From the NCBI GenBank assembly GCA_028343155.1, contig JAOLXX010000002.1, positions 1 through 64,000 on the forward strand: a stretch of 64,000 nt of DNA, given 5' to 3'. Numbering within the stretch: position 1 is the first letter of the stretch; every line of letters begins with the position of its first letter. The notes under the pieces are model-generated. The model ran no database searches. It had not been told where the DNA came from and worked only from the letters and a program-made list of their open reading frames with translations. The translations under genes were made by a program, and so were the position numbers. This document shows positions 1 through 64,000 of this stretch, piece after piece. This DNA comes from Polaribacter sp. GTDB taxonomy: Bacteria > Bacteroidota > Bacteroidia > Flavobacteriales > Flavobacteriaceae.

Positions 1-1
1 A

Positions 2-1828
2 AATGAGTTTAATGAAATCTTAAGAGAGAATGATATTTCTAAAATCGTTGTTTTAAATAATAATTTAGCTCAGATTTTTATTAAACCAGAAGCTCAAAAG
101 AAAGAACGCTACAAAAAATTAATAAGTTCTGCTTTTTATACAAAAGGAGCTTCTTTGTATGAATACAATTTTGGTGATTTACAAAATTTTGAAAATAATA
201 TTGAAAGAGTTCGACAATCAAGTGATTTAGATTTCGATTTAAAAAACGAGACTAAAACTAGTATTTTTGATACCATTCTAGGATTTTTGCCATTTATTAT
301 TTTAATTGCTGTTTGGCTATTTTTTATGAAAAGAATGTCTGGCGGTGGAGCTGGTTCAGGTGGTGGAGGTCAAATTTTTAGTATTGGAAAATCCAAAGCA
401 AAACTATTCGATAAAGATACGAAAGTGAAAACTACGTTTGAAAATGTAGCAGGATTAGAAGGGGCAAAGGAAGAGGTTCAAGAAATTGTAGATTTCTTAA
501 AAAACCCAGAAAAGTATACTTCATTAGGAGGAAAAATACCAAAAGGTGCTTTATTAGTAGGTCCTCCAGGAACAGGAAAAACATTGTTAGCAAAAGCGGT
601 TGCTGGTGAAGCAGATGTTCCTTTTTTCTCCTTGTCAGGTTCAGATTTTGTTGAAATGTTTGTTGGTGTAGGTGCTTCTCGTGTTCGAGATTTATTCAAG
701 CAAGCTGCTCAGAAATCACCTTCTATTATCTTTATTGATGAAATAGATGCGATTGGAAGAGCGCGTGGAAAAAACAGTATGACGGGTGGTAATGACGAAC
801 GCGAGAACACGCTAAATCAGTTACTAACAGAAATGGATGGTTTTGGTACCGATGTGAATGTTATTGTTTTGGCAGCAACAAATAGAGCTGATGTTTTAGA
901 TAATGCGTTAATGCGTGCAGGTCGTTTTGATCGACAAATCTATGTAGATCTTCCTAATATTAATGAGAGAAAAGAAATTTTTGAAGTTCACATTAAACCT
1001 CTAAAATTAGCAGACGATGTAAAAATTGAATTTTTAGCACAACAAACTCCTGGTTTTTCTGGAGCAGATATTGCTAATATGTGTAACGAATCTGCATTGA
1101 TTGCTGCAAGGAATGGGAAAAAGGCAATTTATCATCAAGATTTTTTAGATGCAGTAGATCGAATTGTTGGAGGTTTAGAAAAGAAAAATAAAGTAATTAC
1201 TCCTAGAGAGAAAAAAGTGATTGCTTTTCATGAAGCAGGTCATGCAACTATAAGTTGGATATTAGAACACGCTGCACCATTAGTGAAAGTTACGATTGTT
1301 CCAAGAGGACAATCTTTAGGTGCTGCTTGGTATCTGCCTGCAGAAAGAATGATTGTTCAAACTGAACAAATGTTAGATGAGATGTGTGCTACCATGGGAG
1401 GTAGAGCTGCAGAAAAAGTTATTTTTAATAAGATTTCTACAGGTGCTTTAAGTGATTTAGAAAAAGTAACCAAACAAGCGAGAGCAATGGTTACGGTTTA
1501 CGGTTTAAATAGAGAAGTAGGTAATGTAACTTACTACGATTCTTCTGGAAATGATGCTTTTGTTAAGCCTTACAGTGAAGATACAGCAAAGAAAATTGAC
1601 AAAGAGATTTCTAAAATGATTGAGGCTCAATACGCAAGAGCCATTCAAATATTAGATGCAAATAGAGATAAATTAGCTATTCTTGCTGAATTATTATTAG
1701 AGAAAGAAGTCATTTTTAAAGATGATTTAGAAAAAATATTTGGGAAAAGACCTTTTGATGAAATTGAAGAAAAAATAATAGAAGAAATAAAAGAAACTTC
1801 TACAGTGACAAAAAGTACTGAAGAATAA
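2..1828 (+). CDS. ftsH: ATP-dependent zinc metalloprotease FtsH (5' partial)
   Basis: Membrane-anchored AAA+ protease that extracts and degrades membrane and regulatory proteins. The reading frame is open back to the window edge (about 51 codons before the first candidate TTG at 155), so the true start lies outside; this part is the periplasmic N-domain. Then follow one membrane segment (about nt 275-330), a glycine-rich linker, Walker A GPPGTGKT (nt 560-583), Walker B FIDEIDA (near 730-750), the AAA second region of homology, and the zinc site HEAGH at 1229-1243 with the third-ligand region LSDLEKVT. The acidic C-tail is typical of the family. It heads the LUD/cdsA/psd group with a 14-nt gap to the next gene. 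Identification is secure; only the N-terminus is unseen. Confidence 0.97.
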
Positions 1829-1842
1829 ATATCTTTAATTAA

Positions 1843-2427
1843 ATGAGTTTTTTAAAAAAGTTATTAAACATTGCTGTTAAAGAAGATAAGGAAATCCAAA
1901 AGCAAGAAGTTATTCTTTCTTTAGATGACCTTTTTGTTCATAATTTTGTGGAAAAAGGTGGAAGGTTTCTTTACTGTTCAACAAAGTCAGAAGTTACAGA
2001 TAACTTAAAGAATATCCTGATAGAGAATAGTTGGAATCGTATTTCTCTATTAAATAAAAATTTAGCCACTTTTTTTAGTAAAAAAGATGCTGATATAAGT
2101 GAAAATTTTAATTCTGAGATTCCTGTCTTCATTAATTGCGAATATCTAATTGCAGATAATGGAGATATCTTATTTACTTCAAATCAATTAAAATCTAATA
2201 AGTTATCTGAAATGCCTCTGAATTTTATAGTTTATGCTACTACAAGTCAGTTGGTTAATGATGTGGGCCAAGGATTAACTGGTATCAAAACACATCATAG
2301 AGATAATTTACCAACAAATATATCTGCTATTAAAAATTACACCATCAATAAAAATGAGGATAATCTCTTAAACTATGGAAACAGTAATTCAAAAAACTTA
2401 TATTTGCTCCTATTAGAAGATTTATAA
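1843..2427 (+). CDS. LUD (LutC/YkgG-like) domain protein
   Basis: 194-residue soluble protein resembling the LUD superfamily (LutC/YkgG, DUF162), whose better-known members take part in lactate oxidation. I see the acidic DxDxxE-poor N-terminus, a central Rossmann-like stretch (about residues 95-150, VFINCEYLIADNGDI then NFIVYATTSQLV) and the late HHRDNLPTN segment. No LutA or LutB partner is nearby; instead it sits between ftsH and cdsA, separated from cdsA by a single base, so it is co-transcribed with phospholipid synthesis genes. Its substrate is unknown, and a role in lactate use is not supported by this context. Confidence 0.75.
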   Translation: MSFLKKLLNIAVKEDKEIQKQEVILSLDDLFVHNFVEKGGRFLYCSTKSEVTDNLKNILIENSWNRISLLNKNLATFFSKKDADISENFNSEIPVFINCEYLIADNGDILFTSNQLKSNKLSEMPLNFIVYATTSQLVNDVGQGLTGIKTHHRDNLPTNISAIKNYTINKNEDNLLNYGNSNSKNLYLLLLEDL

Positions 2428-2428
2428 T

Positions 2429-3223
2429 ATGGGTCCCCTTTTCAAAAGGATTTTTTCAGGCATTATTTACGTTTTAATTTTTTTATCTGCGATTCTGTAT
2501 TCAAAAGAATCGTATATATTATTAACGTGTTTATTTGGATTATTGTGTGTTTGGGAATTTTCTAAATTAATTCAATTCAAAGGTTTTATCGGTTATATCT
2601 TCTTTGGTTTTACATTGTTTCTAATTCTAAAAAGACCTGAAAGTTATGCAACTATTGGGATTTTAGTAATCACTATAATTTCTTCACTATTCCTTACTTA
2701 TAAGTTATTTACTAAAAAAGAAATTACTTTTTCTAATGATCGATCTAAGTTAGGTTTGTTAACTAGGTATGTTGTTTTTTCGATGATTTTTCTAGTTCTT
2801 TTACCAATTTATAAAGGGGTTTATAATCCTCACTTAATGATTTCCATTTTAATTATTATTTGGGTTAATGATAGTTTTGCTTTTTTAGTAGGAAAGAATT
2901 TTGGAAAAAGAAAATTGTTTGTCTCAGTTTCACCAAAAAAAACACAAGAAGGTTTTTTAGGAGGGTTTGCAATTGCACTACTTTCTGCGTATGTGATTAG
3001 TCGCTTTAATAACGATTTTACTCTTACTAACTGGTTCGTTATAGCTTTTATAGTAAGTGTAATTGGTACTATTGGAGATTTAGTAGAATCTAAATTTAAG
3101 AGACAGGCTAATATTAAAGATAGTGGCAATATTATGCCAGGTCATGGAGGTATTTTAGATCGATTAGATAGCTTGCTCTTTGTCGCACCATTTGTATATT
3201 TGTATATTAATTTTATAATTTAA
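2429..3223 (+). CDS. cdsA: Phosphatidate cytidylyltransferase
   Basis: 264-residue integral membrane enzyme that makes CDP-diacylglycerol from phosphatidate and CTP, the branch point for phosphatidylethanolamine and anionic lipids. Seven or so hydrophobic segments run through the protein, and the C-terminal CDS signature is clear: a KRQANIKD stretch followed by MPGHGGILDRLDSL (about residues 222-250), including the conserved GHGG and DRxDS residues. Length matches the family. It is followed after two bases by psd, the enzyme acting further down the same pathway, so the two are surely one transcription unit. Confidence 0.96.
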   Translation: MGPLFKRIFSGIIYVLIFLSAILYSKESYILLTCLFGLLCVWEFSKLIQFKGFIGYIFFGFTLFLILKRPESYATIGILVITIISSLFLTYKLFTKKEITFSNDRSKLGLLTRYVVFSMIFLVLLPIYKGVYNPHLMISILIIIWVNDSFAFLVGKNFGKRKLFVSVSPKKTQEGFLGGFAIALLSAYVISRFNNDFTLTNWFVIAFIVSVIGTIGDLVESKFKRQANIKDSGNIMPGHGGILDRLDSLLFVAPFVYLYINFII

Positions 3224-3225
3224 TT

Positions 3226-3882
3226 ATGATTCGTTTTCACAAAGAAGGATATAAAATAATTACTATTACTTTAATAGTATCTATTGTATGCGTTTTATTA
3301 GCAGAAAAATTAATAGACCTATTTTGGTTGGTTAAAGCAATACAGCTTACCATAATTGGATTTTTAATTATTGTTTTACAGTTTTTCAGAAATCCTAAAA
3401 GAGTTGTCCCATTAAATGACAATGTGCTAGTTGCTCCTGTAGATGGTAAAGTTGTTGTTATTGAAGAAGTTGAAGAGCCAGAATATTTTAAAGGGAAAAG
3501 GTTACAAGTCTCAATTTTTATGTCTCCAATTAATGTGCACGTAACTCGATATGCAATGAGTGGTGAGGTGAAATATAGCAAATACCATCCTGGAAAATAC
3601 TTAGTTGCATGGCATCCAAAAGCATCTACGGAAAATGAAAGAACTACGGTAGTTATTAATAATACTTCTTTTGGAGATATTTTGTATCGACAAATTGCAG
3701 GAGCTTTAGCAAAAAGAATTGTAAACTATGCTAAAGAAGGAGATTCAATTGTACAAGGAACAGATGCTGGTTTTATTAAATTTGGATCTCGTGTAGATCT
3801 TTTTCTTCCATTAAATACAAAATTAAATGTATCTTTAGGAGATAAAGTTAAAGGTGGTGTTCAGGTAATTGCAGAAAAATAG
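3226..3882 (+). CDS. psd: Phosphatidylserine decarboxylase (short, archaeal-type)
   Basis: 218-residue pyruvoyl enzyme converting phosphatidylserine to phosphatidylethanolamine, the main phospholipid of these bacteria. Two hydrophobic segments at residues 10-50 anchor it. The core has VAPVDGKVV, the INVHVTR histidines and AWHPKASTENER. The self-cleavage site is GFIKFGSRVD: Gly187-Ser188 would be cut, Ser188 becoming the pyruvoyl group, giving a beta chain of 187 and an alpha chain of about 31 residues. This is the short (about 215 residue) class rather than the long E. coli class. It lies 2 bases after cdsA and 5 before the acyl-CoA-binding protein. Confidence 0.95.
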   Translation: MIRFHKEGYKIITITLIVSIVCVLLAEKLIDLFWLVKAIQLTIIGFLIIVLQFFRNPKRVVPLNDNVLVAPVDGKVVVIEEVEEPEYFKGKRLQVSIFMSPINVHVTRYAMSGEVKYSKYHPGKYLVAWHPKASTENERTTVVINNTSFGDILYRQIAGALAKRIVNYAKEGDSIVQGTDAGFIKFGSRVDLFLPLNTKLNVSLGDKVKGGVQVIAEK

Positions 3883-3887
3883 CACCT

Positions 3888-4157
3888 ATGGAATCTGATT
3901 TAGACAAAGATTTTAAAGCGGCTTTTGATAGAATCACTATTTTTGAAATAACATCAATAACACCCGATTTAATGCTGAAATTATATGCTTACAATAAGCA
4001 GGCAAATTTTGGTAATCAATCTTCTTCTAATCAAGAGTCCAACGTTAGAAATGCATTTAAGTTTAATGCATGGTTGCAATTAAAGGGAATGTCGTCTGCT
4101 GCTGCAAAAAAAGAATATATTGAATTAGCAAACACTATTTTAAATACTAAAAAATAA
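3888..4157 (+). CDS. Acyl-CoA-binding protein
   Basis: 89-residue protein of the ACBP family, small four-helix cytosolic carriers of long-chain acyl-CoA esters. Visible family marks are LKLYAYNKQANFG (the Tyr-Lys-Gln acyl-CoA binding stretch, residues 28-40) and FNAWLQLKGMSSAAAKKEYIELA (helices 3-4), with the usual KW/AW aromatic position. ACBPs are common in eukaryotes and patchy in bacteria but regular in Flavobacteriia. Placement five bases after psd and four before the next gene fits a role in feeding acyl groups to lipid synthesis. Confidence 0.9.
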   Translation: MESDLDKDFKAAFDRITIFEITSITPDLMLKLYAYNKQANFGNQSSSNQESNVRNAFKFNAWLQLKGMSSAAAKKEYIELANTILNTKK

Positions 4158-4161
4158 CATT

Positions 4162-4791
4162 ATGAAAAGAGTACTTGTTTTATCATTATTAGTCCTTATA
4201 ACTTTTAGTTTTTCGTTTTGTAAATCAGAAAAGAAGAAGGACGTTGAAAACGAATATAAGGTTGAAGCTAAAAAGAGTCGTTTTCCTTTTTCATTAGAAA
4301 GTGCAAAAAATGAAATTAATTTCATAGCTTATAAAACTACAGACAAAGTACCTGTGGGAGGTCAGTTCAAAAAAGTTGATATCATCACTGGAGGTGAAGG
4401 AAACTCAATTAAAGAAGCGATTCATAATACGGATTTTTCGATACCAGTCAGTAGTCTTTTTACCAAAAATACAAGCAGAGATTATAAAATAAAGAAATTT
4501 TTCTTTGGTATTATGGACAACACCAAGTTGTTATCTGGAAAACTAGTTATTGAAAATGATTCTATTGGTTCTGCAAGTATTAAAATGAACGGAGTTACAG
4601 AAAAAGTACCTTTCACTTATACTATAGAAGCAACTACTTTTTCGATGAAAGCAACGATGGATATTACCAAATGGAATGCTGTTGAAGCGTTAAATTCTTT
4701 AAATACTGTTTGTAGAGATTTACACAAAGGTGAAGATGGAGTTTCAAAAACTTGGAGTGATGTTGCCTTAAATATAAAATCTACCTTTTAA
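4162..4791 (+). CDS. YceI-like domain protein, exported (possible lipoprotein)
   Basis: 209 residues with an N-terminal hydrophobic signal (residues 3-20) ending at a cysteine, SFSFC-KSEKKK. The residue before Cys is Phe, which is not a standard lipobox, so lipidation is uncertain. The rest looks like a YceI/lipocalin-type beta-barrel for an isoprenoid or other amphiphilic ligand: repeated beta segments such as INFIAYKTTDKVPVGGQF, SIPVSSLF, and GKLVIENDSIGSASIKMNG, and the late ATMDITKWNAVEALNSLN. It is last in the ftsH-psd operon and converges with the next gene only 6 bases away. Function is inferred from fold resemblance only. Confidence 0.75.
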   Translation: MKRVLVLSLLVLITFSFSFCKSEKKKDVENEYKVEAKKSRFPFSLESAKNEINFIAYKTTDKVPVGGQFKKVDIITGGEGNSIKEAIHNTDFSIPVSSLFTKNTSRDYKIKKFFFGIMDNTKLLSGKLVIENDSIGSASIKMNGVTEKVPFTYTIEATTFSMKATMDITKWNAVEALNSLNTVCRDLHKGEDGVSKTWSDVALNIKSTF

Positions 4792-4797
4792 ATGCTT

Positions 4798-5679
4798 TTA
4801 TTTTAAATTACGTAAAGCTTCAGAGAGGTTTGAAAATCGAAAGGAATATTCAGTATTTTTTTCGATTTTTTTTGTAGAAATCCTACTTCCCTTTAATAGT
4901 ATCACTGCCATCTTTCCAAAGATTAGTTTCAATAAAAATTCAGGAACTCCAATTCCTAAATACGGTCTTTTTATACTTTTAGCCAATGCTTTTGAAAAAG
5001 TCTTATTTGTAAGATGCTCAGGTGCAACTGCATTAAAAACACCTTCTAGGTTTCCCGATAATGATTTTATAAACATGCTACATAAATCATCAATATGAAT
5101 CCAAGGCAGGTATTGGTTGCCAGAACCTAATGGGGTTATTATTGGGGTACTCATTTTTTCTAAAGCCCCTCCTTTTTTTGATAGTACTATGCCCATTCTT
5201 AAAATAGTAACGGGTATGTTTTTATTTTGAAACTGAAGCGCAGCTTTTTCCCATTTATGGCAAACATTACCTAAAAAATCACGACCAACTTTAGCCGTTT
5301 CGTCAAAAATTATTTCGGAAGTTATTGCTCCGTAATATCCAATTCCTGAAGCAGAAACAAAACCTTTTAAATCAATTTTTAGGGTCCCTATTTTATTGAA
5401 AAGTAAATTTGCTGTTTCAACTCTACTATCAATAATGAGTTGTTTTCTTTTAGCAGACCAACGTTTTTCAGTAATTCCTGCACCCGCCAGATGAATAATA
5501 TAATCTGTACCTAAAAGTGCCCTTTCGTCAATATAATTAGAAGAGAGGTCCCATTTAAATTCATGCTCTTTTTTAGGGTTTCTACTTAAGATTACAACTT
5601 CATGATTTCTTTCAATCAGCATTTTTGATACTCTTTTACCAACCAAACCTGTGCCCCCAGTAATTAAAATTTTTGCCAT
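4798..5679 (-). CDS. TIGR01777-family NAD(P)-dependent epimerase-like protein
   Basis: 293-residue extended short-chain dehydrogenase of the YfcH/SDR39U1 type. The N-terminus has the dinucleotide-binding motif ITGGTGLVGKRV (residues 6-17), followed by IIHLAGAGITEKRW and the VSASGIGYYG active-site region (Ser, Tyr). The C-terminal half carries LPWIHIDDLCSMF and GVFNAVAPEHLTNKTF, characteristic of this subfamily. The physiological substrate of the family is not established; an overproduced E. coli homologue affects cell division. Single gene, converging with the YceI-like gene. Confidence 0.92.
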   Translation of the reverse strand: MAKILITGGTGLVGKRVSKMLIERNHEVVILSRNPKKEHEFKWDLSSNYIDERALLGTDYIIHLAGAGITEKRWSAKRKQLIIDSRVETANLLFNKIGTLKIDLKGFVSASGIGYYGAITSEIIFDETAKVGRDFLGNVCHKWEKAALQFQNKNIPVTILRMGIVLSKKGGALEKMSTPIITPLGSGNQYLPWIHIDDLCSMFIKSLSGNLEGVFNAVAPEHLTNKTFSKALAKSIKRPYLGIGVPEFLLKLIFGKMAVILLKGSRISTKKIEKNTEYSFRFSNLSEALRNLK

Positions 5680-5973
5680 GCTGTAAAAATAAATAATACC
5701 ATTCGAAATGATTACAATTATTAATAGATAATTATTATTGGATGATTTAATTTATCTCAATGTGTTCTTACTATGTCTTTTTTAATTATTTCTTAAAGTT
5801 CATTAATACCTAATAATTACTTCGTCCAAGGGTTCTAATTTTATATAAAAAACAGAAAATCAATTGCCCTAAAATTCAGGAATTATACAATTATAAAAAA
5901 TGACAATTGATGAATATATAAAAGCTATGTCAATCTTTAAATATTCATTTAATAATTCCGTATTTTTATACTG
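5680..5973. other. Divergent intergenic region, AT-rich
   Basis: 294 bases between the divergent epimerase-like gene and the VWA gene. Very AT-rich. I see no ORF, RNA gene or convincing terminator. A partial -7 match (TATTTTTA, last base off consensus) lies about 20 bases before the VWA start and could be its promoter. Confidence 0.5.
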
Positions 5974-7098
5974 ATGAAAAATAATAAAAAAAGAAAAGGT
6001 TTTGTTTTTAAAACTTATGAAGCTGATACACAATCTCCGTTTGAAAAACTGTTTGAAATTTTTAAGGAATTAATCACCCATACTTCAGGTGATTTTGACG
6101 AAGCCATTGATTGGTTAAGATCTTTGGATAAAGAATATAAACTTACAGATGATACCTATACTATTGAAGATTTTATTGAAGACCTAAAAAAGAAAGGCTA
6201 TATAAAAGAGGAAATAAAAGGAGATGGAAAAGGCGCGACGATAATAACTTCTAAAACAGAAAGAGCCATTCGTCAGCAAGCTTTAAATACTATTTTCGGA
6301 AAAATTAAAAGAAGTGGTGCAGGAAATCATAAGAGTAAGTCTTCAGGAATTGGAGATGAACATACTGGCGATTTTAGAGCTTATCAATTTGGAGATTCCC
6401 TAGACAAGGTTTCTATGACGGAAAGTATTAAAACTGCACAGATTAATAATGGAATAGATCGTTTTAATCTAACTGAAAATGATCTCGTAGTAGAAGAGAC
6501 TCTGCATAAATCTCAAATGAGTACGGTACTAATGATCGACATTAGCCATTCAATGATACTTTATGGAGAAGATAGGATTACACCTGCTAAAAAAGTAGCG
6601 ATGGCATTGGCAGAATTAATTACAACGCGATATCCAAAAGACACCTTAGATATTATTGTTTTTGGAAATGATGCTTGGGCCATACAGATTAAAGATTTAC
6701 CTTACTTACAAGTGGGACCCTATCACACAAATACAGTTGCTGGTTTGCAGTTAGCCATGGATTTGTTGCGTAGAAAAAGAAATACCAACAAACAAATTTT
6801 TATGATTACGGATGGAAAACCTAGTTGTTTACGTTTGCCGGATGGTCAATATTATAAAAACAGTAATGGTTTAGACAAATATATTGTTGATAAATGCTAT
6901 GGAATGGCACAACAAGCAAGAAAATTGCACATTCCTATTACTACTTTTATGATTGCACAAGATGCTTATTTAATGCAATTTATCAAAGCATTCACACAAG
7001 CGAACCAAGGGAAAGCATTTTACACAGGATTAAAAGGTCTTGGAGAAATGATCTTTGAGGATTATGAAACGAATAGAAAAAAGAGGATTAAAGGATAA
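5974..7098 (+). CDS. VWA-domain protein (partner of MoxR-like AAA+)
   Basis: 374-residue soluble protein. The N-terminal 180 residues are mostly helical and charged and contain a run on GDGKGATIITSKTERAIRQQ; the C-terminal half is a von Willebrand A domain with an intact metal-ion adhesion site: DISHS (Asp189, Ser191, Ser193), a threonine-rich loop around NTVAGLQ, and TDG (Asp280). Such proteins resemble the D subunit of magnesium chelatase and the ViaA/CoxE type partners of MoxR ATPases. It precedes the AAA+ gene by 60 bases and they very likely act together as a chaperone-like or metal-insertion machine; the client is unknown. No bacteriochlorophyll genes are in the window. Confidence 0.88.
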   Translation: MKNNKKRKGFVFKTYEADTQSPFEKLFEIFKELITHTSGDFDEAIDWLRSLDKEYKLTDDTYTIEDFIEDLKKKGYIKEEIKGDGKGATIITSKTERAIRQQALNTIFGKIKRSGAGNHKSKSSGIGDEHTGDFRAYQFGDSLDKVSMTESIKTAQINNGIDRFNLTENDLVVEETLHKSQMSTVLMIDISHSMILYGEDRITPAKKVAMALAELITTRYPKDTLDIIVFGNDAWAIQIKDLPYLQVGPYHTNTVAGLQLAMDLLRRKRNTNKQIFMITDGKPSCLRLPDGQYYKNSNGLDKYIVDKCYGMAQQARKLHIPITTFMIAQDAYLMQFIKAFTQANQGKAFYTGLKGLGEMIFEDYETNRKKRIKG

Positions 7099-7116
7099 AA
7101 ATATGAGATGAATTGC

Positions 7117-7140
7117 AAAGTAATAAAGTTGCAAAGTTTG
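7117..7140. repeat. Three tandem degenerate octamers (AAAGTnnn)
   Basis: In the 60-base gap between the VWA and AAA+ genes the sequence reads AAAGTAAT, AAAGTTGC, AAAGTTTG in direct tandem. It resembles the short-period repeats in other spacers of this window, although here the period is 8 rather than 7. No function can be assigned. Confidence 0.5.
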
Positions 7141-7158
7141 TTTCAAATAAAATAATAT

Positions 7159-8625
7159 ATGAGTTTAAATACAATTAAAACACTTGGAGAGTTAGTAAAG
7201 TCTGGTTATCAATCAAAATCTATAAAAGACGAATTAAGAGAAAATCTTATTAGTAAAATAATGAGTAAAGAAACAGTCTTTAAAGGGGTATATGGATATG
7301 AGAATACTGTAATTCCAGAACTAGAAAGAGCAATTTTAAGTAAACATAATATCAATTTATTAGGTTTACGAGGACAAGCAAAAACACGTTTAGCAAGATT
7401 GATGGTCAATTTATTGGACGCGTACATCCCTGTTGTAGTAGGTTCGGAAATTAATGACGACCCATTAAATCCAATTTCTAGATTTGCGATTGAAACCATA
7501 AAAGAAAAAGGAGATGCAACCCCTATTTATTGGATGCATCGAGCGGATCGTTTTGCAGAAAAATTAGCTACTCCAGATGTTACGGTCGCAGATATTATTG
7601 GTGATGTAGATCCTATAAAAGCCGCCAATTTAAAATTATCGTATGCAGATGATAGGGTCATTCATTATGGGATGATCCCAAGGGCAAATAGATGTATTTT
7701 TGTAATTAATGAATTACCGGATTTACAAGCAAGAATTCAAGTTGCATTGTTTAATATTTTACAGGAAGGCGATATTCAAATTAGAGGATTTAAGTTACGT
7801 TTGCCTTTAGATATGCAATTTTTGTTTACTGCAAATCCTGAAGATTATACCAATAGAGGAAGTATTGTAACACCTCTAAAAGACAGAATTGGTTCTCAAA
7901 TTTTAACACATTATCCTCAAGATATTGAAACTGCTAAAACTATTACCCAACAGGAAACGAATAAAACAATTTCACAAAAGAAGTTTATTCATGTTCCTGA
8001 GTTAGCAAAAGACTTGTTAGAGCAGATTGTTTTTGAAGCAAGAGAGAGTGAGTATATAGACTCAAAGAGTGGTGTTAGTGCCCGTTTAAGTATTACTGCT
8101 TTTGAAAATTTATTAAGTACCGCTGAAAGAAGAGCTTTATTTTCTGGAGATGAGAATACCATGATTCGTCTAAGTGATTTTGATGGAATAATTCCGGCAA
8201 TTACAGGTAAAGTTGAGTTGGTTTATGAAGGTGAACAAGAGGGAGCACAAGTGGTGGCAGAAAATTTGATTAAAAATGCTGTTAAAACGCTTTTTCCAAC
8301 TTTTTTTCCAGAAATCAAAAAGTTAGAAAAGCAAGAGGCAGATACACCATACGATGCTATTATTTCTTGGTTTTTTAATACCAAAGAAGATTTCGAATTG
8401 CTAGATGAATATACAGAATTACAGTATAAAAACGAGTTGGATAAAGTAATTCCTTTAGATGATTTTTTAAATGAAAGACAGCCTAAAATTAATACTTCAG
8501 ATGCGTATTTTGTAAAAGAATTTATTCTTTGGGCTTTAGTAGAGTTTAAAAAATTAAGTAAATATAGGTTTGCAGAAGGGACTCAATTCAAAGACCCTTA
8601 TGGGAATTTTATGAGTGGACTATAA
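7159..8625 (+). CDS. MoxR/ChlI-like AAA+ ATPase
   Basis: 488-residue ATPase. Walker A is GLRGQAKT (residues 69-76; the Ala before Lys also occurs in MoxR proteins). The Walker B position reads CIFVINELPDL: the usual Asp is Asn184, followed by Glu185. Then come FNILQEGDIQIRGF, FTANPEDYTNRG (sensor 1 region) and TPLKDRIGSQI (arginine-finger region), all in the order seen in magnesium chelatase I subunits. The C-terminal 130 residues (ISWFFNTKEDFELLDEY onward) are specific to this group. Databases often call it magnesium chelatase; pairing with a VWA protein and no pigment genes argues for a MoxR-type role. A strong terminator follows. Confidence 0.88.
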   Translation: MSLNTIKTLGELVKSGYQSKSIKDELRENLISKIMSKETVFKGVYGYENTVIPELERAILSKHNINLLGLRGQAKTRLARLMVNLLDAYIPVVVGSEINDDPLNPISRFAIETIKEKGDATPIYWMHRADRFAEKLATPDVTVADIIGDVDPIKAANLKLSYADDRVIHYGMIPRANRCIFVINELPDLQARIQVALFNILQEGDIQIRGFKLRLPLDMQFLFTANPEDYTNRGSIVTPLKDRIGSQILTHYPQDIETAKTITQQETNKTISQKKFIHVPELAKDLLEQIVFEARESEYIDSKSGVSARLSITAFENLLSTAERRALFSGDENTMIRLSDFDGIIPAITGKVELVYEGEQEGAQVVAENLIKNAVKTLFPTFFPEIKKLEKQEADTPYDAIISWFFNTKEDFELLDEYTELQYKNELDKVIPLDDFLNERQPKINTSDAYFVKEFILWALVEFKKLSKYRFAEGTQFKDPYGNFMSGL

Positions 8626-8666
8626 TAAAATACAGTTTCCTAAGATTTTTCTGTTTTATCATACAG

Positions 8667-8695
8667 CCGAATTATTTCTATGATTCGGTTTTTTT
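8667..8695 (+). terminator. Rho-independent terminator after the AAA+ gene
   Basis: Stem CCGAAT / ATTCGG (8667-8672 and 8683-8688) with a 10-base loop followed at once by seven T residues. It sits 42 bases after the stop codon of the AAA+ gene and before the convergent FAD oxidoreductase. Confidence 0.8.
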
Positions 8696-8761
8696 CGTGC
8701 AATTTAGACAATAGTACCTTTGGATCCTGTGGTCTTTTTTTAACCCTCTTCTATATTAGTT

Positions 8762-10321
8762 TTAGTTAAAATATGAAGTAGCCGATTCCGCACAACGTTC
8801 ACCATCCATTGCGGCAGAAACAATTCCACCGGCATAGCCACCACCTTCTCCACAAGGAAACAATCCTGCTATTTCAGTGTGTTCTAAATTCTTTTTTCTT
8901 GGTATGTTTACTGGGGATGATGTTCTTGACTCTACTCCAATAATATTTGCTTCATTCGTATAAAAACCATGCATTTTTTGTCCAAAAGCAGCAAAACCTT
9001 TTCGCAATCTTCCCCCAATAATTTTGGGTAATAAAGAATGCAGCGGGGAAGAATTTAACCCTGGCTGATAGGAGGTCTCATTTAAATCTGTAGAAATTTT
9101 TCCGTCCACAAAATCTACCAACCTTTGTGCAGGTGCCATTTGCGATCTTCCACCAGCGTTAAAGGCTATTTTTTCTATATCTTTCTGAAATTCCAATCCC
9201 TTTAAAGCACCAAATTCTTCGTATTTTATAAAATCTTTATCAACATCCAATTCAACAACAATTCCCGAGTTTGCAAATTTATTATTTCTTCTACTTGGCG
9301 ACATACCGTTTACAACTACTTCACCATTTTTGGTCGCTGCTGGAACAATAAATCCTCCAGGACACATACAAAATGAATACACACCTCTGTTTTTTACTTG
9401 GTGTACCAAACTGTAAGCTGCAGCAGGTAATAATTCGTCTCTTTCTCCAGAACAATGATATTGAATCTGATCTATAATTTCTTGAGGATGTTCTACACGA
9501 ACTCCCATTGCAAAGGACTTTGCTTTCAATGCAATCTCTTTTGTATGTAACAATTCATAGATGTCTCTTGCAGAATGCCCCGTGGCTAAAATCACAGAAT
9601 TAACAGCCATTTCTTGTCCGTTTTGAAGTTGAATAGCATGTAATTTATTATTTTTAATCATGAAATCAACAACTCTGGTTTCAAAATGAATTTCACCTCC
9701 AAATTTTAAAATAGTTGAACGAATATTTTCGATAATTTTCGGCAATTTATTCGTTCCAATATGAGGATGTGCATCTACTAAAATTTGTCCCGTTGCTCCA
9801 TGAAAAACAAGGTTTTCAAAAATACGCCTAACATCTCCACGTTTTAAACTTCTGGTATACAGTTTTCCATCAGAGTAAGTTCCTGCACCCCCTTCGCCAA
9901 AACAATAATTAGAGTCTTCGTTTACAACATGATCTTGATTTATAGCTTTTAAATCTCGTCTTCTATTTTGTACATTTTTCCCACGTTCTAAAACAATGGG
10001 TTTGTATCCTAATTCAATACAACGCAGTGCAGCGTACATTCCTGCAGGCCCAAAACCAATAATATGTATTTCTTTAGCTTTTGAAACGTCTTTATAATCA
10101 AAGATATAATCCGATTTCTCTGGCACTTTTTCATTTAGATATACTGCTACTTTATAATTAAAGATAATGTCTTTTTTACGAGCATCTATAGATTTTCGCA
10201 ACACTTTTACAGCAGAAATTTTATTTTCATCAACTCCCAAGTTTTTAGAAGCCTTGTGTAACAGAATATGTTCTTTACGTTCTTCTATTAAATTCACTCT
10301 AAGTTGTATCTCTTTTACCAT
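8762..10321 (-). CDS. NAD(P)/FAD-dependent oxidoreductase (COG2509 type)
   Basis: 519-residue flavoprotein dehydrogenase. A poorly conserved N-terminal domain of about 85 residues (the family's ferredoxin-like lead) is followed by the Rossmann FAD site IIGFGPAGMYAALRC with LERG, then GEGGAGTYSDGKLYT, ILATGHSARDIYE and near the C-terminus ESRTSSPV and FPCGEGGGYAGGIVSAAMDG, which closes the FAD fold. Members of this family are widespread and their substrate is unknown; a GidA/thioredoxin-reductase-like chemistry is only inferred. Single gene with a TAnnTTTG-type box 14 bases before the start. Confidence 0.9.
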   Translation of the reverse strand: MVKEIQLRVNLIEERKEHILLHKASKNLGVDENKISAVKVLRKSIDARKKDIIFNYKVAVYLNEKVPEKSDYIFDYKDVSKAKEIHIIGFGPAGMYAALRCIELGYKPIVLERGKNVQNRRRDLKAINQDHVVNEDSNYCFGEGGAGTYSDGKLYTRSLKRGDVRRIFENLVFHGATGQILVDAHPHIGTNKLPKIIENIRSTILKFGGEIHFETRVVDFMIKNNKLHAIQLQNGQEMAVNSVILATGHSARDIYELLHTKEIALKAKSFAMGVRVEHPQEIIDQIQYHCSGERDELLPAAAYSLVHQVKNRGVYSFCMCPGGFIVPAATKNGEVVVNGMSPSRRNNKFANSGIVVELDVDKDFIKYEEFGALKGLEFQKDIEKIAFNAGGRSQMAPAQRLVDFVDGKISTDLNETSYQPGLNSSPLHSLLPKIIGGRLRKGFAAFGQKMHGFYTNEANIIGVESRTSSPVNIPRKKNLEHTEIAGLFPCGEGGGYAGGIVSAAMDGERCAESATSYFN

Positions 10322-10334
10322 ACTGTAAAAATAA

Positions 10335-10342
10335 CAAAATTA
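10335..10342 (-). promoter_or_regulatory. Bacteroidota -7 promoter box (TAATTTTG)
   Basis: Minus-strand TAATTTTG matches the TAnnTTTG consensus of Bacteroidota housekeeping promoters and lies 14 bases upstream of the oxidoreductase start. No good -33 TTG is seen at the usual spacing. Confidence 0.45.
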
Positions 10343-10554
10343 AAAGGTTTAAAATAAATAATTGTAGGGGATAAATTAGAAGTTAAGAATCAAAAAGTTG
10401 AATCTATAAAGATTATTTTAATTTGAAAATAATTATTATAAATATGGAGAATATGAAAAATAAAATCACTTTTTTTTCTATCTTTAAAAAATATTTATAA
10501 GGAAGAATTGTTATGTGAAAATAAAGGAGTATTACAAAGGTAAAATTTTCAAGT

Positions 10555-10589
10555 AATTGAATTTAAGATTATTAATTATTAAATTCTAA
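10555..10589. repeat. Degenerate heptad repeat, five units
   Basis: Reads in consecutive 7-base units as AATTGAA, TTTAAGA, TTATTAA, TTATTAA, ATTCTAA. Two units are identical and all are AT-rich. The same block contains an 8-base inverted repeat GAATTTAA / TTAAATTC (10559-10566 and 10579-10586). Similar 7-periodic blocks occur at five other spacers of the window. Confidence 0.5.
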
Positions 10590-10656
10590 AACACAGACAA
10601 TTGTATCTTAACGTTTTAAAAGATACTTTTTATTTTAAAATACTATTAAAAAGCAA

Positions 10657-11484
10657 ATGAATTTAAACTTAACAAAACCTATCGTTTTTTTCGATTTAGA
10701 GACAACAGGCACAAATATTGCAACAGATAAAATTATAGAAATATCAATTTTAAAAGTGTTTCCAAATGGAAATAAGGAAAGTAAAACATGGTTGGTGAAT
10801 CCTGAAATGGAAATTCCTCAAGAGTCTATAGATGTTCATGGAATTACCAATGAAAAAGTGCTTACAGAACCTACTTTCAAAGAGCTTGCTCCAAAAATTA
10901 ACGAAATGATTGCTACTGCAGATTTGGCGGGCTTTAATTCAAATAGGTTTGATATTCCTTTATTGGCAGAAGAATTAATGCGGGTAGGAATTGACTTTAA
11001 TATGAAGAATAGAAAAGCAATAGACGTGCAAGTTATATTTCATAAGAAAGAACAAAGAACTTTAGGTGCTGGGTATAAATTTTACTGCGGAAAAGAATTA
11101 GAAGGTGCACATGGTGCAGAAGCAGATACCAATGCTACCTATGAAATTTTGTTAGCCCAATTAGATAAGTATGAAGACTTAGAAAATTCTGTAACTGCTT
11201 TAAGTGATTATTCTACACATGGAGTAAGAGCCGATTTTGCAGGTTTTATTTTGATGAATGATGACAATCAAGAAATATTTTCTTTTGGAAAATACAAAGG
11301 AAGAGCAGTAGAAGCCGTTTTTAAAGAAAATTCTGGGTATCACAATTGGATTCAAAATGCAGATTTTCCTTTGTATACCAAAAAGGTTTTTAGAGAGATT
11401 AAAGAAAGAATGTCAACTAAAAAAAAGTCGATGTCAGAAGCAGACAAATTACAAGCGCTACAACAAAAGTTTAATTTGAGGTAA
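10657..11484 (+). CDS. DEDDh 3'-5' exonuclease (DnaQ-like) with ExoX-type C-terminal region
   Basis: 275 residues. Exo I is FFDLETTG (Asp13, Glu15), Exo II is AGFNSNRFD, and Exo III is HGAEADTNAT, giving the full DEDDh set for two-metal nuclease chemistry, as in DNA polymerase III epsilon and exonuclease X. The C-terminal 75 residues (FSFGKYKGRAVEAVF through YHNWIQNADFPLYTKKVF) match the small domain found after ExoX-type nucleases, so a repair or nucleic-acid turnover role is likelier than polymerase proofreading. It starts a plus-strand group with the next two genes. Confidence 0.93.
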   Translation: MNLNLTKPIVFFDLETTGTNIATDKIIEISILKVFPNGNKESKTWLVNPEMEIPQESIDVHGITNEKVLTEPTFKELAPKINEMIATADLAGFNSNRFDIPLLAEELMRVGIDFNMKNRKAIDVQVIFHKKEQRTLGAGYKFYCGKELEGAHGAEADTNATYEILLAQLDKYEDLENSVTALSDYSTHGVRADFAGFILMNDDNQEIFSFGKYKGRAVEAVFKENSGYHNWIQNADFPLYTKKVFREIKERMSTKKKSMSEADKLQALQQKFNLR

Positions 11485-11559
11485 TTATTTTTATTTTTTA
11501 CATATTTACTTAACTTATACACTTTACAATTCAATGAATCAGCAGTTACATAATTAAAG

Positions 11560-12045
11560 ATGTTTACACAATATAAAAATTTACCAGATAATTCTCGCGT
11601 TTGGATTTACCAATCCGATAGGGTGTTTATTGAAAAGGATATTAAATTTATTTCCTCCAAAGCGGTCGAGTTTATTAATAATTGGACTCGTCATGGAGAA
11701 GATTTAAAAGGATCTTTTACTATAAAATACAATCAGTTTTTAGTGTTGGCAGTAGATGAAAGTTATAATTCAATTTCTGGATGTTCTATTGATAGTTCTG
11801 TTCGTTTTATAAAAGAGTTAGAAACGGAATTAAAAATAGATTTAATGAATAAAATGAACATTACTTATAAAGATAATGAGGTAGTTAGTTTAGTTAAATT
11901 ATCTGATTTTCAGATTCTTGTGAGAAAAAAAAGTGTAACTCCAGAAACGATCGTGTTTAATAATATGGTGGCTACAAAAGCAGATTTTGAAAATAATTGG
12001 GAAATTCAAGCAAAAGAAAGTTGGCACAAACGCTTTTTGGTTTAA
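11560..12045 (+). CDS. Conserved flavobacterial protein of unknown function
   Basis: 161-residue soluble protein. I recognise it as a family widespread in Flavobacteriaceae and often labelled ABC transporter ATPase in databases, but there is no Walker A, Walker B or ABC signature, so that label is not supported. Visible features are an aromatic N-terminus (YKNLPDNSRVWIYQSDR), a central ISGCSIDSSVRFIKELE segment and a C-terminus ending ESWHKRFLV. It lies 75 bases after the exonuclease and 40 before the GH3 fusion gene. Function unknown. Confidence 0.8.
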   Translation: MFTQYKNLPDNSRVWIYQSDRVFIEKDIKFISSKAVEFINNWTRHGEDLKGSFTIKYNQFLVLAVDESYNSISGCSIDSSVRFIKELETELKIDLMNKMNITYKDNEVVSLVKLSDFQILVRKKSVTPETIVFNNMVATKADFENNWEIQAKESWHKRFLV

Positions 12046-12085
12046 GCATTACTGTTAAAACATCCAAAATCACTTTAAAAAATAC

Positions 12086-15004
12086 ATGAAGAATACCTTA
12101 TTGATGCTTTTTTTTATAAGTCTTGTTTTTAGTGTATCTGCGCAAAGTCTAGATCCTTTAAGAACAAAAGATGTAGAAGCTCAAAATATTTGGGTAGATA
12201 GTATTATGAAAACGATGTCCCTAGATGAAAAAATAGGTCAGTTGTTTATGGTACAAGCATATTCAAATAAGGATAAAAAGCACGAAGATTTTATCGCTAA
12301 AATGATTACAGAATATCATGTTGGGAATTTAATTTTTATGCAGGGAACACCTGAGAAGCAGGCAGAATTGAATAACAAATATCAAGCTGACGCGAAACTA
12401 CCTTTACTCATTGGTTTTGATGGAGAATGGGGTTTAGATATGCGTTTGAAAAACACATATCGATTTCCATGGAACATGACTTTAGGTGCCCTTAGAAATG
12501 ATTCTTTGATTAAACAATTTGGAGAACGTTTAGGAAAACATTGCAAGCGATTGGGGATTCATATAAATTTTGCACCCGTAGTAGACATCAATACAAATCC
12601 TGAAAACCCTATTATTGGAAACCGTTCTTTTGGAGAAAATAAAGAAAATGTAACTCAAAAAGCCATCGCTTTTACTCAAGGAATACAAGGCCAAGGGGTT
12701 TTGGCTAGCGCAAAACATTTCCCTGGTCATGGAGATACAGCATCCGATTCTCATCACACTTTACCTGTTTTAAATTTTGAGATGGAGCGTTTAGATGCTA
12801 TTGAATTATATCCATATAAGAAAGTATTTGATGCAGGAATCGCAAGTGTAATGACTGCGCATTTAAGTATTCCAAGTTTAGAGCCAGACATTAAATTACC
12901 AACTTCGCTGTCTAAAAACGTGGTCACCAATTTATTGCAACAGAAATTAGGTTTTTTAGGATTGGTTATTACTGATGGGTTAAATATGAAAGGTGCTGCG
13001 AATTATGCAACTTCCTCAGCAATAAATTTAGCAGCATTTCAAGCAGGGAACGATTTATTATTAATTCCGCAAGATGTTCCAGCAACCGTTCTTTTAATTA
13101 AAAAAGCGATTGCTTCAAAAACACTTTCAGAACAACGAATAAATATTTCTGTACAAAAAATATTAAAAGCAAAATATTGGGCGGGCTTACATCAATATCA
13201 ACCTGTTAAATTAGCAAATATTCAGAAGGACTTAAATACGATCGCAGATGAATTATTGCACAGAGAATTGATTAAAAATTCATTGACTGTTGTTCAGAAT
13301 GGAAAAGAAATAATTCCGATCAAAAATTTAGAGAAGCGTAAAATTGCTTATGTAAATTTAGGAGACGATTCTGGAAATCACTTTGTGGATATGTTACAGA
13401 ATTACACAAAAGTAACTGTGGTTTCTGATGAAAATTTAAAGGGAATTCTCAATAAATTAAAACCCTATAATTTGGTAATTATCGGGTTCCATAAATCAAA
13501 TTTACACCCTTGGAAAAGTTATAAATTTAAAAAGAAAGAACTCCTTTGGTTAAAAGAAATATCAAAAAAAAATACGGTTATTCTAGATGTATTTGCTAGT
13601 CCCTATAGCTTGTTACAAATAAAAAAAGCATCCAGTATAGAAGGATTAATTGTTTCTTATCAAAACAGTAAATTGGCACAAGAACTATCTGCGCAACTTA
13701 TTTTTGGAGCAATAAGTGCAAAAGGAAAACTACCAGTTTCTATCAAAAATAACTTTTTAGAAGGTCATGGTCTTTTTACCCCAAGATTAAGTAGATTGCA
13801 ATATACCATTCCTGAAGCTGTACAATTATCTTCAAAAAAATTAGAAGAAATAGATTCTTTAGCAACACACATTTTAGATGAGAAAATGGCTCCTGGTTTT
13901 CAAGTTTTAGTCGCAAGAAAAGGTCAGGTTGTTTTAAACAAAAGTTACGGATATCAAACCGATAAAAAAATAACAAAAGTTAAAAACTCAAATATTTATG
14001 ATGTTGCCTCCCTTACAAAAATACTTGCGACTCTACCCCTGTTGATGAAAGCACAAGAAGATCAAAAAATATCTCTAAGTGACAATATAGGTGTCCTTCT
14101 ACCAAGCTTTAAAAATACAAATAAAGCAGGTGTTTCTGTTAGAGAAATTCTTTCACATTTTGGTAAATTAAAGGCATGGATTCCTTTTTACAAAGCAACT
14201 CAAGACAGTCTTACAGGTGAAAATTTATCTATGTATTACAGTAGTGAGAAATCAAAAAAGTACACTTTAAACATTGCTGAAAATATTTATTTAAAGTCCA
14301 ATTATAAAGATAGTATTTATAAATACATTAGAAAAGCAGATCAGCGAGAAGAAGCGGGTTATAAGTATAGTGATTTAGGTTATTATCTCTTCAAAGAAGT
14401 GATAGAGACGAGCTATAAAAAACCTTTAAATGTATTGGCTGATGAAGTGTTTTATCAATCTTTAGGGGCCAATAGAACAACTTATTTGCCACTTCAGAAA
14501 TTCTCTAAAAAAGAAATTATTCCCACCGAAAAAGATACGTATTATCGTCAGCAATTATTACACGGGCATGTGCATGACATGGGGGCAGCAATGTTAGGAG
14601 GAGTAGGAGGTCATGCAGGTTTGTTTGCGAATGCTAATGATGTTGCGAAAATTATGCAAATGTATTTGCAAAAGGGATATTATGGAGGCAAACGTTATTT
14701 AAAAACAGTAACTCTAGATACATTTAATCATCGTTATTTCGCTGATAAAAAAGTGCGTAGAGGTTTGGGGTTTGATAAGCCACAATTAGATCCTGAAGTG
14801 AAAGCAACTTGTGGGTGCGTTTCCGAGGAGAGTTTTGGGCATTCTGGTTTTACAGGTACTTACACTTGGGCAGATCCAAAAAGTGGAATTCTTTATGTCT
14901 TTTTGTCAAATAGAGTCTACCCAACTATGGAAAATATGGGTTTGATAGAACAAAATATGCGAACAGAAATTCAACAAGTTATTCAAGATGCTATTTTAGA
15001 TTAG
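12086..15004 (+). CDS. GH3 beta-N-acetylhexosaminidase-like / serine beta-lactamase-fold fusion
   Basis: 972-residue exported protein. Signal peptide residues 1-19 (cleavage after VSAQ likely). Residues about 30-360 form a GH3 barrel of NagZ type: KHFPGHGD (His211 onward), the Asp-Ser-His dyad D221-S-H223 used as general acid in NagZ, and the nucleophile Asp297 in VITDGLNM. A GH3 C-terminal-like region follows to about 560. From about 600 to 972 there is a class C beta-lactamase/PBP fold with S642-L-T-K645, a YSDLGYY Tyr motif and HSGFTGT in place of KTG. It probably acts on muropeptides in the periplasm, cutting GlcNAc linkages plus a peptide or ester. Fusions of this kind are known in Bacteroidota. 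Confidence 0.92.
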   Translation: MKNTLLMLFFISLVFSVSAQSLDPLRTKDVEAQNIWVDSIMKTMSLDEKIGQLFMVQAYSNKDKKHEDFIAKMITEYHVGNLIFMQGTPEKQAELNNKYQADAKLPLLIGFDGEWGLDMRLKNTYRFPWNMTLGALRNDSLIKQFGERLGKHCKRLGIHINFAPVVDINTNPENPIIGNRSFGENKENVTQKAIAFTQGIQGQGVLASAKHFPGHGDTASDSHHTLPVLNFEMERLDAIELYPYKKVFDAGIASVMTAHLSIPSLEPDIKLPTSLSKNVVTNLLQQKLGFLGLVITDGLNMKGAANYATSSAINLAAFQAGNDLLLIPQDVPATVLLIKKAIASKTLSEQRINISVQKILKAKYWAGLHQYQPVKLANIQKDLNTIADELLHRELIKNSLTVVQNGKEIIPIKNLEKRKIAYVNLGDDSGNHFVDMLQNYTKVTVVSDENLKGILNKLKPYNLVIIGFHKSNLHPWKSYKFKKKELLWLKEISKKNTVILDVFASPYSLLQIKKASSIEGLIVSYQNSKLAQELSAQLIFGAISAKGKLPVSIKNNFLEGHGLFTPRLSRLQYTIPEAVQLSSKKLEEIDSLATHILDEKMAPGFQVLVARKGQVVLNKSYGYQTDKKITKVKNSNIYDVASLTKILATLPLLMKAQEDQKISLSDNIGVLLPSFKNTNKAGVSVREILSHFGKLKAWIPFYKATQDSLTGENLSMYYSSEKSKKYTLNIAENIYLKSNYKDSIYKYIRKADQREEAGYKYSDLGYYLFKEVIETSYKKPLNVLADEVFYQSLGANRTTYLPLQKFSKKEIIPTEKDTYYRQQLLHGHVHDMGAAMLGGVGGHAGLFANANDVAKIMQMYLQKGYYGGKRYLKTVTLDTFNHRYFADKKVRRGLGFDKPQLDPEVKATCGCVSEESFGHSGFTGTYTWADPKSGILYVFLSNRVYPTMENMGLIEQNMRTEIQQVIQDAILD

Positions 15005-15055
15005 CTATTATTTCCAGCTTGAGTTTATTTTGAGTGAAGACGAAAATGCATTTGC

Positions 15056-15069
15056 TTTTTTTTTTTTTT
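15056..15069. repeat. Homopolymer run T14
   Basis: Fourteen consecutive T in the 91-base gap between the convergent GH3 fusion and acyltransferase genes. It follows the self-complementary AAATGCATTT and might end transcription, but there is no proper stem before it. Length may be mis-called or variable. Confidence 0.7.
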
Positions 15070-15095
15070 AAAAGGGGAGGGTTCAAGCAATTTCT

Positions 15096-16187
15096 TCAAT
15101 CAAGCTTTACACTCTTGCTAGCTTCCTTTAATTGAATATGATCTTTTGAATTTGTAGGTGCAAATTTTGAGTAAATAAGAAGTAAGAAAGCAGAGCATGC
15201 GACATAAAAAAACCCAACCATCTTTCCAAAATAAAGACTTAAAATCCAACCTTGAATACTTAAGAATAGAGGGAAAAGCAACGAATTAAAACCAAATCTA
15301 AAAGTATCTATAAATTCAATTTCATCAATTTTCTTATAGGTATTTTTCCATAGTAAAAATGGGATACAACTATTTACAATAACGAGATAAAACAGAGGTT
15401 TCAAATAGTTTTTTTTAGGAGATTTTCTATTAGAAAATAATTTATTTTTAATCATTTTATTTACTTTTTCAACTTCTATGAAATCTACTTGCGCTTCATT
15501 TAACCTTTGTAAAATAGCGGCATAGCTTTCATTATCATCGATATGAACACTTAATTCTTTTAGTTGTACACTTACTTTCGCCTTTAAAATGTTAATTGAT
15601 TTTGCAGGTGTATTTTTTTCAAAAATGGCTCTTGTTGTTATTTTCTTTCCATAATTTACAATAACTTTTGCCGGAAAATGAGAAGAATGTTGGTAGGTTA
15701 TTCCTACAGGGATAACAGTAATTTCTAAGTCCTTATATTTCTCTAAAGCCCCAAAAATAATTCTTGTAAAACCTTTACTTAAAGGCCTTATAGTTCTTTT
15801 TTTGTCATGACTTCCTTCAGGGAAAATCATTAAAGTTTCGCCTTTTTTTAGAATATTAAAACATTTCTCAAAAATTTCTTGATTATTAGAAAGCTGTTTA
15901 ATTCCGTCTCTAATCCTGTAAATAGGCATTAAGTATAGTGATTCCAAAATCTTTTTTATGAACGGATTCTTAAATGATGCAGCCCTCACCAAAAAATGAT
16001 TTTGTCTGTTATTTGTTGTTGTCACATATAAAGGATCTAACAATCCATTGGGATGATTTACAGCAAATATAACAGCCCCTTTTTTTGGGATATTTTCGCT
16101 ACCTAAAACGGTTATTCTTTTACTGTAAAAAAATAATCCAAGTTTTATGTAACTCCAAACTAGTGTAAACCAAATTTTCTGAATCAT
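15096..16187 (-). CDS. 1-acyl-glycerol-3-phosphate acyltransferase-like (PlsC family)
   Basis: 363-residue membrane protein. The acyltransferase block is present: NHPNGLLDP (His45, Asp51; one residue longer than the common NHx4D spacing, as in GPAT-like relatives), a central RDG motif region and FPEGSHDKKRTIRPLSKGF. The C-terminal 130 residues add three or four membrane segments (YLKPLFYLVIV, FPLFLSIQGWILSL, FFYVACSAFLLLIYS). It should acylate a lysophospholipid or glycerol phosphate, but the acceptor is not certain. It is followed upstream by the BASS gene 14 bases away on the same strand. Confidence 0.88.
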   Translation of the reverse strand: MIQKIWFTLVWSYIKLGLFFYSKRITVLGSENIPKKGAVIFAVNHPNGLLDPLYVTTTNNRQNHFLVRAASFKNPFIKKILESLYLMPIYRIRDGIKQLSNNQEIFEKCFNILKKGETLMIFPEGSHDKKRTIRPLSKGFTRIIFGALEKYKDLEITVIPVGITYQHSSHFPAKVIVNYGKKITTRAIFEKNTPAKSINILKAKVSVQLKELSVHIDDNESYAAILQRLNEAQVDFIEVEKVNKMIKNKLFSNRKSPKKNYLKPLFYLVIVNSCIPFLLWKNTYKKIDEIEFIDTFRFGFNSLLFPLFLSIQGWILSLYFGKMVGFFYVACSAFLLLIYSKFAPTNSKDHIQLKEASKSVKLD

Positions 16188-16201
16188 AAATATAATATCT
16201 T

Positions 16202-17113
16202 TTATTTAATCCCTTTTTTTCTTCCCCAATAGGTTGCCAATATAATTCCAGAGAAAATATCCCAAATCCCCCAAAATGCAGCTAGTAAAGCCATTCCTCC
16301 TAAACCTTCAAAAAATCCAAAAACAAGTAATAAACCCAAGCCACCATTTTGTATTCCAGTTTCAATAGCAATCGTTTTACAGTCTCTTTTATTTAGTTTA
16401 AAACTTTTCGCAGTGTAAAATCCTATTATAAAGGCAAAAATATTGTGAAAAATCACTAATAATAAAACGTGGTCAATATGGCTTATAAAGATGGCTAGGT
16501 TTTGAGAAAATGCAATGATAATTATCGTAATGAAAACCAACATTGAAATAGGTTTTAAAACTTTTTCCATTTTATTTGCCATTTCAGGATACATATGCTT
16601 TAGAAGCATTCCAAGTATTAAAGGGATTCCTAAAATTAAAGAAACCAATTTAAATAAATCAAAAGGATCTAAAGAAACTGTTTTTAATATTTGGCTGGTA
16701 GGTTCATATAGACTTCCCCAAAATTGTAAATTAAAAGGAGTCATCACAGTACAAATTAATGTTGCAAAAGCTGTTAAACTAACTGACAATGCTAGATTTC
16801 CTCCAGCCATTTTACTGAAGAAGTTTGACACATTACCTCCAGGGCAAGCAGCAATCATCATCATTCCGAGAGCAAGACTAGGCTGGGGTTTTATAACTAA
16901 AATTGCTAAAAAAGTAGCAGCGGGCAATAAGAAAAATTGTGATAAAACACCAACAAATACTATTTTAGGGTTTTTAAAAAGTAGTTTAAAATCATCTAAT
17001 GTAATTCCTAGTGCAACCCCAAACATAATTATGGCTATAGCTATATTTAAAATCCATAAACCACTTTCATCAAAATTTATTTTAATATCATCTATCGTTA
17101 TTTGGTTTTGCAT
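16202..17113 (-). CDS. Bile acid:sodium symporter family (BASS) transporter
   Basis: 303-residue protein with nine or ten hydrophobic segments and the hallmarks of the BASS/SBF family: GVALGITLDDF early, MMMIAACPGGNVSNFFSKMAGGNLALSVSLTAF (the GGN substrate/sodium region) and the second repeat AIETGIQNGGLGLLLVFG. Family members move bile acids, pantoate, keto acids or other organic anions with Na+; the substrate here cannot be told. It is between the acyltransferase and the DUF4159 gene in a minus-strand run. Confidence 0.92.
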   Translation of the reverse strand: MQNQITIDDIKINFDESGLWILNIAIAIIMFGVALGITLDDFKLLFKNPKIVFVGVLSQFFLLPAATFLAILVIKPQPSLALGMMMIAACPGGNVSNFFSKMAGGNLALSVSLTAFATLICTVMTPFNLQFWGSLYEPTSQILKTVSLDPFDLFKLVSLILGIPLILGMLLKHMYPEMANKMEKVLKPISMLVFITIIIIAFSQNLAIFISHIDHVLLLVIFHNIFAFIIGFYTAKSFKLNKRDCKTIAIETGIQNGGLGLLLVFGFFEGLGGMALLAAFWGIWDIFSGIILATYWGRKKGIK

Positions 17114-17132
17114 AAAATTTAATTGATGAATA

Positions 17133-17774
17133 TTAGTTTTTAAAAGCGTATTCTATAATATTTGCACCCATTTTAAGGGCTTTCTCTCTTACCCTTTTAG
17201 GATTGTTATGTATTATCATATCTTCCCATCCGTCACTTAAATCGGTTTGATAATCATAAAAAACAATTAATCGTCCTTTATAAAAAAGCCCAAAACCTTG
17301 TGCAGCTTTCTTATCATGTTCATGAATTTTAGGAATTCCGTTTGGGAATCTATATGTTTGATTATAGATTAGATGCTTTGTTGAAATCTCTTGAAACTCA
17401 ATATCAGGAAATACCTTTTTCATTTCTCTTCTTATAAATATATCTAAACCATAATTGTCTGAAATATGTAAAAATCCACCAGAAATTAAATAATTTCGTA
17501 GGTTTTTTGCATCGTCTTCAGAAAAAGATACATTTCCATGACCCGTCATAAATAATAATGGAAAGTTAAAGATATCTTCACTTCCTATTGCAACTCCTTG
17601 TGGGGTTTTAGAAATATTGGTTTTTATATTTTTGTTCGAAAATGCTATTAAATTAGGAATAGCAGTTGGGTTTGCATACCAATCTCCACCACCATTATAT
17701 TTTAAAATGGCAACATCTTGTGTGTACCCTGAAAAGTTTAGAGATATAAATAAAAAGAATAAAACTTGCTTCAT
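17133..17774 (-). CDS. DUF4159-domain exported protein
   Basis: 213 residues with a signal peptide (1-18, ending GYTQ). The body matches the DUF4159 family: ILKYNGGGDWYANPTAIPNL, PLLFMTGHGNVSF, NLRNYLISGGFLHISDNYG and a C-terminal DGWEDMIIHNNP. The GG and LHISD pattern resembles a glutamine-amidotransferase-like fold of the kind that binds but need not hydrolyse a ligand; function unknown. In Flavobacteriaceae it is usually beside rsmE, as it is here (40-base gap). Confidence 0.88.
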   Translation of the reverse strand: MKQVLFFLFISLNFSGYTQDVAILKYNGGGDWYANPTAIPNLIAFSNKNIKTNISKTPQGVAIGSEDIFNFPLLFMTGHGNVSFSEDDAKNLRNYLISGGFLHISDNYGLDIFIRREMKKVFPDIEFQEISTKHLIYNQTYRFPNGIPKIHEHDKKAAQGFGLFYKGRLIVFYDYQTDLSDGWEDMIIHNNPKRVREKALKMGANIIEYAFKN

Positions 17775-17814
17775 TAATTATTTTGATAAGAATTGAAAGC
17801 AAGATAAGGAAAAC

Positions 17815-18543
17815 TTACTGATTGATTAATGAAATTGTATTAACAGCAACTAAGCCCGCAGTTTCTGTTCGCAACCTACTTTCGCCTAAAGAAATAGGAG
17901 TCATGTTTTTTTTCAAACATTTTTTTATTTCTACTGCAGAAAAATCACCTTCAGGACCAATCAAAATTGTAGTTTTCTCAGATGAATCTATAATAGATTT
18001 TAAAAATCTTTTTTCTCCTTGTTTTGAATTTTTGTCGAAAGATTCACAATGCGCAATACAAATTTTTCCATCAATATCTTGATTGATGAATTCATTTAAT
18101 TTTATAGGCTTATTTAATTTTGGCAGTGTAAATTTTAAAGATTGCTTCATGGCAGCTTGTAAAATTTTCTCAAAACGTTCTAGTTTTACAACTCTTCGTT
18201 CGGAATTACTACAAATAATTGGCGTAATTTCATCAATACCAATTTCTGTCGCTTTTTCTAAAAACCATTCAATTCTATCATTGTTTTTAGTTGGCGCAAT
18301 TGCTATGTGTAAATAATAGTTCCAAGGTTTCTGTTTTTCTACGAAATTTATAATCTCTGCAGTACATTTTTTGTCGCAAGCAAGACGAATTTTTGCATCA
18401 AACAAAAAACCCTTTCCATTGGTGATTTTAAGAATGTCATTTTCTTCTTTACGTAAGACACGGACAATGTGTTTACTCTCAATTTTATCAAAAGTAATTT
18501 GTTTTGTTGCTATAGAAATTTCCGAATTATAGAATAGTTGCAT
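17815..18543 (-). CDS. rsmE: 16S rRNA (uracil1498-N3)-methyltransferase
   Basis: 242-residue SPOUT-class methyltransferase that methylates U1498 of 16S rRNA in the decoding centre using S-adenosylmethionine. The N-terminal PUA-like part has KIESKHIVRVLRKEENDILKI; the C-terminal knotted SAM site shows ILIGPEGDFSAVE and LGESRLRTETAGLVA, both diagnostic. Length is normal. It is the upstream member of the rsmE-DUF4159-BASS-acyltransferase run. Confidence 0.96.
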   Translation of the reverse strand: MQLFYNSEISIATKQITFDKIESKHIVRVLRKEENDILKITNGKGFLFDAKIRLACDKKCTAEIINFVEKQKPWNYYLHIAIAPTKNNDRIEWFLEKATEIGIDEITPIICSNSERRVVKLERFEKILQAAMKQSLKFTLPKLNKPIKLNEFINQDIDGKICIAHCESFDKNSKQGEKRFLKSIIDSSEKTTILIGPEGDFSAVEIKKCLKKNMTPISLGESRLRTETAGLVAVNTISLINQ

Positions 18544-18625
18544 TTTTTAAGTTTCAAAATTTTTAAAAATTCAATGTTTAAGAGAGCTAAAGTATCAAGA
18601 TTATTATGTTCAAAAGTTAGGGTTT

Positions 18626-18650
18626 TTTAATTTTGCCTACTGCCTACTTA
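18626..18650. repeat. Degenerate heptad repeat beside the GNAT-like gene
   Basis: Consecutive 7-base units TTGCCTA, CTGCCTA, CTTAATA run into the 3' end of the GNAT-like gene. It is the CTGnnnA flavour also seen between rpoB and rpoC. Confidence 0.45.
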
Positions 18651-19765
18651 ATACTCTTCTTATAAGTTCTACGTCTTTTATGAGTTACTGGATCAAATTT
18701 TTCCCACAATTTTTTTATGGCTTCGTTATCTTCTAGTTCTGGAGTTCTAATGCAATTATCGATTCCTAATGGACCAAAAGTTTTTGTGTATTGATCAAAA
18801 ATAATAGCATGTACCCCTTTATTTTGATATTCTGGATGTACACCAATCAAATAAAAAGTAACATCTTTACTATGTTTTCTTGCTTTTAATAAGTGAAATA
18901 GCCCAAATGGAAATAGCTTCCCTTTCGCTTTTTGTAGCGCTTCAGAAAACGATGGCATTACAATTGCAAAAGCGATTAGCTTATTGTGTTCATCAACAAC
19001 AAACTTTATATATTCTGGATTGATAAAACTAATATATTTCTTCTTGAAAAATGCTATCTGTGCATCTGATATAGGTACAAAAGTGGATAGTTTAGAATAT
19101 GCTGCACTAAAAACTTCAAACATTTCATCTACATAAGGCATAATTTCTTTTGTCTTCGTAAAATCTAATGCTTTTAATTTGAATCGTCTCTTTAAAATAT
19201 TACTGATTCTATCAAAATAAACTCCATCAACCTTATTGAATTTGAACTTGTTTTCTAGGTATTCTTTCTCCTTTACAAACCCTAGTTCCTCTAAATGTTC
19301 TTTGTAGTAAGGAGGGTTATACCAAGTTATCATGGTTCCTAAATGATTAAAACCTTCCGTTAAAACCCCTGTTTTGTCTAGATTGTTAAAGCCAACAGGC
19401 CCTTCAATATATGCTAGATTATTTTCAATACCGATTTCTTCTACTTTGTTCAAAAGAATTTTACTTACCTCTATGTCATCAATAACATCAAACCAACCAA
19501 AACGCATTTTTTTAATTTGCTGTTTTTCAACTTCAAACCAATTGATGATTGCAATGACTCTACCTACAATTCTATTGTTTTTAATAGCGACATAGAATTG
19601 TGCATCTGCATTTTCAAAAACAGGGTTTTTTGTTGGATCGAAATTGTCAATTTCATCTTTTATAATTGGAGGAACCCAATACTTATTATCTTTATATAGC
19701 GAAAAAGGAAACAGTACAAATTGTTTCATTTCTTTTTTTGATGCTATCTTTTTTACTGTTATCAT
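18644..19765 (-). CDS. GNAT-like conserved protein
   Basis: 373-residue soluble protein of a family common in Bacteroidota. The first half has FPFSLYKDNKYWVPPIIKDE, FYVAIKNNRIVGRVIAI (an acetyl-CoA-fold beta4-like strand), WFDVIDD and YIEGPVGFNNLDKTGVLTEGF. The second half carries FYLIGVHPEYQNKGVHAIIFDQ, which fits the GNAT Q/R-x-x-G acetyl-CoA loop. It may be a tandem N-acetyltransferase-like protein; its acceptor is unknown. Some databases give this family an unsupported GTP cyclohydrolase label. A TAACTTTG box ends only 5 bases before the ATG, so its transcript may be nearly leaderless. Confidence 0.82.
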   Translation of the reverse strand: MITVKKIASKKEMKQFVLFPFSLYKDNKYWVPPIIKDEIDNFDPTKNPVFENADAQFYVAIKNNRIVGRVIAIINWFEVEKQQIKKMRFGWFDVIDDIEVSKILLNKVEEIGIENNLAYIEGPVGFNNLDKTGVLTEGFNHLGTMITWYNPPYYKEHLEELGFVKEKEYLENKFKFNKVDGVYFDRISNILKRRFKLKALDFTKTKEIMPYVDEMFEVFSAAYSKLSTFVPISDAQIAFFKKKYISFINPEYIKFVVDEHNKLIAFAIVMPSFSEALQKAKGKLFPFGLFHLLKARKHSKDVTFYLIGVHPEYQNKGVHAIIFDQYTKTFGPLGIDNCIRTPELEDNEAIKKLWEKFDPVTHKRRRTYKKSIK

Positions 19766-19769
19766 GTAA

Positions 19770-19777
19770 CAAAGTTA
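19770..19777 (-). promoter_or_regulatory. Bacteroidota -7 promoter box (TAACTTTG)
   Basis: Perfect TAnnTTTG on the minus strand, its last G at 19770 and the start codon at 19765. Transcription would begin at or within a base or two of the ATG. Confidence 0.5.
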
Positions 19778-19871
19778 ATCTTTCTATTCGTTTTCTTTAG
19801 TAGCTTTTTATAGTTGGGTTTATGCCTTTGTCTATCTTTTCCTTTTTCTACTTTTTTTTACCTTATTTTTT

Positions 19872-20825
19872 TTATTTCCTTTTTTTCTTAAATAAACTCA
19901 AAATCTTATTAAAAAAAACACTTAGTTTGTTGCTGTCTTTTGTTTCTGTTTGATCTAAGTCAGTATAAGAATCTTGGTGTCTGTCAATTCTATAAGAGAT
20001 ACCTAAACTGCCATAAAATCCTTGTGATTTTCCTTCTTGAAGAAATCTGGTAGAGACATTGATTTGAAAATTTTTACTAAAAAGATACGCCAAACCCGTT
20101 CCAAAATTTAGATTATTTTGGTACTTTTGAAAGATTCCTTGATGTTCTATAAAGCCAGACCATAGATCACTGAAATTCTGGGTTGCAGTAATTGTGAAAG
20201 AAATTTCAGAAAAGTTAGAACCTATTTTGTCATAAAAAACATTCGAAACTACGTTAAATTCATTCGTTAAATTATGTTGAAGTAAAACACCCACTTTTGG
20301 GGTACTACTTTCCGTTTTATAAATTTCACTTACAAAATTTGTATTCATACCAACATAAATAGCTACAGAAGGAATAAATCGCTTTTTGTCAAAAGAAAAT
20401 CTTCTTTTCCAACTTTTAACTTCTTTGGTTTTATCAGTATATTTTGGTTCAAATAATAAATATTTAACCCCCATAGACAATCTGCTGAGTCCAGTAGTGA
20501 AATAGTGAGAAGAGAAAATATTTTTAAAAGCTACTTTATCTCTTTGATACGTTAATTGGGTATTTAATTCTAATTTCTCTAGAAAAAAACTGGTTCTAAA
20601 AAGGAGGTCAACTCCAAAAGATTGCGGTTGTGAAAAAGTAGGTTCAATACTTGTGTTTTTGTAGAAAAAATTACTTTCAAATTGATAAACTCCTGTGCCA
20701 ACACTATAAGGGCTCTCAGAAAAACCAGGTCTGTTAGAGTTTATTATCTCTGTGTACTGAGCTTGTATTGATGTGATTTCAAGTAAAGAAAAGATCAAAA
20801 TAAGATGTAAGAAAAATTTCTTCAT
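19872..20825 (-). CDS. Outer-membrane beta-barrel protein (phenol-degradation MetA-like transporter family)
   Basis: 317 residues with a signal peptide (1-22, ending SIQAQ). The mature protein opens with NSNRPGFSESPYSVGTGVYQFESNF, the N-terminal pattern of the MetA-pathway transporter-like family (PF13557 type), followed by alternating amphipathic strands suited to a barrel (FGVDLLFRTSFF, LELNTQLTY, GVKYLLF, FGTGLAYLF, FQINVSTRFL, QGFYGSLGISYRI). The tail after the last strand is basic and short (NKILSLFKKKRK). No substrate can be assigned. It is divergent from the DUF4834/polysaccharide operon. Confidence 0.82.
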   Translation of the reverse strand: MKKFFLHLILIFSLLEITSIQAQYTEIINSNRPGFSESPYSVGTGVYQFESNFFYKNTSIEPTFSQPQSFGVDLLFRTSFFLEKLELNTQLTYQRDKVAFKNIFSSHYFTTGLSRLSMGVKYLLFEPKYTDKTKEVKSWKRRFSFDKKRFIPSVAIYVGMNTNFVSEIYKTESSTPKVGVLLQHNLTNEFNVVSNVFYDKIGSNFSEISFTITATQNFSDLWSGFIEHQGIFQKYQNNLNFGTGLAYLFSKNFQINVSTRFLQEGKSQGFYGSLGISYRIDRHQDSYTDLDQTETKDSNKLSVFFNKILSLFKKKRK

Positions 20826-20867
20826 AAACTACAATATAATATTACAAGGAGTGTGTGTCGACGAACA

Positions 20868-20875
20868 CAAACATA
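20868..20875 (-). promoter_or_regulatory. Bacteroidota -7 promoter box (TATGTTTG)
   Basis: Minus-strand TATGTTTG, 43 bases before the barrel gene start. A small imperfect inverted repeat (TGTGT...ACACA, about 20852-20869) overlaps the inferred start site and might be an operator. Confidence 0.45.
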
Positions 20876-20969
20876 GGTTAAAAATGCTATTTTTTAAGCG
20901 TAATTTATACTTTTTTGAGTTTGTGAAATTTTTATAGCATTGTTAACGCTACAATTGTCTTCAAATTGT

Positions 20970-20977
20970 TATTTTTG
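20970..20977 (+). promoter_or_regulatory. Bacteroidota -7 promoter box (TATTTTTG) of the polysaccharide operon
   Basis: TATTTTTG matches TAnnTTTG and lies 46 bases upstream of the DUF4834 start at 21023. A TTG at 20955-20957 is too close for a standard -33. The box also shows that reading DUF4834 from a TTG at 20966 would place coding sequence over the promoter. Confidence 0.5.
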
Positions 20978-21022
20978 ATTTATATTTTTTATGTACTTAG
21001 AAATACAAATTTAAATGGTTTT

Positions 21023-21268
21023 ATGAAAACGATATTTTTTATATTACTTTTTTACTATGCTTTTAAGATTTTAGCACGACTGTTTGCCCCTTTTTTGATA
21101 AAAAAAGCTGCAGAAACAATAAAAAAGAAGGCGGAACAACAATATGAAGGTCATCAAAAAAAGAACAGGGTGCCGGAGGGAGAAACGATCATAGATAAAA
21201 AGCCGAATAATAAGCAACAAAGTAAAGACTCTGTTGGGGATTATGTAGATTTTGAAGAAGTTGATTGA
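21023..21268 (+). CDS. DUF4834 family membrane protein
   Basis: 81-residue small protein: one hydrophobic N-terminal segment (residues 3-26) followed by a charged tail ending SVGDYVDFEEVD. The pattern matches the DUF4834 family of Flavobacteriia, which is commonly found before yfhO as here. I chose ATG 21023 (MKTIFFILLFYYAF) rather than the in-frame TTG at 20966, because the promoter box lies over that earlier start and the family begins at MK. Function unknown. Confidence 0.82.
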   Translation: MKTIFFILLFYYAFKILARLFAPFLIKKAAETIKKKAEQQYEGHQKKNRVPEGETIIDKKPNNKQQSKDSVGDYVDFEEVD

Positions 21269-21334
21269 ATGGGAGTACGCTCGCTTTAAATTGTAAAATT
21301 TAATGATTCACACTATTAATTTAAAAGTATTCGT

Positions 21335-23749
21335 TTGAAGATTTCTAATAAAGTGATACCTTATATTGCTGCCATCGTGATCTTTACGTTGGCATCCATC
21401 CTATATTTTCATCCAGTTTTAAAAGGACAAAAATTAAATCAGTCTGATATCACTCAATTTAGAGGAATGGTCAAAGAGATTAATGACTTTAGATTGGATA
21501 AAGATACCGAACCATACTGGACAGGTGCTTCTTTTTGTGGAATGCCAGCTTATCAAGTAAGTGCTTATTATCCGAATGATTTTGTAAGAGTTTTAGATCG
21601 GACTTTACGTTTTTTACCAAGACCAGCAGATTATACTTTTTTGTATTTTTTAAGTTTTTTTGTGTTGATGATGGCTTTAAAAGTAAATTGGAGATTGGCT
21701 ATTTTAGGATCGCTCGCCTTTGGCTTTTCAACCTATTTAATTATCATTTTTGGAGCAGGACACAATGCAAAGGCACATGCAATTGCCTATATGCCTTTGG
21801 TTTTAGCTGGAGTTTTATGGGTTTTTCAGAAAAGATACCTACTCGGTTTTTTAGTGACAGGTGTTGCCATGGCCCTAGAAATATATACAAACCATCCACA
21901 GATGACTTACTATCTTGGATTATGTTTATTAATCTTAGGAATCGTAGAATTTATACACGCAATTAAAGAAAAGATACTGCCTATTTTTATAAAACAAAGT
22001 AGTGTAATTATTGCAGCAGTTTTATTAGGAATTGGTGCCAATTCTTCTCGTTTAATGGCTATGAAAGAGTATGCAGATTACAGTACAAGAGGTAGATCGG
22101 AGTTGACTATAAATTATGATGGCTCAGAGAAAGAAGCATCAAAAGGGCTAGATAAAGCTTATATTACAGAATATAGCTATGCAAAATTAGAAACTTTTAA
22201 TCTGTTTATTCCTCGTTTTATGGGAGGAGGAACCGTAGAGGAATTATCAGAAGATTCTAATTTTTATCAAATACTAGAAGCCAAAGTTGGTAAAAAAGTG
22301 GCTGTAGAGTATTCAAAACAAGCGTTAACCTATTGGGGCGATCAAAATATCGTTGAAGCACCTGCGTATATTGGTGCCATCATTTTCTTTCTATTTTTTT
22401 TAGGAATCATCTTAGTAAAAGGACGTTTAAAACAATGGTTAGTAGCCGCAACAGTTTTTTCAATTTTAATGAGTTGGGGAAGAAATTTTGATATTTTAAC
22501 CAATCTCTTTATTGATTATATTCCTTTATATAATAAGTTTAGAGCTGTTTCTTCCATACAAGTTATTGCAGAATTATGTGTTCCTATTTTAGCTATTCTA
22601 GGGTTAAAAGAATTCTTTTCGTCAAGGGTTTCTTCAGATGAAAAACAGGACGCTTTAAAAAAGGCACTTAGCATTTTTGGTGGATTCATTGTTGCTGGAT
22701 TTTTATTAGCACATGCATTTTCAACTTTTGAAGGATTGAGAGATTCACAATATAGCCAATTGCCAGGCTTGATAGATGCAATAATTGCAGATAGAAAATC
22801 GATTTTATTAATGGATTCTCTACGGTCTTTATTTTTAATGTTCGTTTCAGGAGGAATTTTATGGCTGTTGTTAAAAGATAAATTAAAACAAAGCGTTGCT
22901 ATTGGGATGCTTACCTTTTTTGTGTTGTTTGATTTAATTTCTGTGGATAAAAAATACGTAGATCAAGACGATTTTAAAATAGCAAGAAAGATAGAAAAAC
23001 CATTTACAGCTTCTGTAGCAGATAAAATAATCTTACAAGATAAAGCACATTTTAGAGTAGCTAATTTTACTCTAAACCCAATGAATGACGGAAGTACCTC
23101 TTATTTCCATCAATCTATTGGAGGGTATCATGCAGCAAAATTAAGACGTTATCAAGAATTGTTTGAGTATCAAATAGCCAAAAATAATATGCAGGTTTTA
23201 AACATGCTAAATACGAAGTATTTTATTGCTGGTACCGATAGTGGTGAAAAAGAAGTACAATTGAATCCAGATGCAAATGGAAATGTTTGGTTTGTTGAAA
23301 AGGTAAAAGTGGTACATTCTGCCGATGAAGAAATGCAAGCATTGGATTCGATACAAACAAAAATAGAAGTAGTTATTGATAAAAGAAACCTCAAAGAAAA
23401 CATTAATTTAAATTTCCAAAAAGATTCAACATCTACAATCAAACTGTTAAATTATGATGTTACAACATTAACATATCAATCAAATACATTAATAGAACAA
23501 TTTGCAGTATTTTCAGAAATTTATTACAAAGACGGATGGAATGCTTATATTGATGGAGAATTAACACCCCATTTTAGAGTAAATTACTTGTTACGAGGTA
23601 TGTTGATTCCAGCAGGAAAACATACAATTAAATTCAAGTTTGAGCCAAAAGTCATTCAGCAAGGAACTTTAATTTCTTTATTTTCGTATCTTATTTTGAT
23701 ATTCGTGTTCGTGGGTTGGTTCTTTTATGATCAAAAAAAGAAGAGATGA
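21335..23749 (+). CDS. YfhO family membrane glycosyltransferase-like protein
   Basis: 804-residue polytopic protein with about 12-14 membrane segments and a soluble C-terminal part (residues about 600-770), ending with one more membrane helix. YfhO proteins are GT-C-fold lipid-linked sugar transferases or flippase-like proteins; B. subtilis YfhO decorates teichoic acids. The early loop LNQSDITQFRGMVKEINDF and CGMPAYQVSAYYP carry the acidic residues expected at a GT-C catalytic loop. The start is TTG at 21335: no in-frame ATG exists before residue 44, and the KISNKVIPYIAAIVIF start is needed for the first helix. Its stop overlaps the next start as ATGA. Confidence 0.9.
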   Translation: MKISNKVIPYIAAIVIFTLASILYFHPVLKGQKLNQSDITQFRGMVKEINDFRLDKDTEPYWTGASFCGMPAYQVSAYYPNDFVRVLDRTLRFLPRPADYTFLYFLSFFVLMMALKVNWRLAILGSLAFGFSTYLIIIFGAGHNAKAHAIAYMPLVLAGVLWVFQKRYLLGFLVTGVAMALEIYTNHPQMTYYLGLCLLILGIVEFIHAIKEKILPIFIKQSSVIIAAVLLGIGANSSRLMAMKEYADYSTRGRSELTINYDGSEKEASKGLDKAYITEYSYAKLETFNLFIPRFMGGGTVEELSEDSNFYQILEAKVGKKVAVEYSKQALTYWGDQNIVEAPAYIGAIIFFLFFLGIILVKGRLKQWLVAATVFSILMSWGRNFDILTNLFIDYIPLYNKFRAVSSIQVIAELCVPILAILGLKEFFSSRVSSDEKQDALKKALSIFGGFIVAGFLLAHAFSTFEGLRDSQYSQLPGLIDAIIADRKSILLMDSLRSLFLMFVSGGILWLLLKDKLKQSVAIGMLTFFVLFDLISVDKKYVDQDDFKIARKIEKPFTASVADKIILQDKAHFRVANFTLNPMNDGSTSYFHQSIGGYHAAKLRRYQELFEYQIAKNNMQVLNMLNTKYFIAGTDSGEKEVQLNPDANGNVWFVEKVKVVHSADEEMQALDSIQTKIEVVIDKRNLKENINLNFQKDSTSTIKLLNYDVTTLTYQSNTLIEQFAVFSEIYYKDGWNAYIDGELTPHFRVNYLLRGMLIPAGKHTIKFKFEPKVIQQGTLISLFSYLILIFVFVGWFFYDQKKKR

Positions 23750-24936
23750 AAATAGGAATGATACTCGATGCTGAATTCCCACCTGATCCTAGGGTTGAAA
23801 ATGAAGCACTATCTTTAATAAAAGATGGCCACGAAGTTTTTCTTTTCTGTTTAAAATATGCTAATGAAAAAACATCAGAAAGGATTAATGGGATTCAAGT
23901 AAAGAGGTATGTCTCCAATGTGTTAGAATACAAATTATCAGCTTTAGCGTATACAATACCTTTATATAATTTTTTGATGAAACAAAAGATTCATCGTTTT
24001 ATAAAAGAGACAAATATTGAAGCAATGCATGTTCATGATATTCGAATTGCTGGTGCTGCTTTTAAAGTAAATAGAAAATACAATTTACCAGTTGTTTTAG
24101 ATTTACATGATAATATACCAGAGGTTATGAAGTTGTATCCGCATCTTCAAAAGTTTCCCGGAAAATATATTATTTCACCTTTACATTGGAAAAAGAAAGA
24201 AAGAGAATTTATAGTAAGAGCAAATAAAGTTATTACTGTTTCTCCAGAATTTCTCATAAATATAGAAGAAAGAATCCCTTCTTCCAAAGAAAAGTTAGTT
24301 TTAGTGCCTAATACAATCAGAGAATCATTTTATAAGGATTATAATATAGATCAGTCTATCATAAAAAGATATAAAGATAAGTTCGTTGTTTTGTATCTAG
24401 GGGATACACATTTAAGGAGAGGTTTACAAACTGCAATTGAAGCAATAACTTCTTTAAAAGAAAAGATTCCGAATATTAAACTTGTGATTGTTGGAAAAAA
24501 TACTACTGACGTAGTTTTGAAACAACAAGTTGTCGATTTAAAATTAGAAATTTTTGTTGATTTTGAAGGTTGGAAAAATGTTTCATTGTTTCAATCTTAT
24601 ATTATTTCAAGTACTATTTGTATTTCTCCATTGCATAGAAATTTACAACATGATGTTGCCTATGCTAATAAAATTTTTCAATATATGAGTTTAGCAAGAC
24701 CGCTTCTAGTTAGCGATGCGGTTGCTCAAAGAAAGTTAGTAGAAAAGAATACTACGGGTCTCGTTCATAAAGATAGAGATGTAGATGATTTTTCTGAAAA
24801 AATACTAACACTCTACAAAAGTGAAGCTCTAAGGAATGAATTGGGACAAAATGGAAAACTATTCATACAAAAAAAATTTTCTTGGGAACAAACCTCAAAA
24901 GAACTACTATATTTATACAATAATTTATTATCTTGA
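23746..24936 (+). CDS. Glycosyltransferase (GT4-like)
   Basis: 396-residue GT-B enzyme. N-terminal domain begins MKIGMILDAEFPPDPRVENEALSL (DPRVEN is the common start motif of this GT4 group); the nucleotide-sugar domain has FVVLYLGDTHLRRGLQTAIEA, VIVGKN and a late KIFQYMSLARPLLVSD with Glu-poor EX7E variant. It should add a sugar to a lipid-linked or surface glycan; donor and acceptor are unknown. It starts inside the stop of yfhO (ATGA, 23746-23749) and ends overlapping the next gene by four bases, so translation is coupled. Confidence 0.9.
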   Translation: MKIGMILDAEFPPDPRVENEALSLIKDGHEVFLFCLKYANEKTSERINGIQVKRYVSNVLEYKLSALAYTIPLYNFLMKQKIHRFIKETNIEAMHVHDIRIAGAAFKVNRKYNLPVVLDLHDNIPEVMKLYPHLQKFPGKYIISPLHWKKKEREFIVRANKVITVSPEFLINIEERIPSSKEKLVLVPNTIRESFYKDYNIDQSIIKRYKDKFVVLYLGDTHLRRGLQTAIEAITSLKEKIPNIKLVIVGKNTTDVVLKQQVVDLKLEIFVDFEGWKNVSLFQSYIISSTICISPLHRNLQHDVAYANKIFQYMSLARPLLVSDAVAQRKLVEKNTTGLVHKDRDVDDFSEKILTLYKSEALRNELGQNGKLFIQKKFSWEQTSKELLYLYNNLLS

Positions 24937-26198
24937 AAGTATTAATAATTACATATTATTGGCCTCCTGCAGGCGGATCTGGAGTTCAACGTTGGTTGAA
25001 GTTTGTAAAATACTTACAAGAATTCGGAATAGAACCTGTTGTGTATACAGTTGATAATGTTACTTATCCAAGAGAAGATAAAACGTTAATTAATGAAGTG
25101 TCAACAAACATTAAAGTTTTAAAACAACCTATTTGGGAGCCTTTAAACCTTCTTTTTTGGAAGAATAATAAACCACAGAAAAATGGGTTTGCAAATTTGA
25201 GTAAAAGTCGTTTTTTGTCCTTTATACGTGGAAATTTTTTTATTCCTGATCCAAAAGTGTTTTGGGTAAAATCATCTGTAAGGTATTTGCAAACGTATTT
25301 AAATTCAAATAAGATTGATACTATTATTTCTACAGGACCACCTCATAGTATGCATTTAATTGCGCAAAAATTACATCAGAAAAATAATATAAAATGGATT
25401 GCAGATTTAAGAGATCCATGGTCAGATTTATATTTTAATAAAGATTTTAATCAGCTTTCATTTGCTAAAAATAAGAATAAAAGATTAGAAGAAGCTGTTT
25501 TAAAAAATGCAGATTGTGTATTAACTGTTAGTAATTCATTAAAAGAAGAATTCGCTAAAGCTGCAAGTAGAGTAGAATTAATAACAAATGGTTTTGATGA
25601 TGAAGTTTTAACTAAGAATAGAATAGAATTAGATCACAAATTCTCGATTTCTTATATTGGTTTATTACCTAAACAAAGTAATCCAACAATTTTATTTAAA
25701 GTTTTAAAAGAACTTTGTTCTCAGAATGAAAATTTTAAAAAAGAGTTAAAACTCAATTTTATAGGTGATATTTCTAATGAAATTCAAACTGAGGTAATCA
25801 ATCATCAATTAATTGATAATGTAAATTTTGTTGGTTATGTAGATCATCAAAAAGCAATTGAATATCAAATAAAAGCTCAGGTTCTATTATTGTTAATTCC
25901 TAATGTTGAAAAGTCAAAAGGGATTTTAACAGGTAAAATATTTGAGTATTTAGCAGCAAAAAGACCCATCTTAGCAATTGGCCCAGAACAAGGAGATTTA
26001 GCAGCAATTATAAAAGAGACGAATGCTGGAGTCGTTGTTGGGTTTGATAATGAAGAGAAATTGTCAACAGAAATTGTAGGGTTATATCATCAATTTAAAG
26101 AAGGAAACTTAGAAGTAAATTCTAAAAATATTGAGAAATATCTCAGAAAAGAATTGACTAAAAAGTTAGCTTCAATAATTAAAAGTCTACATTCGTAA
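24933..26198 (+). CDS. Glycosyltransferase (GT4-like)
   Basis: 421-residue GT-B enzyme with the N-terminus KVLIITYYWPPAGGSGVQRWLKFVKYL, a motif typical of flavobacterial surface-glycan transferases, then DTIISTGPPHSMHL, WIADLRDPWSDLYF, and in the C-domain SISYIGLLPKQSNPTILFKVL and TGKIFEYLAAKRPILAIGPEQGD (the conserved Glu of the EX7E region). Starts at TTG 24933, inside TTGA shared with the preceding stop; there is no ATG that would keep the first beta strand. One base separates it from the flippase gene. Confidence 0.9.
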   Translation: MKVLIITYYWPPAGGSGVQRWLKFVKYLQEFGIEPVVYTVDNVTYPREDKTLINEVSTNIKVLKQPIWEPLNLLFWKNNKPQKNGFANLSKSRFLSFIRGNFFIPDPKVFWVKSSVRYLQTYLNSNKIDTIISTGPPHSMHLIAQKLHQKNNIKWIADLRDPWSDLYFNKDFNQLSFAKNKNKRLEEAVLKNADCVLTVSNSLKEEFAKAASRVELITNGFDDEVLTKNRIELDHKFSISYIGLLPKQSNPTILFKVLKELCSQNENFKKELKLNFIGDISNEIQTEVINHQLIDNVNFVGYVDHQKAIEYQIKAQVLLLLIPNVEKSKGILTGKIFEYLAAKRPILAIGPEQGDLAAIIKETNAGVVVGFDNEEKLSTEIVGLYHQFKEGNLEVNSKNIEKYLRKELTKKLASIIKSLHS

Positions 26199-26199
26199 T

Positions 26200-27690
26200 A
26201 TGGGAATTGTATTAAAACAGTCTTTTAGAAATACGATTATTATTTATGGTGCATTCTTAATCGGCGGAATAAATACGATTGTTTTTTATCCTAGAGTTTT
26301 AGAATCAGAATTTTATGGAATGGTTACAATTCTTTTATCTGCTTCTAATTTGATTATGCCATTTACTGCATTCGGAGTTCAATATACTATTGTAAAATAT
26401 TTCTCGTCTTATAAAACAAAAGAAGAAAAAGATAAGTTTCTTTCTTCGGTTATGTTTTTACCATTATTAATCGCAGTCCCTTTAGGTTTTTTTTGGGATA
26501 ATGCTCATACATGGATTATGAGTAAGGTAACTGAAGAGAATCAGATTATAGAAAGTTATACGTTTTCTATTTATTTAATAGCGATTGCATGTGCTTATTT
26601 TGAACTTTTCTATTCTTGGACAAAAGTACAACTCCAAACTGTTTTTGGTAATATTTTAAAAGAACTTTGGAATAGAGTTGTGGTAATGATTTTACTTTTA
26701 GCTGTTCTTTTTGATTTCATAACAAAATCAGAATTTATCTTATATTTAAGTATAGCATATGTTATTAGGGCTCTTGTAATGATGTTTTATGCCTTTTCTA
26801 TTTATTTCCCGAAGTTTCATTTTAAGTTACCAAATAATATTTTAGAGCTTATTAAATATTCAGGATATATTATTTTAGCAGGAAGTGCAGGTGCTATTTT
26901 ATTAGATATTGATAAAGTTATGATTCCTGGAAAAGATACCATAGAAAAAGCAGCTTATTATTCTGTTGCTGTTTTTATAGGTTCTTTTATAGAAGCACCA
27001 AGTAGAGCAATGACCCAAATTTTACAACCATTAACATCTAAATCTTTAAATGAATTTAATACAACAGAAGTTGAAAACTTATATAAGAAAAGTTCTATAA
27101 ATCTACTTTTAGTTGGTGGTTTGTTTTTTCTGTTAGTTAATTGTGGTGTAAGTGAACTTTTTAAATTAATGCCAGAAAAAGGTTATGCTGGTGGTGAATA
27201 TGTAGTTCTAATGATTTCTTTAGCCAAATTATATACCATGTTTTTAGGAAGTAATGGTGCAATCATAAATAACTCTAAATTTTATAGAGTGGTATTGCCA
27301 CTTGCTATAGGGATGTCTGTTTCTGTATACTTTTTAAATAAGTTCTTCTATTTTAATTTAGAATTGGGTACTAATGGTTTGGCAATTGCAACCTTACTAA
27401 CAATTCTTGTGTTTAATACAATTAAGTTATGGTTTGTACATCATAAATTTGCAATTACACCTTTTACAAATAAATCATGGAGATTGATTTTAATTATTCT
27501 CATTTTGTTTTATTTTTTTTATTTTTGGAACTTTACGTTTCCAGAAATTGAATTATTGAAATTTAGTATCACTCCAATAATTAACATCGCTTTAAAAAGT
27601 ATAATGATTACTGTTCTCTATGTCTTTTTAGTACTAAAACTTAATATTTCTAAAGAGTTTGATTTACTTTTAAAGAAATATTATAGATAG
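26200..27690 (+). CDS. Polysaccharide flippase (Wzx/MATE-like, MOP superfamily)
   Basis: 496-residue integral membrane protein with about 14 hydrophobic segments in two halves, e.g. TIIIYGAFLIGGINTIVFYPRVL, IVVMILLLAVLFDF, YSGYIILAGSAGAILLDIDKVMIPG, NLLLVGGLFFLLVNCG, LILIILILFYFFYFW. This layout and the paired Gly/Pro-rich repeats suit a lipid-linked oligosaccharide exporter. It closes the YfhO-GT-GT set, where it would flip the product made by the transferases. Its last 10 bases overlap the convergent DUF6122 gene. Confidence 0.9.
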   Translation: MGIVLKQSFRNTIIIYGAFLIGGINTIVFYPRVLESEFYGMVTILLSASNLIMPFTAFGVQYTIVKYFSSYKTKEEKDKFLSSVMFLPLLIAVPLGFFWDNAHTWIMSKVTEENQIIESYTFSIYLIAIACAYFELFYSWTKVQLQTVFGNILKELWNRVVVMILLLAVLFDFITKSEFILYLSIAYVIRALVMMFYAFSIYFPKFHFKLPNNILELIKYSGYIILAGSAGAILLDIDKVMIPGKDTIEKAAYYSVAVFIGSFIEAPSRAMTQILQPLTSKSLNEFNTTEVENLYKKSSINLLLVGGLFFLLVNCGVSELFKLMPEKGYAGGEYVVLMISLAKLYTMFLGSNGAIINNSKFYRVVLPLAIGMSVSVYFLNKFFYFNLELGTNGLAIATLLTILVFNTIKLWFVHHKFAITPFTNKSWRLILIILILFYFFYFWNFTFPEIELLKFSITPIINIALKSIMITVLYVFLVLKLNISKEFDLLLKKYYR

Positions 27691-27989
27691 CAATCTATAG
27701 CGTCTGTTAGCATGTGGAATATTAATGCAATACATAAGATTCTTGTTTTCTTAAAAAATAAACCAATACCATAAAAGCTAATTGCAATATAGGAATGCAA
27801 GGGGTGAAAGTTGATGCTACATCTGTTTTTGTCAAAAATAGGGGTCGCTAGTAAATGATCTAAATCTATTAACATTGAGCAGATGAAAATTAAGTAAGTA
27901 ATTTTCCAGTTTTTCTTAAATAAAAAGTAGGCTATAAAAAGTGGTGCTATAAAATGTAACCCGTAATGTATTATGAATTCTAAATTCAC
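27681..27989 (-). CDS. DUF6122 family small membrane protein
   Basis: 102 residues with three or four hydrophobic helices. The histidines and acids FIIHYGLHFIAPL, SMLIDLDHLLATPIFDKNRCSINFHPLHSY and LIFHMLTDAIDC are typical of a membrane-embedded metal-dependent hydrolase-like group (LDHLL, HPLHS), and match DUF6122 of Flavobacteriia. Starts in the ATGA overlap with the stop of wbqC. Activity is not established. Confidence 0.82.
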   Translation of the reverse strand: MNLEFIIHYGLHFIAPLFIAYFLFKKNWKITYLIFICSMLIDLDHLLATPIFDKNRCSINFHPLHSYIAISFYGIGLFFKKTRILCIALIFHMLTDAIDCYL

Positions 27990-28588
27990 AAGAAACTAAT
28001 TGCGTTTGGGCCTTCCATAAAAAGCAAGTCTAAAATTGATAAATCAGGAATAAAACCATGCTTGTCATCAAACATTTGAACGTAGTTATCTACTAATTTT
28101 TGAGGTTGTTTTTTTACATCTGCAAGTTCTCTTAAATCTTTTTCAGTAGTTTTTACGATATACTCTCTCGTTTTAGAATATTGCTGGGATATTTGTAATG
28201 CATCAGAAATAAATAAAAAAGTATCGATGTTTACATCTTGAATAAAAGTATATTTTTTTGTAAAAATAGTATGTAAATCATCTTCGTAAAACTCGTAAAA
28301 AGGGGAGGTTCTATAAGCTGTTTGTAAAGATTTTAAATGATGATCTTGCCAAAGAGCATCATTGTCAACCAATAAATCTTTTGTTTTTTTTCGTTGAGAA
28401 CTTCCTTTGTATTTATCTTTTACAGGAATATTTAATAACTGTTTTCCGTTAGAATTATAGATATAGCATCTATTTCTATAGCTTTGTTTCTGAAAATTAT
28501 CTTCCATTTCAAAAACAACTGAATTAGATTTTACAATTTCAGAATATTGAGAAATAGGAGAGAAGTAGGTGGGAATAAATAATGACAT
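27986..28588 (-). CDS. WbqC family protein
   Basis: 200-residue soluble protein resembling the WbqC family, linked elsewhere to sugar or lipopolysaccharide biosynthesis. It shows IFIPTYFSPISQYS at the start, EDNFQKQSYRNRCYIYNSNGKQLLNIPVK, WQDHHLKSLQTAYRTSPFYEFYEDDL, and a C-terminus with LDLLFMEGPNA; these are standard for the family. It overlaps DUF6122 by four bases and is 48 bases from lepB. Enzyme activity is unknown. Confidence 0.9.
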   Translation of the reverse strand: MSLFIPTYFSPISQYSEIVKSNSVVFEMEDNFQKQSYRNRCYIYNSNGKQLLNIPVKDKYKGSSQRKKTKDLLVDNDALWQDHHLKSLQTAYRTSPFYEFYEDDLHTIFTKKYTFIQDVNIDTFLFISDALQISQQYSKTREYIVKTTEKDLRELADVKKQPQKLVDNYVQMFDDKHGFIPDLSILDLLFMEGPNAISFL

Positions 28589-28636
28589 ATGTTTTAATGA
28601 ACCCTTTTTAGTTTCAGTTTTATACTGCTGCTAAAA

Positions 28637-30334
28637 TTATTTTTTTACTTTTCTTTTTCTATAAATACTATAACCAAAATATATTCCTATGAATGCTAAA
28701 ACAAAGTATCTGAAAGAAAAAGGTTTTCCTTCACCATGCACGGTTGTAAACATTCTGTCCCAACGAATTGATTTTAATTTAGCTCCAATATTGGGTTCAT
28801 TAGGATCCCAACTAAACCAAACTAATACTGGTTTTCCTAAAACATGATCAAAAGGAACATAGCCCCAATAACGACCGTCCAATGAACTGTGCCTGTTGTC
28901 TCCAATTAAATAAAAATAATCTTGTTTGAAAGTATAAGAAGCTGCGTTTACTCCATTAATATAGATGTTTTCTCCAACAACTTGTAAATCATTATTTTCA
29001 TAATTTTCGATGATTTGCTTGTAGAAAGGCAATGTTTCTAAATCTATTTTGACAGTAGCTCCAGCTTTTGGAATATAAATTGGACCAAAGTTGTCTTGAC
29101 TCCAACCCAATTTTTCTATATGAGGAAAAATAGCGTTGTCAATATCATGGTTTACTTTTTTAACAGAAACAGTTAATGGATATTCTTCTAAACGAGCTGC
29201 TTCCTCTTCTGTTAAATTGATATTTATTTTGTTGTCAACTGAAAACATTTTTAATTTTCGAGCAAAATCAGGATTTATACCTCCAACAACTTCTGTGTAT
29301 AAAGAATCAGCATCAATTTTAGATAAATTTCCATTCTTTTTTATTGCTTTTTGTACTTTTTCATTATTCCAATATTCACTTAAAATTTTGTAAACTCCGG
29401 TTCGTTGTTTACCCATCAAAAATTTAGGATATGTACTCTGACTTATTGGTTTTTTTGCTTCATAAGTATAATAAAATTGTAATTTTGCCCTTTCTGGTAA
29501 GATATTCTTTTTTCCATTGATATAGAAATAGCCATTTTTCATTTCTAGAGAATCGCCAGCAATACCTACACAACGTTTTACATAGTTTGTTTTTTTATCA
29601 ACAGGTTTGTAGGTGAATTTACCAGAAGTATCTCCCCACATGGTTGCCAAAGAATCTGCAGGCCAATTGAAACAAACAATGTCGTTATTCTTAATTTTCT
29701 GTAAACCTGGCAAACGCGTGTAAGGAAGTTGTGGTTTTTTTAAATAAGAAGCTGTTCCCGTAAAAGGTAAAGAATCATGCACCATAGGCGCAGCAATCAC
29801 TGTAGATGGAACCCTTGCGCCATAATGGAACTTACTTACAAAAAGATAATCACCAACTAATAAAGATTTTTCTAAAGATGAAGTAGGTATGGTAAAAGGT
29901 TGCATAAAATAGGTGTGTACTAAAGTAGCAGCAATAATGGCAAATGTAATAGAGCTTATCCATTCACCTAATTCAGATCTTGGTTTTAAACTTCTGTCTG
30001 AGTTGTATGCCGCGTCTTTTGCATAGTTGATATAGAACACATAAAGTCCTAAACTTACAATTACTAGAAATGAATCTAATTTTTTATAGAAACCAAAAGT
30101 TCTAATAGTCTCAATCCAAATAACAGGAAACATCAATAGGTTTACAACAGGAATAAATAATAAGGCAATCCACCACTGAGGACGATTTATCATTTTCATT
30201 AAAACAATTCCATTGTAAATAGGAATTGCAGCTTCCCAAGCCTTTCTACCTGCTTTTATATACAGTTTCCAAGTTCCAAGAAAATGAACCAACTGTACTG
30301 CTAAAAAAAAGAGGAACCACTGTGTAAATGTCAT
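28637..30334 (-). CDS. lepB: Signal peptidase I, long flavobacterial form
   Basis: 565-residue membrane serine protease that removes signal peptides during Sec export. N-terminal hydrophobic segments run from residue 5 to about 140 (a DUF5684-like lead), with the catalytic serine Ser153 in PTSSLEKSLLVGDYLF and general base Lys253 in NYVKRCVGIAGDSLEM. Box E is GDNRHSSLDGRYWGYVPFDHVLGKP (Gly where many have Ser). About 170 extra residues lie between the Lys box and box E, giving twice the length of many bacterial LepB, as usual in the group. A -7 box at 30395-30402 gives it its own promoter inside the parAB-dapB run. Confidence 0.95.
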   Translation of the reverse strand: MTFTQWFLFFLAVQLVHFLGTWKLYIKAGRKAWEAAIPIYNGIVLMKMINRPQWWIALLFIPVVNLLMFPVIWIETIRTFGFYKKLDSFLVIVSLGLYVFYINYAKDAAYNSDRSLKPRSELGEWISSITFAIIAATLVHTYFMQPFTIPTSSLEKSLLVGDYLFVSKFHYGARVPSTVIAAPMVHDSLPFTGTASYLKKPQLPYTRLPGLQKIKNNDIVCFNWPADSLATMWGDTSGKFTYKPVDKKTNYVKRCVGIAGDSLEMKNGYFYINGKKNILPERAKLQFYYTYEAKKPISQSTYPKFLMGKQRTGVYKILSEYWNNEKVQKAIKKNGNLSKIDADSLYTEVVGGINPDFARKLKMFSVDNKININLTEEEAARLEEYPLTVSVKKVNHDIDNAIFPHIEKLGWSQDNFGPIYIPKAGATVKIDLETLPFYKQIIENYENNDLQVVGENIYINGVNAASYTFKQDYFYLIGDNRHSSLDGRYWGYVPFDHVLGKPVLVWFSWDPNEPNIGAKLKSIRWDRMFTTVHGEGKPFSFRYFVLAFIGIYFGYSIYRKRKVKK

Positions 30335-30394
30335 AATTGTATACTTTTATTGTCTCTAATGAGAAGAATTATATTTTTTATAGTTTGAAAATAG

Positions 30395-30402
30395 CAAAAG
30401 TA
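30395..30402 (-). promoter_or_regulatory. Bacteroidota -7 promoter box (TACTTTTG) for lepB
   Basis: Minus-strand TACTTTTG in the 77-base dapB-lepB gap, 61 bases before the lepB start. Confidence 0.45.
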
Positions 30403-30411
30403 TTTTCCTTC

Positions 30412-31113
30412 CTAATGGATGTTTAATACATCTTTCATAGAGAAAACACCCTTTTTACCAACAATCCATTCTGCAGCAACTAAGGCTCCTAGAGCAAATC
30501 CTTTTCTGCTATGAGCTGTGTGTTTTATTTCAATAGCGTCAACTTGAGAATCATACCAAACAGTATGTGTTCCGGGAACATCAGGAATTCTTTTTGCAAC
30601 AATAGGTATGTTCCCTTTTGATGCTTCATCGCCTAATTTCCAATTATTCTTGGAGGAATTTTCAATAACCCCTTCTGCTAATGTAATTGCTGTTCCACTC
30701 GGAGCGTCTAACTTTTTTGTATGATGAATTTCTTCCATAGAGATATCATAATCTTCTAAAGAACGCATCATTTTTGCTAATTGTTTGTTCAATTCAAAAA
30801 AGATGTTTACGCCTAAACTATAATTAGAGGCGTATATAAAAGCACTATTTTTTTCTTTACATAATGCAACTGCCTCTTCATATTTATCTAACCAACCTGT
30901 AGTTCCAGAAATTACAGGAACTTTGTTGTTTATGCAGTTTGATATATTGTTAAAAGCAGAAGAGGGTACACTGAAATCTATAGCAACGTCTGCTAAATTG
31001 ATATCTATTATATCATCAACATCTTTTCTAATTACTATTTCATGTCCGCGAGATAAAGCGATTTTTTCAATTTCTTTACCCATTCTTCCGTACCCTAATA
31101 GTGCAATCTTCAT
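30412..31113 (-). CDS. dapB: 4-hydroxy-tetrahydrodipicolinate reductase
   Basis: 233 residues. Reduces the product of DapA in lysine and meso-diaminopimelate synthesis, hence cell-wall peptide supply. The NAD(P)H site is LLGYGRMGKEIEKIA (GxGxxG, residues 4-12); the catalytic block EEIHHTKKLDAPSGTAI holds the paired His and the Lys that act in hydride transfer and binding. Slightly shorter than E. coli DapB, normal for Bacteroidota. One base separates it from DUF5683 upstream. Confidence 0.96.
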   Translation of the reverse strand: MKIALLGYGRMGKEIEKIALSRGHEIVIRKDVDDIIDINLADVAIDFSVPSSAFNNISNCINNKVPVISGTTGWLDKYEEAVALCKEKNSAFIYASNYSLGVNIFFELNKQLAKMMRSLEDYDISMEEIHHTKKLDAPSGTAITLAEGVIENSSKNNWKLGDEASKGNIPIVAKRIPDVPGTHTVWYDSQVDAIEIKHTAHSRKGFALGALVAAEWIVGKKGVFSMKDVLNIH

Positions 31114-31114
31114 T

Positions 31115-31687
31115 TTAAAAATTATATTTAATTGTGAGTCCTACTTTTGGAGCTTCCATATAAAATGGATCATTGATAAAAGTTGGCTTAAATGTTAAGT
31201 CATCATCTGTATTAAATTGAAGTAAATGTGCGTTTACACTTGCTTCTACAATTTGCAAGACATATAAAATTACTGTCGTTAAAAGAGATAAATCTCTATT
31301 TTCTTTTAATTGATTTTGTGCCCTTTCTAAAGTTTCTTCTGAGATTATTTCAATACCATTAATCGTAAACTCATCTACGAGGTTGTTTTTTCTTAGTCTG
31401 TAAGCGGTCCTGTACCTTTTATAACTACTATTATTAATTAAATAATAGTAAATGCTAGTACCCATGGCGCCCCAAACAATAGGTGCTTTCCAATACTTCT
31501 TATTGTAAACTTGTCCCATTCCTGGGAAAATAGCTGAGTAAAAAGCCGCTTTGGAAGGTGCTAAAGGATTATAAACACCTCCCTTTTCAATGAGGATTTC
31601 TGTTTCAATTACAGACTTTTTTTGCCCCAAAATCGTTGCAGAAAAAAATGCAAAGGTTAATACAAATATTGTTTTTTTTAAAAACAC
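31115..31687 (-). CDS. DUF5683 family exported protein
   Basis: 190 residues. N-terminal signal (KKTIFVLTFAFFSATILGQ) then a short linker and the core APSKAAFYSAIFPGMGQVYNKKYWKAPIVWGAMGTSIYYYLI, a TM-pair pattern seen in DUF5683/TM2-like proteins, another helix LLTTVILYVLQIVEASVNAHL, and a C-terminal tail ending TIKYNF. In many Flavobacteriia it is between parB and dapB, as here, with zero or one base spacing. Function unknown, likely envelope. Confidence 0.88.
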   Translation of the reverse strand: MFLKKTIFVLTFAFFSATILGQKKSVIETEILIEKGGVYNPLAPSKAAFYSAIFPGMGQVYNKKYWKAPIVWGAMGTSIYYYLINNSSYKRYRTAYRLRKNNLVDEFTINGIEIISEETLERAQNQLKENRDLSLLTTVILYVLQIVEASVNAHLLQFNTDDDLTFKPTFINDPFYMEAPKVGLTIKYNF

Positions 31688-32572
31688 TTATTTTAATAAG
31701 TTTTTTAGACGGTTAAAATCTTCTTCAGAATGAAAAGGGATCGAAATTTTTCCTTTGCCATTGGCACTAATGCTTACATCTATTTTATGACCAAGGTATT
31801 CACCCATGCCTTTAAGGCTTTCTTTTATATAAGGTGGAATTTGCTTTTTCTTTGGTTTCGTTATGACTCCAGATTTTAAGTTTTTCACTAAATCTTCAGT
31901 TTGTCTTACAGATAATTTTTGACGCAAAATTCTCTCATAAATAGCTAACTGATCTTCTGTGTTTTCTACATTAATCATGGCACGACCATGTCCCATCGAA
32001 ATAAAACCATCTCTCATACCAGTTTGTAAAATGGGATCTAATTTTAATAAACGTAAGTAATTAGTTACGGTAGAGCGTTTTTTTCCAACTCTAGTGCTTA
32101 GTTCTTCTTGCGTTAATTCTATTTCGTCAATTAAACGTTGGTATGACAAAGCAACTTCAATAGGATCTAAATTTTTACGTTGTATGTTTTCTACCAATGC
32201 CATTTCTAGCATTTCTTGATCGTTGGCAAGTCTTATGTATGCGGGAATTGTTTTGTTTCCTATTAATTTTGAAGCTCTAAAACGGCGCTCTCCAGAAACT
32301 AATTGAAATTTATTTTCCGACAATTTACGAACTGTAATTGGTTGAATAACCCCCAGTTCTTCTATTGAATTGGCTAATTCCTTTAAAGCTTCATCATCAA
32401 AATAAGTTCTTGGTTGAAATGGATTTACTTCAATCAAACTTAAATTGATTTCAAGTATACTTCCAACAACTTTATCTGCATTCTTATCAGTTGCAGAAAT
32501 AACATTAGAAGGTTCTTGCAACAGAGCAGATAACCCTCTTCCTAAGGCTTGTTTTTTGGTAGCTTTTGCCAT
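31688..32572 (-). CDS. parB: Chromosome-partitioning protein ParB
   Basis: 294 residues. Binds parS, spreads on DNA with CTP hydrolysis, and works with ParA in origin segregation. Residues 45-120 form the nuclease-like CTP-binding domain with VNPFQPRTYFDDEALKELANSI and the hallmark GERRFRA box; then the helix-turn-helix LTQEELSTRVGKKRSTVTNYLRLL and the C-terminal dimer domain around GKGKISIPFHSEEDFNRLKNLL. One base from parA. I saw no full parS (GTTTCACGTGAAAC-like) site in the window. Confidence 0.97.
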   Translation of the reverse strand: MAKATKKQALGRGLSALLQEPSNVISATDKNADKVVGSILEINLSLIEVNPFQPRTYFDDEALKELANSIEELGVIQPITVRKLSENKFQLVSGERRFRASKLIGNKTIPAYIRLANDQEMLEMALVENIQRKNLDPIEVALSYQRLIDEIELTQEELSTRVGKKRSTVTNYLRLLKLDPILQTGMRDGFISMGHGRAMINVENTEDQLAIYERILRQKLSVRQTEDLVKNLKSGVITKPKKKQIPPYIKESLKGMGEYLGHKIDVSISANGKGKISIPFHSEEDFNRLKNLLK

Positions 32573-32573
32573 C

Positions 32574-33338
32574 TTACGAATTCTTTTTTAATAATTCTTG
32601 GGCCAAATTTAAGTAATTTATAGCACCATTACTTGTTGCATCGTAGGCAATAATACTTTCTCCATAACTGGGTGCCTCTCCTAAACGTGTATTTCTTCTA
32701 ATAATAGTATCAAAAACCATGCTAGAAAAGTGTTTCCTTACTTCTTCAACAACTTGATTCGAAAGGCGGAGTCGAGAATCAAACATCGTTAGTAATAAAC
32801 CTTCAATTTCTAATTCTGAGTTATGGATATTTTGAATACTTTTAATGGTATTTAATAATTTACCTAACCCTTCGAGCGCAAAATATTCACATTGAATAGG
32901 AATAATTACTGAATCTGCAGCAACTAAAGAGTTTAGTGTTATTAAACCCAATGAAGGAGCGCAATCTATTAAAATATAATCGTAATCGTTTTTTAAATTA
33001 ACTAACGATTTTTTCAACATGTATTCTCGTTCTTGTTTATCGATCAATTCAATTTCAATTGCCACTAAATCAATATGTGCAGGAATTACATCAACATTTG
33101 GAGAAACTGTTTTTACAATCGCTTCTTTAGCCGATATGGTGTGTTCTAGTACTTGGTATGTTCCTAATGTTACCGAATTGATATCAATACCTAGGCCAGA
33201 GGAAGCATTTGCTTGTGGATCAGCATCAATTAATAAAACTCTCTTCTCTAGAACGCCTAGAGATGCAGCCAAATTAATGCTTGTTGTTGTTTTACCAACT
33301 CCACCTTTTTGGTTTGCAATTGCAATTATTTTACCCAT
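32574..33338 (-). CDS. parA: Chromosome-partitioning ATPase ParA (Soj)
   Basis: 254-residue deviant Walker ATPase. IAIANQKGGVGKTTTSINLAASL has the signature KGGxGKT with the first Lys; VLLIDADPQANAS is the switch I/Walker A' region, and YDYILIDCAPSLGLITLN is Walker B. It binds DNA non-specifically in its ATP form and moves ParB-parS complexes. First gene of the parA-parB-DUF5683-dapB operon, preceded by a 250-base spacer with no gene. Confidence 0.97.
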   Translation of the reverse strand: MGKIIAIANQKGGVGKTTTSINLAASLGVLEKRVLLIDADPQANASSGLGIDINSVTLGTYQVLEHTISAKEAIVKTVSPNVDVIPAHIDLVAIEIELIDKQEREYMLKKSLVNLKNDYDYILIDCAPSLGLITLNSLVAADSVIIPIQCEYFALEGLGKLLNTIKSIQNIHNSELEIEGLLLTMFDSRLRLSNQVVEEVRKHFSSMVFDTIIRRNTRLGEAPSYGESIIAYDATSNGAINYLNLAQELLKKNS

Positions 33339-33585
33339 TGTTATTTTTTCCTTTTGAGTAGTAAAATTACACTTTTTTTATGTTTTAATGAAACGAAAGA
33401 TGTTAATAACATTATAAAATCGATAAATATTTTTTTTAGTTTTCTTAGTTGGTTTGTTTTTGCTTCTGGGAAGTTTTTTAAAATAACGAAAATGATAAAT
33501 ATATTGTGGTGTTGAAAATCCAATAATTAGATGTTCTCTTTGCTGTTTTTTTTTCAATTATTTTTGGTAAATTAAAGATTAATTT

Positions 33586-35046
33586 TCATTTTAAGGGAAC
33601 ATTTTTTAAAATAGCAATTAAAAATTTCCAAAATTTTTGTGTAGAAGAGATACTAGCACGTTCCTCTGGTGAGTGAGCTCCCAAAATTGTTGGACCAAAT
33701 GAAATCATATCCATTTTTGGATAATTTTGTCCTAAAATACCACATTCAAGGCCTGCATGACAAGCTGCAATATGAGCTTTTTCTCCATGTAGTTTTTCAT
33801 ATAAATTGGAAACGATTCCTAAAATTTCTGAATTTATATTGGGTCTCCAACCAGGGTATTCTCCAGATAGTTCAATATCAAAGCCAGATAATTCAAAAGC
33901 TGATTTTAAGGAATTTACTAAATCAGATCTGTTACTTTCGGAAGAAGAACGTGTTAAACATTCAATTTTTATGCACCCATCCTTAACAATAACTCTTGCG
34001 ATATTATTGGAGGTTTCTACCAAATCAGTTATGTCAGGACTCCTTCTATATACACCATCATGAGCAGCATACATTGATTTTAGAAAACTTTCTTGAACAT
34101 CTATTTCTATTACTTTTTTCGGTGATTTGGTGGCGCTAATGTCAATAGTTAAATTTGGTTCTAATGTTAAGAACGCTTCTTTGATATTGTTGATAAGTAA
34201 GTTTATTTCAAAGAGAAAAGTTGCTTTTTGAATTTCGTTAATTGTAATAATAGCAATGCTTTCACGAGGAATTGCATTTCGCAAACTACCCCCATTTATT
34301 TCTGAAATCTGCAAGCCAAAGTTTAGATATCCATTAAATAAAATACGATTCATAATTTTGTTCGCATTTCCTAATCCTTTATGAATATCCATACCGGAAT
34401 GTCCGCCATTTAAACCTTTAACTGTTATTAAAAATGCTGTAGTATGTTCAGGGACTTCTTCTTCAATATAATTACGTGTTGCCGTTACATCAATTCCACC
34501 AGCACAACCCATACCTATTTCGTTGTCTTCTTCTGTATCTAAATTTAAAAGAATATCTCCTTTTAAAATACCGCCTTCTAATCCCATAGCACCAGTCATG
34601 CCCGTTTCTTCGTCAATAGTGAAAAGTGCTTCAATATTTGAGTGTTGTATGTCCTTAGAAGATAAAACTGCCATTATTGCAGCAACTCCTAAGCCATTAT
34701 CAGCGCCTAAAGTAGTTCCATCTGCAGTTACCCAATCACCATCAACAATCATTTTAATTCCTTCTTCGTCAAAGTCGAAAATAGTATCTGCATTTTTTTG
34801 ATGCACCATGTCTAAATGACATTGTAAAACAATTGCTTTTTTATTTTCAAAACCTTTTGATGCTGGTTTTTTGATAATGACATTACCAACTTTATCAACA
34901 AAAGTAGAAAGCTGTAGGCTTTTGCCAAAATTGATCATAAATTGAATGATACGTTCTTCTTTTTTTGAAGGACGTGGAACTGCATTTAAATCTGCAAAGT
35001 GATTCCAAATAATTTTTGGTGCTAAATTTCTTACTGCTTCACTCAT
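33586..35046 (-). CDS. pepD: Aminoacyl-histidine dipeptidase (PepD-type, M20)
   Basis: 486-residue metal-dependent dipeptidase. The two-metal site is complete: QCHLDMVHQ (His, Asp), GADNGLGVA (bridging Asp), TIDEETGMTGAMG (catalytic Glu pair), LNLDTEEDNEIGMGCAGG and GGHSGMDIHKG (lid domain histidine), with the final ligand near AACHAGLECG. Cytosolic degradation of Xaa-His dipeptides is expected. I chose ATG 35046 (MSEAVRNLAPKIIW), because the earlier TTG at 35085 would overlap the preceding nitroreductase and its extra residues match nothing in the family. Confidence 0.93.
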   Translation of the reverse strand: MSEAVRNLAPKIIWNHFADLNAVPRPSKKEERIIQFMINFGKSLQLSTFVDKVGNVIIKKPASKGFENKKAIVLQCHLDMVHQKNADTIFDFDEEGIKMIVDGDWVTADGTTLGADNGLGVAAIMAVLSSKDIQHSNIEALFTIDEETGMTGAMGLEGGILKGDILLNLDTEEDNEIGMGCAGGIDVTATRNYIEEEVPEHTTAFLITVKGLNGGHSGMDIHKGLGNANKIMNRILFNGYLNFGLQISEINGGSLRNAIPRESIAIITINEIQKATFLFEINLLINNIKEAFLTLEPNLTIDISATKSPKKVIEIDVQESFLKSMYAAHDGVYRRSPDITDLVETSNNIARVIVKDGCIKIECLTRSSSESNRSDLVNSLKSAFELSGFDIELSGEYPGWRPNINSEILGIVSNLYEKLHGEKAHIAACHAGLECGILGQNYPKMDMISFGPTILGAHSPEERASISSTQKFWKFLIAILKNVPLK

Positions 35047-35071
35047 TTTTAAATTACTATTCTTAATTAAT

Positions 35072-35704
35072 TTAGTACATTTCAATTACAGTTTCCTGAA
35101 TTTCCTTTCTCACTTTTGCTAAATCTTTCATATGGCAATCTTCAGCTCTGAAACCAACAGGTAAAACCAATATAGATTTTAAATTTTCTGCTGCTAAATT
35201 TAGAATCTCATCATATTTTTCAGGGATAAAACCTTCCATAGGACATGCATCAATTTTTTCTAAAGCACAAACTGTCAATAGGTTTCCCAATGCTAAATAG
35301 GCTTGATTTTTATTCCATAAAAACAATTCTTCTTGTGTTTTTTTTACAATCTCTGACGTTAAAAACTTCTTAAAAGGATTGATGATTTCTTTTGGTGTTT
35401 TTCTGATTTTCTGAACTAAATTAAAGTAATTTTCTACTTCATCTGTAGTATAATTGTCTTGAATGCAAATCACTAAAACATGTGAAGCTTCCTGTATTTG
35501 AGCTTGATTCCAGGAATGAAGAACCAACTTTTTTTGAATTTCTTTATTTTTTATAACGACTAGCTTTAGGGGTTGAAGACCGTAGGAAGTCGCGGTTAAA
35601 TTAAAAGCCTCTTTTAAGGTGTTTATTTGTGCTTCTGAAAGCTGTTTTTTTGAATCAAATTTCTTAACAGCATAACGCCATTTTAAACTATTTATAATGT
35701 TCAT
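35072..35704 (-). CDS. Nitroreductase family protein, FMN NAD(P)H oxidoreductase
   Basis: 210 residues of the NfsB/NfnB group. RYAVKKFDSKKQL near the N-terminus is the phosphate-binding part for FMN, SYGLQPLKLVVIKN the second FMN segment, ALGNLLTVCALEKIDACPMEGF the dimer/FMN stretch, and VLPVGFRAEDC the C-terminal part. It would reduce nitro-compounds, quinones or unspecified substrates. It starts behind a TATTTTTG box and a 7-base inverted repeat at 35713-35727, and is 25 bases before pepD. Confidence 0.92.
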   Translation of the reverse strand: MNIINSLKWRYAVKKFDSKKQLSEAQINTLKEAFNLTATSYGLQPLKLVVIKNKEIQKKLVLHSWNQAQIQEASHVLVICIQDNYTTDEVENYFNLVQKIRKTPKEIINPFKKFLTSEIVKKTQEELFLWNKNQAYLALGNLLTVCALEKIDACPMEGFIPEKYDEILNLAAENLKSILVLPVGFRAEDCHMKDLAKVRKEIQETVIEMY

Positions 35705-35712
35705 AGATTAAG

Positions 35713-35727
35713 TTTTGTGACACAAAA
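35713..35727. promoter_or_regulatory. Inverted repeat TTTTGTG-a-CACAAAA
   Basis: A perfect 7-base inverted repeat around one base, starting 9 bases before the nitroreductase start and overlapping the -7 box. It would lie at the inferred transcription start, consistent with an operator, although no regulator is identified. Confidence 0.4.
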
Positions 35728-35730
35728 ATA
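35723..35730 (-). promoter_or_regulatory. Bacteroidota -7 promoter box (TATTTTTG) for the nitroreductase gene
   Basis: Minus-strand TATTTTTG, 19 bases before the nitroreductase start codon. Confidence 0.45.
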
Positions 35731-35888
35731 CATCAATATTTATGAGTAAGATAGTTTTGTTGAAATCAAATAAAAATAAAGGCACACAAATCAATATTAT
35801 AGATGAGTAGGGTGTTTTTTGTAGTTCTCGCTAAGTTTTCACAAATAAAAAAATAAAACGATTCAAAAAGAAGAAATAAGTACGGTGA

Positions 35889-35942
35889 TATTACTAATTT
35901 GAAGTCTGTATTGAAGATGTTTCTTTAAATAAATTAGTAATA
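35889..35942. repeat. 12-bp perfect inverted repeat with 30-base spacer
   Basis: Arms TATTACTAATTT (35889-35900) and AAATTAGTAATA (35931-35942). It is about 100 bases before the DUF2851 start. It could fold in RNA or bind a dimeric protein; it also has the look of the ends of a tiny element, but no target duplication is visible. Confidence 0.6.
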
Positions 35943-36041
35943 CAAAAATCGAAAGCCACGAATAAAAAATCATTTTAATTTATTTTTCATAAATTGATGG
36001 TCGAAAAAGAGTTTGTTAAATTAAGATATTTATTATTTGCT

Positions 36042-37313
36042 ATGAAAGAAGATTTTCTACATTATGTATGGAAATACCAGTTATTTTCTATTCACAATTT
36101 AATAACAACTTCGCATGAAAAGCTAACAATTATAAAGCCAGGAACTCACAACCATAATTCTGGAACAGATTTTTTAAATGCACAGTTGAAAATCGACCAT
36201 CAACTTTGGGTTGGTAATGTTGAAATTCATCTGAAATCTTCTGATTGGTATGCGCATCATCATGAGATGGATGAAAATTATGATGCTGTTATCCTACATG
36301 TGGTTTGGGAAGATGATGCTACCGTTTTCATGAAGAATAACAAACCACTACCTGTATTGGTTTTAAAAGATTTTGTTTCTAATACTGCTGTAAAAAATTA
36401 TCAAAATTTGTTTGCTTCGAAACAACGATGGATCGCTTGTGAAAAGGAAATTATGACTGTTGATGGTTTTACTTTTGAAAATTGGAAAGAACGTTTATTT
36501 TTTGAACGATTAGAAAGAAAATCGGATGAGATGAAAGAACTTTTGGTTGCAAATAAAAATGATTTTGAAGCGGTATTATTCCAATTATTGGCAAAGAATT
36601 TTGGGTTAAAAGTAAATGGAGATGCTTTTTTAAGTTTGGCAAATTCTATTGATTTTTCTGTTGTGAGAAAAGTTGCCTTAAATGAAAATCAATTAACGGC
36701 TTTATTGTTTGGTCAAGCTGGTTTTTTAGAAGAAATTATTGAAGAGGAGTATCACCAAAAATTAAAAAGTGAGTATCACTATCTACAACATAAATACAAC
36801 TTGCAACCCATTTCAAATCGTCAGTTTTCTTTTTTTAGAATGCGACCATCTAATTTTTCAACAATACGAATTGCTCAATTGGTTTCTTTGTATCATGCGC
36901 ACCAAAATTTATTTTCCAAAATGATGAAAACAGAAACCTTGAAAGGTTTCTATGAGATGTCCGAAGTAAGCGTACATCCATTCTGGAAAACACATTATAC
37001 ATTCGATAAATCTTCTAAATCATCACCCAAAAAACTAACAAAACAGTTTGTAGATTTACTATTGATAAATACAATAATTCCGCTGAAATTTTTATACAAT
37101 AAGCATCGGGGAGAGATAATTGAAAATGAATTTTTAGTTATTCTTCAAAAAATAAAATCAGAAAAAAACAATATCATTTCTAAATTTGATGATATAGGGA
37201 TCAAAGCTAAAAATGGATATGATACTCAAGCTTTATTAGAGCTTAAAAATAATTATTGTACCAAGAAACTTTGTTTAAAATGCGCAGTAGGAATTAAAAT
37301 TTTAAATAGATAG
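36042..37313 (+). CDS. DUF2851 family protein
   Basis: 423-residue soluble protein. Typical DUF2851 segments are MKEDFLHYVWKYQLFS at the start, PGTHNHNSGTDFLNAQLKID, VGNVEIHLKSSDWYAHHHEMDENYDAVILHVVWEDD (a fold resembling nuclease-like cores, with H and D residues), FSFFRMRPSNFSTIRIAQLVSLY, and a C-terminal NYCTKKLCLKCAVGIKIL with paired Cys. Start chosen at ATG 36042, where the family begins; an in-frame ATG at 35997 would add 15 residues. Function unknown; a nucleic-acid role is only a guess. Confidence 0.85.
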   Translation: MKEDFLHYVWKYQLFSIHNLITTSHEKLTIIKPGTHNHNSGTDFLNAQLKIDHQLWVGNVEIHLKSSDWYAHHHEMDENYDAVILHVVWEDDATVFMKNNKPLPVLVLKDFVSNTAVKNYQNLFASKQRWIACEKEIMTVDGFTFENWKERLFFERLERKSDEMKELLVANKNDFEAVLFQLLAKNFGLKVNGDAFLSLANSIDFSVVRKVALNENQLTALLFGQAGFLEEIIEEEYHQKLKSEYHYLQHKYNLQPISNRQFSFFRMRPSNFSTIRIAQLVSLYHAHQNLFSKMMKTETLKGFYEMSEVSVHPFWKTHYTFDKSSKSSPKKLTKQFVDLLLINTIIPLKFLYNKHRGEIIENEFLVILQKIKSEKNNIISKFDDIGIKAKNGYDTQALLELKNNYCTKKLCLKCAVGIKILNR

Positions 37314-37398
37314 TTGGACTTTTGAACTTGATAAATCAAAATTTTCTAGTTGTATTTTCTAGATTATTAATTCGTATTGGATACTTTATAAAATTAAT

Positions 37399-39834
37399 TT
37401 AATATAAGCTTTTAAACTTACTCGGATTTTCTTCATGCATTATTTCGTAAATTTTTTCGAAAATATCTTCAGCGGAAGGTTTTGAAAAATAATCTCCATC
37501 TGTTCCATAAGCAGTTCTATGAGCTTTGGCAGTTAATGTAACAGGTTTGCTATCTAAGTAGATGTAACCATTTTGTTTTTCTATAATTTCTTGTAAAATA
37601 TATGCAGAAGCACCACCTGGAACATCTTCGTCGACAATCAATAGTTTATTTGTTTTAGCTACACTTTCAACACAGTCATGATTTAAATCAAAAGGAAGTA
37701 AGCTCTGCGCATCTATAATTTCTATATGAATATCGACTTGCTGTAACTCTTTGGCTGCTTCTTCGACAATTCTTAAGGTAGATCCATAAGAAACAACAGT
37801 TATGTCTTTGCCTTCTTTAACGGTTTCAACCACTCCAATTTGAGTTTTATAATCCCCTAAATTTATGGGTAATTCTTCCTTTAATCTGTAGCCATTTAAA
37901 CACTCAATAACCAAGGCTGGTTCATCGCCCTCTAACAAAGTATTATAAAATCCTGCTGCTTTGGTCATATTTCTGGGTACTAAAACATGAATGCCTCTAA
38001 TGTTGTTTATGATACCTCCCATTGGAGATCCTGCATGCCATATTCCTTCCAATCGATGCCCTCGTGTTCTTATAATTAATGGCGCTTTTTGTTTTCCAAA
38101 AGTTCTATAATGAAGGGTTGCTAAGTCATCACTCATTATTTGCAAGGCATAGAGCAAATAATCTAAATACTGTATTTCTGCAATAGGTCGTAAACCACGT
38201 AATGCTAATCCAATACCTTGGCCAATAATTGTAGCTTCTCTAATACCGGTATCTGCTACTCTTATTTCTCCATATTTTTCTTGAAGTCCTTCTAAACCTT
38301 GATTTACATCGCCAATTAGACCTGCATCTTCACCAAAGATAATTACTTCTGGATATTTTTTCAGAAGCGCATTAAAATTATCTCTCATAATAATTCTAGC
38401 ATCAACTAGCGTCTTACTTTTGCTGTAAATGGGTTTTTTTTCTAAAATATTTAAGGCATTAAAATCGGATTCACTATGTAGTTTTGATGAGAATTTTTTT
38501 GCACCTTTTTTTAAAGAATCGTTAATGAAATTTTGAAGCAATATTTTTTCTGCAAAACTTTCGTCTTTAATGAAGCGCAATGTTTTTCTTGCTGTAGATA
38601 TTAGGTCTTTTCTACTTGGCTCGACAATAGCCATTAACTCTTTTTTATATCTGAGAATAAAAGCACCATTTTTGCTTTTATTTGCAACTTTACCTAAGAG
38701 TTCACATCCTTGGGTTACTTCAAGTTTTAACTCATTAATGAAAGCATTCCATGCATTTCTTTTGGCACTTAACACTTCTTTTTTGATTTCTTTCTCTAAG
38801 ATAATTAGTTCTTCTTCAGCATTTACAAATCGTAAAACTTCGCCCGTTTCAGTTTCTAGTTCAAAGTCTAAAATCCAGTTTCGCATTTTTGAAATACAAT
38901 CGTGCTCTTTTTCCCAGTTTAATCTTTCTTTTGTTTTGTATCTTTCATGAGAGCCAGATGTAGAATGGCCTTGAGGTTGCGTGAGTTCTTTTACATGTAT
39001 TAGGATCGGCACGTGCTCTTCCCTTGCAATTTTTCCAGCTTTGTTATAAATGTCTATTAACTGAACATAATCCCACCCATTGACTACAAAAATTTCATAA
39101 CCATCTTTGGAGTTTTCTCTCTGAAAACCCTTTAAAATTTCAGAAATACTTTCTTTTGTGGTTTGATGTTTTGCATGTACAGAAATTCCATATTCATCAT
39201 CCCAAACACTCATTACCATGGGTACTTGCAAAACTCCAGCGGCGTTTATGGTTTCAAAAAATACACCTTCACTAGTACTCGCATTACCAATCGTACCCCA
39301 AGCAACTTCATTTCCATTTATAGAAAAATTAGAGAAATGTTGAACGCTTTTTTCTGTCCTATAAATTTTAGATGCTTGAGCCAAGCCCAATAAGCGTGGC
39401 ATTTGGGCAGCTGTAGGAGAAATATCGGCACTAGAATTATATTGTTTTGTTAGGTCTTTCCAGCTTCCATCTTCATGTATACTATGGGTCGAAAAATGAC
39501 CTCCCATTTGTCTACCGGCAGTCATCGGTTCTGCTTTGATATCTGTATGCGCATATAATCCCGCAAAAAATTGTTGTGCGGTTAATTCTCCAATAGCCAT
39601 CATAAAAGTTTGATCTCTATAGTAACCGGACCTAAAATCTCCAATTTTAAAAGCTTTTGCCATAGCTAATTGTGGCACTTCTTTTCCATCACCAAAAATG
39701 CCAAACTTTGCTTTCCCAGTCAACACTTCTCTTCTGCCTAATAAACTACACTCTCTACTAATTTTAGCAATTCTGTAATCATTTAAAACTTCTGTTTTAA
39801 AATCTTCAAAAGAAAGTTTTTGTTTATTCTCCAT
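37399..39834 (-). CDS. 2-oxoacid dehydrogenase E1, fused alpha and beta subunits
   Basis: 811 residues, thiamine diphosphate enzyme of branched-chain or related 2-oxoacid dehydrogenase complexes. The first half is E1-alpha-like with IGNASTSEGVFFETINAAG and VWDDEYGISV (the TPP motif, GD read as GN), the second half E1-beta-like from about residue 470 with VIIFGEDAGLIGDVNQGLEGLQ, AEIQYLDYLLYALQIMSDDLA, RTRGHRLEGIWHAGSPM and DVPGGASAYILQEI. Separate E1 genes are usual elsewhere; fusion is typical of Bacteroidota. ATG 39834 chosen over TTG 39879 because the latter overlaps the promoter. No E2 or E3 gene is adjacent. Confidence 0.92.
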   Translation of the reverse strand: MENKQKLSFEDFKTEVLNDYRIAKISRECSLLGRREVLTGKAKFGIFGDGKEVPQLAMAKAFKIGDFRSGYYRDQTFMMAIGELTAQQFFAGLYAHTDIKAEPMTAGRQMGGHFSTHSIHEDGSWKDLTKQYNSSADISPTAAQMPRLLGLAQASKIYRTEKSVQHFSNFSINGNEVAWGTIGNASTSEGVFFETINAAGVLQVPMVMSVWDDEYGISVHAKHQTTKESISEILKGFQRENSKDGYEIFVVNGWDYVQLIDIYNKAGKIAREEHVPILIHVKELTQPQGHSTSGSHERYKTKERLNWEKEHDCISKMRNWILDFELETETGEVLRFVNAEEELIILEKEIKKEVLSAKRNAWNAFINELKLEVTQGCELLGKVANKSKNGAFILRYKKELMAIVEPSRKDLISTARKTLRFIKDESFAEKILLQNFINDSLKKGAKKFSSKLHSESDFNALNILEKKPIYSKSKTLVDARIIMRDNFNALLKKYPEVIIFGEDAGLIGDVNQGLEGLQEKYGEIRVADTGIREATIIGQGIGLALRGLRPIAEIQYLDYLLYALQIMSDDLATLHYRTFGKQKAPLIIRTRGHRLEGIWHAGSPMGGIINNIRGIHVLVPRNMTKAAGFYNTLLEGDEPALVIECLNGYRLKEELPINLGDYKTQIGVVETVKEGKDITVVSYGSTLRIVEEAAKELQQVDIHIEIIDAQSLLPFDLNHDCVESVAKTNKLLIVDEDVPGGASAYILQEIIEKQNGYIYLDSKPVTLTAKAHRTAYGTDGDYFSKPSAEDIFEKIYEIMHEENPSKFKSLY

Positions 39835-39876
39835 ATGTGTTTCCTGCAGCATTATTGTAAGATTTTTAGAGTAGTG

Positions 39877-39884
39877 CAAAGATA
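39877..39884 (-). promoter_or_regulatory. Bacteroidota -7 promoter box (TATCTTTG)
   Basis: Minus-strand perfect TAnnTTTG, 43 bases before the chosen E1 start at 39834. It rules against the longer reading from TTG 39879. Confidence 0.5.
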
Positions 39885-39998
39885 GTTTTTTTACTCGATA
39901 TTTGAAAGTGCAACGATTTATTGAGAAATTCTAGTAAAAATAAGTTAATTTATTTTTTTTAAAAAAAGAAACTTTGAGTTGTAAAGATTCCTTTTAAT

Positions 39999-42809
39999 TC
40001 ATAAAAAATTACGTCTAAAAAAGTTATAAACAGCGCCTAAATTTGCACTAAATATGAATCTTATTTTTTCTGGATACGCATTTTGTTGCACTTCCCAACC
40101 ATTATTAGAATAGAGTGGAAAATAAATTTCGAAGATCTCATGTACAAAATTAAAACGGACTCCATTTTCATAAGCAAAATAAATAGGTTGATTTCTGTTT
40201 TTTAGAAAAGCAACATCATTATATAATTCAACCCAACGCCAGAGACCAATACTCGTGTTGAATGAGGACATAAACTGATTGGCAAAACGGGTGGGTAATA
40301 CCGATTTAAACCCTCCCTCTGTAATAATATATTGCTGACTAAAAATACCCGAATCTTCTGAACGACCAAGATAATTTAGTTGAAATAAATAATCATTTGG
40401 TCTATCTAAACCAAAACTAAAATAATCACTTTTGGTTTTATTAGTTAAAAAAGCACCCGCAAAAAATCTAAAATCTAATTGTGTATCTGAAGAACTTAAT
40501 GCTCTGTATCTTAAGTCCAATGATACTTTAGAGAAATCTTTTGCAAATTCAGTGTTAAACCGAGATCTTAATTCTTTGATAATATCTGGTTTGCTGAAGT
40601 TATAACTTACACTAAATACATTGTAATTGTCTTGATCTGTTTTTTGGGTTTGAGGAGCGACTTTTTTATTTATATGAACTATTTTTGCGCTTAGAGACCT
40701 AGAACTTGATTGTCGTAATGACTTTCTTTTAAAATTAATAGCAATATATGGAATTAAGGATTCATACGACAATTCAGGGGCATAATGTAAACTGTTTCCT
40801 GAAATCCCGTAAGTAATTTTATAGATTTTTGTCTTTTCGAAAAATTGATTGTATTTTATAGAGAAATCCCCGTTTATTGAACTGCTTTTTATTGCGTATG
40901 CAGGGGCAATATTAAACTCTAAATTCCTTTTTAAAATGGGTTTGTTATTTAGTTTTGCACCTAAGATTAAACCGTTGTAAAAATTATAGTCTACGTTAGG
41001 TTTATAAAAAAGTTGATGGTACTCAGGGGCTTCAATATCTGTATAAAAAGTAAATTTTATAGGTTTGTTAAATAGCTTCTTTTTTACATTTTTCCAATTA
41101 TCTAAAGTGTTGTATTCTGGGTATAAATTCTCATAATTTAAAACTAATTTGTCAAAGTCGTTATTTTTAATTTTAACGGTTTTAATACTATCAACTGTTT
41201 CAACCCATTTTTTTAATTTTATTTCACCATCCTTTAGTGCATACAAAGCCAATGGAGTAGTGATGTTTCTTTTGTTTCTTAAGACCACTTTTAAGCTGTC
41301 TTTTTCAGGAATTACAGCATCAATTGTATGATCTATTTTTTTGTTTGTGTTTAAGAAATCGTTAAAAAACCAGTCTAAATTTTTTGTGGTTTTCGCTGTA
41401 ATTATTTCTTTAAAATTTTCGCTGGAAATAATTTTTAATTGATTTTTTTGATAAAACTCTTTAAAGGAACTATTTAAAATAGTATCCCCTAAGTATCCTT
41501 TTAAATATCTAAAACCTAAGCCTGCTTTGTATTTGTTAACAATTTTTCTATTAAAATTTGACAAAGAATCTGCCGAAGTATTCAATGATTGGTCTAAAAA
41601 CTTACGTGCGGAAAATTGATAGATAAAAGGGTATTTGTCGCTAAACTTTAATTTAGAAAGATTGAAGGTTCTTATAAACCAATAATTAGAAACATTGCCT
41701 AAAAGTTTAATTTCCGGATAAAATGCTTCTATATATTCGATCATTAGATAGTTCTGTATGCCATCAATTAGCCAATAATCGGTTCTTTTATTTAAGAGCA
41801 ATGTGTTTTCTATATACCTTTTGGTTAAAGCCTTAAACATGGTAATATCCCATTTAAAAGTATCTGAAAAAGGGCGTAAAAAACCAGGCAATTGGTTCAA
41901 TCCATAAATTGGATTTTTTCCCTGTGTAGCTTTGTCTATATAAATTTCTAAATGTGGGTATTTCCCCAAGTACTTCTTTAAAAATAAAAATTCTCTATTT
42001 AAAATAGTGGTCGTCATTTTGGGGTCTAATTCTTCTGAAAAAACATCTGTATAAACTGAAATTGATTTAGTTTTAAAGGTTTTTAATTGCTTTGACTTGT
42101 TAATTCCTAAAATAATATCAGTCTTATTTTTTCCAATTAAATAGTAACTGTTCTTGTTTTTCTTTAGAGTTTCATATTGATATAAATTTGATTCTACAAC
42201 AAATTCTTTAGGGATTTCAATTTCAACTTTAAAATCAGTTCCTTTTTCATATAAATCATCCAAATTTAAGTTACTCATTAACTGCCAGCCTTTATCGTAA
42301 ACTGCAGGTGTTATATACCAATTTCGAAGATGATAGCCCATTTTAGTTTTACCATATTTTGTGAAACGAGCACTTGGTATTTTTACGAAGTAAGTAATTG
42401 AAATCGTAGTCTTTGCTTCTGGGATTAGAGGTTTGTTAAGAAGTATTTCGATAATATCTGCTTGATTTTTTACTTCTTTAAAACTTACATTTTCGAAATC
42501 CACAGAAAGACTTTTGATTGTTGTTGAACCTAAATCTTTTTCTTTAGCAAAGTATAAATCTTTTTTAAAGTCTTCAATAAGTCTTTTAGACAAAGGAGTT
42601 TTTCTATCTCTATAACTGTTTGCCCAGTTATGAAGGTATATATTAGTTAAAATTGAATCTGATGTATTGTGAAAAATAATTTCTTGTTGAATCTTAATGA
42701 CATCTTTTTCTGTATCTAAAATCGCTTTTAAGTTGATTATATTCTCTTGTGAAAACACAAAAGGAGTTGCTAAAATGCATATTAATAGGATGTAATAACG
42801 ATTTTTCAA
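39999..42809 (-). CDS. M1 (gluzincin)-like protein with predicted outer-membrane barrel, zinc site apparently lost
   Basis: 936-residue exported protein. Signal peptide 1-20 (PFVFSQ). Residues 20-250 are beta-rich like the N-terminal domain of M1 aminopeptidases (LHNWANSYRD, WYITPAVYDKGWQLMSN). Where M1 enzymes have HExxH then Glu in the WLNEG helix, this protein reads LTKRYIENTLLL and DYWLIDGIQNYLM (residues 328-357), with no HExxH. From about 590 to the end are many alternating amphipathic strands (FYNGLILGAKLNN, LEFNIAPAYAIK, YKITYGISGN, FSVSYNFSKP, DFRFFAGAFL), ending RRNFL, consistent with a barrel. Probably an inactive peptidase-like receptor or assembly factor on the surface; function unknown. 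Confidence 0.75.
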   Translation of the reverse strand: MKNRYYILLICILATPFVFSQENIINLKAILDTEKDVIKIQQEIIFHNTSDSILTNIYLHNWANSYRDRKTPLSKRLIEDFKKDLYFAKEKDLGSTTIKSLSVDFENVSFKEVKNQADIIEILLNKPLIPEAKTTISITYFVKIPSARFTKYGKTKMGYHLRNWYITPAVYDKGWQLMSNLNLDDLYEKGTDFKVEIEIPKEFVVESNLYQYETLKKNKNSYYLIGKNKTDIILGINKSKQLKTFKTKSISVYTDVFSEELDPKMTTTILNREFLFLKKYLGKYPHLEIYIDKATQGKNPIYGLNQLPGFLRPFSDTFKWDITMFKALTKRYIENTLLLNKRTDYWLIDGIQNYLMIEYIEAFYPEIKLLGNVSNYWFIRTFNLSKLKFSDKYPFIYQFSARKFLDQSLNTSADSLSNFNRKIVNKYKAGLGFRYLKGYLGDTILNSSFKEFYQKNQLKIISSENFKEIITAKTTKNLDWFFNDFLNTNKKIDHTIDAVIPEKDSLKVVLRNKRNITTPLALYALKDGEIKLKKWVETVDSIKTVKIKNNDFDKLVLNYENLYPEYNTLDNWKNVKKKLFNKPIKFTFYTDIEAPEYHQLFYKPNVDYNFYNGLILGAKLNNKPILKRNLEFNIAPAYAIKSSSINGDFSIKYNQFFEKTKIYKITYGISGNSLHYAPELSYESLIPYIAINFKRKSLRQSSSRSLSAKIVHINKKVAPQTQKTDQDNYNVFSVSYNFSKPDIIKELRSRFNTEFAKDFSKVSLDLRYRALSSSDTQLDFRFFAGAFLTNKTKSDYFSFGLDRPNDYLFQLNYLGRSEDSGIFSQQYIITEGGFKSVLPTRFANQFMSSFNTSIGLWRWVELYNDVAFLKNRNQPIYFAYENGVRFNFVHEIFEIYFPLYSNNGWEVQQNAYPEKIRFIFSANLGAVYNFFRRNFL

Positions 42810-42857
42810 TTAAAATTATTGTTTTTTATAGTTGCCTGACTTGAAAAACAAGGCGCT

Positions 42858-42865
42858 CAAATATA
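42858..42865 (-). promoter_or_regulatory. Bacteroidota -7 promoter box (TATATTTG)
   Basis: Minus-strand TATATTTG, 49 bases before the M1-like gene start. Confidence 0.45.
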
Positions 42866-42900
42866 TATGAAAAAGAAAGAAAACCTTTCTTAAAAGTAGC

Positions 42901-43608
42901 TTAGAAATTAGGTTTAAATTGGTATTTAGAATAAAATTTATTTAAATGATCAATAGCTTCATCGCTGGTGTCTACTAATCGAAACAGATTTAAATCTTTT
43001 TTACTAATAGTACCTTCTTCTAAAAGTGTGTTTTTAATCCAATCTAATAAACCACCCCAGAATTTTTTACCAACTAAAATGATTGGAAAACGTCCAATTT
43101 TTTTCGTTTGAATTAAGGTAATCGCTTCAAAAAGTTCATCCATAGTTCCAAAACCACCTGGCATTACAATAAAACCCTGAGAATATTTTACAAACATTAC
43201 TTTTCTAACAAAGAAATAATCAAAATCTAAACTTTTACCTTGGTCTATCCAAGGATTATCATGTTGTTCAAAAGGCAATTCAATGTTTAAGCCAACAGAA
43301 GCTCCTTTTCCTCTATTCGCACCTTTGTTTCCAGCTTCCATAATTCCGGGTCCACCTCCCGTAATTACTCCATAACCATTTTGAGCTAATTTAAAAGCAA
43401 CTTCTTCTGCTAACTTGTAATAAAGGTGATTTGGATTTGTCCTTGCAGAACCAAAAATAGATACACAAGGGCCTATTTTACTTAATTTTTCGTACCCTTC
43501 TACAAACTCAGCCATTATTTTAAAAATAGCCCAAGAGTCATTGGTCTTTATTTCGTTCCAGGTTTTTGATTGTAGTTTTTCTTTTATTTTTCTATCTTCA
43601 TTAATCAT
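42901..43608 (-). CDS. LOG family protein (TIGR00730)
   Basis: 235 residues. Rossmann-fold protein with the LOG signatures ITGGGPGIMEAGNKGA and PGGFGTMDELFEAITLIQTKKI, the first for phosphate binding and the second carrying the catalytic Glu/Arg region. Close relatives cleave cytokinin riboside 5'-monophosphates or other nucleotide monophosphates; the natural substrate in non-plant bacteria is generally not known. 43 bases after uvrA on the same strand. Confidence 0.92.
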   Translation of the reverse strand: MINEDRKIKEKLQSKTWNEIKTNDSWAIFKIMAEFVEGYEKLSKIGPCVSIFGSARTNPNHLYYKLAEEVAFKLAQNGYGVITGGGPGIMEAGNKGANRGKGASVGLNIELPFEQHDNPWIDQGKSLDFDYFFVRKVMFVKYSQGFIVMPGGFGTMDELFEAITLIQTKKIGRFPIILVGKKFWGGLLDWIKNTLLEEGTISKKDLNLFRLVDTSDEAIDHLNKFYSKYQFKPNF

Positions 43609-43651
43609 AATCAGTTTTTTTTAATTTAATTTGTTTGAAAAATAACGTCTA

Positions 43652-46474
43652 CTAAACTAGTTCTTTTTTTAAAAATTTGGCAGTATAACTGGTTTTATGT
43701 TTTACAACTTGTTCTGGAGTTCCTGTACACAAAATTTCTCCACCATTTTTTCCACCTTCCATTCCAACATCAATAACATAGTCGGCTAATTTTACAACAT
43801 CTAAATTGTGTTCAATAATTAATACCGTGTTTCCTTTGTTTGCCAGTTTATTTAGCACCTCCATAAGCACATTAGTATCTTCAAAATGAAGTCCTGTTGT
43901 AGGTTCATCTAGAATATAAAACGTATTTCCAGTATCTCTTTTAGATAATTCTGAAGCTAACTTTATACGTTGCGCTTCACCCCCTGAGAGCGTTGTAGAT
44001 TGTTGTCCTAATGTAATATAGCCCAGTCCAACATCTTTAATTGTTTTTAATTTCCTATGGATTTTAGGGATGTTTTCAAAGAAAATAGTAGCATCCTCAA
44101 TTGTCATATTCAATACATCGGAGATGGATTTTCCTTTGTATCGAATTTCTAAAGTTTCTCTGTTAAAACGCTTTCCTTGACAGGTTTCACACATTACCTG
44201 AACGTCTGGTAAAAAGTTCATTTCTATGACTCTAACGCCTCCGCCTTGGCAAGTTTCACATCTTCCTCCTTTTACATTGAAAGAAAATCTACCGGGTTTG
44301 TAGCCACGAATTGCTGCTTCTGGGGTTTTAGCAAATAAGCTTCTAACTTCTCCAAAAGTCCCTGTATAAGTTGCTGGATTGGATCGAGGAGTTCTTCCAA
44401 TAGGAGATTGATCAATATCAATTACTTTATCTACATGTTCTAAACCTTCAATCTTTTTATACGGCATTGGTTTTTTAACCCCTCTGTATATGTGAGCGTT
44501 TAAAATTGGATATAAAGTTTCGTTTATTAAAGTTGATTTTCCGCTTCCAGAAACCCCTGTTACACAAATCATTTTTCCAAGTGGAAACGCCACAGAAACA
44601 TTTTTTAAATTGTTACCATTTGCCCCTTTTAGTTTAATAAATTTTCCATTTCCTTCTCTCCGTTTTTTAGGAACTTCAATTTGCTTTCTATTTGTTAAAT
44701 AATCAGCAGTCAAGGTGTGTTGTTTTTTTAAATCTTCATAAGTTCCTTTGCTGACAATTTCTCCTCCATGTCTTCCAGCACCGGGACCAATATCTAACAC
44801 AAAATCTGCATGTTCAATCATTTCTTTATCATGCTCTACGACCAAAACAGAGTTTCCAATATCTCGTAATTTTACCAATGAATCTATTAGTTTTTCATTG
44901 TCACGTTGATGTAAGCCAATACTAGGTTCATCCAAAATATATAAAACACCTACTAGTTGCGAACCAATTTGTGTTGCCAACCGGATTCTCTGAGCTTCAC
45001 CACCAGAAAGTGATTTTGAAGTTCTATCCAGCGCTAAATAATCCAAGCCAACATCTAGCAAAAATTGAATTCTAGTCCTAATTTCTTTTAAAATTTCTGA
45101 GGCAATTATGAGTTGTTTTTTAGACAACTCTTTTTCAATATTTTTAAACCAATTTGCTAATTCTGCAATGTCCATTTGTGCTAAATCACTGATGTTTTTA
45201 TCAATAATTTTAAAATGAAGTGCCTCTTTTTTTAGTCGTTTTCCACCACAAGTTGAACACGAAACTTCATCCATAAAACCTTTTGCCCAGCGCTTAATAG
45301 AAGTACTTTCTGCATGCGAGTATTGGTTGGTAATGAAAGCGATGATTCCTTCAAAATCAATTTTATAATTTCTGGTTATACCGACTGTTTTAGATTCAAT
45401 TTTAAAAGATTCATTTCCACCATTTAAAATGATATCCAAAGCTTCTTTTGGAATGTCTTTAATTGGGTCTGTTAACTTAAATTGATAGCGTTCTGCTATG
45501 TTTTGAATTTGTTTGAAAATCCAACTCCCTTTCTCGACTCCTAAAGGAATAATTCCTCCATTTTGAATTGAAACAGTTTCCTCTGGAATTACTTTTTTTA
45601 AGTTAATTTCATTTGTAATTCCTAACCCATTACATCTGTCGCAAGCACCTTTGGGTGAGTTAAAAGAAAACGTGTTTGGTTCTGGATTTGGATAGGCAAT
45701 TCCAGATGTTGGACACATTAATTTTCTGCTGAAATAACGCGAATTGTTATCCTCTATATCAATAACCATCATGATGTTGTCGCCAGAATACAAGGCAGTC
45801 TTTATAGTTTCCTCTAGACGTTTTTCTGCAGATTTATTAATTAGTAGACGGTCAATAACAACTTCAATGTCATGTGTTTTGTACCTGTCTAAACGCATTC
45901 CTTTTTCAATTTCTTTGATTTCACCATCTACTCGAACACGTAAAAAACCTTGTTTAGAAATTTGTTCAAAAAGCTCTCGATAATGCCCTTTCCTAGATTT
46001 TATTAAAGGTGCTAAAACTGCAATTTTCTTATTGTCAAAATCTTTTAAAATAAGTTGTCTAATTTGCTCATCAGAATAACTTACCATTTTTTCTTTTGTA
46101 TTGAAAGAATACGCATCTGCAGCTCTAGCAAACAACAGTCTTAAAAAGTCATAAATCTCTGTAATGGTACCTACCGTAGAGCGTGGGCTCTTGTTGGTCG
46201 TTTTTTGTTCAATAGAAATTACTGGTGACAGTCCATCAATTTTATCAACATCGGGTCTTTCTAAACCTCCTAAAAACTGACGTGCATAAGCAGAAAATGT
46301 TTCTATATAACGTCTTTGTCCTTCGGCATAAATAGTGTCAAAAGCAAGAGATGACTTACCACTTCCGCTTAAACCAGTAATAACAACTAATTTTTCACGA
46401 GGGATTTTTACGTCAATATTTTTTAAATTATGGACTCTTGCTCCGTATACTTCTATGTATTCTTGATCTTTCAA
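43652..46474 (-). CDS. uvrA: Excinuclease ABC subunit A
   Basis: 940-residue damage-sensing ATPase of nucleotide excision repair. Two ABC modules: Walker A GLSGSGKS (residues 34-41) and GVSGSGKS near 640, with ABC signatures [14 protein letters not shown] and [14 protein letters not shown] and the Walker B/D-loop [13 protein letters not shown] and [13 protein letters not shown]. Zinc segments include CSTCGGKRL and the [16 protein letters not shown] ... CETCQGKRF pair, while the first module reads CPTS (Cys254, Ser257) ... CDRC (Cys278, Cys281), so one Cys is absent there. Length is standard. A TAACTTTG box is 26 bases before the start. Confidence 0.97.
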
Positions 46475-46499
46475 CTGAGTGGTTTTTTTCTGAAAAAAG

Positions 46500-46507
46500 C
46501 AAAGTTA
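46500..46507 (-). promoter_or_regulatory. Bacteroidota -7 promoter box (TAACTTTG) for uvrA
   Basis: Minus-strand perfect TAnnTTTG, 26 bases before the uvrA start. Confidence 0.5.
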
Positions 46508-46657
46508 AAGAATCCTATTTTAATCTAAGAATGATTGTTTAATGCTTTTGTATTAAACTTTCTAACAAAATGAAATACCTTTTGAAAACAAGAAGTTAAA
46601 ACGCATTGCTATGAAATCATAAAATACTATCTTGCATTTTAATATTTTGAATATAAA

Positions 46658-46879
46658 ATGATTGATATTATTCGCCATTTTTTTGAAAGAAACGGTTTTC
46701 ATGTTTCATCAAGACTAGCTGACAGATTGGGTATGAGGGCACTCAATGTGCGACTTTTTTTTATTTATGTCACTTTTTTCACAGTAGGTTTGTCTTTTGG
46801 TTTTTATTTAACCTTGGCTTTTTTATTAAAGTTAAAAGACATGTTGTATACTAAAAGAAGTTCTGTATTTGACCTTTAG
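46658..46879 (+). CDS. PspC-domain small membrane protein
   Basis: 73 residues with one or two hydrophobic stretches (VRLFFIYVTFFTVGLSFGFYLTLAFLL) preceded by a helix with RLADRLGMRALNVR. This matches the PspC domain (membrane-stress related), though only in a truncated single-domain form. The next gene, a K+ channel, starts 3 bases after it, so they are co-transcribed, as often in Flavobacteriia. Confidence 0.8.
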   Translation: MIDIIRHFFERNGFHVSSRLADRLGMRALNVRLFFIYVTFFTVGLSFGFYLTLAFLLKLKDMLYTKRSSVFDL

Positions 46880-46882
46880 AAT

Positions 46883-47887
46883 ATGAAAATAAATGTATTA
46901 GAATCTAAAATTAATAAAACATTATTTTTAGTTGTTACTATTATAGCACTTGGTACAATTGGCTACATGTTACTTTCGCATTATTCATTTGTTGATGCTT
47001 TGTATATGACTGTAATAACAGTCACTACTGTTGGATTTGGTGAGTTAAAACCATTTACATCTGAAGAAAAAATTTTTACAATATTTTTAATTTTAACAAG
47101 TATAACTATTTTTGGATACGCCGTTTCAGCCTTTTCTGAGTATTTAGCTAGCGGTAGATTATTTGAACATTTTAAGCATAGAAAAGTGGAGAAACAAATA
47201 GCAAATTTAAAAGGGCACACGATTGTTTGTGGTTATGGTAGAAACGGAAAACAAGCAATTTTAAAATTAAAAAATTACAATAAAAATTTTGTTGTTGTAG
47301 AAAGAAACAAAGAAGTATCTGAATTTTTAGATTCTGAAGGAATATTAAATATTAATGGAGATGCAACTTTAGATGAAACTCTAATGGGAGCAGGTATTGA
47401 TAAAGCGGCTAACTTAATTACGGCATTGCCTTCTGATGCTGATAATTTATTTGTTGTTTTAACAGTGAGCCAATTAAATATAAAATGCAAGGTAATCAGT
47501 AGAGCATCGAACGAATCTTCTTATAGTAAATTAAAAATAGCAGGTGCAAATAATGTCATTATGCCAGACAAATTAGGAGGAGATCATATGGCGTCTTTAG
47601 TTGTAACTCCAGATGTTATTGAGTTTGTAGACCGATTGACGGTAGAAGGAGAAACCACTGCAAATTTAGAAGAAATTGCTGTAAATGATTTACCAAAAAA
47701 ATATATCGGAAAAACTCTTCTAGACCTAGATTTAAGAAAAAAAACAGGTTGTACTGTTATTGGTTTGGTAAATTTAGATAAAGAGTATATCATAAATCCA
47801 GAGGCAAACTCGGCATTAATTGCAGGATCACTTTTAATTGTTTTAGGAAGACCCCCACAAATTATTAAACTAAGAGAATTGTTTTAA
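46883..47887 (+). CDS. Two-TM potassium channel with RCK (TrkA-N/TrkA-C) domain
   Basis: 334 residues. Two membrane helices (residues 11-33 and 66-88) flank a pore loop with the selectivity filter TVGFGE (residues 49-54). A cytosolic RCK domain follows: GHTIVCGYGRNGKQAI (Rossmann, NAD binding), VVVERNKE, NGDATLDETLMGAG and the TrkA-C part from about 250. This is the MthK/Kch-type architecture, probably gated by NAD(H), ATP or Ca2+ bound to the RCK ring. Located directly after the PspC gene. Confidence 0.92.
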   Translation: MKINVLESKINKTLFLVVTIIALGTIGYMLLSHYSFVDALYMTVITVTTVGFGELKPFTSEEKIFTIFLILTSITIFGYAVSAFSEYLASGRLFEHFKHRKVEKQIANLKGHTIVCGYGRNGKQAILKLKNYNKNFVVVERNKEVSEFLDSEGILNINGDATLDETLMGAGIDKAANLITALPSDADNLFVVLTVSQLNIKCKVISRASNESSYSKLKIAGANNVIMPDKLGGDHMASLVVTPDVIEFVDRLTVEGETTANLEEIAVNDLPKKYIGKTLLDLDLRKKTGCTVIGLVNLDKEYIINPEANSALIAGSLLIVLGRPPQIIKLRELF

Positions 47888-48031
47888 AATTTCAGCCAAA
47901 ATCTTTTAAATAAGTTTTGGTGAGACTCATAGGCACACTACAAGAAAAGATTTTTAACACATAAAACTTGTTGAAAGAGTCATTTTTTATCATATTGCGT
48001 ATTGCACACTGAAAATTAATAAAAATAAATT

Positions 48032-49642
48032 ATGTACAAAAAAATTTTTACCCTCTTTTTAACGGTAGTTCCAATGTTGTCATTTGCTCAAGAGTTATCT
48101 ATGGATCAAACAATAGAGGCAAAATTCAAACCATTTGCTAATGCTGTAAGTTCAGTCGTTTTTTATCCAATCTCAATTGTTGGGATAGAGGTTCCAATTG
48201 TAATTATTGTTTTATTAGTTGGCGCTTTATTCTTTACAGTATATTTTAAGTTTGCTAATATTACTTTGTTAGGTGTTGCTATTCGAGCTACTAAGGGGAG
48301 ATATGATGAAATTGATCATCACTCAGTTGATGAAGCTGCTGGAGACGCGACTCCAGGAGGAGATGTTTTTGAAAGTGTTCAAGCAGAAGGAGTTGTAGGA
48401 GAGGTCACCCATTTTCAGGCGTTAACAGCCGCACTCTCTGCAACAGTAGGTTTAGGAAATATTGCCGGGGTTGCTGTTGCAATTGCAATTGGGGGTCCAG
48501 GAGCTACTATATGGATGATTGTAGCTGGTTTTTTAGGAATGTCTACAAAATTAGTGGAAGCTACTTTAGGAGTAAAATATAGGGAAGTTGGAGCGGATGG
48601 AAAAATATATGGTGGCCCAATGTATTACTTGAAAAAAGGATTAAAAGAAAAAAATTTAGCAGGATTTGGAAAAGTTTTAGCTGGTATATATGCTGTTTTT
48701 GTAATTGGAGGTTCTTTTGGTGGTGGAAATATGTTTCAATCGAACCAAGCTGCTGCGCAATTTAAACAGCTTTTTGGACTAGATTCAGGTTTTTTCTTTG
48801 GTGTTTTAATGGCAATACTAGTAGGTATAGTCATTATAGGTGGAATTAAAAGAATAGGGCAAGTAACAGAAAAAATAGTACCCTTTATGGGAATTATGTT
48901 TGTGGGTGCATCTGTCATAATAATTGTGATGAACTTTACAATAATTCCTGAAGCGATGTTACAAATTTGGAAGGGTGCTTTTGATCAAACATCAATTGTA
49001 GGAGGTTTGATTGGGGTGATGATTGTTGGTTTTCAAAGAGCTGCTTTTTCAAATGAGGCAGGTGTTGGGTCAGCATCTATTGCACATGCAGCAGTTAAAA
49101 CGAAGTTTCCAGCAAGTGAAGGAATTGTTGCTTCAATAGGTCCCTTTGTAGATACGGTAATTATTTGTACAATGACTGCTTTGGTAATTGTAGTAACCAA
49201 TTTAAAAAGTAATTTGTTCAATTACGCAAATCTAGATGAAGGCAATAATGTTATTATGAACAGTACTGGAGCACATCTAGGAGGCGTAGATTTAACCTCT
49301 GTGGCTTTTGATTCTGCAATTCCTAATTTTTCTATTTTGCTAACAATAGCAGTAATTTTATTTGCTTTTTCTACCATGCTTTCTTGGTCTTATTATGGAA
49401 TACAAGGATGGAAATATTTATTTGGAAAAAGTAAATTCGCAGATATTTCATACAAAGCACTGTTTTTAATTTTTGTTGTCATCGGTGCTTCTTCTAGCCT
49501 AGGGTCTGTAATAGAATTTTCCGATGCTATGATATTTGCAATGGTGTTCCCTAATGTTATAGGCTTGTTTTTGTTAGCTCCAAAAGTAAAACTTGAACTG
49601 GTAAGATATTTAAATGCCATTAGTTATAATAGAGAAAAATAA
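48032..49642 (+). CDS. Alanine/glycine:cation symporter (AGCS family)
   Basis: 536 residues, about 11 membrane helices. Family signatures: FQALTAALSATVGLGNIAGVAVAIAIGGPGATIWM, EATLGVKYREV, GGPMYYLKKGL, VGFQRAAFSNEAGVGSASIAHAAV and FSTMLSWSYYGIQGWKYLFG. An N-terminal signal-like segment (residues 4-19) and about 30 residues with acidic composition in the first loop (YDEIDHHSVDEAAGDATPGGD) are unusual for E. coli-type AGCS but frequent in Bacteroidota. Probably imports alanine or glycine with Na+. Confidence 0.93.
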   Translation: MYKKIFTLFLTVVPMLSFAQELSMDQTIEAKFKPFANAVSSVVFYPISIVGIEVPIVIIVLLVGALFFTVYFKFANITLLGVAIRATKGRYDEIDHHSVDEAAGDATPGGDVFESVQAEGVVGEVTHFQALTAALSATVGLGNIAGVAVAIAIGGPGATIWMIVAGFLGMSTKLVEATLGVKYREVGADGKIYGGPMYYLKKGLKEKNLAGFGKVLAGIYAVFVIGGSFGGGNMFQSNQAAAQFKQLFGLDSGFFFGVLMAILVGIVIIGGIKRIGQVTEKIVPFMGIMFVGASVIIIVMNFTIIPEAMLQIWKGAFDQTSIVGGLIGVMIVGFQRAAFSNEAGVGSASIAHAAVKTKFPASEGIVASIGPFVDTVIICTMTALVIVVTNLKSNLFNYANLDEGNNVIMNSTGAHLGGVDLTSVAFDSAIPNFSILLTIAVILFAFSTMLSWSYYGIQGWKYLFGKSKFADISYKALFLIFVVIGASSSLGSVIEFSDAMIFAMVFPNVIGLFLLAPKVKLELVRYLNAISYNREK

Positions 49643-49653
49643 ATTTTATTAAA

Positions 49654-50554
49654 ATGAGTTTCTTTACATCCTATTTCTGGTACAATAAGAGTCAAAGAAA
49701 TGGGGTTTTATTTTTAGTAATACTCATTATTTTTTTTACAATCAATTATTTTTTTTGATGTTTTTTCCAAAGATGAAATAATAGAAATCAATCAACCAGA
49801 AATTCTCGCTTTTCAGTATCAAATAGATAGTTTAAAATCTATTGAAATTGAAAATAGAAAACCAAAGATATATCCTTTTAACCCTAATTATATAACAGAT
49901 TATAAAGGAGAGCAATTGGGAATGTCTTTGCAAGAAATAGATAGACTACTAGCATTTAGAAAAATGAATAAGTTTATCAATTCAAAAGACGAATTTCAAA
50001 ACATAACAAAAATTTCTGACTCTTTATTGAATAGAATCTCTCCTTATTTTAAATTTCCAGATTGGGTTGTTAAAAGAAATCAAAAATCAAATTCAAATGT
50101 CATTCCGATGGCTGTTGAGAAATCTTACAATACGAAATCAAAATATAATTTATCAACTACAGACATAAACAAAGCAACAGTAGAAGATTTTAAAACCATT
50201 AGTGGAATTGGTGCTGCATTTTCAGAACGTATTATTAAGTATCGTTCTAAATTACAAGGATTTTCATTCGAAAGTCAACTTTATGAAGTTTGGGGATTAG
50301 AAAAAGAAGTCGTCGAAAAAGTGTTAGCAACCTTTAAAATTTTTGAAAAACCATACATTAAAAAAACAAATGTAAATACGCTTACTTTCAAAGAGTTATT
50401 GAAAAATCCATATATTGATTATGAGTTGTGCAAAAAAATATTTGATTATAAAGACGAAGTAGCTGAGCTTCAAAATATTTTAGAATTAAAAAAGATCAAG
50501 GGTTTTCCTTTGGATAAATATGATAGAATAGTCTTATATTTGATGGCTGAATAA
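49654..50554 (+). pseudogene. Helix-hairpin-helix (ComEA-like) membrane protein, one-base frameshift
   Basis: Starts at ATG 49654 with MSFFTSYFWYNKSQRNG and a membrane segment LFLVILIIFFTINYFF, then stops at TGA 49756-49758 right in a run of eight T (49749-49756). Removing one T joins it to an uninterrupted frame (from GAT 49757) that reads DVFSKDEIIEINQPEI and on through MSLQEIDRLLAFRKMNKF (49916) to 50554. The joined product is about 299 residues with HhH repeats (LSTTDINKATVEDFKTISGIGAAFSERIIKYR, NVNTLTFKELLKNPYIDYELCKKIF). The family is anchored by the N-terminal helix, so the 639-base downstream ORF alone lacks its anchor. Could be a sequencing error, true frameshift or phase-variable run. 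Confidence 0.75.
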
Positions 50555-50574
50555 ACACACAAATTTCTATACTA

Positions 50575-51741
50575 ATGAACAGTATGTATTTTACTGAAGA
50601 GCACGAAGCTTTTCGTGCTAGTTTCAAAGATTTTTTGCAGAAAGAAGTAGTCCCTCACATCAATAAATGGGAGAAAGAAGGAAGTATAGAACGTTTCATT
50701 TGGAAGAAATTTGGAGAGATGGGGTACTTTGGTTTAAATACTCCAGAGGAGTTTGGTGGTTTAAATTTGGATTTATTCTACACGGTTGTCTTTTTAGAAG
50801 AATTACAAAAGATTAATTCAGGCGGATTTGCAGCAGCAATCTGGGCACACGAATATTTAGCAATGACACACCTTATAGAAGAGGGTGATACTTTTATTAA
50901 AAATAAATATTTGGCACCAAGTATTTCAGGAGAGATGATTGGTTGCCTCTGTATTACAGAACCATTTGGAGGTTCTGATGTTGCAGGGATGCGTTCTACA
51001 GCAATTAAGAAAGGAGAGACCTATATCTTAAATGGATCAAAAACATTTATTACAAATGGTGTGTTTTCAGACTATTTAATTGTTGCAGCAAAAACAGATC
51101 CGTCAGACAAACATAAAGGAATCAGTCTTTTTGTGGTCGATAGGGATTCAAAAGGACTCACAGCAACTAGTTTAGATAAATTAGGTTGGAAAGCTTCAGA
51201 TACAGGAGAAATTGCTTTTGATAATGTAGAAATTCCTGCTAAAAATTTATTGGGAGATGAAGGAAAAGGATTTCCATATATTATGCAACACTTCGCGTTA
51301 GAACGTTTAATTATGGGAGTAAATGCCCATGCAAGAGCAGAATTCTCCTTAGATTATGCTATAAATTACATGAAAGAACGAGAAGCTTTTGGTAAATCTT
51401 TAGATAAATTTCAAGCATTGAGACACAAGATTGTAGAAATGGCGAGTAGAGTTGATATGTGTAAAGAATATAATTATTCAATTACAAAGCGTTTAGATCA
51501 GGGGCAGTACGTTGTAAAAGAGGCAACGATGTCTAAGTTATTGTCAACAAAAATGGCAGATGAAGTAATTTATGACGCCTTACAAATGTTAGGGGGCTAT
51601 GGTTATATGGAAGAATATCCAATGGCACGTTTATTACGTGATAGCCGACTAGGCACAATTGGAGGTGGAACTTCAGAGATTTTAAAAGAAATTATAGCAA
51701 AAATAGTAATTGACAAAAAAGAGTACAAGCCAGTGATGTAG
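50575..51741 (+). CDS. Acyl-CoA dehydrogenase (catalytic Glu on IVD/LCAD-type helix)
   Basis: 388-residue FAD enzyme. Segments: FGEMGYFGLNTPEEFGGLNLDL, MIGCLCITEPFGGSDVAGM, TGEIAFDNVEIPAKNLLGDEGKGF, FGKSLDKFQALRHKIVEM, and LGGYGYMEEYPMARLLRDSRLGTIGGGTSEIL. At the usual MCAD catalytic position (YEGT) it has GGGT (Gly364), while FALERL in helix G carries Glu243, the base position used in isovaleryl-CoA and long-chain acyl-CoA dehydrogenases. Substrate likely branched-chain or long-chain acyl-CoA. It is between the HhH gene and rpsU as often seen in Flavobacteriia. Confidence 0.93.
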   Translation: MNSMYFTEEHEAFRASFKDFLQKEVVPHINKWEKEGSIERFIWKKFGEMGYFGLNTPEEFGGLNLDLFYTVVFLEELQKINSGGFAAAIWAHEYLAMTHLIEEGDTFIKNKYLAPSISGEMIGCLCITEPFGGSDVAGMRSTAIKKGETYILNGSKTFITNGVFSDYLIVAAKTDPSDKHKGISLFVVDRDSKGLTATSLDKLGWKASDTGEIAFDNVEIPAKNLLGDEGKGFPYIMQHFALERLIMGVNAHARAEFSLDYAINYMKEREAFGKSLDKFQALRHKIVEMASRVDMCKEYNYSITKRLDQGQYVVKEATMSKLLSTKMADEVIYDALQMLGGYGYMEEYPMARLLRDSRLGTIGGGTSEILKEIIAKIVIDKKEYKPVM

Positions 51742-51852
51742 CTTTTTACAGGGCCTTCCCTAAAGGTCGGGCTTTGCGTTTTATTTTTTATATCAAATAA
51801 AAGATATCACTACAATTCTTAACGCAAATTTAGAAGTCAAAAATAATTTAGT

Positions 51853-51887
51853 ATTCATAATTCATATTTCAAAATTTGTAATTACTT
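51853..51887. repeat. Degenerate heptad repeat upstream of rpsU
   Basis: Five consecutive 7-base units ATTCATA, ATTCATA, TTTCAAA, ATTTGTA, ATTACTT running into the rpsU -7 box. The first two are identical. Confidence 0.5.
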
Positions 51888-51890
51888 TTG
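51883..51890 (+). promoter_or_regulatory. Bacteroidota -7 promoter box (TACTTTTG) for rpsU
   Basis: TACTTTTG matches TAnnTTTG, 73 bases upstream of the rpsU start, leaving a leader long enough for regulation. Confidence 0.5.
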
Positions 51891-51946
51891 CAGTCCAAAA
51901 AATAAACTAATAGTTTAAACACTATTCAAAATATAAAGAGACTATG

Positions 51947-51956
51947 AAAGGAGGTG
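51947..51956 (+). promoter_or_regulatory. Unusually strong Shine-Dalgarno of rpsU (AAAGGAGGTG)
   Basis: AAAGGAGGTG lies 7 bases before the ATG at 51964 (GGAGG core 9 bases before). Most other starts in this window have no recognisable Shine-Dalgarno. In Bacteroidota ribosomes bS21, bS18 and bS6 hide the 3' tail of 16S rRNA, so a strong SD on the bS21 gene itself suggests it is read mainly by ribosomes short of bS21. Confidence 0.85.
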
Positions 51957-51963
51957 CCTACTT

Positions 51964-52161
51964 ATGTTAATTATACCAATTAAAGAAGGAGAGAATATAG
52001 ATAGAGCTTTAAAGCGTTACAAAAGAAAATTTGATCGTACTAAAACGATGAAGAACTTGCGTGCTAGAAAGAACTTTACAAAGCCATCTGTAGCTAATAG
52101 AGCTCAAAGAATTAAAGCTTCATACGTTCAAGGATTAAGAACAAAAGAAGAAATAGGTTAG
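51964..52161 (+). CDS. rpsU: 30S ribosomal protein bS21
   Basis: 65-residue basic protein: LIIPIKEGENIDRALKRYKRKFDRTKTMKNLRARKNFTKPS is a normal bS21, with a Flavobacteriia-type C-terminus ending RTKEEIG. It binds the platform of the small subunit and, in this phylum, helps cover the anti-Shine-Dalgarno tail. Its own start has a very strong SD (see that entry) and an overlapping 8-codon reading frame, pointing to autoregulation. A strong hairpin terminator follows. Confidence 0.96.
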   Translation: MLIIPIKEGENIDRALKRYKRKFDRTKTMKNLRARKNFTKPSVANRAQRIKASYVQGLRTKEEIG

Positions 52162-52182
52162 CAATAACTTATTTGAAATATC

Positions 52183-52217
52183 AAACTCGTAATGCATTTT
52201 GCATTACGAGTTTTTTT
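52183..52217 (+). terminator. Rho-independent terminator after rpsU
   Basis: Perfect 13-base stem, left arm 52183-52195 and right arm 52201-52213 (core ACTCGTAATGC / GCATTACGAGT), 5-base loop, then a run of T. It ends rpsU and separates it from xerC. Confidence 0.92.
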
Positions 52218-52230
52218 ATGTTTAATTTTT

Positions 52231-52268
52231 TGTAATTTTACCAATTACCAATTACTAAATAACTAATA
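52231..52268. repeat. Degenerate heptad repeat before xerC
   Basis: Units read TAATTTT, ACCAATT, ACCAATT, ACTAAAT, AACTAAT in consecutive 7-base steps, ending at the TTG start of xerC. Confidence 0.5.
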
Positions 52269-52270
52269 AT

Positions 52271-53158
52271 TTGATCGATTCATTTTTAGCATATATTACT
52301 TTAGAAAAAAAATATTCTATACATACAATTACTGCTTATAAAAATGATTTAATTTCTTTCACAGATTTTTTAGTTACCCAATACAATCAAGAAAATTTGT
52401 TAGAAGTTCACTATCCGCAAATTAGAAGCTGGATTGTCACGCTGGTTGCTGATAAAATATCGAATAGAACAATCAATAGGAAAGTAAGTTCTTTAAAGTC
52501 TTTTTATAAATTTTTACAAAAAACGAAGCAAATAGCTGCAAATCCATTATCAAAACACAAAGCCTTAAAAATAGAGAAAAGAGTTCAGGTGCCTTTTTCA
52601 TTTAAAGAGATTGATGCCGTAGTTAAGGAAGTTGCAATTGACAATGATTTTACATCCGTCAGAAATAAGCTGATTATAGAGTTATTATATTCAACTGGAA
52701 TAAGAAGAGCAGAGCTTATTCATCTTAAAGAAAGAGATGTTAGTCTGTCAGATAGAACAATAAAAGTCCTAGGGAAAAGAAATAAAGAACGATTTATTCC
52801 TTTGTTATACTCGGTAATTCAAACCTTAAAAGACTATTTAGAATTAAAAAAAGAATTTACAAGCGGAGAAGAAGAACTCTTTATTACAGAAAAAGGAAAT
52901 AAATTATATGAAACACTTGTCTATAGAGTTATAAATTCCTACTTTAGTAGAGCATCTTCAAAAGAGAAAAAAAGTCCACATATATTGCGGCATTCTTTTG
53001 CAACACACCTCTTAAATGGAGGCGCAGATTTAAATTCAGTTAAAGAGTTGCTAGGGCATTCATCTTTAGCATCAACACAAGTCTACACTCAAAATAGTCT
53101 TGATGTTTTAAAAAAAGTATACAAACAAGCTCACCCTAGGAGTAATAAAAATAAATAA
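52271..53158 (+). CDS. xerC: Site-specific tyrosine recombinase, XerC/XerD type
   Basis: 295 residues. N-terminal SAM-like core-binding domain (1-90, FLAYITLEKKYSIHTITAYKNDL). Catalytic residues: Arg145 (TGIRRAEL), Lys169, His237-x-x-Arg240 (HILRHSFATHL), His263 (LLGHSS) and Tyr272 (TQVYTQ). It resolves chromosome dimers at dif with a partner recombinase. The start is TTG at 52271; no ATG exists before a good core-binding domain. A dedicated phage-integrase role is unlikely because there is no element around it; the surrounding rpsU-xer-hpf order is standard in the family. Confidence 0.93.
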   Translation: MIDSFLAYITLEKKYSIHTITAYKNDLISFTDFLVTQYNQENLLEVHYPQIRSWIVTLVADKISNRTINRKVSSLKSFYKFLQKTKQIAANPLSKHKALKIEKRVQVPFSFKEIDAVVKEVAIDNDFTSVRNKLIIELLYSTGIRRAELIHLKERDVSLSDRTIKVLGKRNKERFIPLLYSVIQTLKDYLELKKEFTSGEEELFITEKGNKLYETLVYRVINSYFSRASSKEKKSPHILRHSFATHLLNGGADLNSVKELLGHSSLASTQVYTQNSLDVLKKVYKQAHPRSNKNK

Positions 53159-53161
53159 TGT

Positions 53162-53470
53162 ATGAAAGTATTCACGCAATCCGTTAATTTTAATGCAGAC
53201 AAAGAACTTATAAATTATGTAGATGAAAAAGTTTTAACATTGGTTAAGTTTCATGATAAAATAGTTGATGCAGAAGTTTTTTTAAAAGTTTTGAATATTA
53301 GTGATAAAGAAAATAAATTAGTAGAAGTTAAAATTAATATTCCAGGAAGTGAATTGATTATTAAAAGAGAAGCAAAAACCTTTGAAGAAGCAGTTAATGC
53401 TGCGGTAGATAATCTAAAAAGACAATTGAAAAGATCTAAAGAAAAACACAGAGATTCATTAATCTCTTAA
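53162..53470 (+). CDS. hpf: Ribosome hibernation/inhibition factor HPF (short form)
   Basis: 102 residues of the RaiA/HPF family. VNFNADKELINYVDEKVLTLVKFHDKIVDAEVFLKV and ELIIKREAKTFEEAVNAAVDNLKRQLKRSKEKHRD show the beta-alpha-beta-beta-beta-alpha fold with a basic C-terminal helix. No long C-terminal dimerisation domain, so short-HPF class. Binds the small-subunit decoding channel in stationary phase. Three bases after xerC, likely one transcript. Confidence 0.9.
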   Translation: MKVFTQSVNFNADKELINYVDEKVLTLVKFHDKIVDAEVFLKVLNISDKENKLVEVKINIPGSELIIKREAKTFEEAVNAAVDNLKRQLKRSKEKHRDSLIS

Positions 53471-53529
53471 AATAATTAAAAAAAATAAAAATATAATTAT
53501 AAAATGTTTTAGAATATAAAAAAACTTTA

Positions 53530-53537
53530 TACATTTG
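53530..53537 (+). promoter_or_regulatory. Bacteroidota promoter of the tRNA-tuf-rpoBC superoperon (TACATTTG)
   Basis: TACATTTG matches TAnnTTTG; TGTTTT at 53505-53510 is a candidate -33 box 19 bases before it. It is 41 bases upstream of the first tRNA, so it probably starts the run of four tRNAs and tuf. Confidence 0.6.
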
Positions 53538-53577
53538 CAATCCGTTAGAAATAGCGGGTTATTTTTTTGCATTAAAA

Positions 53578-53651
53578 GCCGATGTAGCTCAGCTGGCTAG
53601 AGCAGCTGATTTGTAATCAGCAGGTCGTGGGTTCGAGTCCCTCCATCGGCT
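53578..53651 (+). tRNA. tRNA-Thr (UGU)
   Basis: 74 bases. Acceptor GCCGATG / CATCGGC, D arm GCTCAGCTGG, anticodon loop with TGT inside stem CTGAT/ATCAG, TpsiC arm with GGTTCGAGTCC. No encoded CCA. First of a four-tRNA group before tuf. Confidence 0.95.
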
Positions 53652-53686
53652 CAAAAATAACAAGTTCATTAAGATAGTAAATTAGA

Positions 53687-53768
53687 GGGGAGATACTCAA
53701 GCGGCCAACGAGGACGGACTGTAACTCCGTTGACTACGTCTTCGCAGGTTCGAATCCTGCTCTCCCCA
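53687..53768 (+). tRNA. tRNA-Tyr (GUA)
   Basis: 82 bases with the long variable arm of a bacterial tyrosine tRNA (about TTGACTACGTCTTC). Acceptor GGGGAGA / TCTCCCC, anticodon GTA in GGACTGTAACTCC, T arm GGTTCGAATCC. Discriminator A, no encoded CCA. Confidence 0.95.
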
Positions 53769-53781
53769 CAATTTGCATTTT

Positions 53782-53854
53782 GCGAAAGTAGCTCAGTTGG
53801 TAGAGCGTCAGCCTTCCAAGCTGAATGTCGCCGGTTCGAACCCGGTCTTTCGCT
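53782..53854 (+). tRNA. tRNA-Gly (UCC)
   Basis: 73 bases. Acceptor GCGAAAG / CTTTCGC, anticodon TCC in loop CTTCCAA, T arm GGTTCGAACC, discriminator T. Confidence 0.95.
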
Positions 53855-53982
53855 CAAAGAGTTTTGTTGAGATAAAAAAGAGTAATATGCACTCGTTTTT
53901 ATGAAAAACAAAAAGAGAGGCAAGAAGTTTATGTTGAATAAAGTCGAAATAAACCTTTTCCTTCACTCGAAATTATCAACAA

Positions 53983-54055
53983 GCCGGTGTAGCTCAGTTG
54001 GTAGAGCGCATCCTTGGTAGGGATGAGGTCGTGGGTTCAAATCCCATCGCTGGCT
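53983..54055 (+). tRNA. tRNA-Thr (GGU)
   Basis: 73 bases. Acceptor GCCGGTG / CGCTGGC, anticodon GGT in loop TTGGTAG, T arm GGTTCAAATCC, discriminator T. It is 60 bases before tuf; a 128-base spacer separates it from tRNA-Gly, with no gene seen there. Confidence 0.95.
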
Positions 54056-54094
54056 CATTTAATGTGTATTATTAGAGACTAAATATATTTAACT

Positions 54095-54115
54095 AAGAAT
54101 TAAAAATTAATAATT
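54095..54115. repeat. Degenerate heptad repeat abutting the tuf start
   Basis: Three 7-base units AAGAATT, AAAAATT, AATAATT immediately before ATG 54116. Confidence 0.4.
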
Positions 54116-55303
54116 ATGGCAAAAGGAACTTTTGACCGTTCGAAACCACACTTAAACATTGGTACTATCGGACACGTAGATCACGGTAAAACAACTTTAA
54201 CTGCGGCTATTACTAAAGTATTAGCTGATGCAGGATTCTCTGAAGCTAGATCTTTTGATCAGATTGATAATGCTCCAGAAGAAAAAGAAAGAGGTATTAC
54301 AATTAATACTTCACATGTAGAGTATCAAACAGCAAATCGTCATTACGCACACGTAGACTGTCCAGGTCACGCGGATTACGTAAAGAACATGGTAACTGGT
54401 GCTGCTCAAATGGACGGTGCAATTTTAGTTGTTGCTGCAACAGATGGACCAATGCCACAAACTCGTGAACACATCCTTTTAGGGCGTCAGGTTGGTATTC
54501 CTCGTATTGTTGTATTCATGAATAAAGTGGATATGGTTGATGATGAAGAGTTAATTGAATTGGTAGATATGGAAGTAAGAGAATTACTTTCTTTCTATGA
54601 ATACGATGGAGATAATGGACCTGTAATTGCTGGTTCTGCTCTAGGTGCATTAAACGGAGAGCAAAAATGGGTTGACAGTGTATTAGAATTAATGGCTTCT
54701 GTTGATGCTTGGATTGAAGAGCCTGAAAGAGAAGTTGATAAAGATTTCTTAATGCCGGTTGAAGATGTGTTTTCAATTACTGGTCGTGGAACTGTTGCTA
54801 CAGGTCGTATCGAAACAGGTATTGCAAATACAGGAGATGCTGTAGATATTATTGGTATGGGTGCTGAGAAATTAGTTTCTACGATTACTGGTATTGAAAT
54901 GTTCCGTCAAATCCTAGATAGAGGTGAGGCAGGAGATAATGCAGGAATCTTGTTAAGAGGTATTGCAAAAGAAGATATTAAAAGAGGAATGGTAATCTGT
55001 AAACCAGGTTCTGTAACTCCACACGCTAAATTTAAGGCAGAAGTATATGTTCTTAAAAAAGAAGAAGGTGGACGTCATACTCCATTCCATAACAACTATC
55101 GTCCACAGTTTTATGTAAGAACTACGGATGTAACAGGTACTATTAACTTACCAAGTGGAGTTGAAATGGTTATGCCAGGAGATAACTTATCAATTACTGT
55201 AGATTTACATCAACCAATTGCATTAAATGTTGGTTTACGTTTCGCTATCCGTGAAGGTGGTAGAACAGTAGGTGCAGGTCAGGTAACTGAATTATTAGAC
55301 TAA
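54116..55303 (+). CDS. tuf: Elongation factor Tu
   Basis: 395-residue GTPase that delivers aminoacyl-tRNA to the ribosome. G1 is [13 protein letters not shown]2 RGITI, G3 DCPGHADY, G4 NKVD, and the domain 2 and 3 strands [23 protein letters not shown] and [10 protein letters not shown] are standard. Codon use is the smoothest in the window, as expected of a highly expressed gene. It follows four tRNAs and precedes tRNA-Trp and secE, the classic tuf arrangement. Confidence 0.98.
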
Positions 55304-55334
55304 TATTTTATTAGTTTATTGATGGGTAAATATA

Positions 55335-55367
55335 AAGGGTGTCACGCTGCAAAAGCGTGATGCCTTT
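55335..55367 (+). terminator. Hairpin in the tuf to tRNA-Trp gap
   Basis: A 14-pair stem with a 5-base loop (left 55335-55348, right 55354-55367; core TCACGCT / AGCGTGA with four G-T pairs outside). There is no T run after it, so it may be a processing or weak attenuation site rather than a full terminator. Confidence 0.55.
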
Positions 55368-55382
55368 ATCAATGAATAAGAA

Positions 55383-55455
55383 ACGGGTTTAGCTCAGTTG
55401 GTAGAGCACTGGTCTCCAAAACCAGGTGTCGGGGGTTCAAGTCCCTCAATCCGTG
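55383..55455 (+). tRNA. tRNA-Trp (CCA)
   Basis: 73 bases. Acceptor ACGGGTT / AATCCGT (one G-T), anticodon CCA in loop CTCCAAA with stem CTGGT/ACCAG, T arm GGGTTCAAGTCCC, discriminator G. It sits between tuf and secE. Confidence 0.95.
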
Positions 55456-55475
55456 CAACAAAACATAAAAGAAAA

Positions 55476-55673
55476 ATGAAATTTATACAATACATCAAAG
55501 ATTCTTTTGACGAATTAAGTAACCATATGACTTGGATATCTAAAGAAGATGCTCAAAAAACAACGGTTACTGTAGCTGTTTTTACAATTGTATTCGCATT
55601 AGCTGTTGCTGGTATAGATTATGTTTTTCAAACAGGATTAGATAACTTTTTTGGAATGTTTAAATCTATTTAA
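55476..55673 (+). CDS. secE: Protein translocase subunit SecE
   Basis: 65-residue single-helix membrane subunit of the SecYEG channel. MKFIQYIKDSFDELSNHMTWISKEDAQKTTVTVAV leads into one membrane helix (FTIVFALAVAGIDYVF). Starting at ATG 55476; an earlier GTG-type in-frame extension would read through the tRNA-Trp gene and is not a protein start. Two bases from nusG. Confidence 0.95.
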   Translation: MKFIQYIKDSFDELSNHMTWISKEDAQKTTVTVAVFTIVFALAVAGIDYVFQTGLDNFFGMFKSI

Positions 55674-55675
55674 TT

Positions 55676-56227
55676 ATGGCAGCTGATTCAGTAATGAAAT
55701 GGTATGTTGTAAGAGCCATTGGAGGACAAGAGAATAAAGTAAAAGCTTATATAGAAACTGAAATTTCTAGACTAGGATTATCTGACAATGTAAATCAGGT
55801 TATTGTACCAACAGAAAAAGTGGTTCAAATTCGAGACGGTAAAAAAGTACACAGAGAAAAAGTATATTTTCCAGGTTATATTATGGTGGAGGCAAATCTT
55901 TCAGGAGAAGTACCTCACGTAATTAAAGCGATAACTGGAGTCATCGGTTTTTTAGGAGAAACAAAAGGTGGTGAGCCAGTTCCTATGAGAAAATCGGAAG
56001 TAAATAGAATGTTAGGAAAAGTTGATGAACTTTCTATTCAGGATGAAAATATTGCAATTCCTTTTAATATCGGAGAAACTGTAAAAGTTGTTGACGGTCC
56101 TTTTAATGGATTTGATGGAACGATAGAGAAAATAAATGAAGAAAAGCGTAAACTTGAAGTAATGGTGAAAATCTTTGGAAGAAAGACCCCATTAGAATTA
56201 AGTTATATGCAAGTAGAAAAGATATAA
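55676..56227 (+). CDS. nusG: Transcription termination/antitermination factor NusG
   Basis: 183 residues. NGN domain 1-115 (KWYVVRAIGGQENKVKAYIE, VHREKVYFPGYIMVEANLSGEV, VIGFLGETKGGEPVPM), then a KOW domain (FNIGETVKVVDGPFNGFDGTIEKINEEKRKLEVMVKIFGRKTPLEL). It binds RNA polymerase and links it to Rho and the leading ribosome. Located in the usual secE-nusG-rplK position. Confidence 0.97.
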   Translation: MAADSVMKWYVVRAIGGQENKVKAYIETEISRLGLSDNVNQVIVPTEKVVQIRDGKKVHREKVYFPGYIMVEANLSGEVPHVIKAITGVIGFLGETKGGEPVPMRKSEVNRMLGKVDELSIQDENIAIPFNIGETVKVVDGPFNGFDGTIEKINEEKRKLEVMVKIFGRKTPLELSYMQVEKI

Positions 56228-56299
56228 TTGTTACACAAATATATAATATCGGTTTGTTTTTAGCTTCCAAATTAAAACAAATCACAAAACATTTTTAAA

Positions 56300-56737
56300 A
56301 TGGCAAAAGAAGTTAGTAAAGTAGTTAAATTACAAGTAAGGGGAGGCGCAGCGAATCCATCGCCGCCGGTTGGACCCGCTTTAGGAGCTGCTGGTGTTAA
56401 CATTATGGAGTTTTGTAAACAGTTTAATGCAAGAACGCAAGACAAACAAGGTAAAGTTCTACCTGTTGTTATTACTGTTTTCAAAGATAAATCATTTGAT
56501 TTTCTTGTAAAAACTCCTCCTGCAGCAGTCCAGTTACTAGAAGCGGCCAAAATTAAAAAAGGTTCCGGAGAACCAAACAGAAAGAAAGTAGCATCGGTTA
56601 CTTGGGATCAAATTAAAGTCATTGCAGAAGATAAAATGGTAGATTTAAATGCCTTTGAAATTTCTTCAGCAATGCGTATGATTGCAGGTACAGCACGTTC
56701 TATGGGATTAACAGTAAAAGGTAATGCACCAGCATAA
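56300..56737 (+). CDS. rplK: 50S ribosomal protein uL11
   Basis: 145 residues: [41 protein letters not shown] is the classic N-terminal domain and [43 protein letters not shown] the C-terminal RNA-binding part. A 72-base spacer after nusG. Confidence 0.97.
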
Positions 56738-56758
56738 ACTTTATAAAAAGTAGTAAAA

Positions 56759-57448
56759 ATGGCAAAATTATCAAAAAAGCAAAAAGAAGCTTACGCAAAG
56801 GTAGATAGCTCTAAATCTTATGGTTTATCAGCAGCTTCAGCGCTAGTCAAAGACATTACCAATGTAAAGTTTGATGCATCAGTAGATTTAGCGATTCGTT
56901 TAGGAGTAGATCCTCGTAAAGCAAATCAAATGGTTCGTGGAGTTGTAACATTACCTCATGGAACAGGAAAAGATGTAAAAGTACTAGCATTAGTAACTCC
57001 AGACAAAGAAGCAGAAGCTACAGCAGCAGGTGCAGATTATGTTGGGTTAGATGAGTACCTTCAAAAAATTAAAGGAGGATGGACAGACGTTGACGTAATT
57101 ATTACCATGCCTAGTGTTATGGGAAAATTAGGTCCTTTAGGTAGAGTATTAGGTCCAAGAGGTTTAATGCCAAATCCAAAGACTGGTACTGTAACAATGG
57201 ATGTCGCAAAAGCTGTTCAAGATGTAAAAGCTGGTAAAATTGACTTTAAAGTTGATAAAACGGGTATCATACACGCTGCAATTGGAAAAGTATCTTTTGA
57301 TGCTCAAAAAATTGAAGAGAATGCAAACGAGTTAATACAAACAATTATTAAATTGAAACCAACAACTGCAAAAGGAACGTATGTAAAAAGCGTTTTTATG
57401 TCTAGCACGATGAGTCCTAGTATAGCCGTTGAGGTGAAAGCTGTTTAA
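56759..57448 (+). CDS. rplA: 50S ribosomal protein uL1
   Basis: 229 residues of the two-domain uL1 fold: [63 protein letters not shown] and [21 protein letters not shown] are diagnostic. L1 represses its own operon in E. coli by a leader-like site; I see no clear copy here. Confidence 0.97.
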
Positions 57449-57467
57449 TACGTTAAAACTTATAATC

Positions 57468-57983
57468 ATGACTAGAGAAGAGAAATCACAAGTAATACAA
57501 GATTTAACAGCAGTATTAGCAGACACAAATACGTTATATTTAGCAGACATTTCTGGACTAGATGCACAAGCAACTTCGAACTTACGAAGAGCTTGTTTTA
57601 AAGCAGGAGTTCAGTTGTCAGTTGTTAAAAATACATTGCTTGCAAAAGCAATGGAAGCTTCAGATAAAGAGTTTGGAGACTTACCATTGGTATTGAAAGG
57701 TAATACATCAATGATGATTGCTGAAGCAGCAAATGCTCCGGCAAAATTAATCAAAGAATTCAGAAAGAAAACAGACAGACCTTTATTAAAAGGAGCGTTT
57801 GCAGAAGAGTCTGTTTACATTGGAGATGATCAATTAGACGCTTTAGTAGATATTAAATCTAGAGAAGAGCTAATAGGAGAAATCATTGGATTATTACAAT
57901 CACCAGCTAAAAATGTTATTTCAGCATTACAATCAGGTGGTCAAACACTTTCAGGTATTATTAAGACATTATCTGAAAAATAA
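57468..57983 (+). CDS. rplJ: 50S ribosomal protein uL10
   Basis: 171 residues. N-terminal 23S-binding part (VIQDLTAVLADTNTLYLADISGL, ACFKAGVQLSVVKNTLLAKAM) and a C-terminal helix that carries bL12 dimers (SPAKNVISALQSGGQTLSGIIKTLSE). Upstream of rplL, with which it forms the stalk. Confidence 0.96.
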   Translation: MTREEKSQVIQDLTAVLADTNTLYLADISGLDAQATSNLRRACFKAGVQLSVVKNTLLAKAMEASDKEFGDLPLVLKGNTSMMIAEAANAPAKLIKEFRKKTDRPLLKGAFAEESVYIGDDQLDALVDIKSREELIGEIIGLLQSPAKNVISALQSGGQTLSGIIKTLSEK

Positions 57984-58033
57984 GTACGCGCACAAATAAA
58001 CTATAATAAACAAAATTTTTAAAAACAATTAAC

Positions 58034-58408
58034 ATGGCAGAATTAAAAGATTTCGCAGAGCAATTAGTTAACTTATCAGTAAAAGAAGTTAATGAATTAG
58101 CTACTATCTTAAAAGATGAGTATGGTATTGAGCCAGCAGCAGCAGCAGTAGCAGTAGCAGGTCCAGCAGCAGGTGGAGAAGCAGCAGTAGATGATCAAAC
58201 TGAGTTTGATGTAATCTTAACAGCAGCAGGTGGTTCTAAACTAGCAGTTGTAAAATTAGTTAAAGAATTAACTGGTTTAGGATTGAAAGAAGCTAAGGGT
58301 ATCGTAGATAGTGCTCCTGCAGCAGTAAAAGAAGGTGTAACTAAAGATGAGGCAGAAGGTCTTAAAAAATCTTTAGAAGAAGCTGGAGCTGAAGTAGAAC
58401 TTAAGTAA
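58034..58408 (+). CDS. rplL: 50S ribosomal protein bL12 (L7/L12)
   Basis: 124 residues. N-terminal dimerisation helices, an Ala/Gly-rich hinge ([20 protein letters not shown]), and the factor-binding C-domain ([38 protein letters not shown]). Highly biased composition and strong expression are expected. A structured 144-base spacer separates it from rpoB. Confidence 0.97.
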
Positions 58409-58415
58409 GCTAATA

Positions 58416-58492
58416 CTCCCGATCACGCTTGGCGAGACGGGGAAACAAATTTAGGTTTAGGTACTAGAAACTATTGTTTTTAGACCTAAACC
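58416..58492 (+). promoter_or_regulatory. Structured rplL-rpoB spacer (GC-rich block plus long hairpin)
   Basis: 58416-58442 is a GC-rich island (CTCCCG ... ACGGGG) that contrasts with the AT-rich background. It is followed by a stem of 17 pairs with one bulged A: GGTTTAGGT (58454-58462) pairs with ACCTAAACC (58484-58492) and CTAGAAAC (58464-58471) with GTTTTTAG (58476-58483), loop TATT. Position matches the attenuator or processing site found between rplL and rpoB in enterobacteria; the role here is inferred. Confidence 0.65.
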
Positions 58493-58552
58493 ATTTTGTG
58501 TATATATTCGTTTTTTATTTTATTTAGATTTTAATCAAAAAAATATTCTCTT

Positions 58553-64000
<5,448 letters not shown>

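Follow-up and report, generated by a model that had tools for sequence, protein, structure and literature searches.

The window, the 64,000-nt stretch of Polaribacter sp. DNA analysed here, carries rpsU, the gene of ribosomal protein bS21, on its forward strand. The genome assembly has a size of 1.92 Mb and is 81% complete. The rpsU start is preceded by an extended Shine-Dalgarno (SD) sequence and crossed by a mini-ORF of eight codons. The features of the locus are as follows.

51883–51890, forward strand: −7 promoter box TACTTTTG; Bacteroidota consensus TAHHTTTG (PMC6847099)
51909–51926, forward strand: predicted leader hairpin AATAGT-TTAAAC-ACTATT, from the minimum-energy fold of the window leader
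51927–51943, forward strand: A-rich stretch of 17 nt linking the hairpin to the mini-ORF, whose ATG has A at −3
51944–51970, forward strand: mini-ORF MKGGAYLC, 8 codons, ATG AAA GGA GGT GCC TAC TTA TGT TAA, stop at 51968–51970
51946–51956, forward strand: GAAAGGAGGTG, 11 bp with the 16S tail by duplex energy; it includes the extended SD AAAGGAGGTG (51947–51956)
51964–52161, forward strand: rpsU, ribosomal protein bS21, 65 aa, Tyr54 present, Pfam Ribosomal_S21 at 57.9 bits
52183–52218, forward strand: hairpin resembling an intrinsic terminator, followed by a T run, downstream of rpsU, by eye (stem 52183–52196 / 52200–52213)

The mini-ORF covers the SD, is out of frame with rpsU and terminates within rpsU codons 2–3; its start, reading and stop were given exactly in an earlier note on this DNA. 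rpsU appears monocistronic, since the terminator-like hairpin and T run, recognised by eye, lie directly downstream. Transcription is predicted to start at about 51895 (spacing of 4–5 nt and box consensus TAHHTTTG as in PMC6847099), giving a leader of about 69 nt. Downstream of rpsU (window 51964–53470) lie a XerC-type recombinase gene and then a ribosome hibernation (S30AE/HPF) gene; a XerC-type recombinase adjoins rpsU in 120 of 126 long loci. An Rfam search of 51740–52280 gave 11 matches, none at the gathering score, and hence no known structured RNA family in the leader. One sub-threshold match, to Flavo-1 RNA (RF01705; 51761–51830, minus strand, 27.8 bits vs gathering 42, E 0.0009), sits between an acyl-CoA dehydrogenase gene and rpsU.

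Extended Shine-Dalgarno sequence of rpsU

Paired with the 16S tail CACCUCCUUUCU, the rpsU SD has a duplex energy of −19.2 kcal/mol, and the runner-up in the window reaches −9.1 kcal/mol (56 window ORFs scored: rpsU and those of at least about 90 codons, each at its best ATG among the first 50 codons). The earlier note had picked this SD out as the strongest noticed in the window, and the energies bear it out. Among the window ORFs, rpsU lies below −13 kcal/mol, unlike the other genes. The tail was taken from relatives because a motif search of the window's own 81%-complete genome found no 16S end; 19 tails, identical over CACCUCCUUUCU, came from 9 of the 24 same-genus genomes that were searched. 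The anti-SD CACCTCCTTTCT is intact in all 19 tails (9 genomes), and presumably in the window's genome too, by its relatives. Tyr54, the Bacteroidia residue redirecting the 16S tail, is present in the translated window bS21.

SDs of −14 to −21 kcal/mol are described as typical of rpsU in Bacteroidia (PMC9976891). According to the same source, loss of bS21, or of its C-terminal part, makes Flavobacterium johnsoniae ribosomes better at initiating on rpsU, and bS21-deficient ribosomes do worse on the tested SD-less mRNAs; the preference is backed there by in vivo, in vitro and comparative evidence (McNutt et al. 2023, PMC9976891). The proposal of the earlier note that ribosomes lacking bS21 prefer rpsU is thus already published for F. 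johnsoniae, and the testable sequence features are present here. Judged by these features, the window rpsU SD is a further member of the published bS21 autoregulation. Use of the window SD by bS21-free ribosomes would follow by analogy, from the features in common with F. johnsoniae.

A total of 361 rpsU loci were collected; after removal of 36 duplicates, 325 distinct leaders remained, of which 304 have the extended SD. The 304 were used for triplet counts. The 21 left out are 12 bS21 paralogues (7 same-genus genomes), 8 loci from other Flavobacteriales families, and L256, of the window's family.

The paralogues (L168–L179) occur one to three each in 7 of 36 same-genus genomes and are 53–62% identical. 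They have no SD, yet carry a tyrosine in place of Tyr54 (KAxY); having no SD, they would escape SD autoregulation. The extended rpsU SD is also absent from L184, L281, L282 and L284, all Flavobacteriales, and from L256, which belongs to the window's family. Among the genomes in which both rpsU leader and 16S tail were read, the tails are altered in those of L282 (tail L150) and L284 (tail L153); that of L184 (tail L140) keeps CACCTCC.

Conservation and substitutions of the mini-ORF

The triplet ending on the first G of the SD reads ATG in 156 of the 304 leaders, AAG in 104, TTG in 30, GTG in 8, ACG in 5, CAG in 1 and CTG in none; the absence of CTG is weak alone, because independent changes are few. 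NTG thus occurs in 194 distinct leaders, and AAG accounts for 104 of the other 110. Main-copy loci of the same genus have NTG without exception (138/138; 122 ATG, 12 TTG, 4 GTG); they come from 137 genomes, 157 same-genus genomes having had a match. The NTG of these loci stands at −20 relative to the rpsU ATG, in L376 alone at −23, where three extra bases between SD and rpsU keep the mini-ORF frame. In other genera of the family NTG is present in 27 of 122 loci, picked among the best matches of a 347-genome search, a sample leaning to near relatives. Within this sampling the mini-ORF is found mainly in one large clade (Polaribacter, Tenacibaculum, Lutibacter, Wenyingzhuangia and others), with scattered cases elsewhere. 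The earlier note had wanted mini-ORF conservation in rpsU leaders checked; its NTG is present in all same-genus main-copy loci fetched and in 194 of the 304 leaders overall. One extra spacer base puts NTG in frame with rpsU in L137, L230 and L280, two of which read through, possibly into an N-terminally extended bS21.

On a first tree, with weakly supported deep forks, position −20 changed 8 times and −19 4 times in 97 clade rows (NTG or not), compared with 21–28 changes in each column from −25 to −21 and 13–23 in columns −32 to −26. A second tree was built from bS21 and the neighbouring XerC of 138 loci (6 of 144 long loci, lacking a usable XerC, were left out). Its 108 NTG rows require 20, 26, 25, 30 and 22 changes at −25 to −21 and 13–30 in columns −40 to −26. 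Per column the mini-ORF requires 9, 0, 0 changes in codon 1 (the zero at −19 follows from selecting NTG rows), 3, 5, 14 in codon 2, 0, 0, 1 in codon 3, 0, 0, 0 in codon 4, 0, 3, 22 in codon 5 and 6, 8, 13 in codon 6. The start codon is more conserved than its surroundings, by column changes and by its presence in all 138 same-genus loci, as looked for in an upstream ORF. A chance ATG before the SD was rejected by the column change counts on both trees. F. johnsoniae has fewer AUGs near starts than expected (PMC6847099), which makes a fixed one unusual.

Opposite the T at −19, 16S has U (19 tails, 9 same-genus genomes), so the SD loses one base pair, worth 0.7 kcal/mol relative to A. Leaders without the ORF mostly carry the pairing A (104 AAG and 1 CAG of 110). 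In the 97 clade rows −19 is T 90 times and A 7 times, never C or G. SD pairing was rejected as the reason for this T, which loses 0.7 kcal/mol by facing U.

Codons 3 and 4 of the mini-ORF, and in part codons 2 and 5, are fixed by the SD itself. Eight columns lie outside the core SD; there, third positions take 49 of 74 changes in carriers, against 9 of 29 in relatives (23 rows, 22 without NTG; Fisher p 0.002), in a short ORF whose column classes were compared only after the pattern had been seen. Carriers' changes lie mostly at third codon positions (AAR, GCN); non-carrier relatives have no such excess. Codon 2 is AAA in 93, AAG in 82, AGA in 12 and GAA in 7 of the 194 NTG leaders; without NTG (110) the same position is AAA in 57, AGA in 51 and AAG in 2. 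With NTG the purine wobble thus falls on the third position of a lysine codon, and in leaders lacking NTG on the middle one. The pairing energies of AAG and AGA with 16S are similar (−18.9 vs −19.3 kcal/mol), and AAG alone keeps the lysine. Amino-acid entropy in 189 carriers is 0.59 in the mini-ORF frame vs 1.12 and 1.31 in the others; 69 non-carriers give 0.92, 0.92 and 0.91 across frames, and 44 carriers taken as outside the genus, a few of which may belong to the GTDB genus, give 0.95, 1.35 and 1.46. The commonest readings among the 189 are MKGGANLC (49) and MKGGANIC (27). Substitutions in the mini-ORF frame are therefore coding-like, within the limits of a short ORF and columns classed post hoc. 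Judged from these patterns, the mini-ORF has probably been selected as a translated ORF.

The stop is at +4 in 190 of 194 NTG leaders (spacing usual in 188, 3 nt shorter in one and 3 nt longer in another). This position is no sign of selection, because it is set by the rpsU codons Met-Leu-Ile and the Leu2 bias is alike without the ORF. Selection on the stop via the rpsU Leu2 codon was accordingly rejected: CTT and CTC are avoided in leaders without the ORF too (0/110). Seven of 115 clade rows retain the extended SD without NTG, so NTG is dispensable in those rows. C at −7 is still present in four of the seven, and to that extent the conserved GC does not depend on the ORF. In five related leaders within the mini-ORF clade (L059, L060, L070, L112, L113) −19 is A, not T, and the TG end of the SD is gone, with a shift of helix register; four of them form one subgroup (support 91), and L060 branches beside it without resolution.

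Leader upstream of the mini-ORF

The promoter box TANNTTTG is present in 191 of 194 NTG leaders. Among leaders with a recognisable promoter, the median distance from predicted transcription start to triplet is 49 nt with NTG (192 leaders) vs 10 nt without (110). This association is confounded by one clade, and well-supported independent pairs number 2 for it and 5 for ATG vs TTG/GTG. Seven leaders with less than 15 nt in front also have NTG.

Many long leaders contain a predicted hairpin, which ends 17–23 nt upstream of NTG in L002, L024, L049 and L127; the bases separating the two are A-rich. In a per-sequence stem scan, many relatives have the AATAGT stem or variants that are still complementary (AATAGC/GCTATT, AGCAGT/ACTGCT, AACTGATA/TATCAGTT); on the window leader itself the scan prefers another stem, TAAACT/AGTTTA, whose score, at 0.07, is not individually significant. 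Long leaders have a mean score of 13.6 vs 10.4 in dinucleotide shuffles. The hairpin is individually significant (at most 5%) in 46 of 117 long leaders and not in 71, the window's included. The mean fold z over 93 leaders is −4.1 against plain shuffles, which are less strict than dinucleotide ones. No consensus pairs emerged from RNAalifold run on 27 rows aligned with MAFFT, in which the arms were staggered. The predicted hairpin is thus supported in part, by the stem scan. Five loci without mini-ORF (L189, L243, L250, L253, L259) have a longer leader starting with a hairpin, e.g. CCCCGT...ACGGGG in L243 (by eye); a 5' hairpin may be recurrent in long rpsU leaders.

The predicted mean unpaired probability is 0.65 at −37 to −21 (188 leaders); predicted openness is moderate at the mini-ORF start (0.47) and the rpsU start (0.37). 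Upstream adenines help SD-independent starts in Bacteroidota (PMC6847099). The mean A-context score is 2.12 of 4 at NTG vs 1.55 at the rpsU ATG (193 leaders); the value at NTG is slightly above a sliding control (2.12 vs 1.85), and the rpsU ATG scores better in 35 of the 193. By its sequence, the layout, whose features are confounded with one clade, looks like an SD-independent start site directly over the SD.

Candidate competition between two start sites

The earlier note suggested that the mini-ORF tunes rpsU by competing for the same ribosomes. Conservation, coding-like substitutions and leader layout speak for the tuning; that the mini-ORF is translated, by which ribosomes, and that it represses by competition instead of feeding rpsU, we infer. 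The identity of the competitors was revised. The mini-ORF start codon has no SD of its own and therefore more plausibly recruits bS21-containing, SD-blind ribosomes than those drawn to the rpsU SD.

In the model so obtained for rpsU leaders of Polaribacter/Tenacibaculum/Lutibacter-type flavobacteria, ordinary bS21-containing ribosomes, blind to the SD, would start at the NTG at −20 and translate the eight codons, at a start site backed by its own leader, with an A-rich stretch and, in many cases, a hairpin before it. While initiating or elongating on the mini-ORF they would cover the SD and the rpsU start, lowering SD-independent leak and steepening the feedback. In ribosomes without bS21 the 16S tail would be exposed; by forming the 11-bp duplex with the SD they would initiate rpsU at 51964, and bS21 would be restored. 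Belief and doubt are nearly balanced for this occlusion of the SD by SD-blind ribosomes, doubt being slightly ahead. The fuller statement, that the leader may be a ribosome-composition switch with two overlapping, mutually exclusive starts, where only bS21-free ribosomes use the SD for rpsU, is put forward more tentatively.

Two main rivals stand against the competition model: an effect of opposite sign, feeding by reinitiation, and conservation of the bases for a reason other than translation. In the latter only the SD would matter, with NTG and the following GC kept for tuning of the SD–anti-SD helix end or for a protein or RNA contact, the codon pattern being coincidental. Such a reason would account for the seven of 115 clade rows without NTG, in five of which A at −19 accompanies loss of the TG end of the SD and in four of which C at −7 persists without an ORF; bases near the SD, e.g. 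AA at −21 and −20, are conserved in ORF-less relatives as well. Helix trimming would, however, permit C or G at −19, of which the 97 clade rows contain none, and the wobble at −15 and −6 and the low entropy of one frame in carriers only are left unexplained. We regard a non-translational reason as rather unlikely.

Coupled genes have overlapping start and stop. In a feeding mechanism the mini-ORF stop (+4 to +6) would let terminating ribosomes step back and reinitiate over the rpsU start, supplying basal bS21 by translational coupling. The overlap resembles that of coupled genes, the stop stands at +4 in nearly all carriers, and the SD would be placed where a terminating 30S subunit could be held. 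Against this, the rpsU codons Met-Leu-Ile dictate the stop in any case, Leu2 bias being alike without the ORF, and reinitiation by SD-blind ribosomes would weaken the feedback; feeding is considered improbable. A by-product of chance, with NTG arising from AT-rich bases before the SD's G and carried by descent, is the least credible reading and close to refuted. Any A-T ahead of the conserved G gives ATG, and NTG also stands in seven leaders with less than 15 nt in front, but −20 and −19 are far less changed than −25 to −21 on the same tree, and AUG near starts is otherwise underrepresented (PMC6847099).

What is new is the overlapping mini-ORF variant; SD-based bS21 autoregulation of rpsU is known. 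A mini-ORF over the rpsU SD was not found in the open-access literature searched, nor was ribosome profiling for Polaribacter. In that literature the only match for rpsU together with uORF concerned OLE RNA in Bacillota; titles and abstract openings on Bacteroidota upstream ORFs or leader peptides did not name rpsU or bS21, and matches for a Tenacibaculum maritimum transcription start site were, by title, on other subjects. The terms 'uORF' and 'upstream ORF' are absent from the main text of PMC9976891.

Specialized ribosomes are a disputed concept. The rpsU of Bacteroidota is a clear bacterial case according to PMC9976891. If the competition model holds, the mini-ORF would convert a preference on one side only into competition between two ribosome types. 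A natural mRNA in which an SD-blind start overlies an SD-dependent one would by its own design report ribosome composition in both directions, and would show how a lineage strengthened its feedback.

In bacterial regulatory uORFs and translational coupling, too, a short ORF runs across the start of the gene under control. Here, unlike there, the first codons of the ORF are the SD, and the composition of the ribosome is proposed as the sensor in place of a metabolite or a stalled peptide. The F. johnsoniae rpsU system, as described in PMC9976891, shares with the window the extended SD, the CCUCC-core 16S tail, Tyr54 and rpsU apparently transcribed alone. Its leader is 25 nt (PMC9976891) vs about 69 nt predicted in the window, which, unlike F. 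johnsoniae rpsU, has a predicted hairpin and the overlapping mini-ORF. The mini-ORF shares with Kozak-like SD-independent initiation, as described in PMC6847099, a stretch rich in A before the NTG, frequently with A at −3; in that account AUG is underrepresented near starts, whereas here an out-of-frame NTG is kept at −20.
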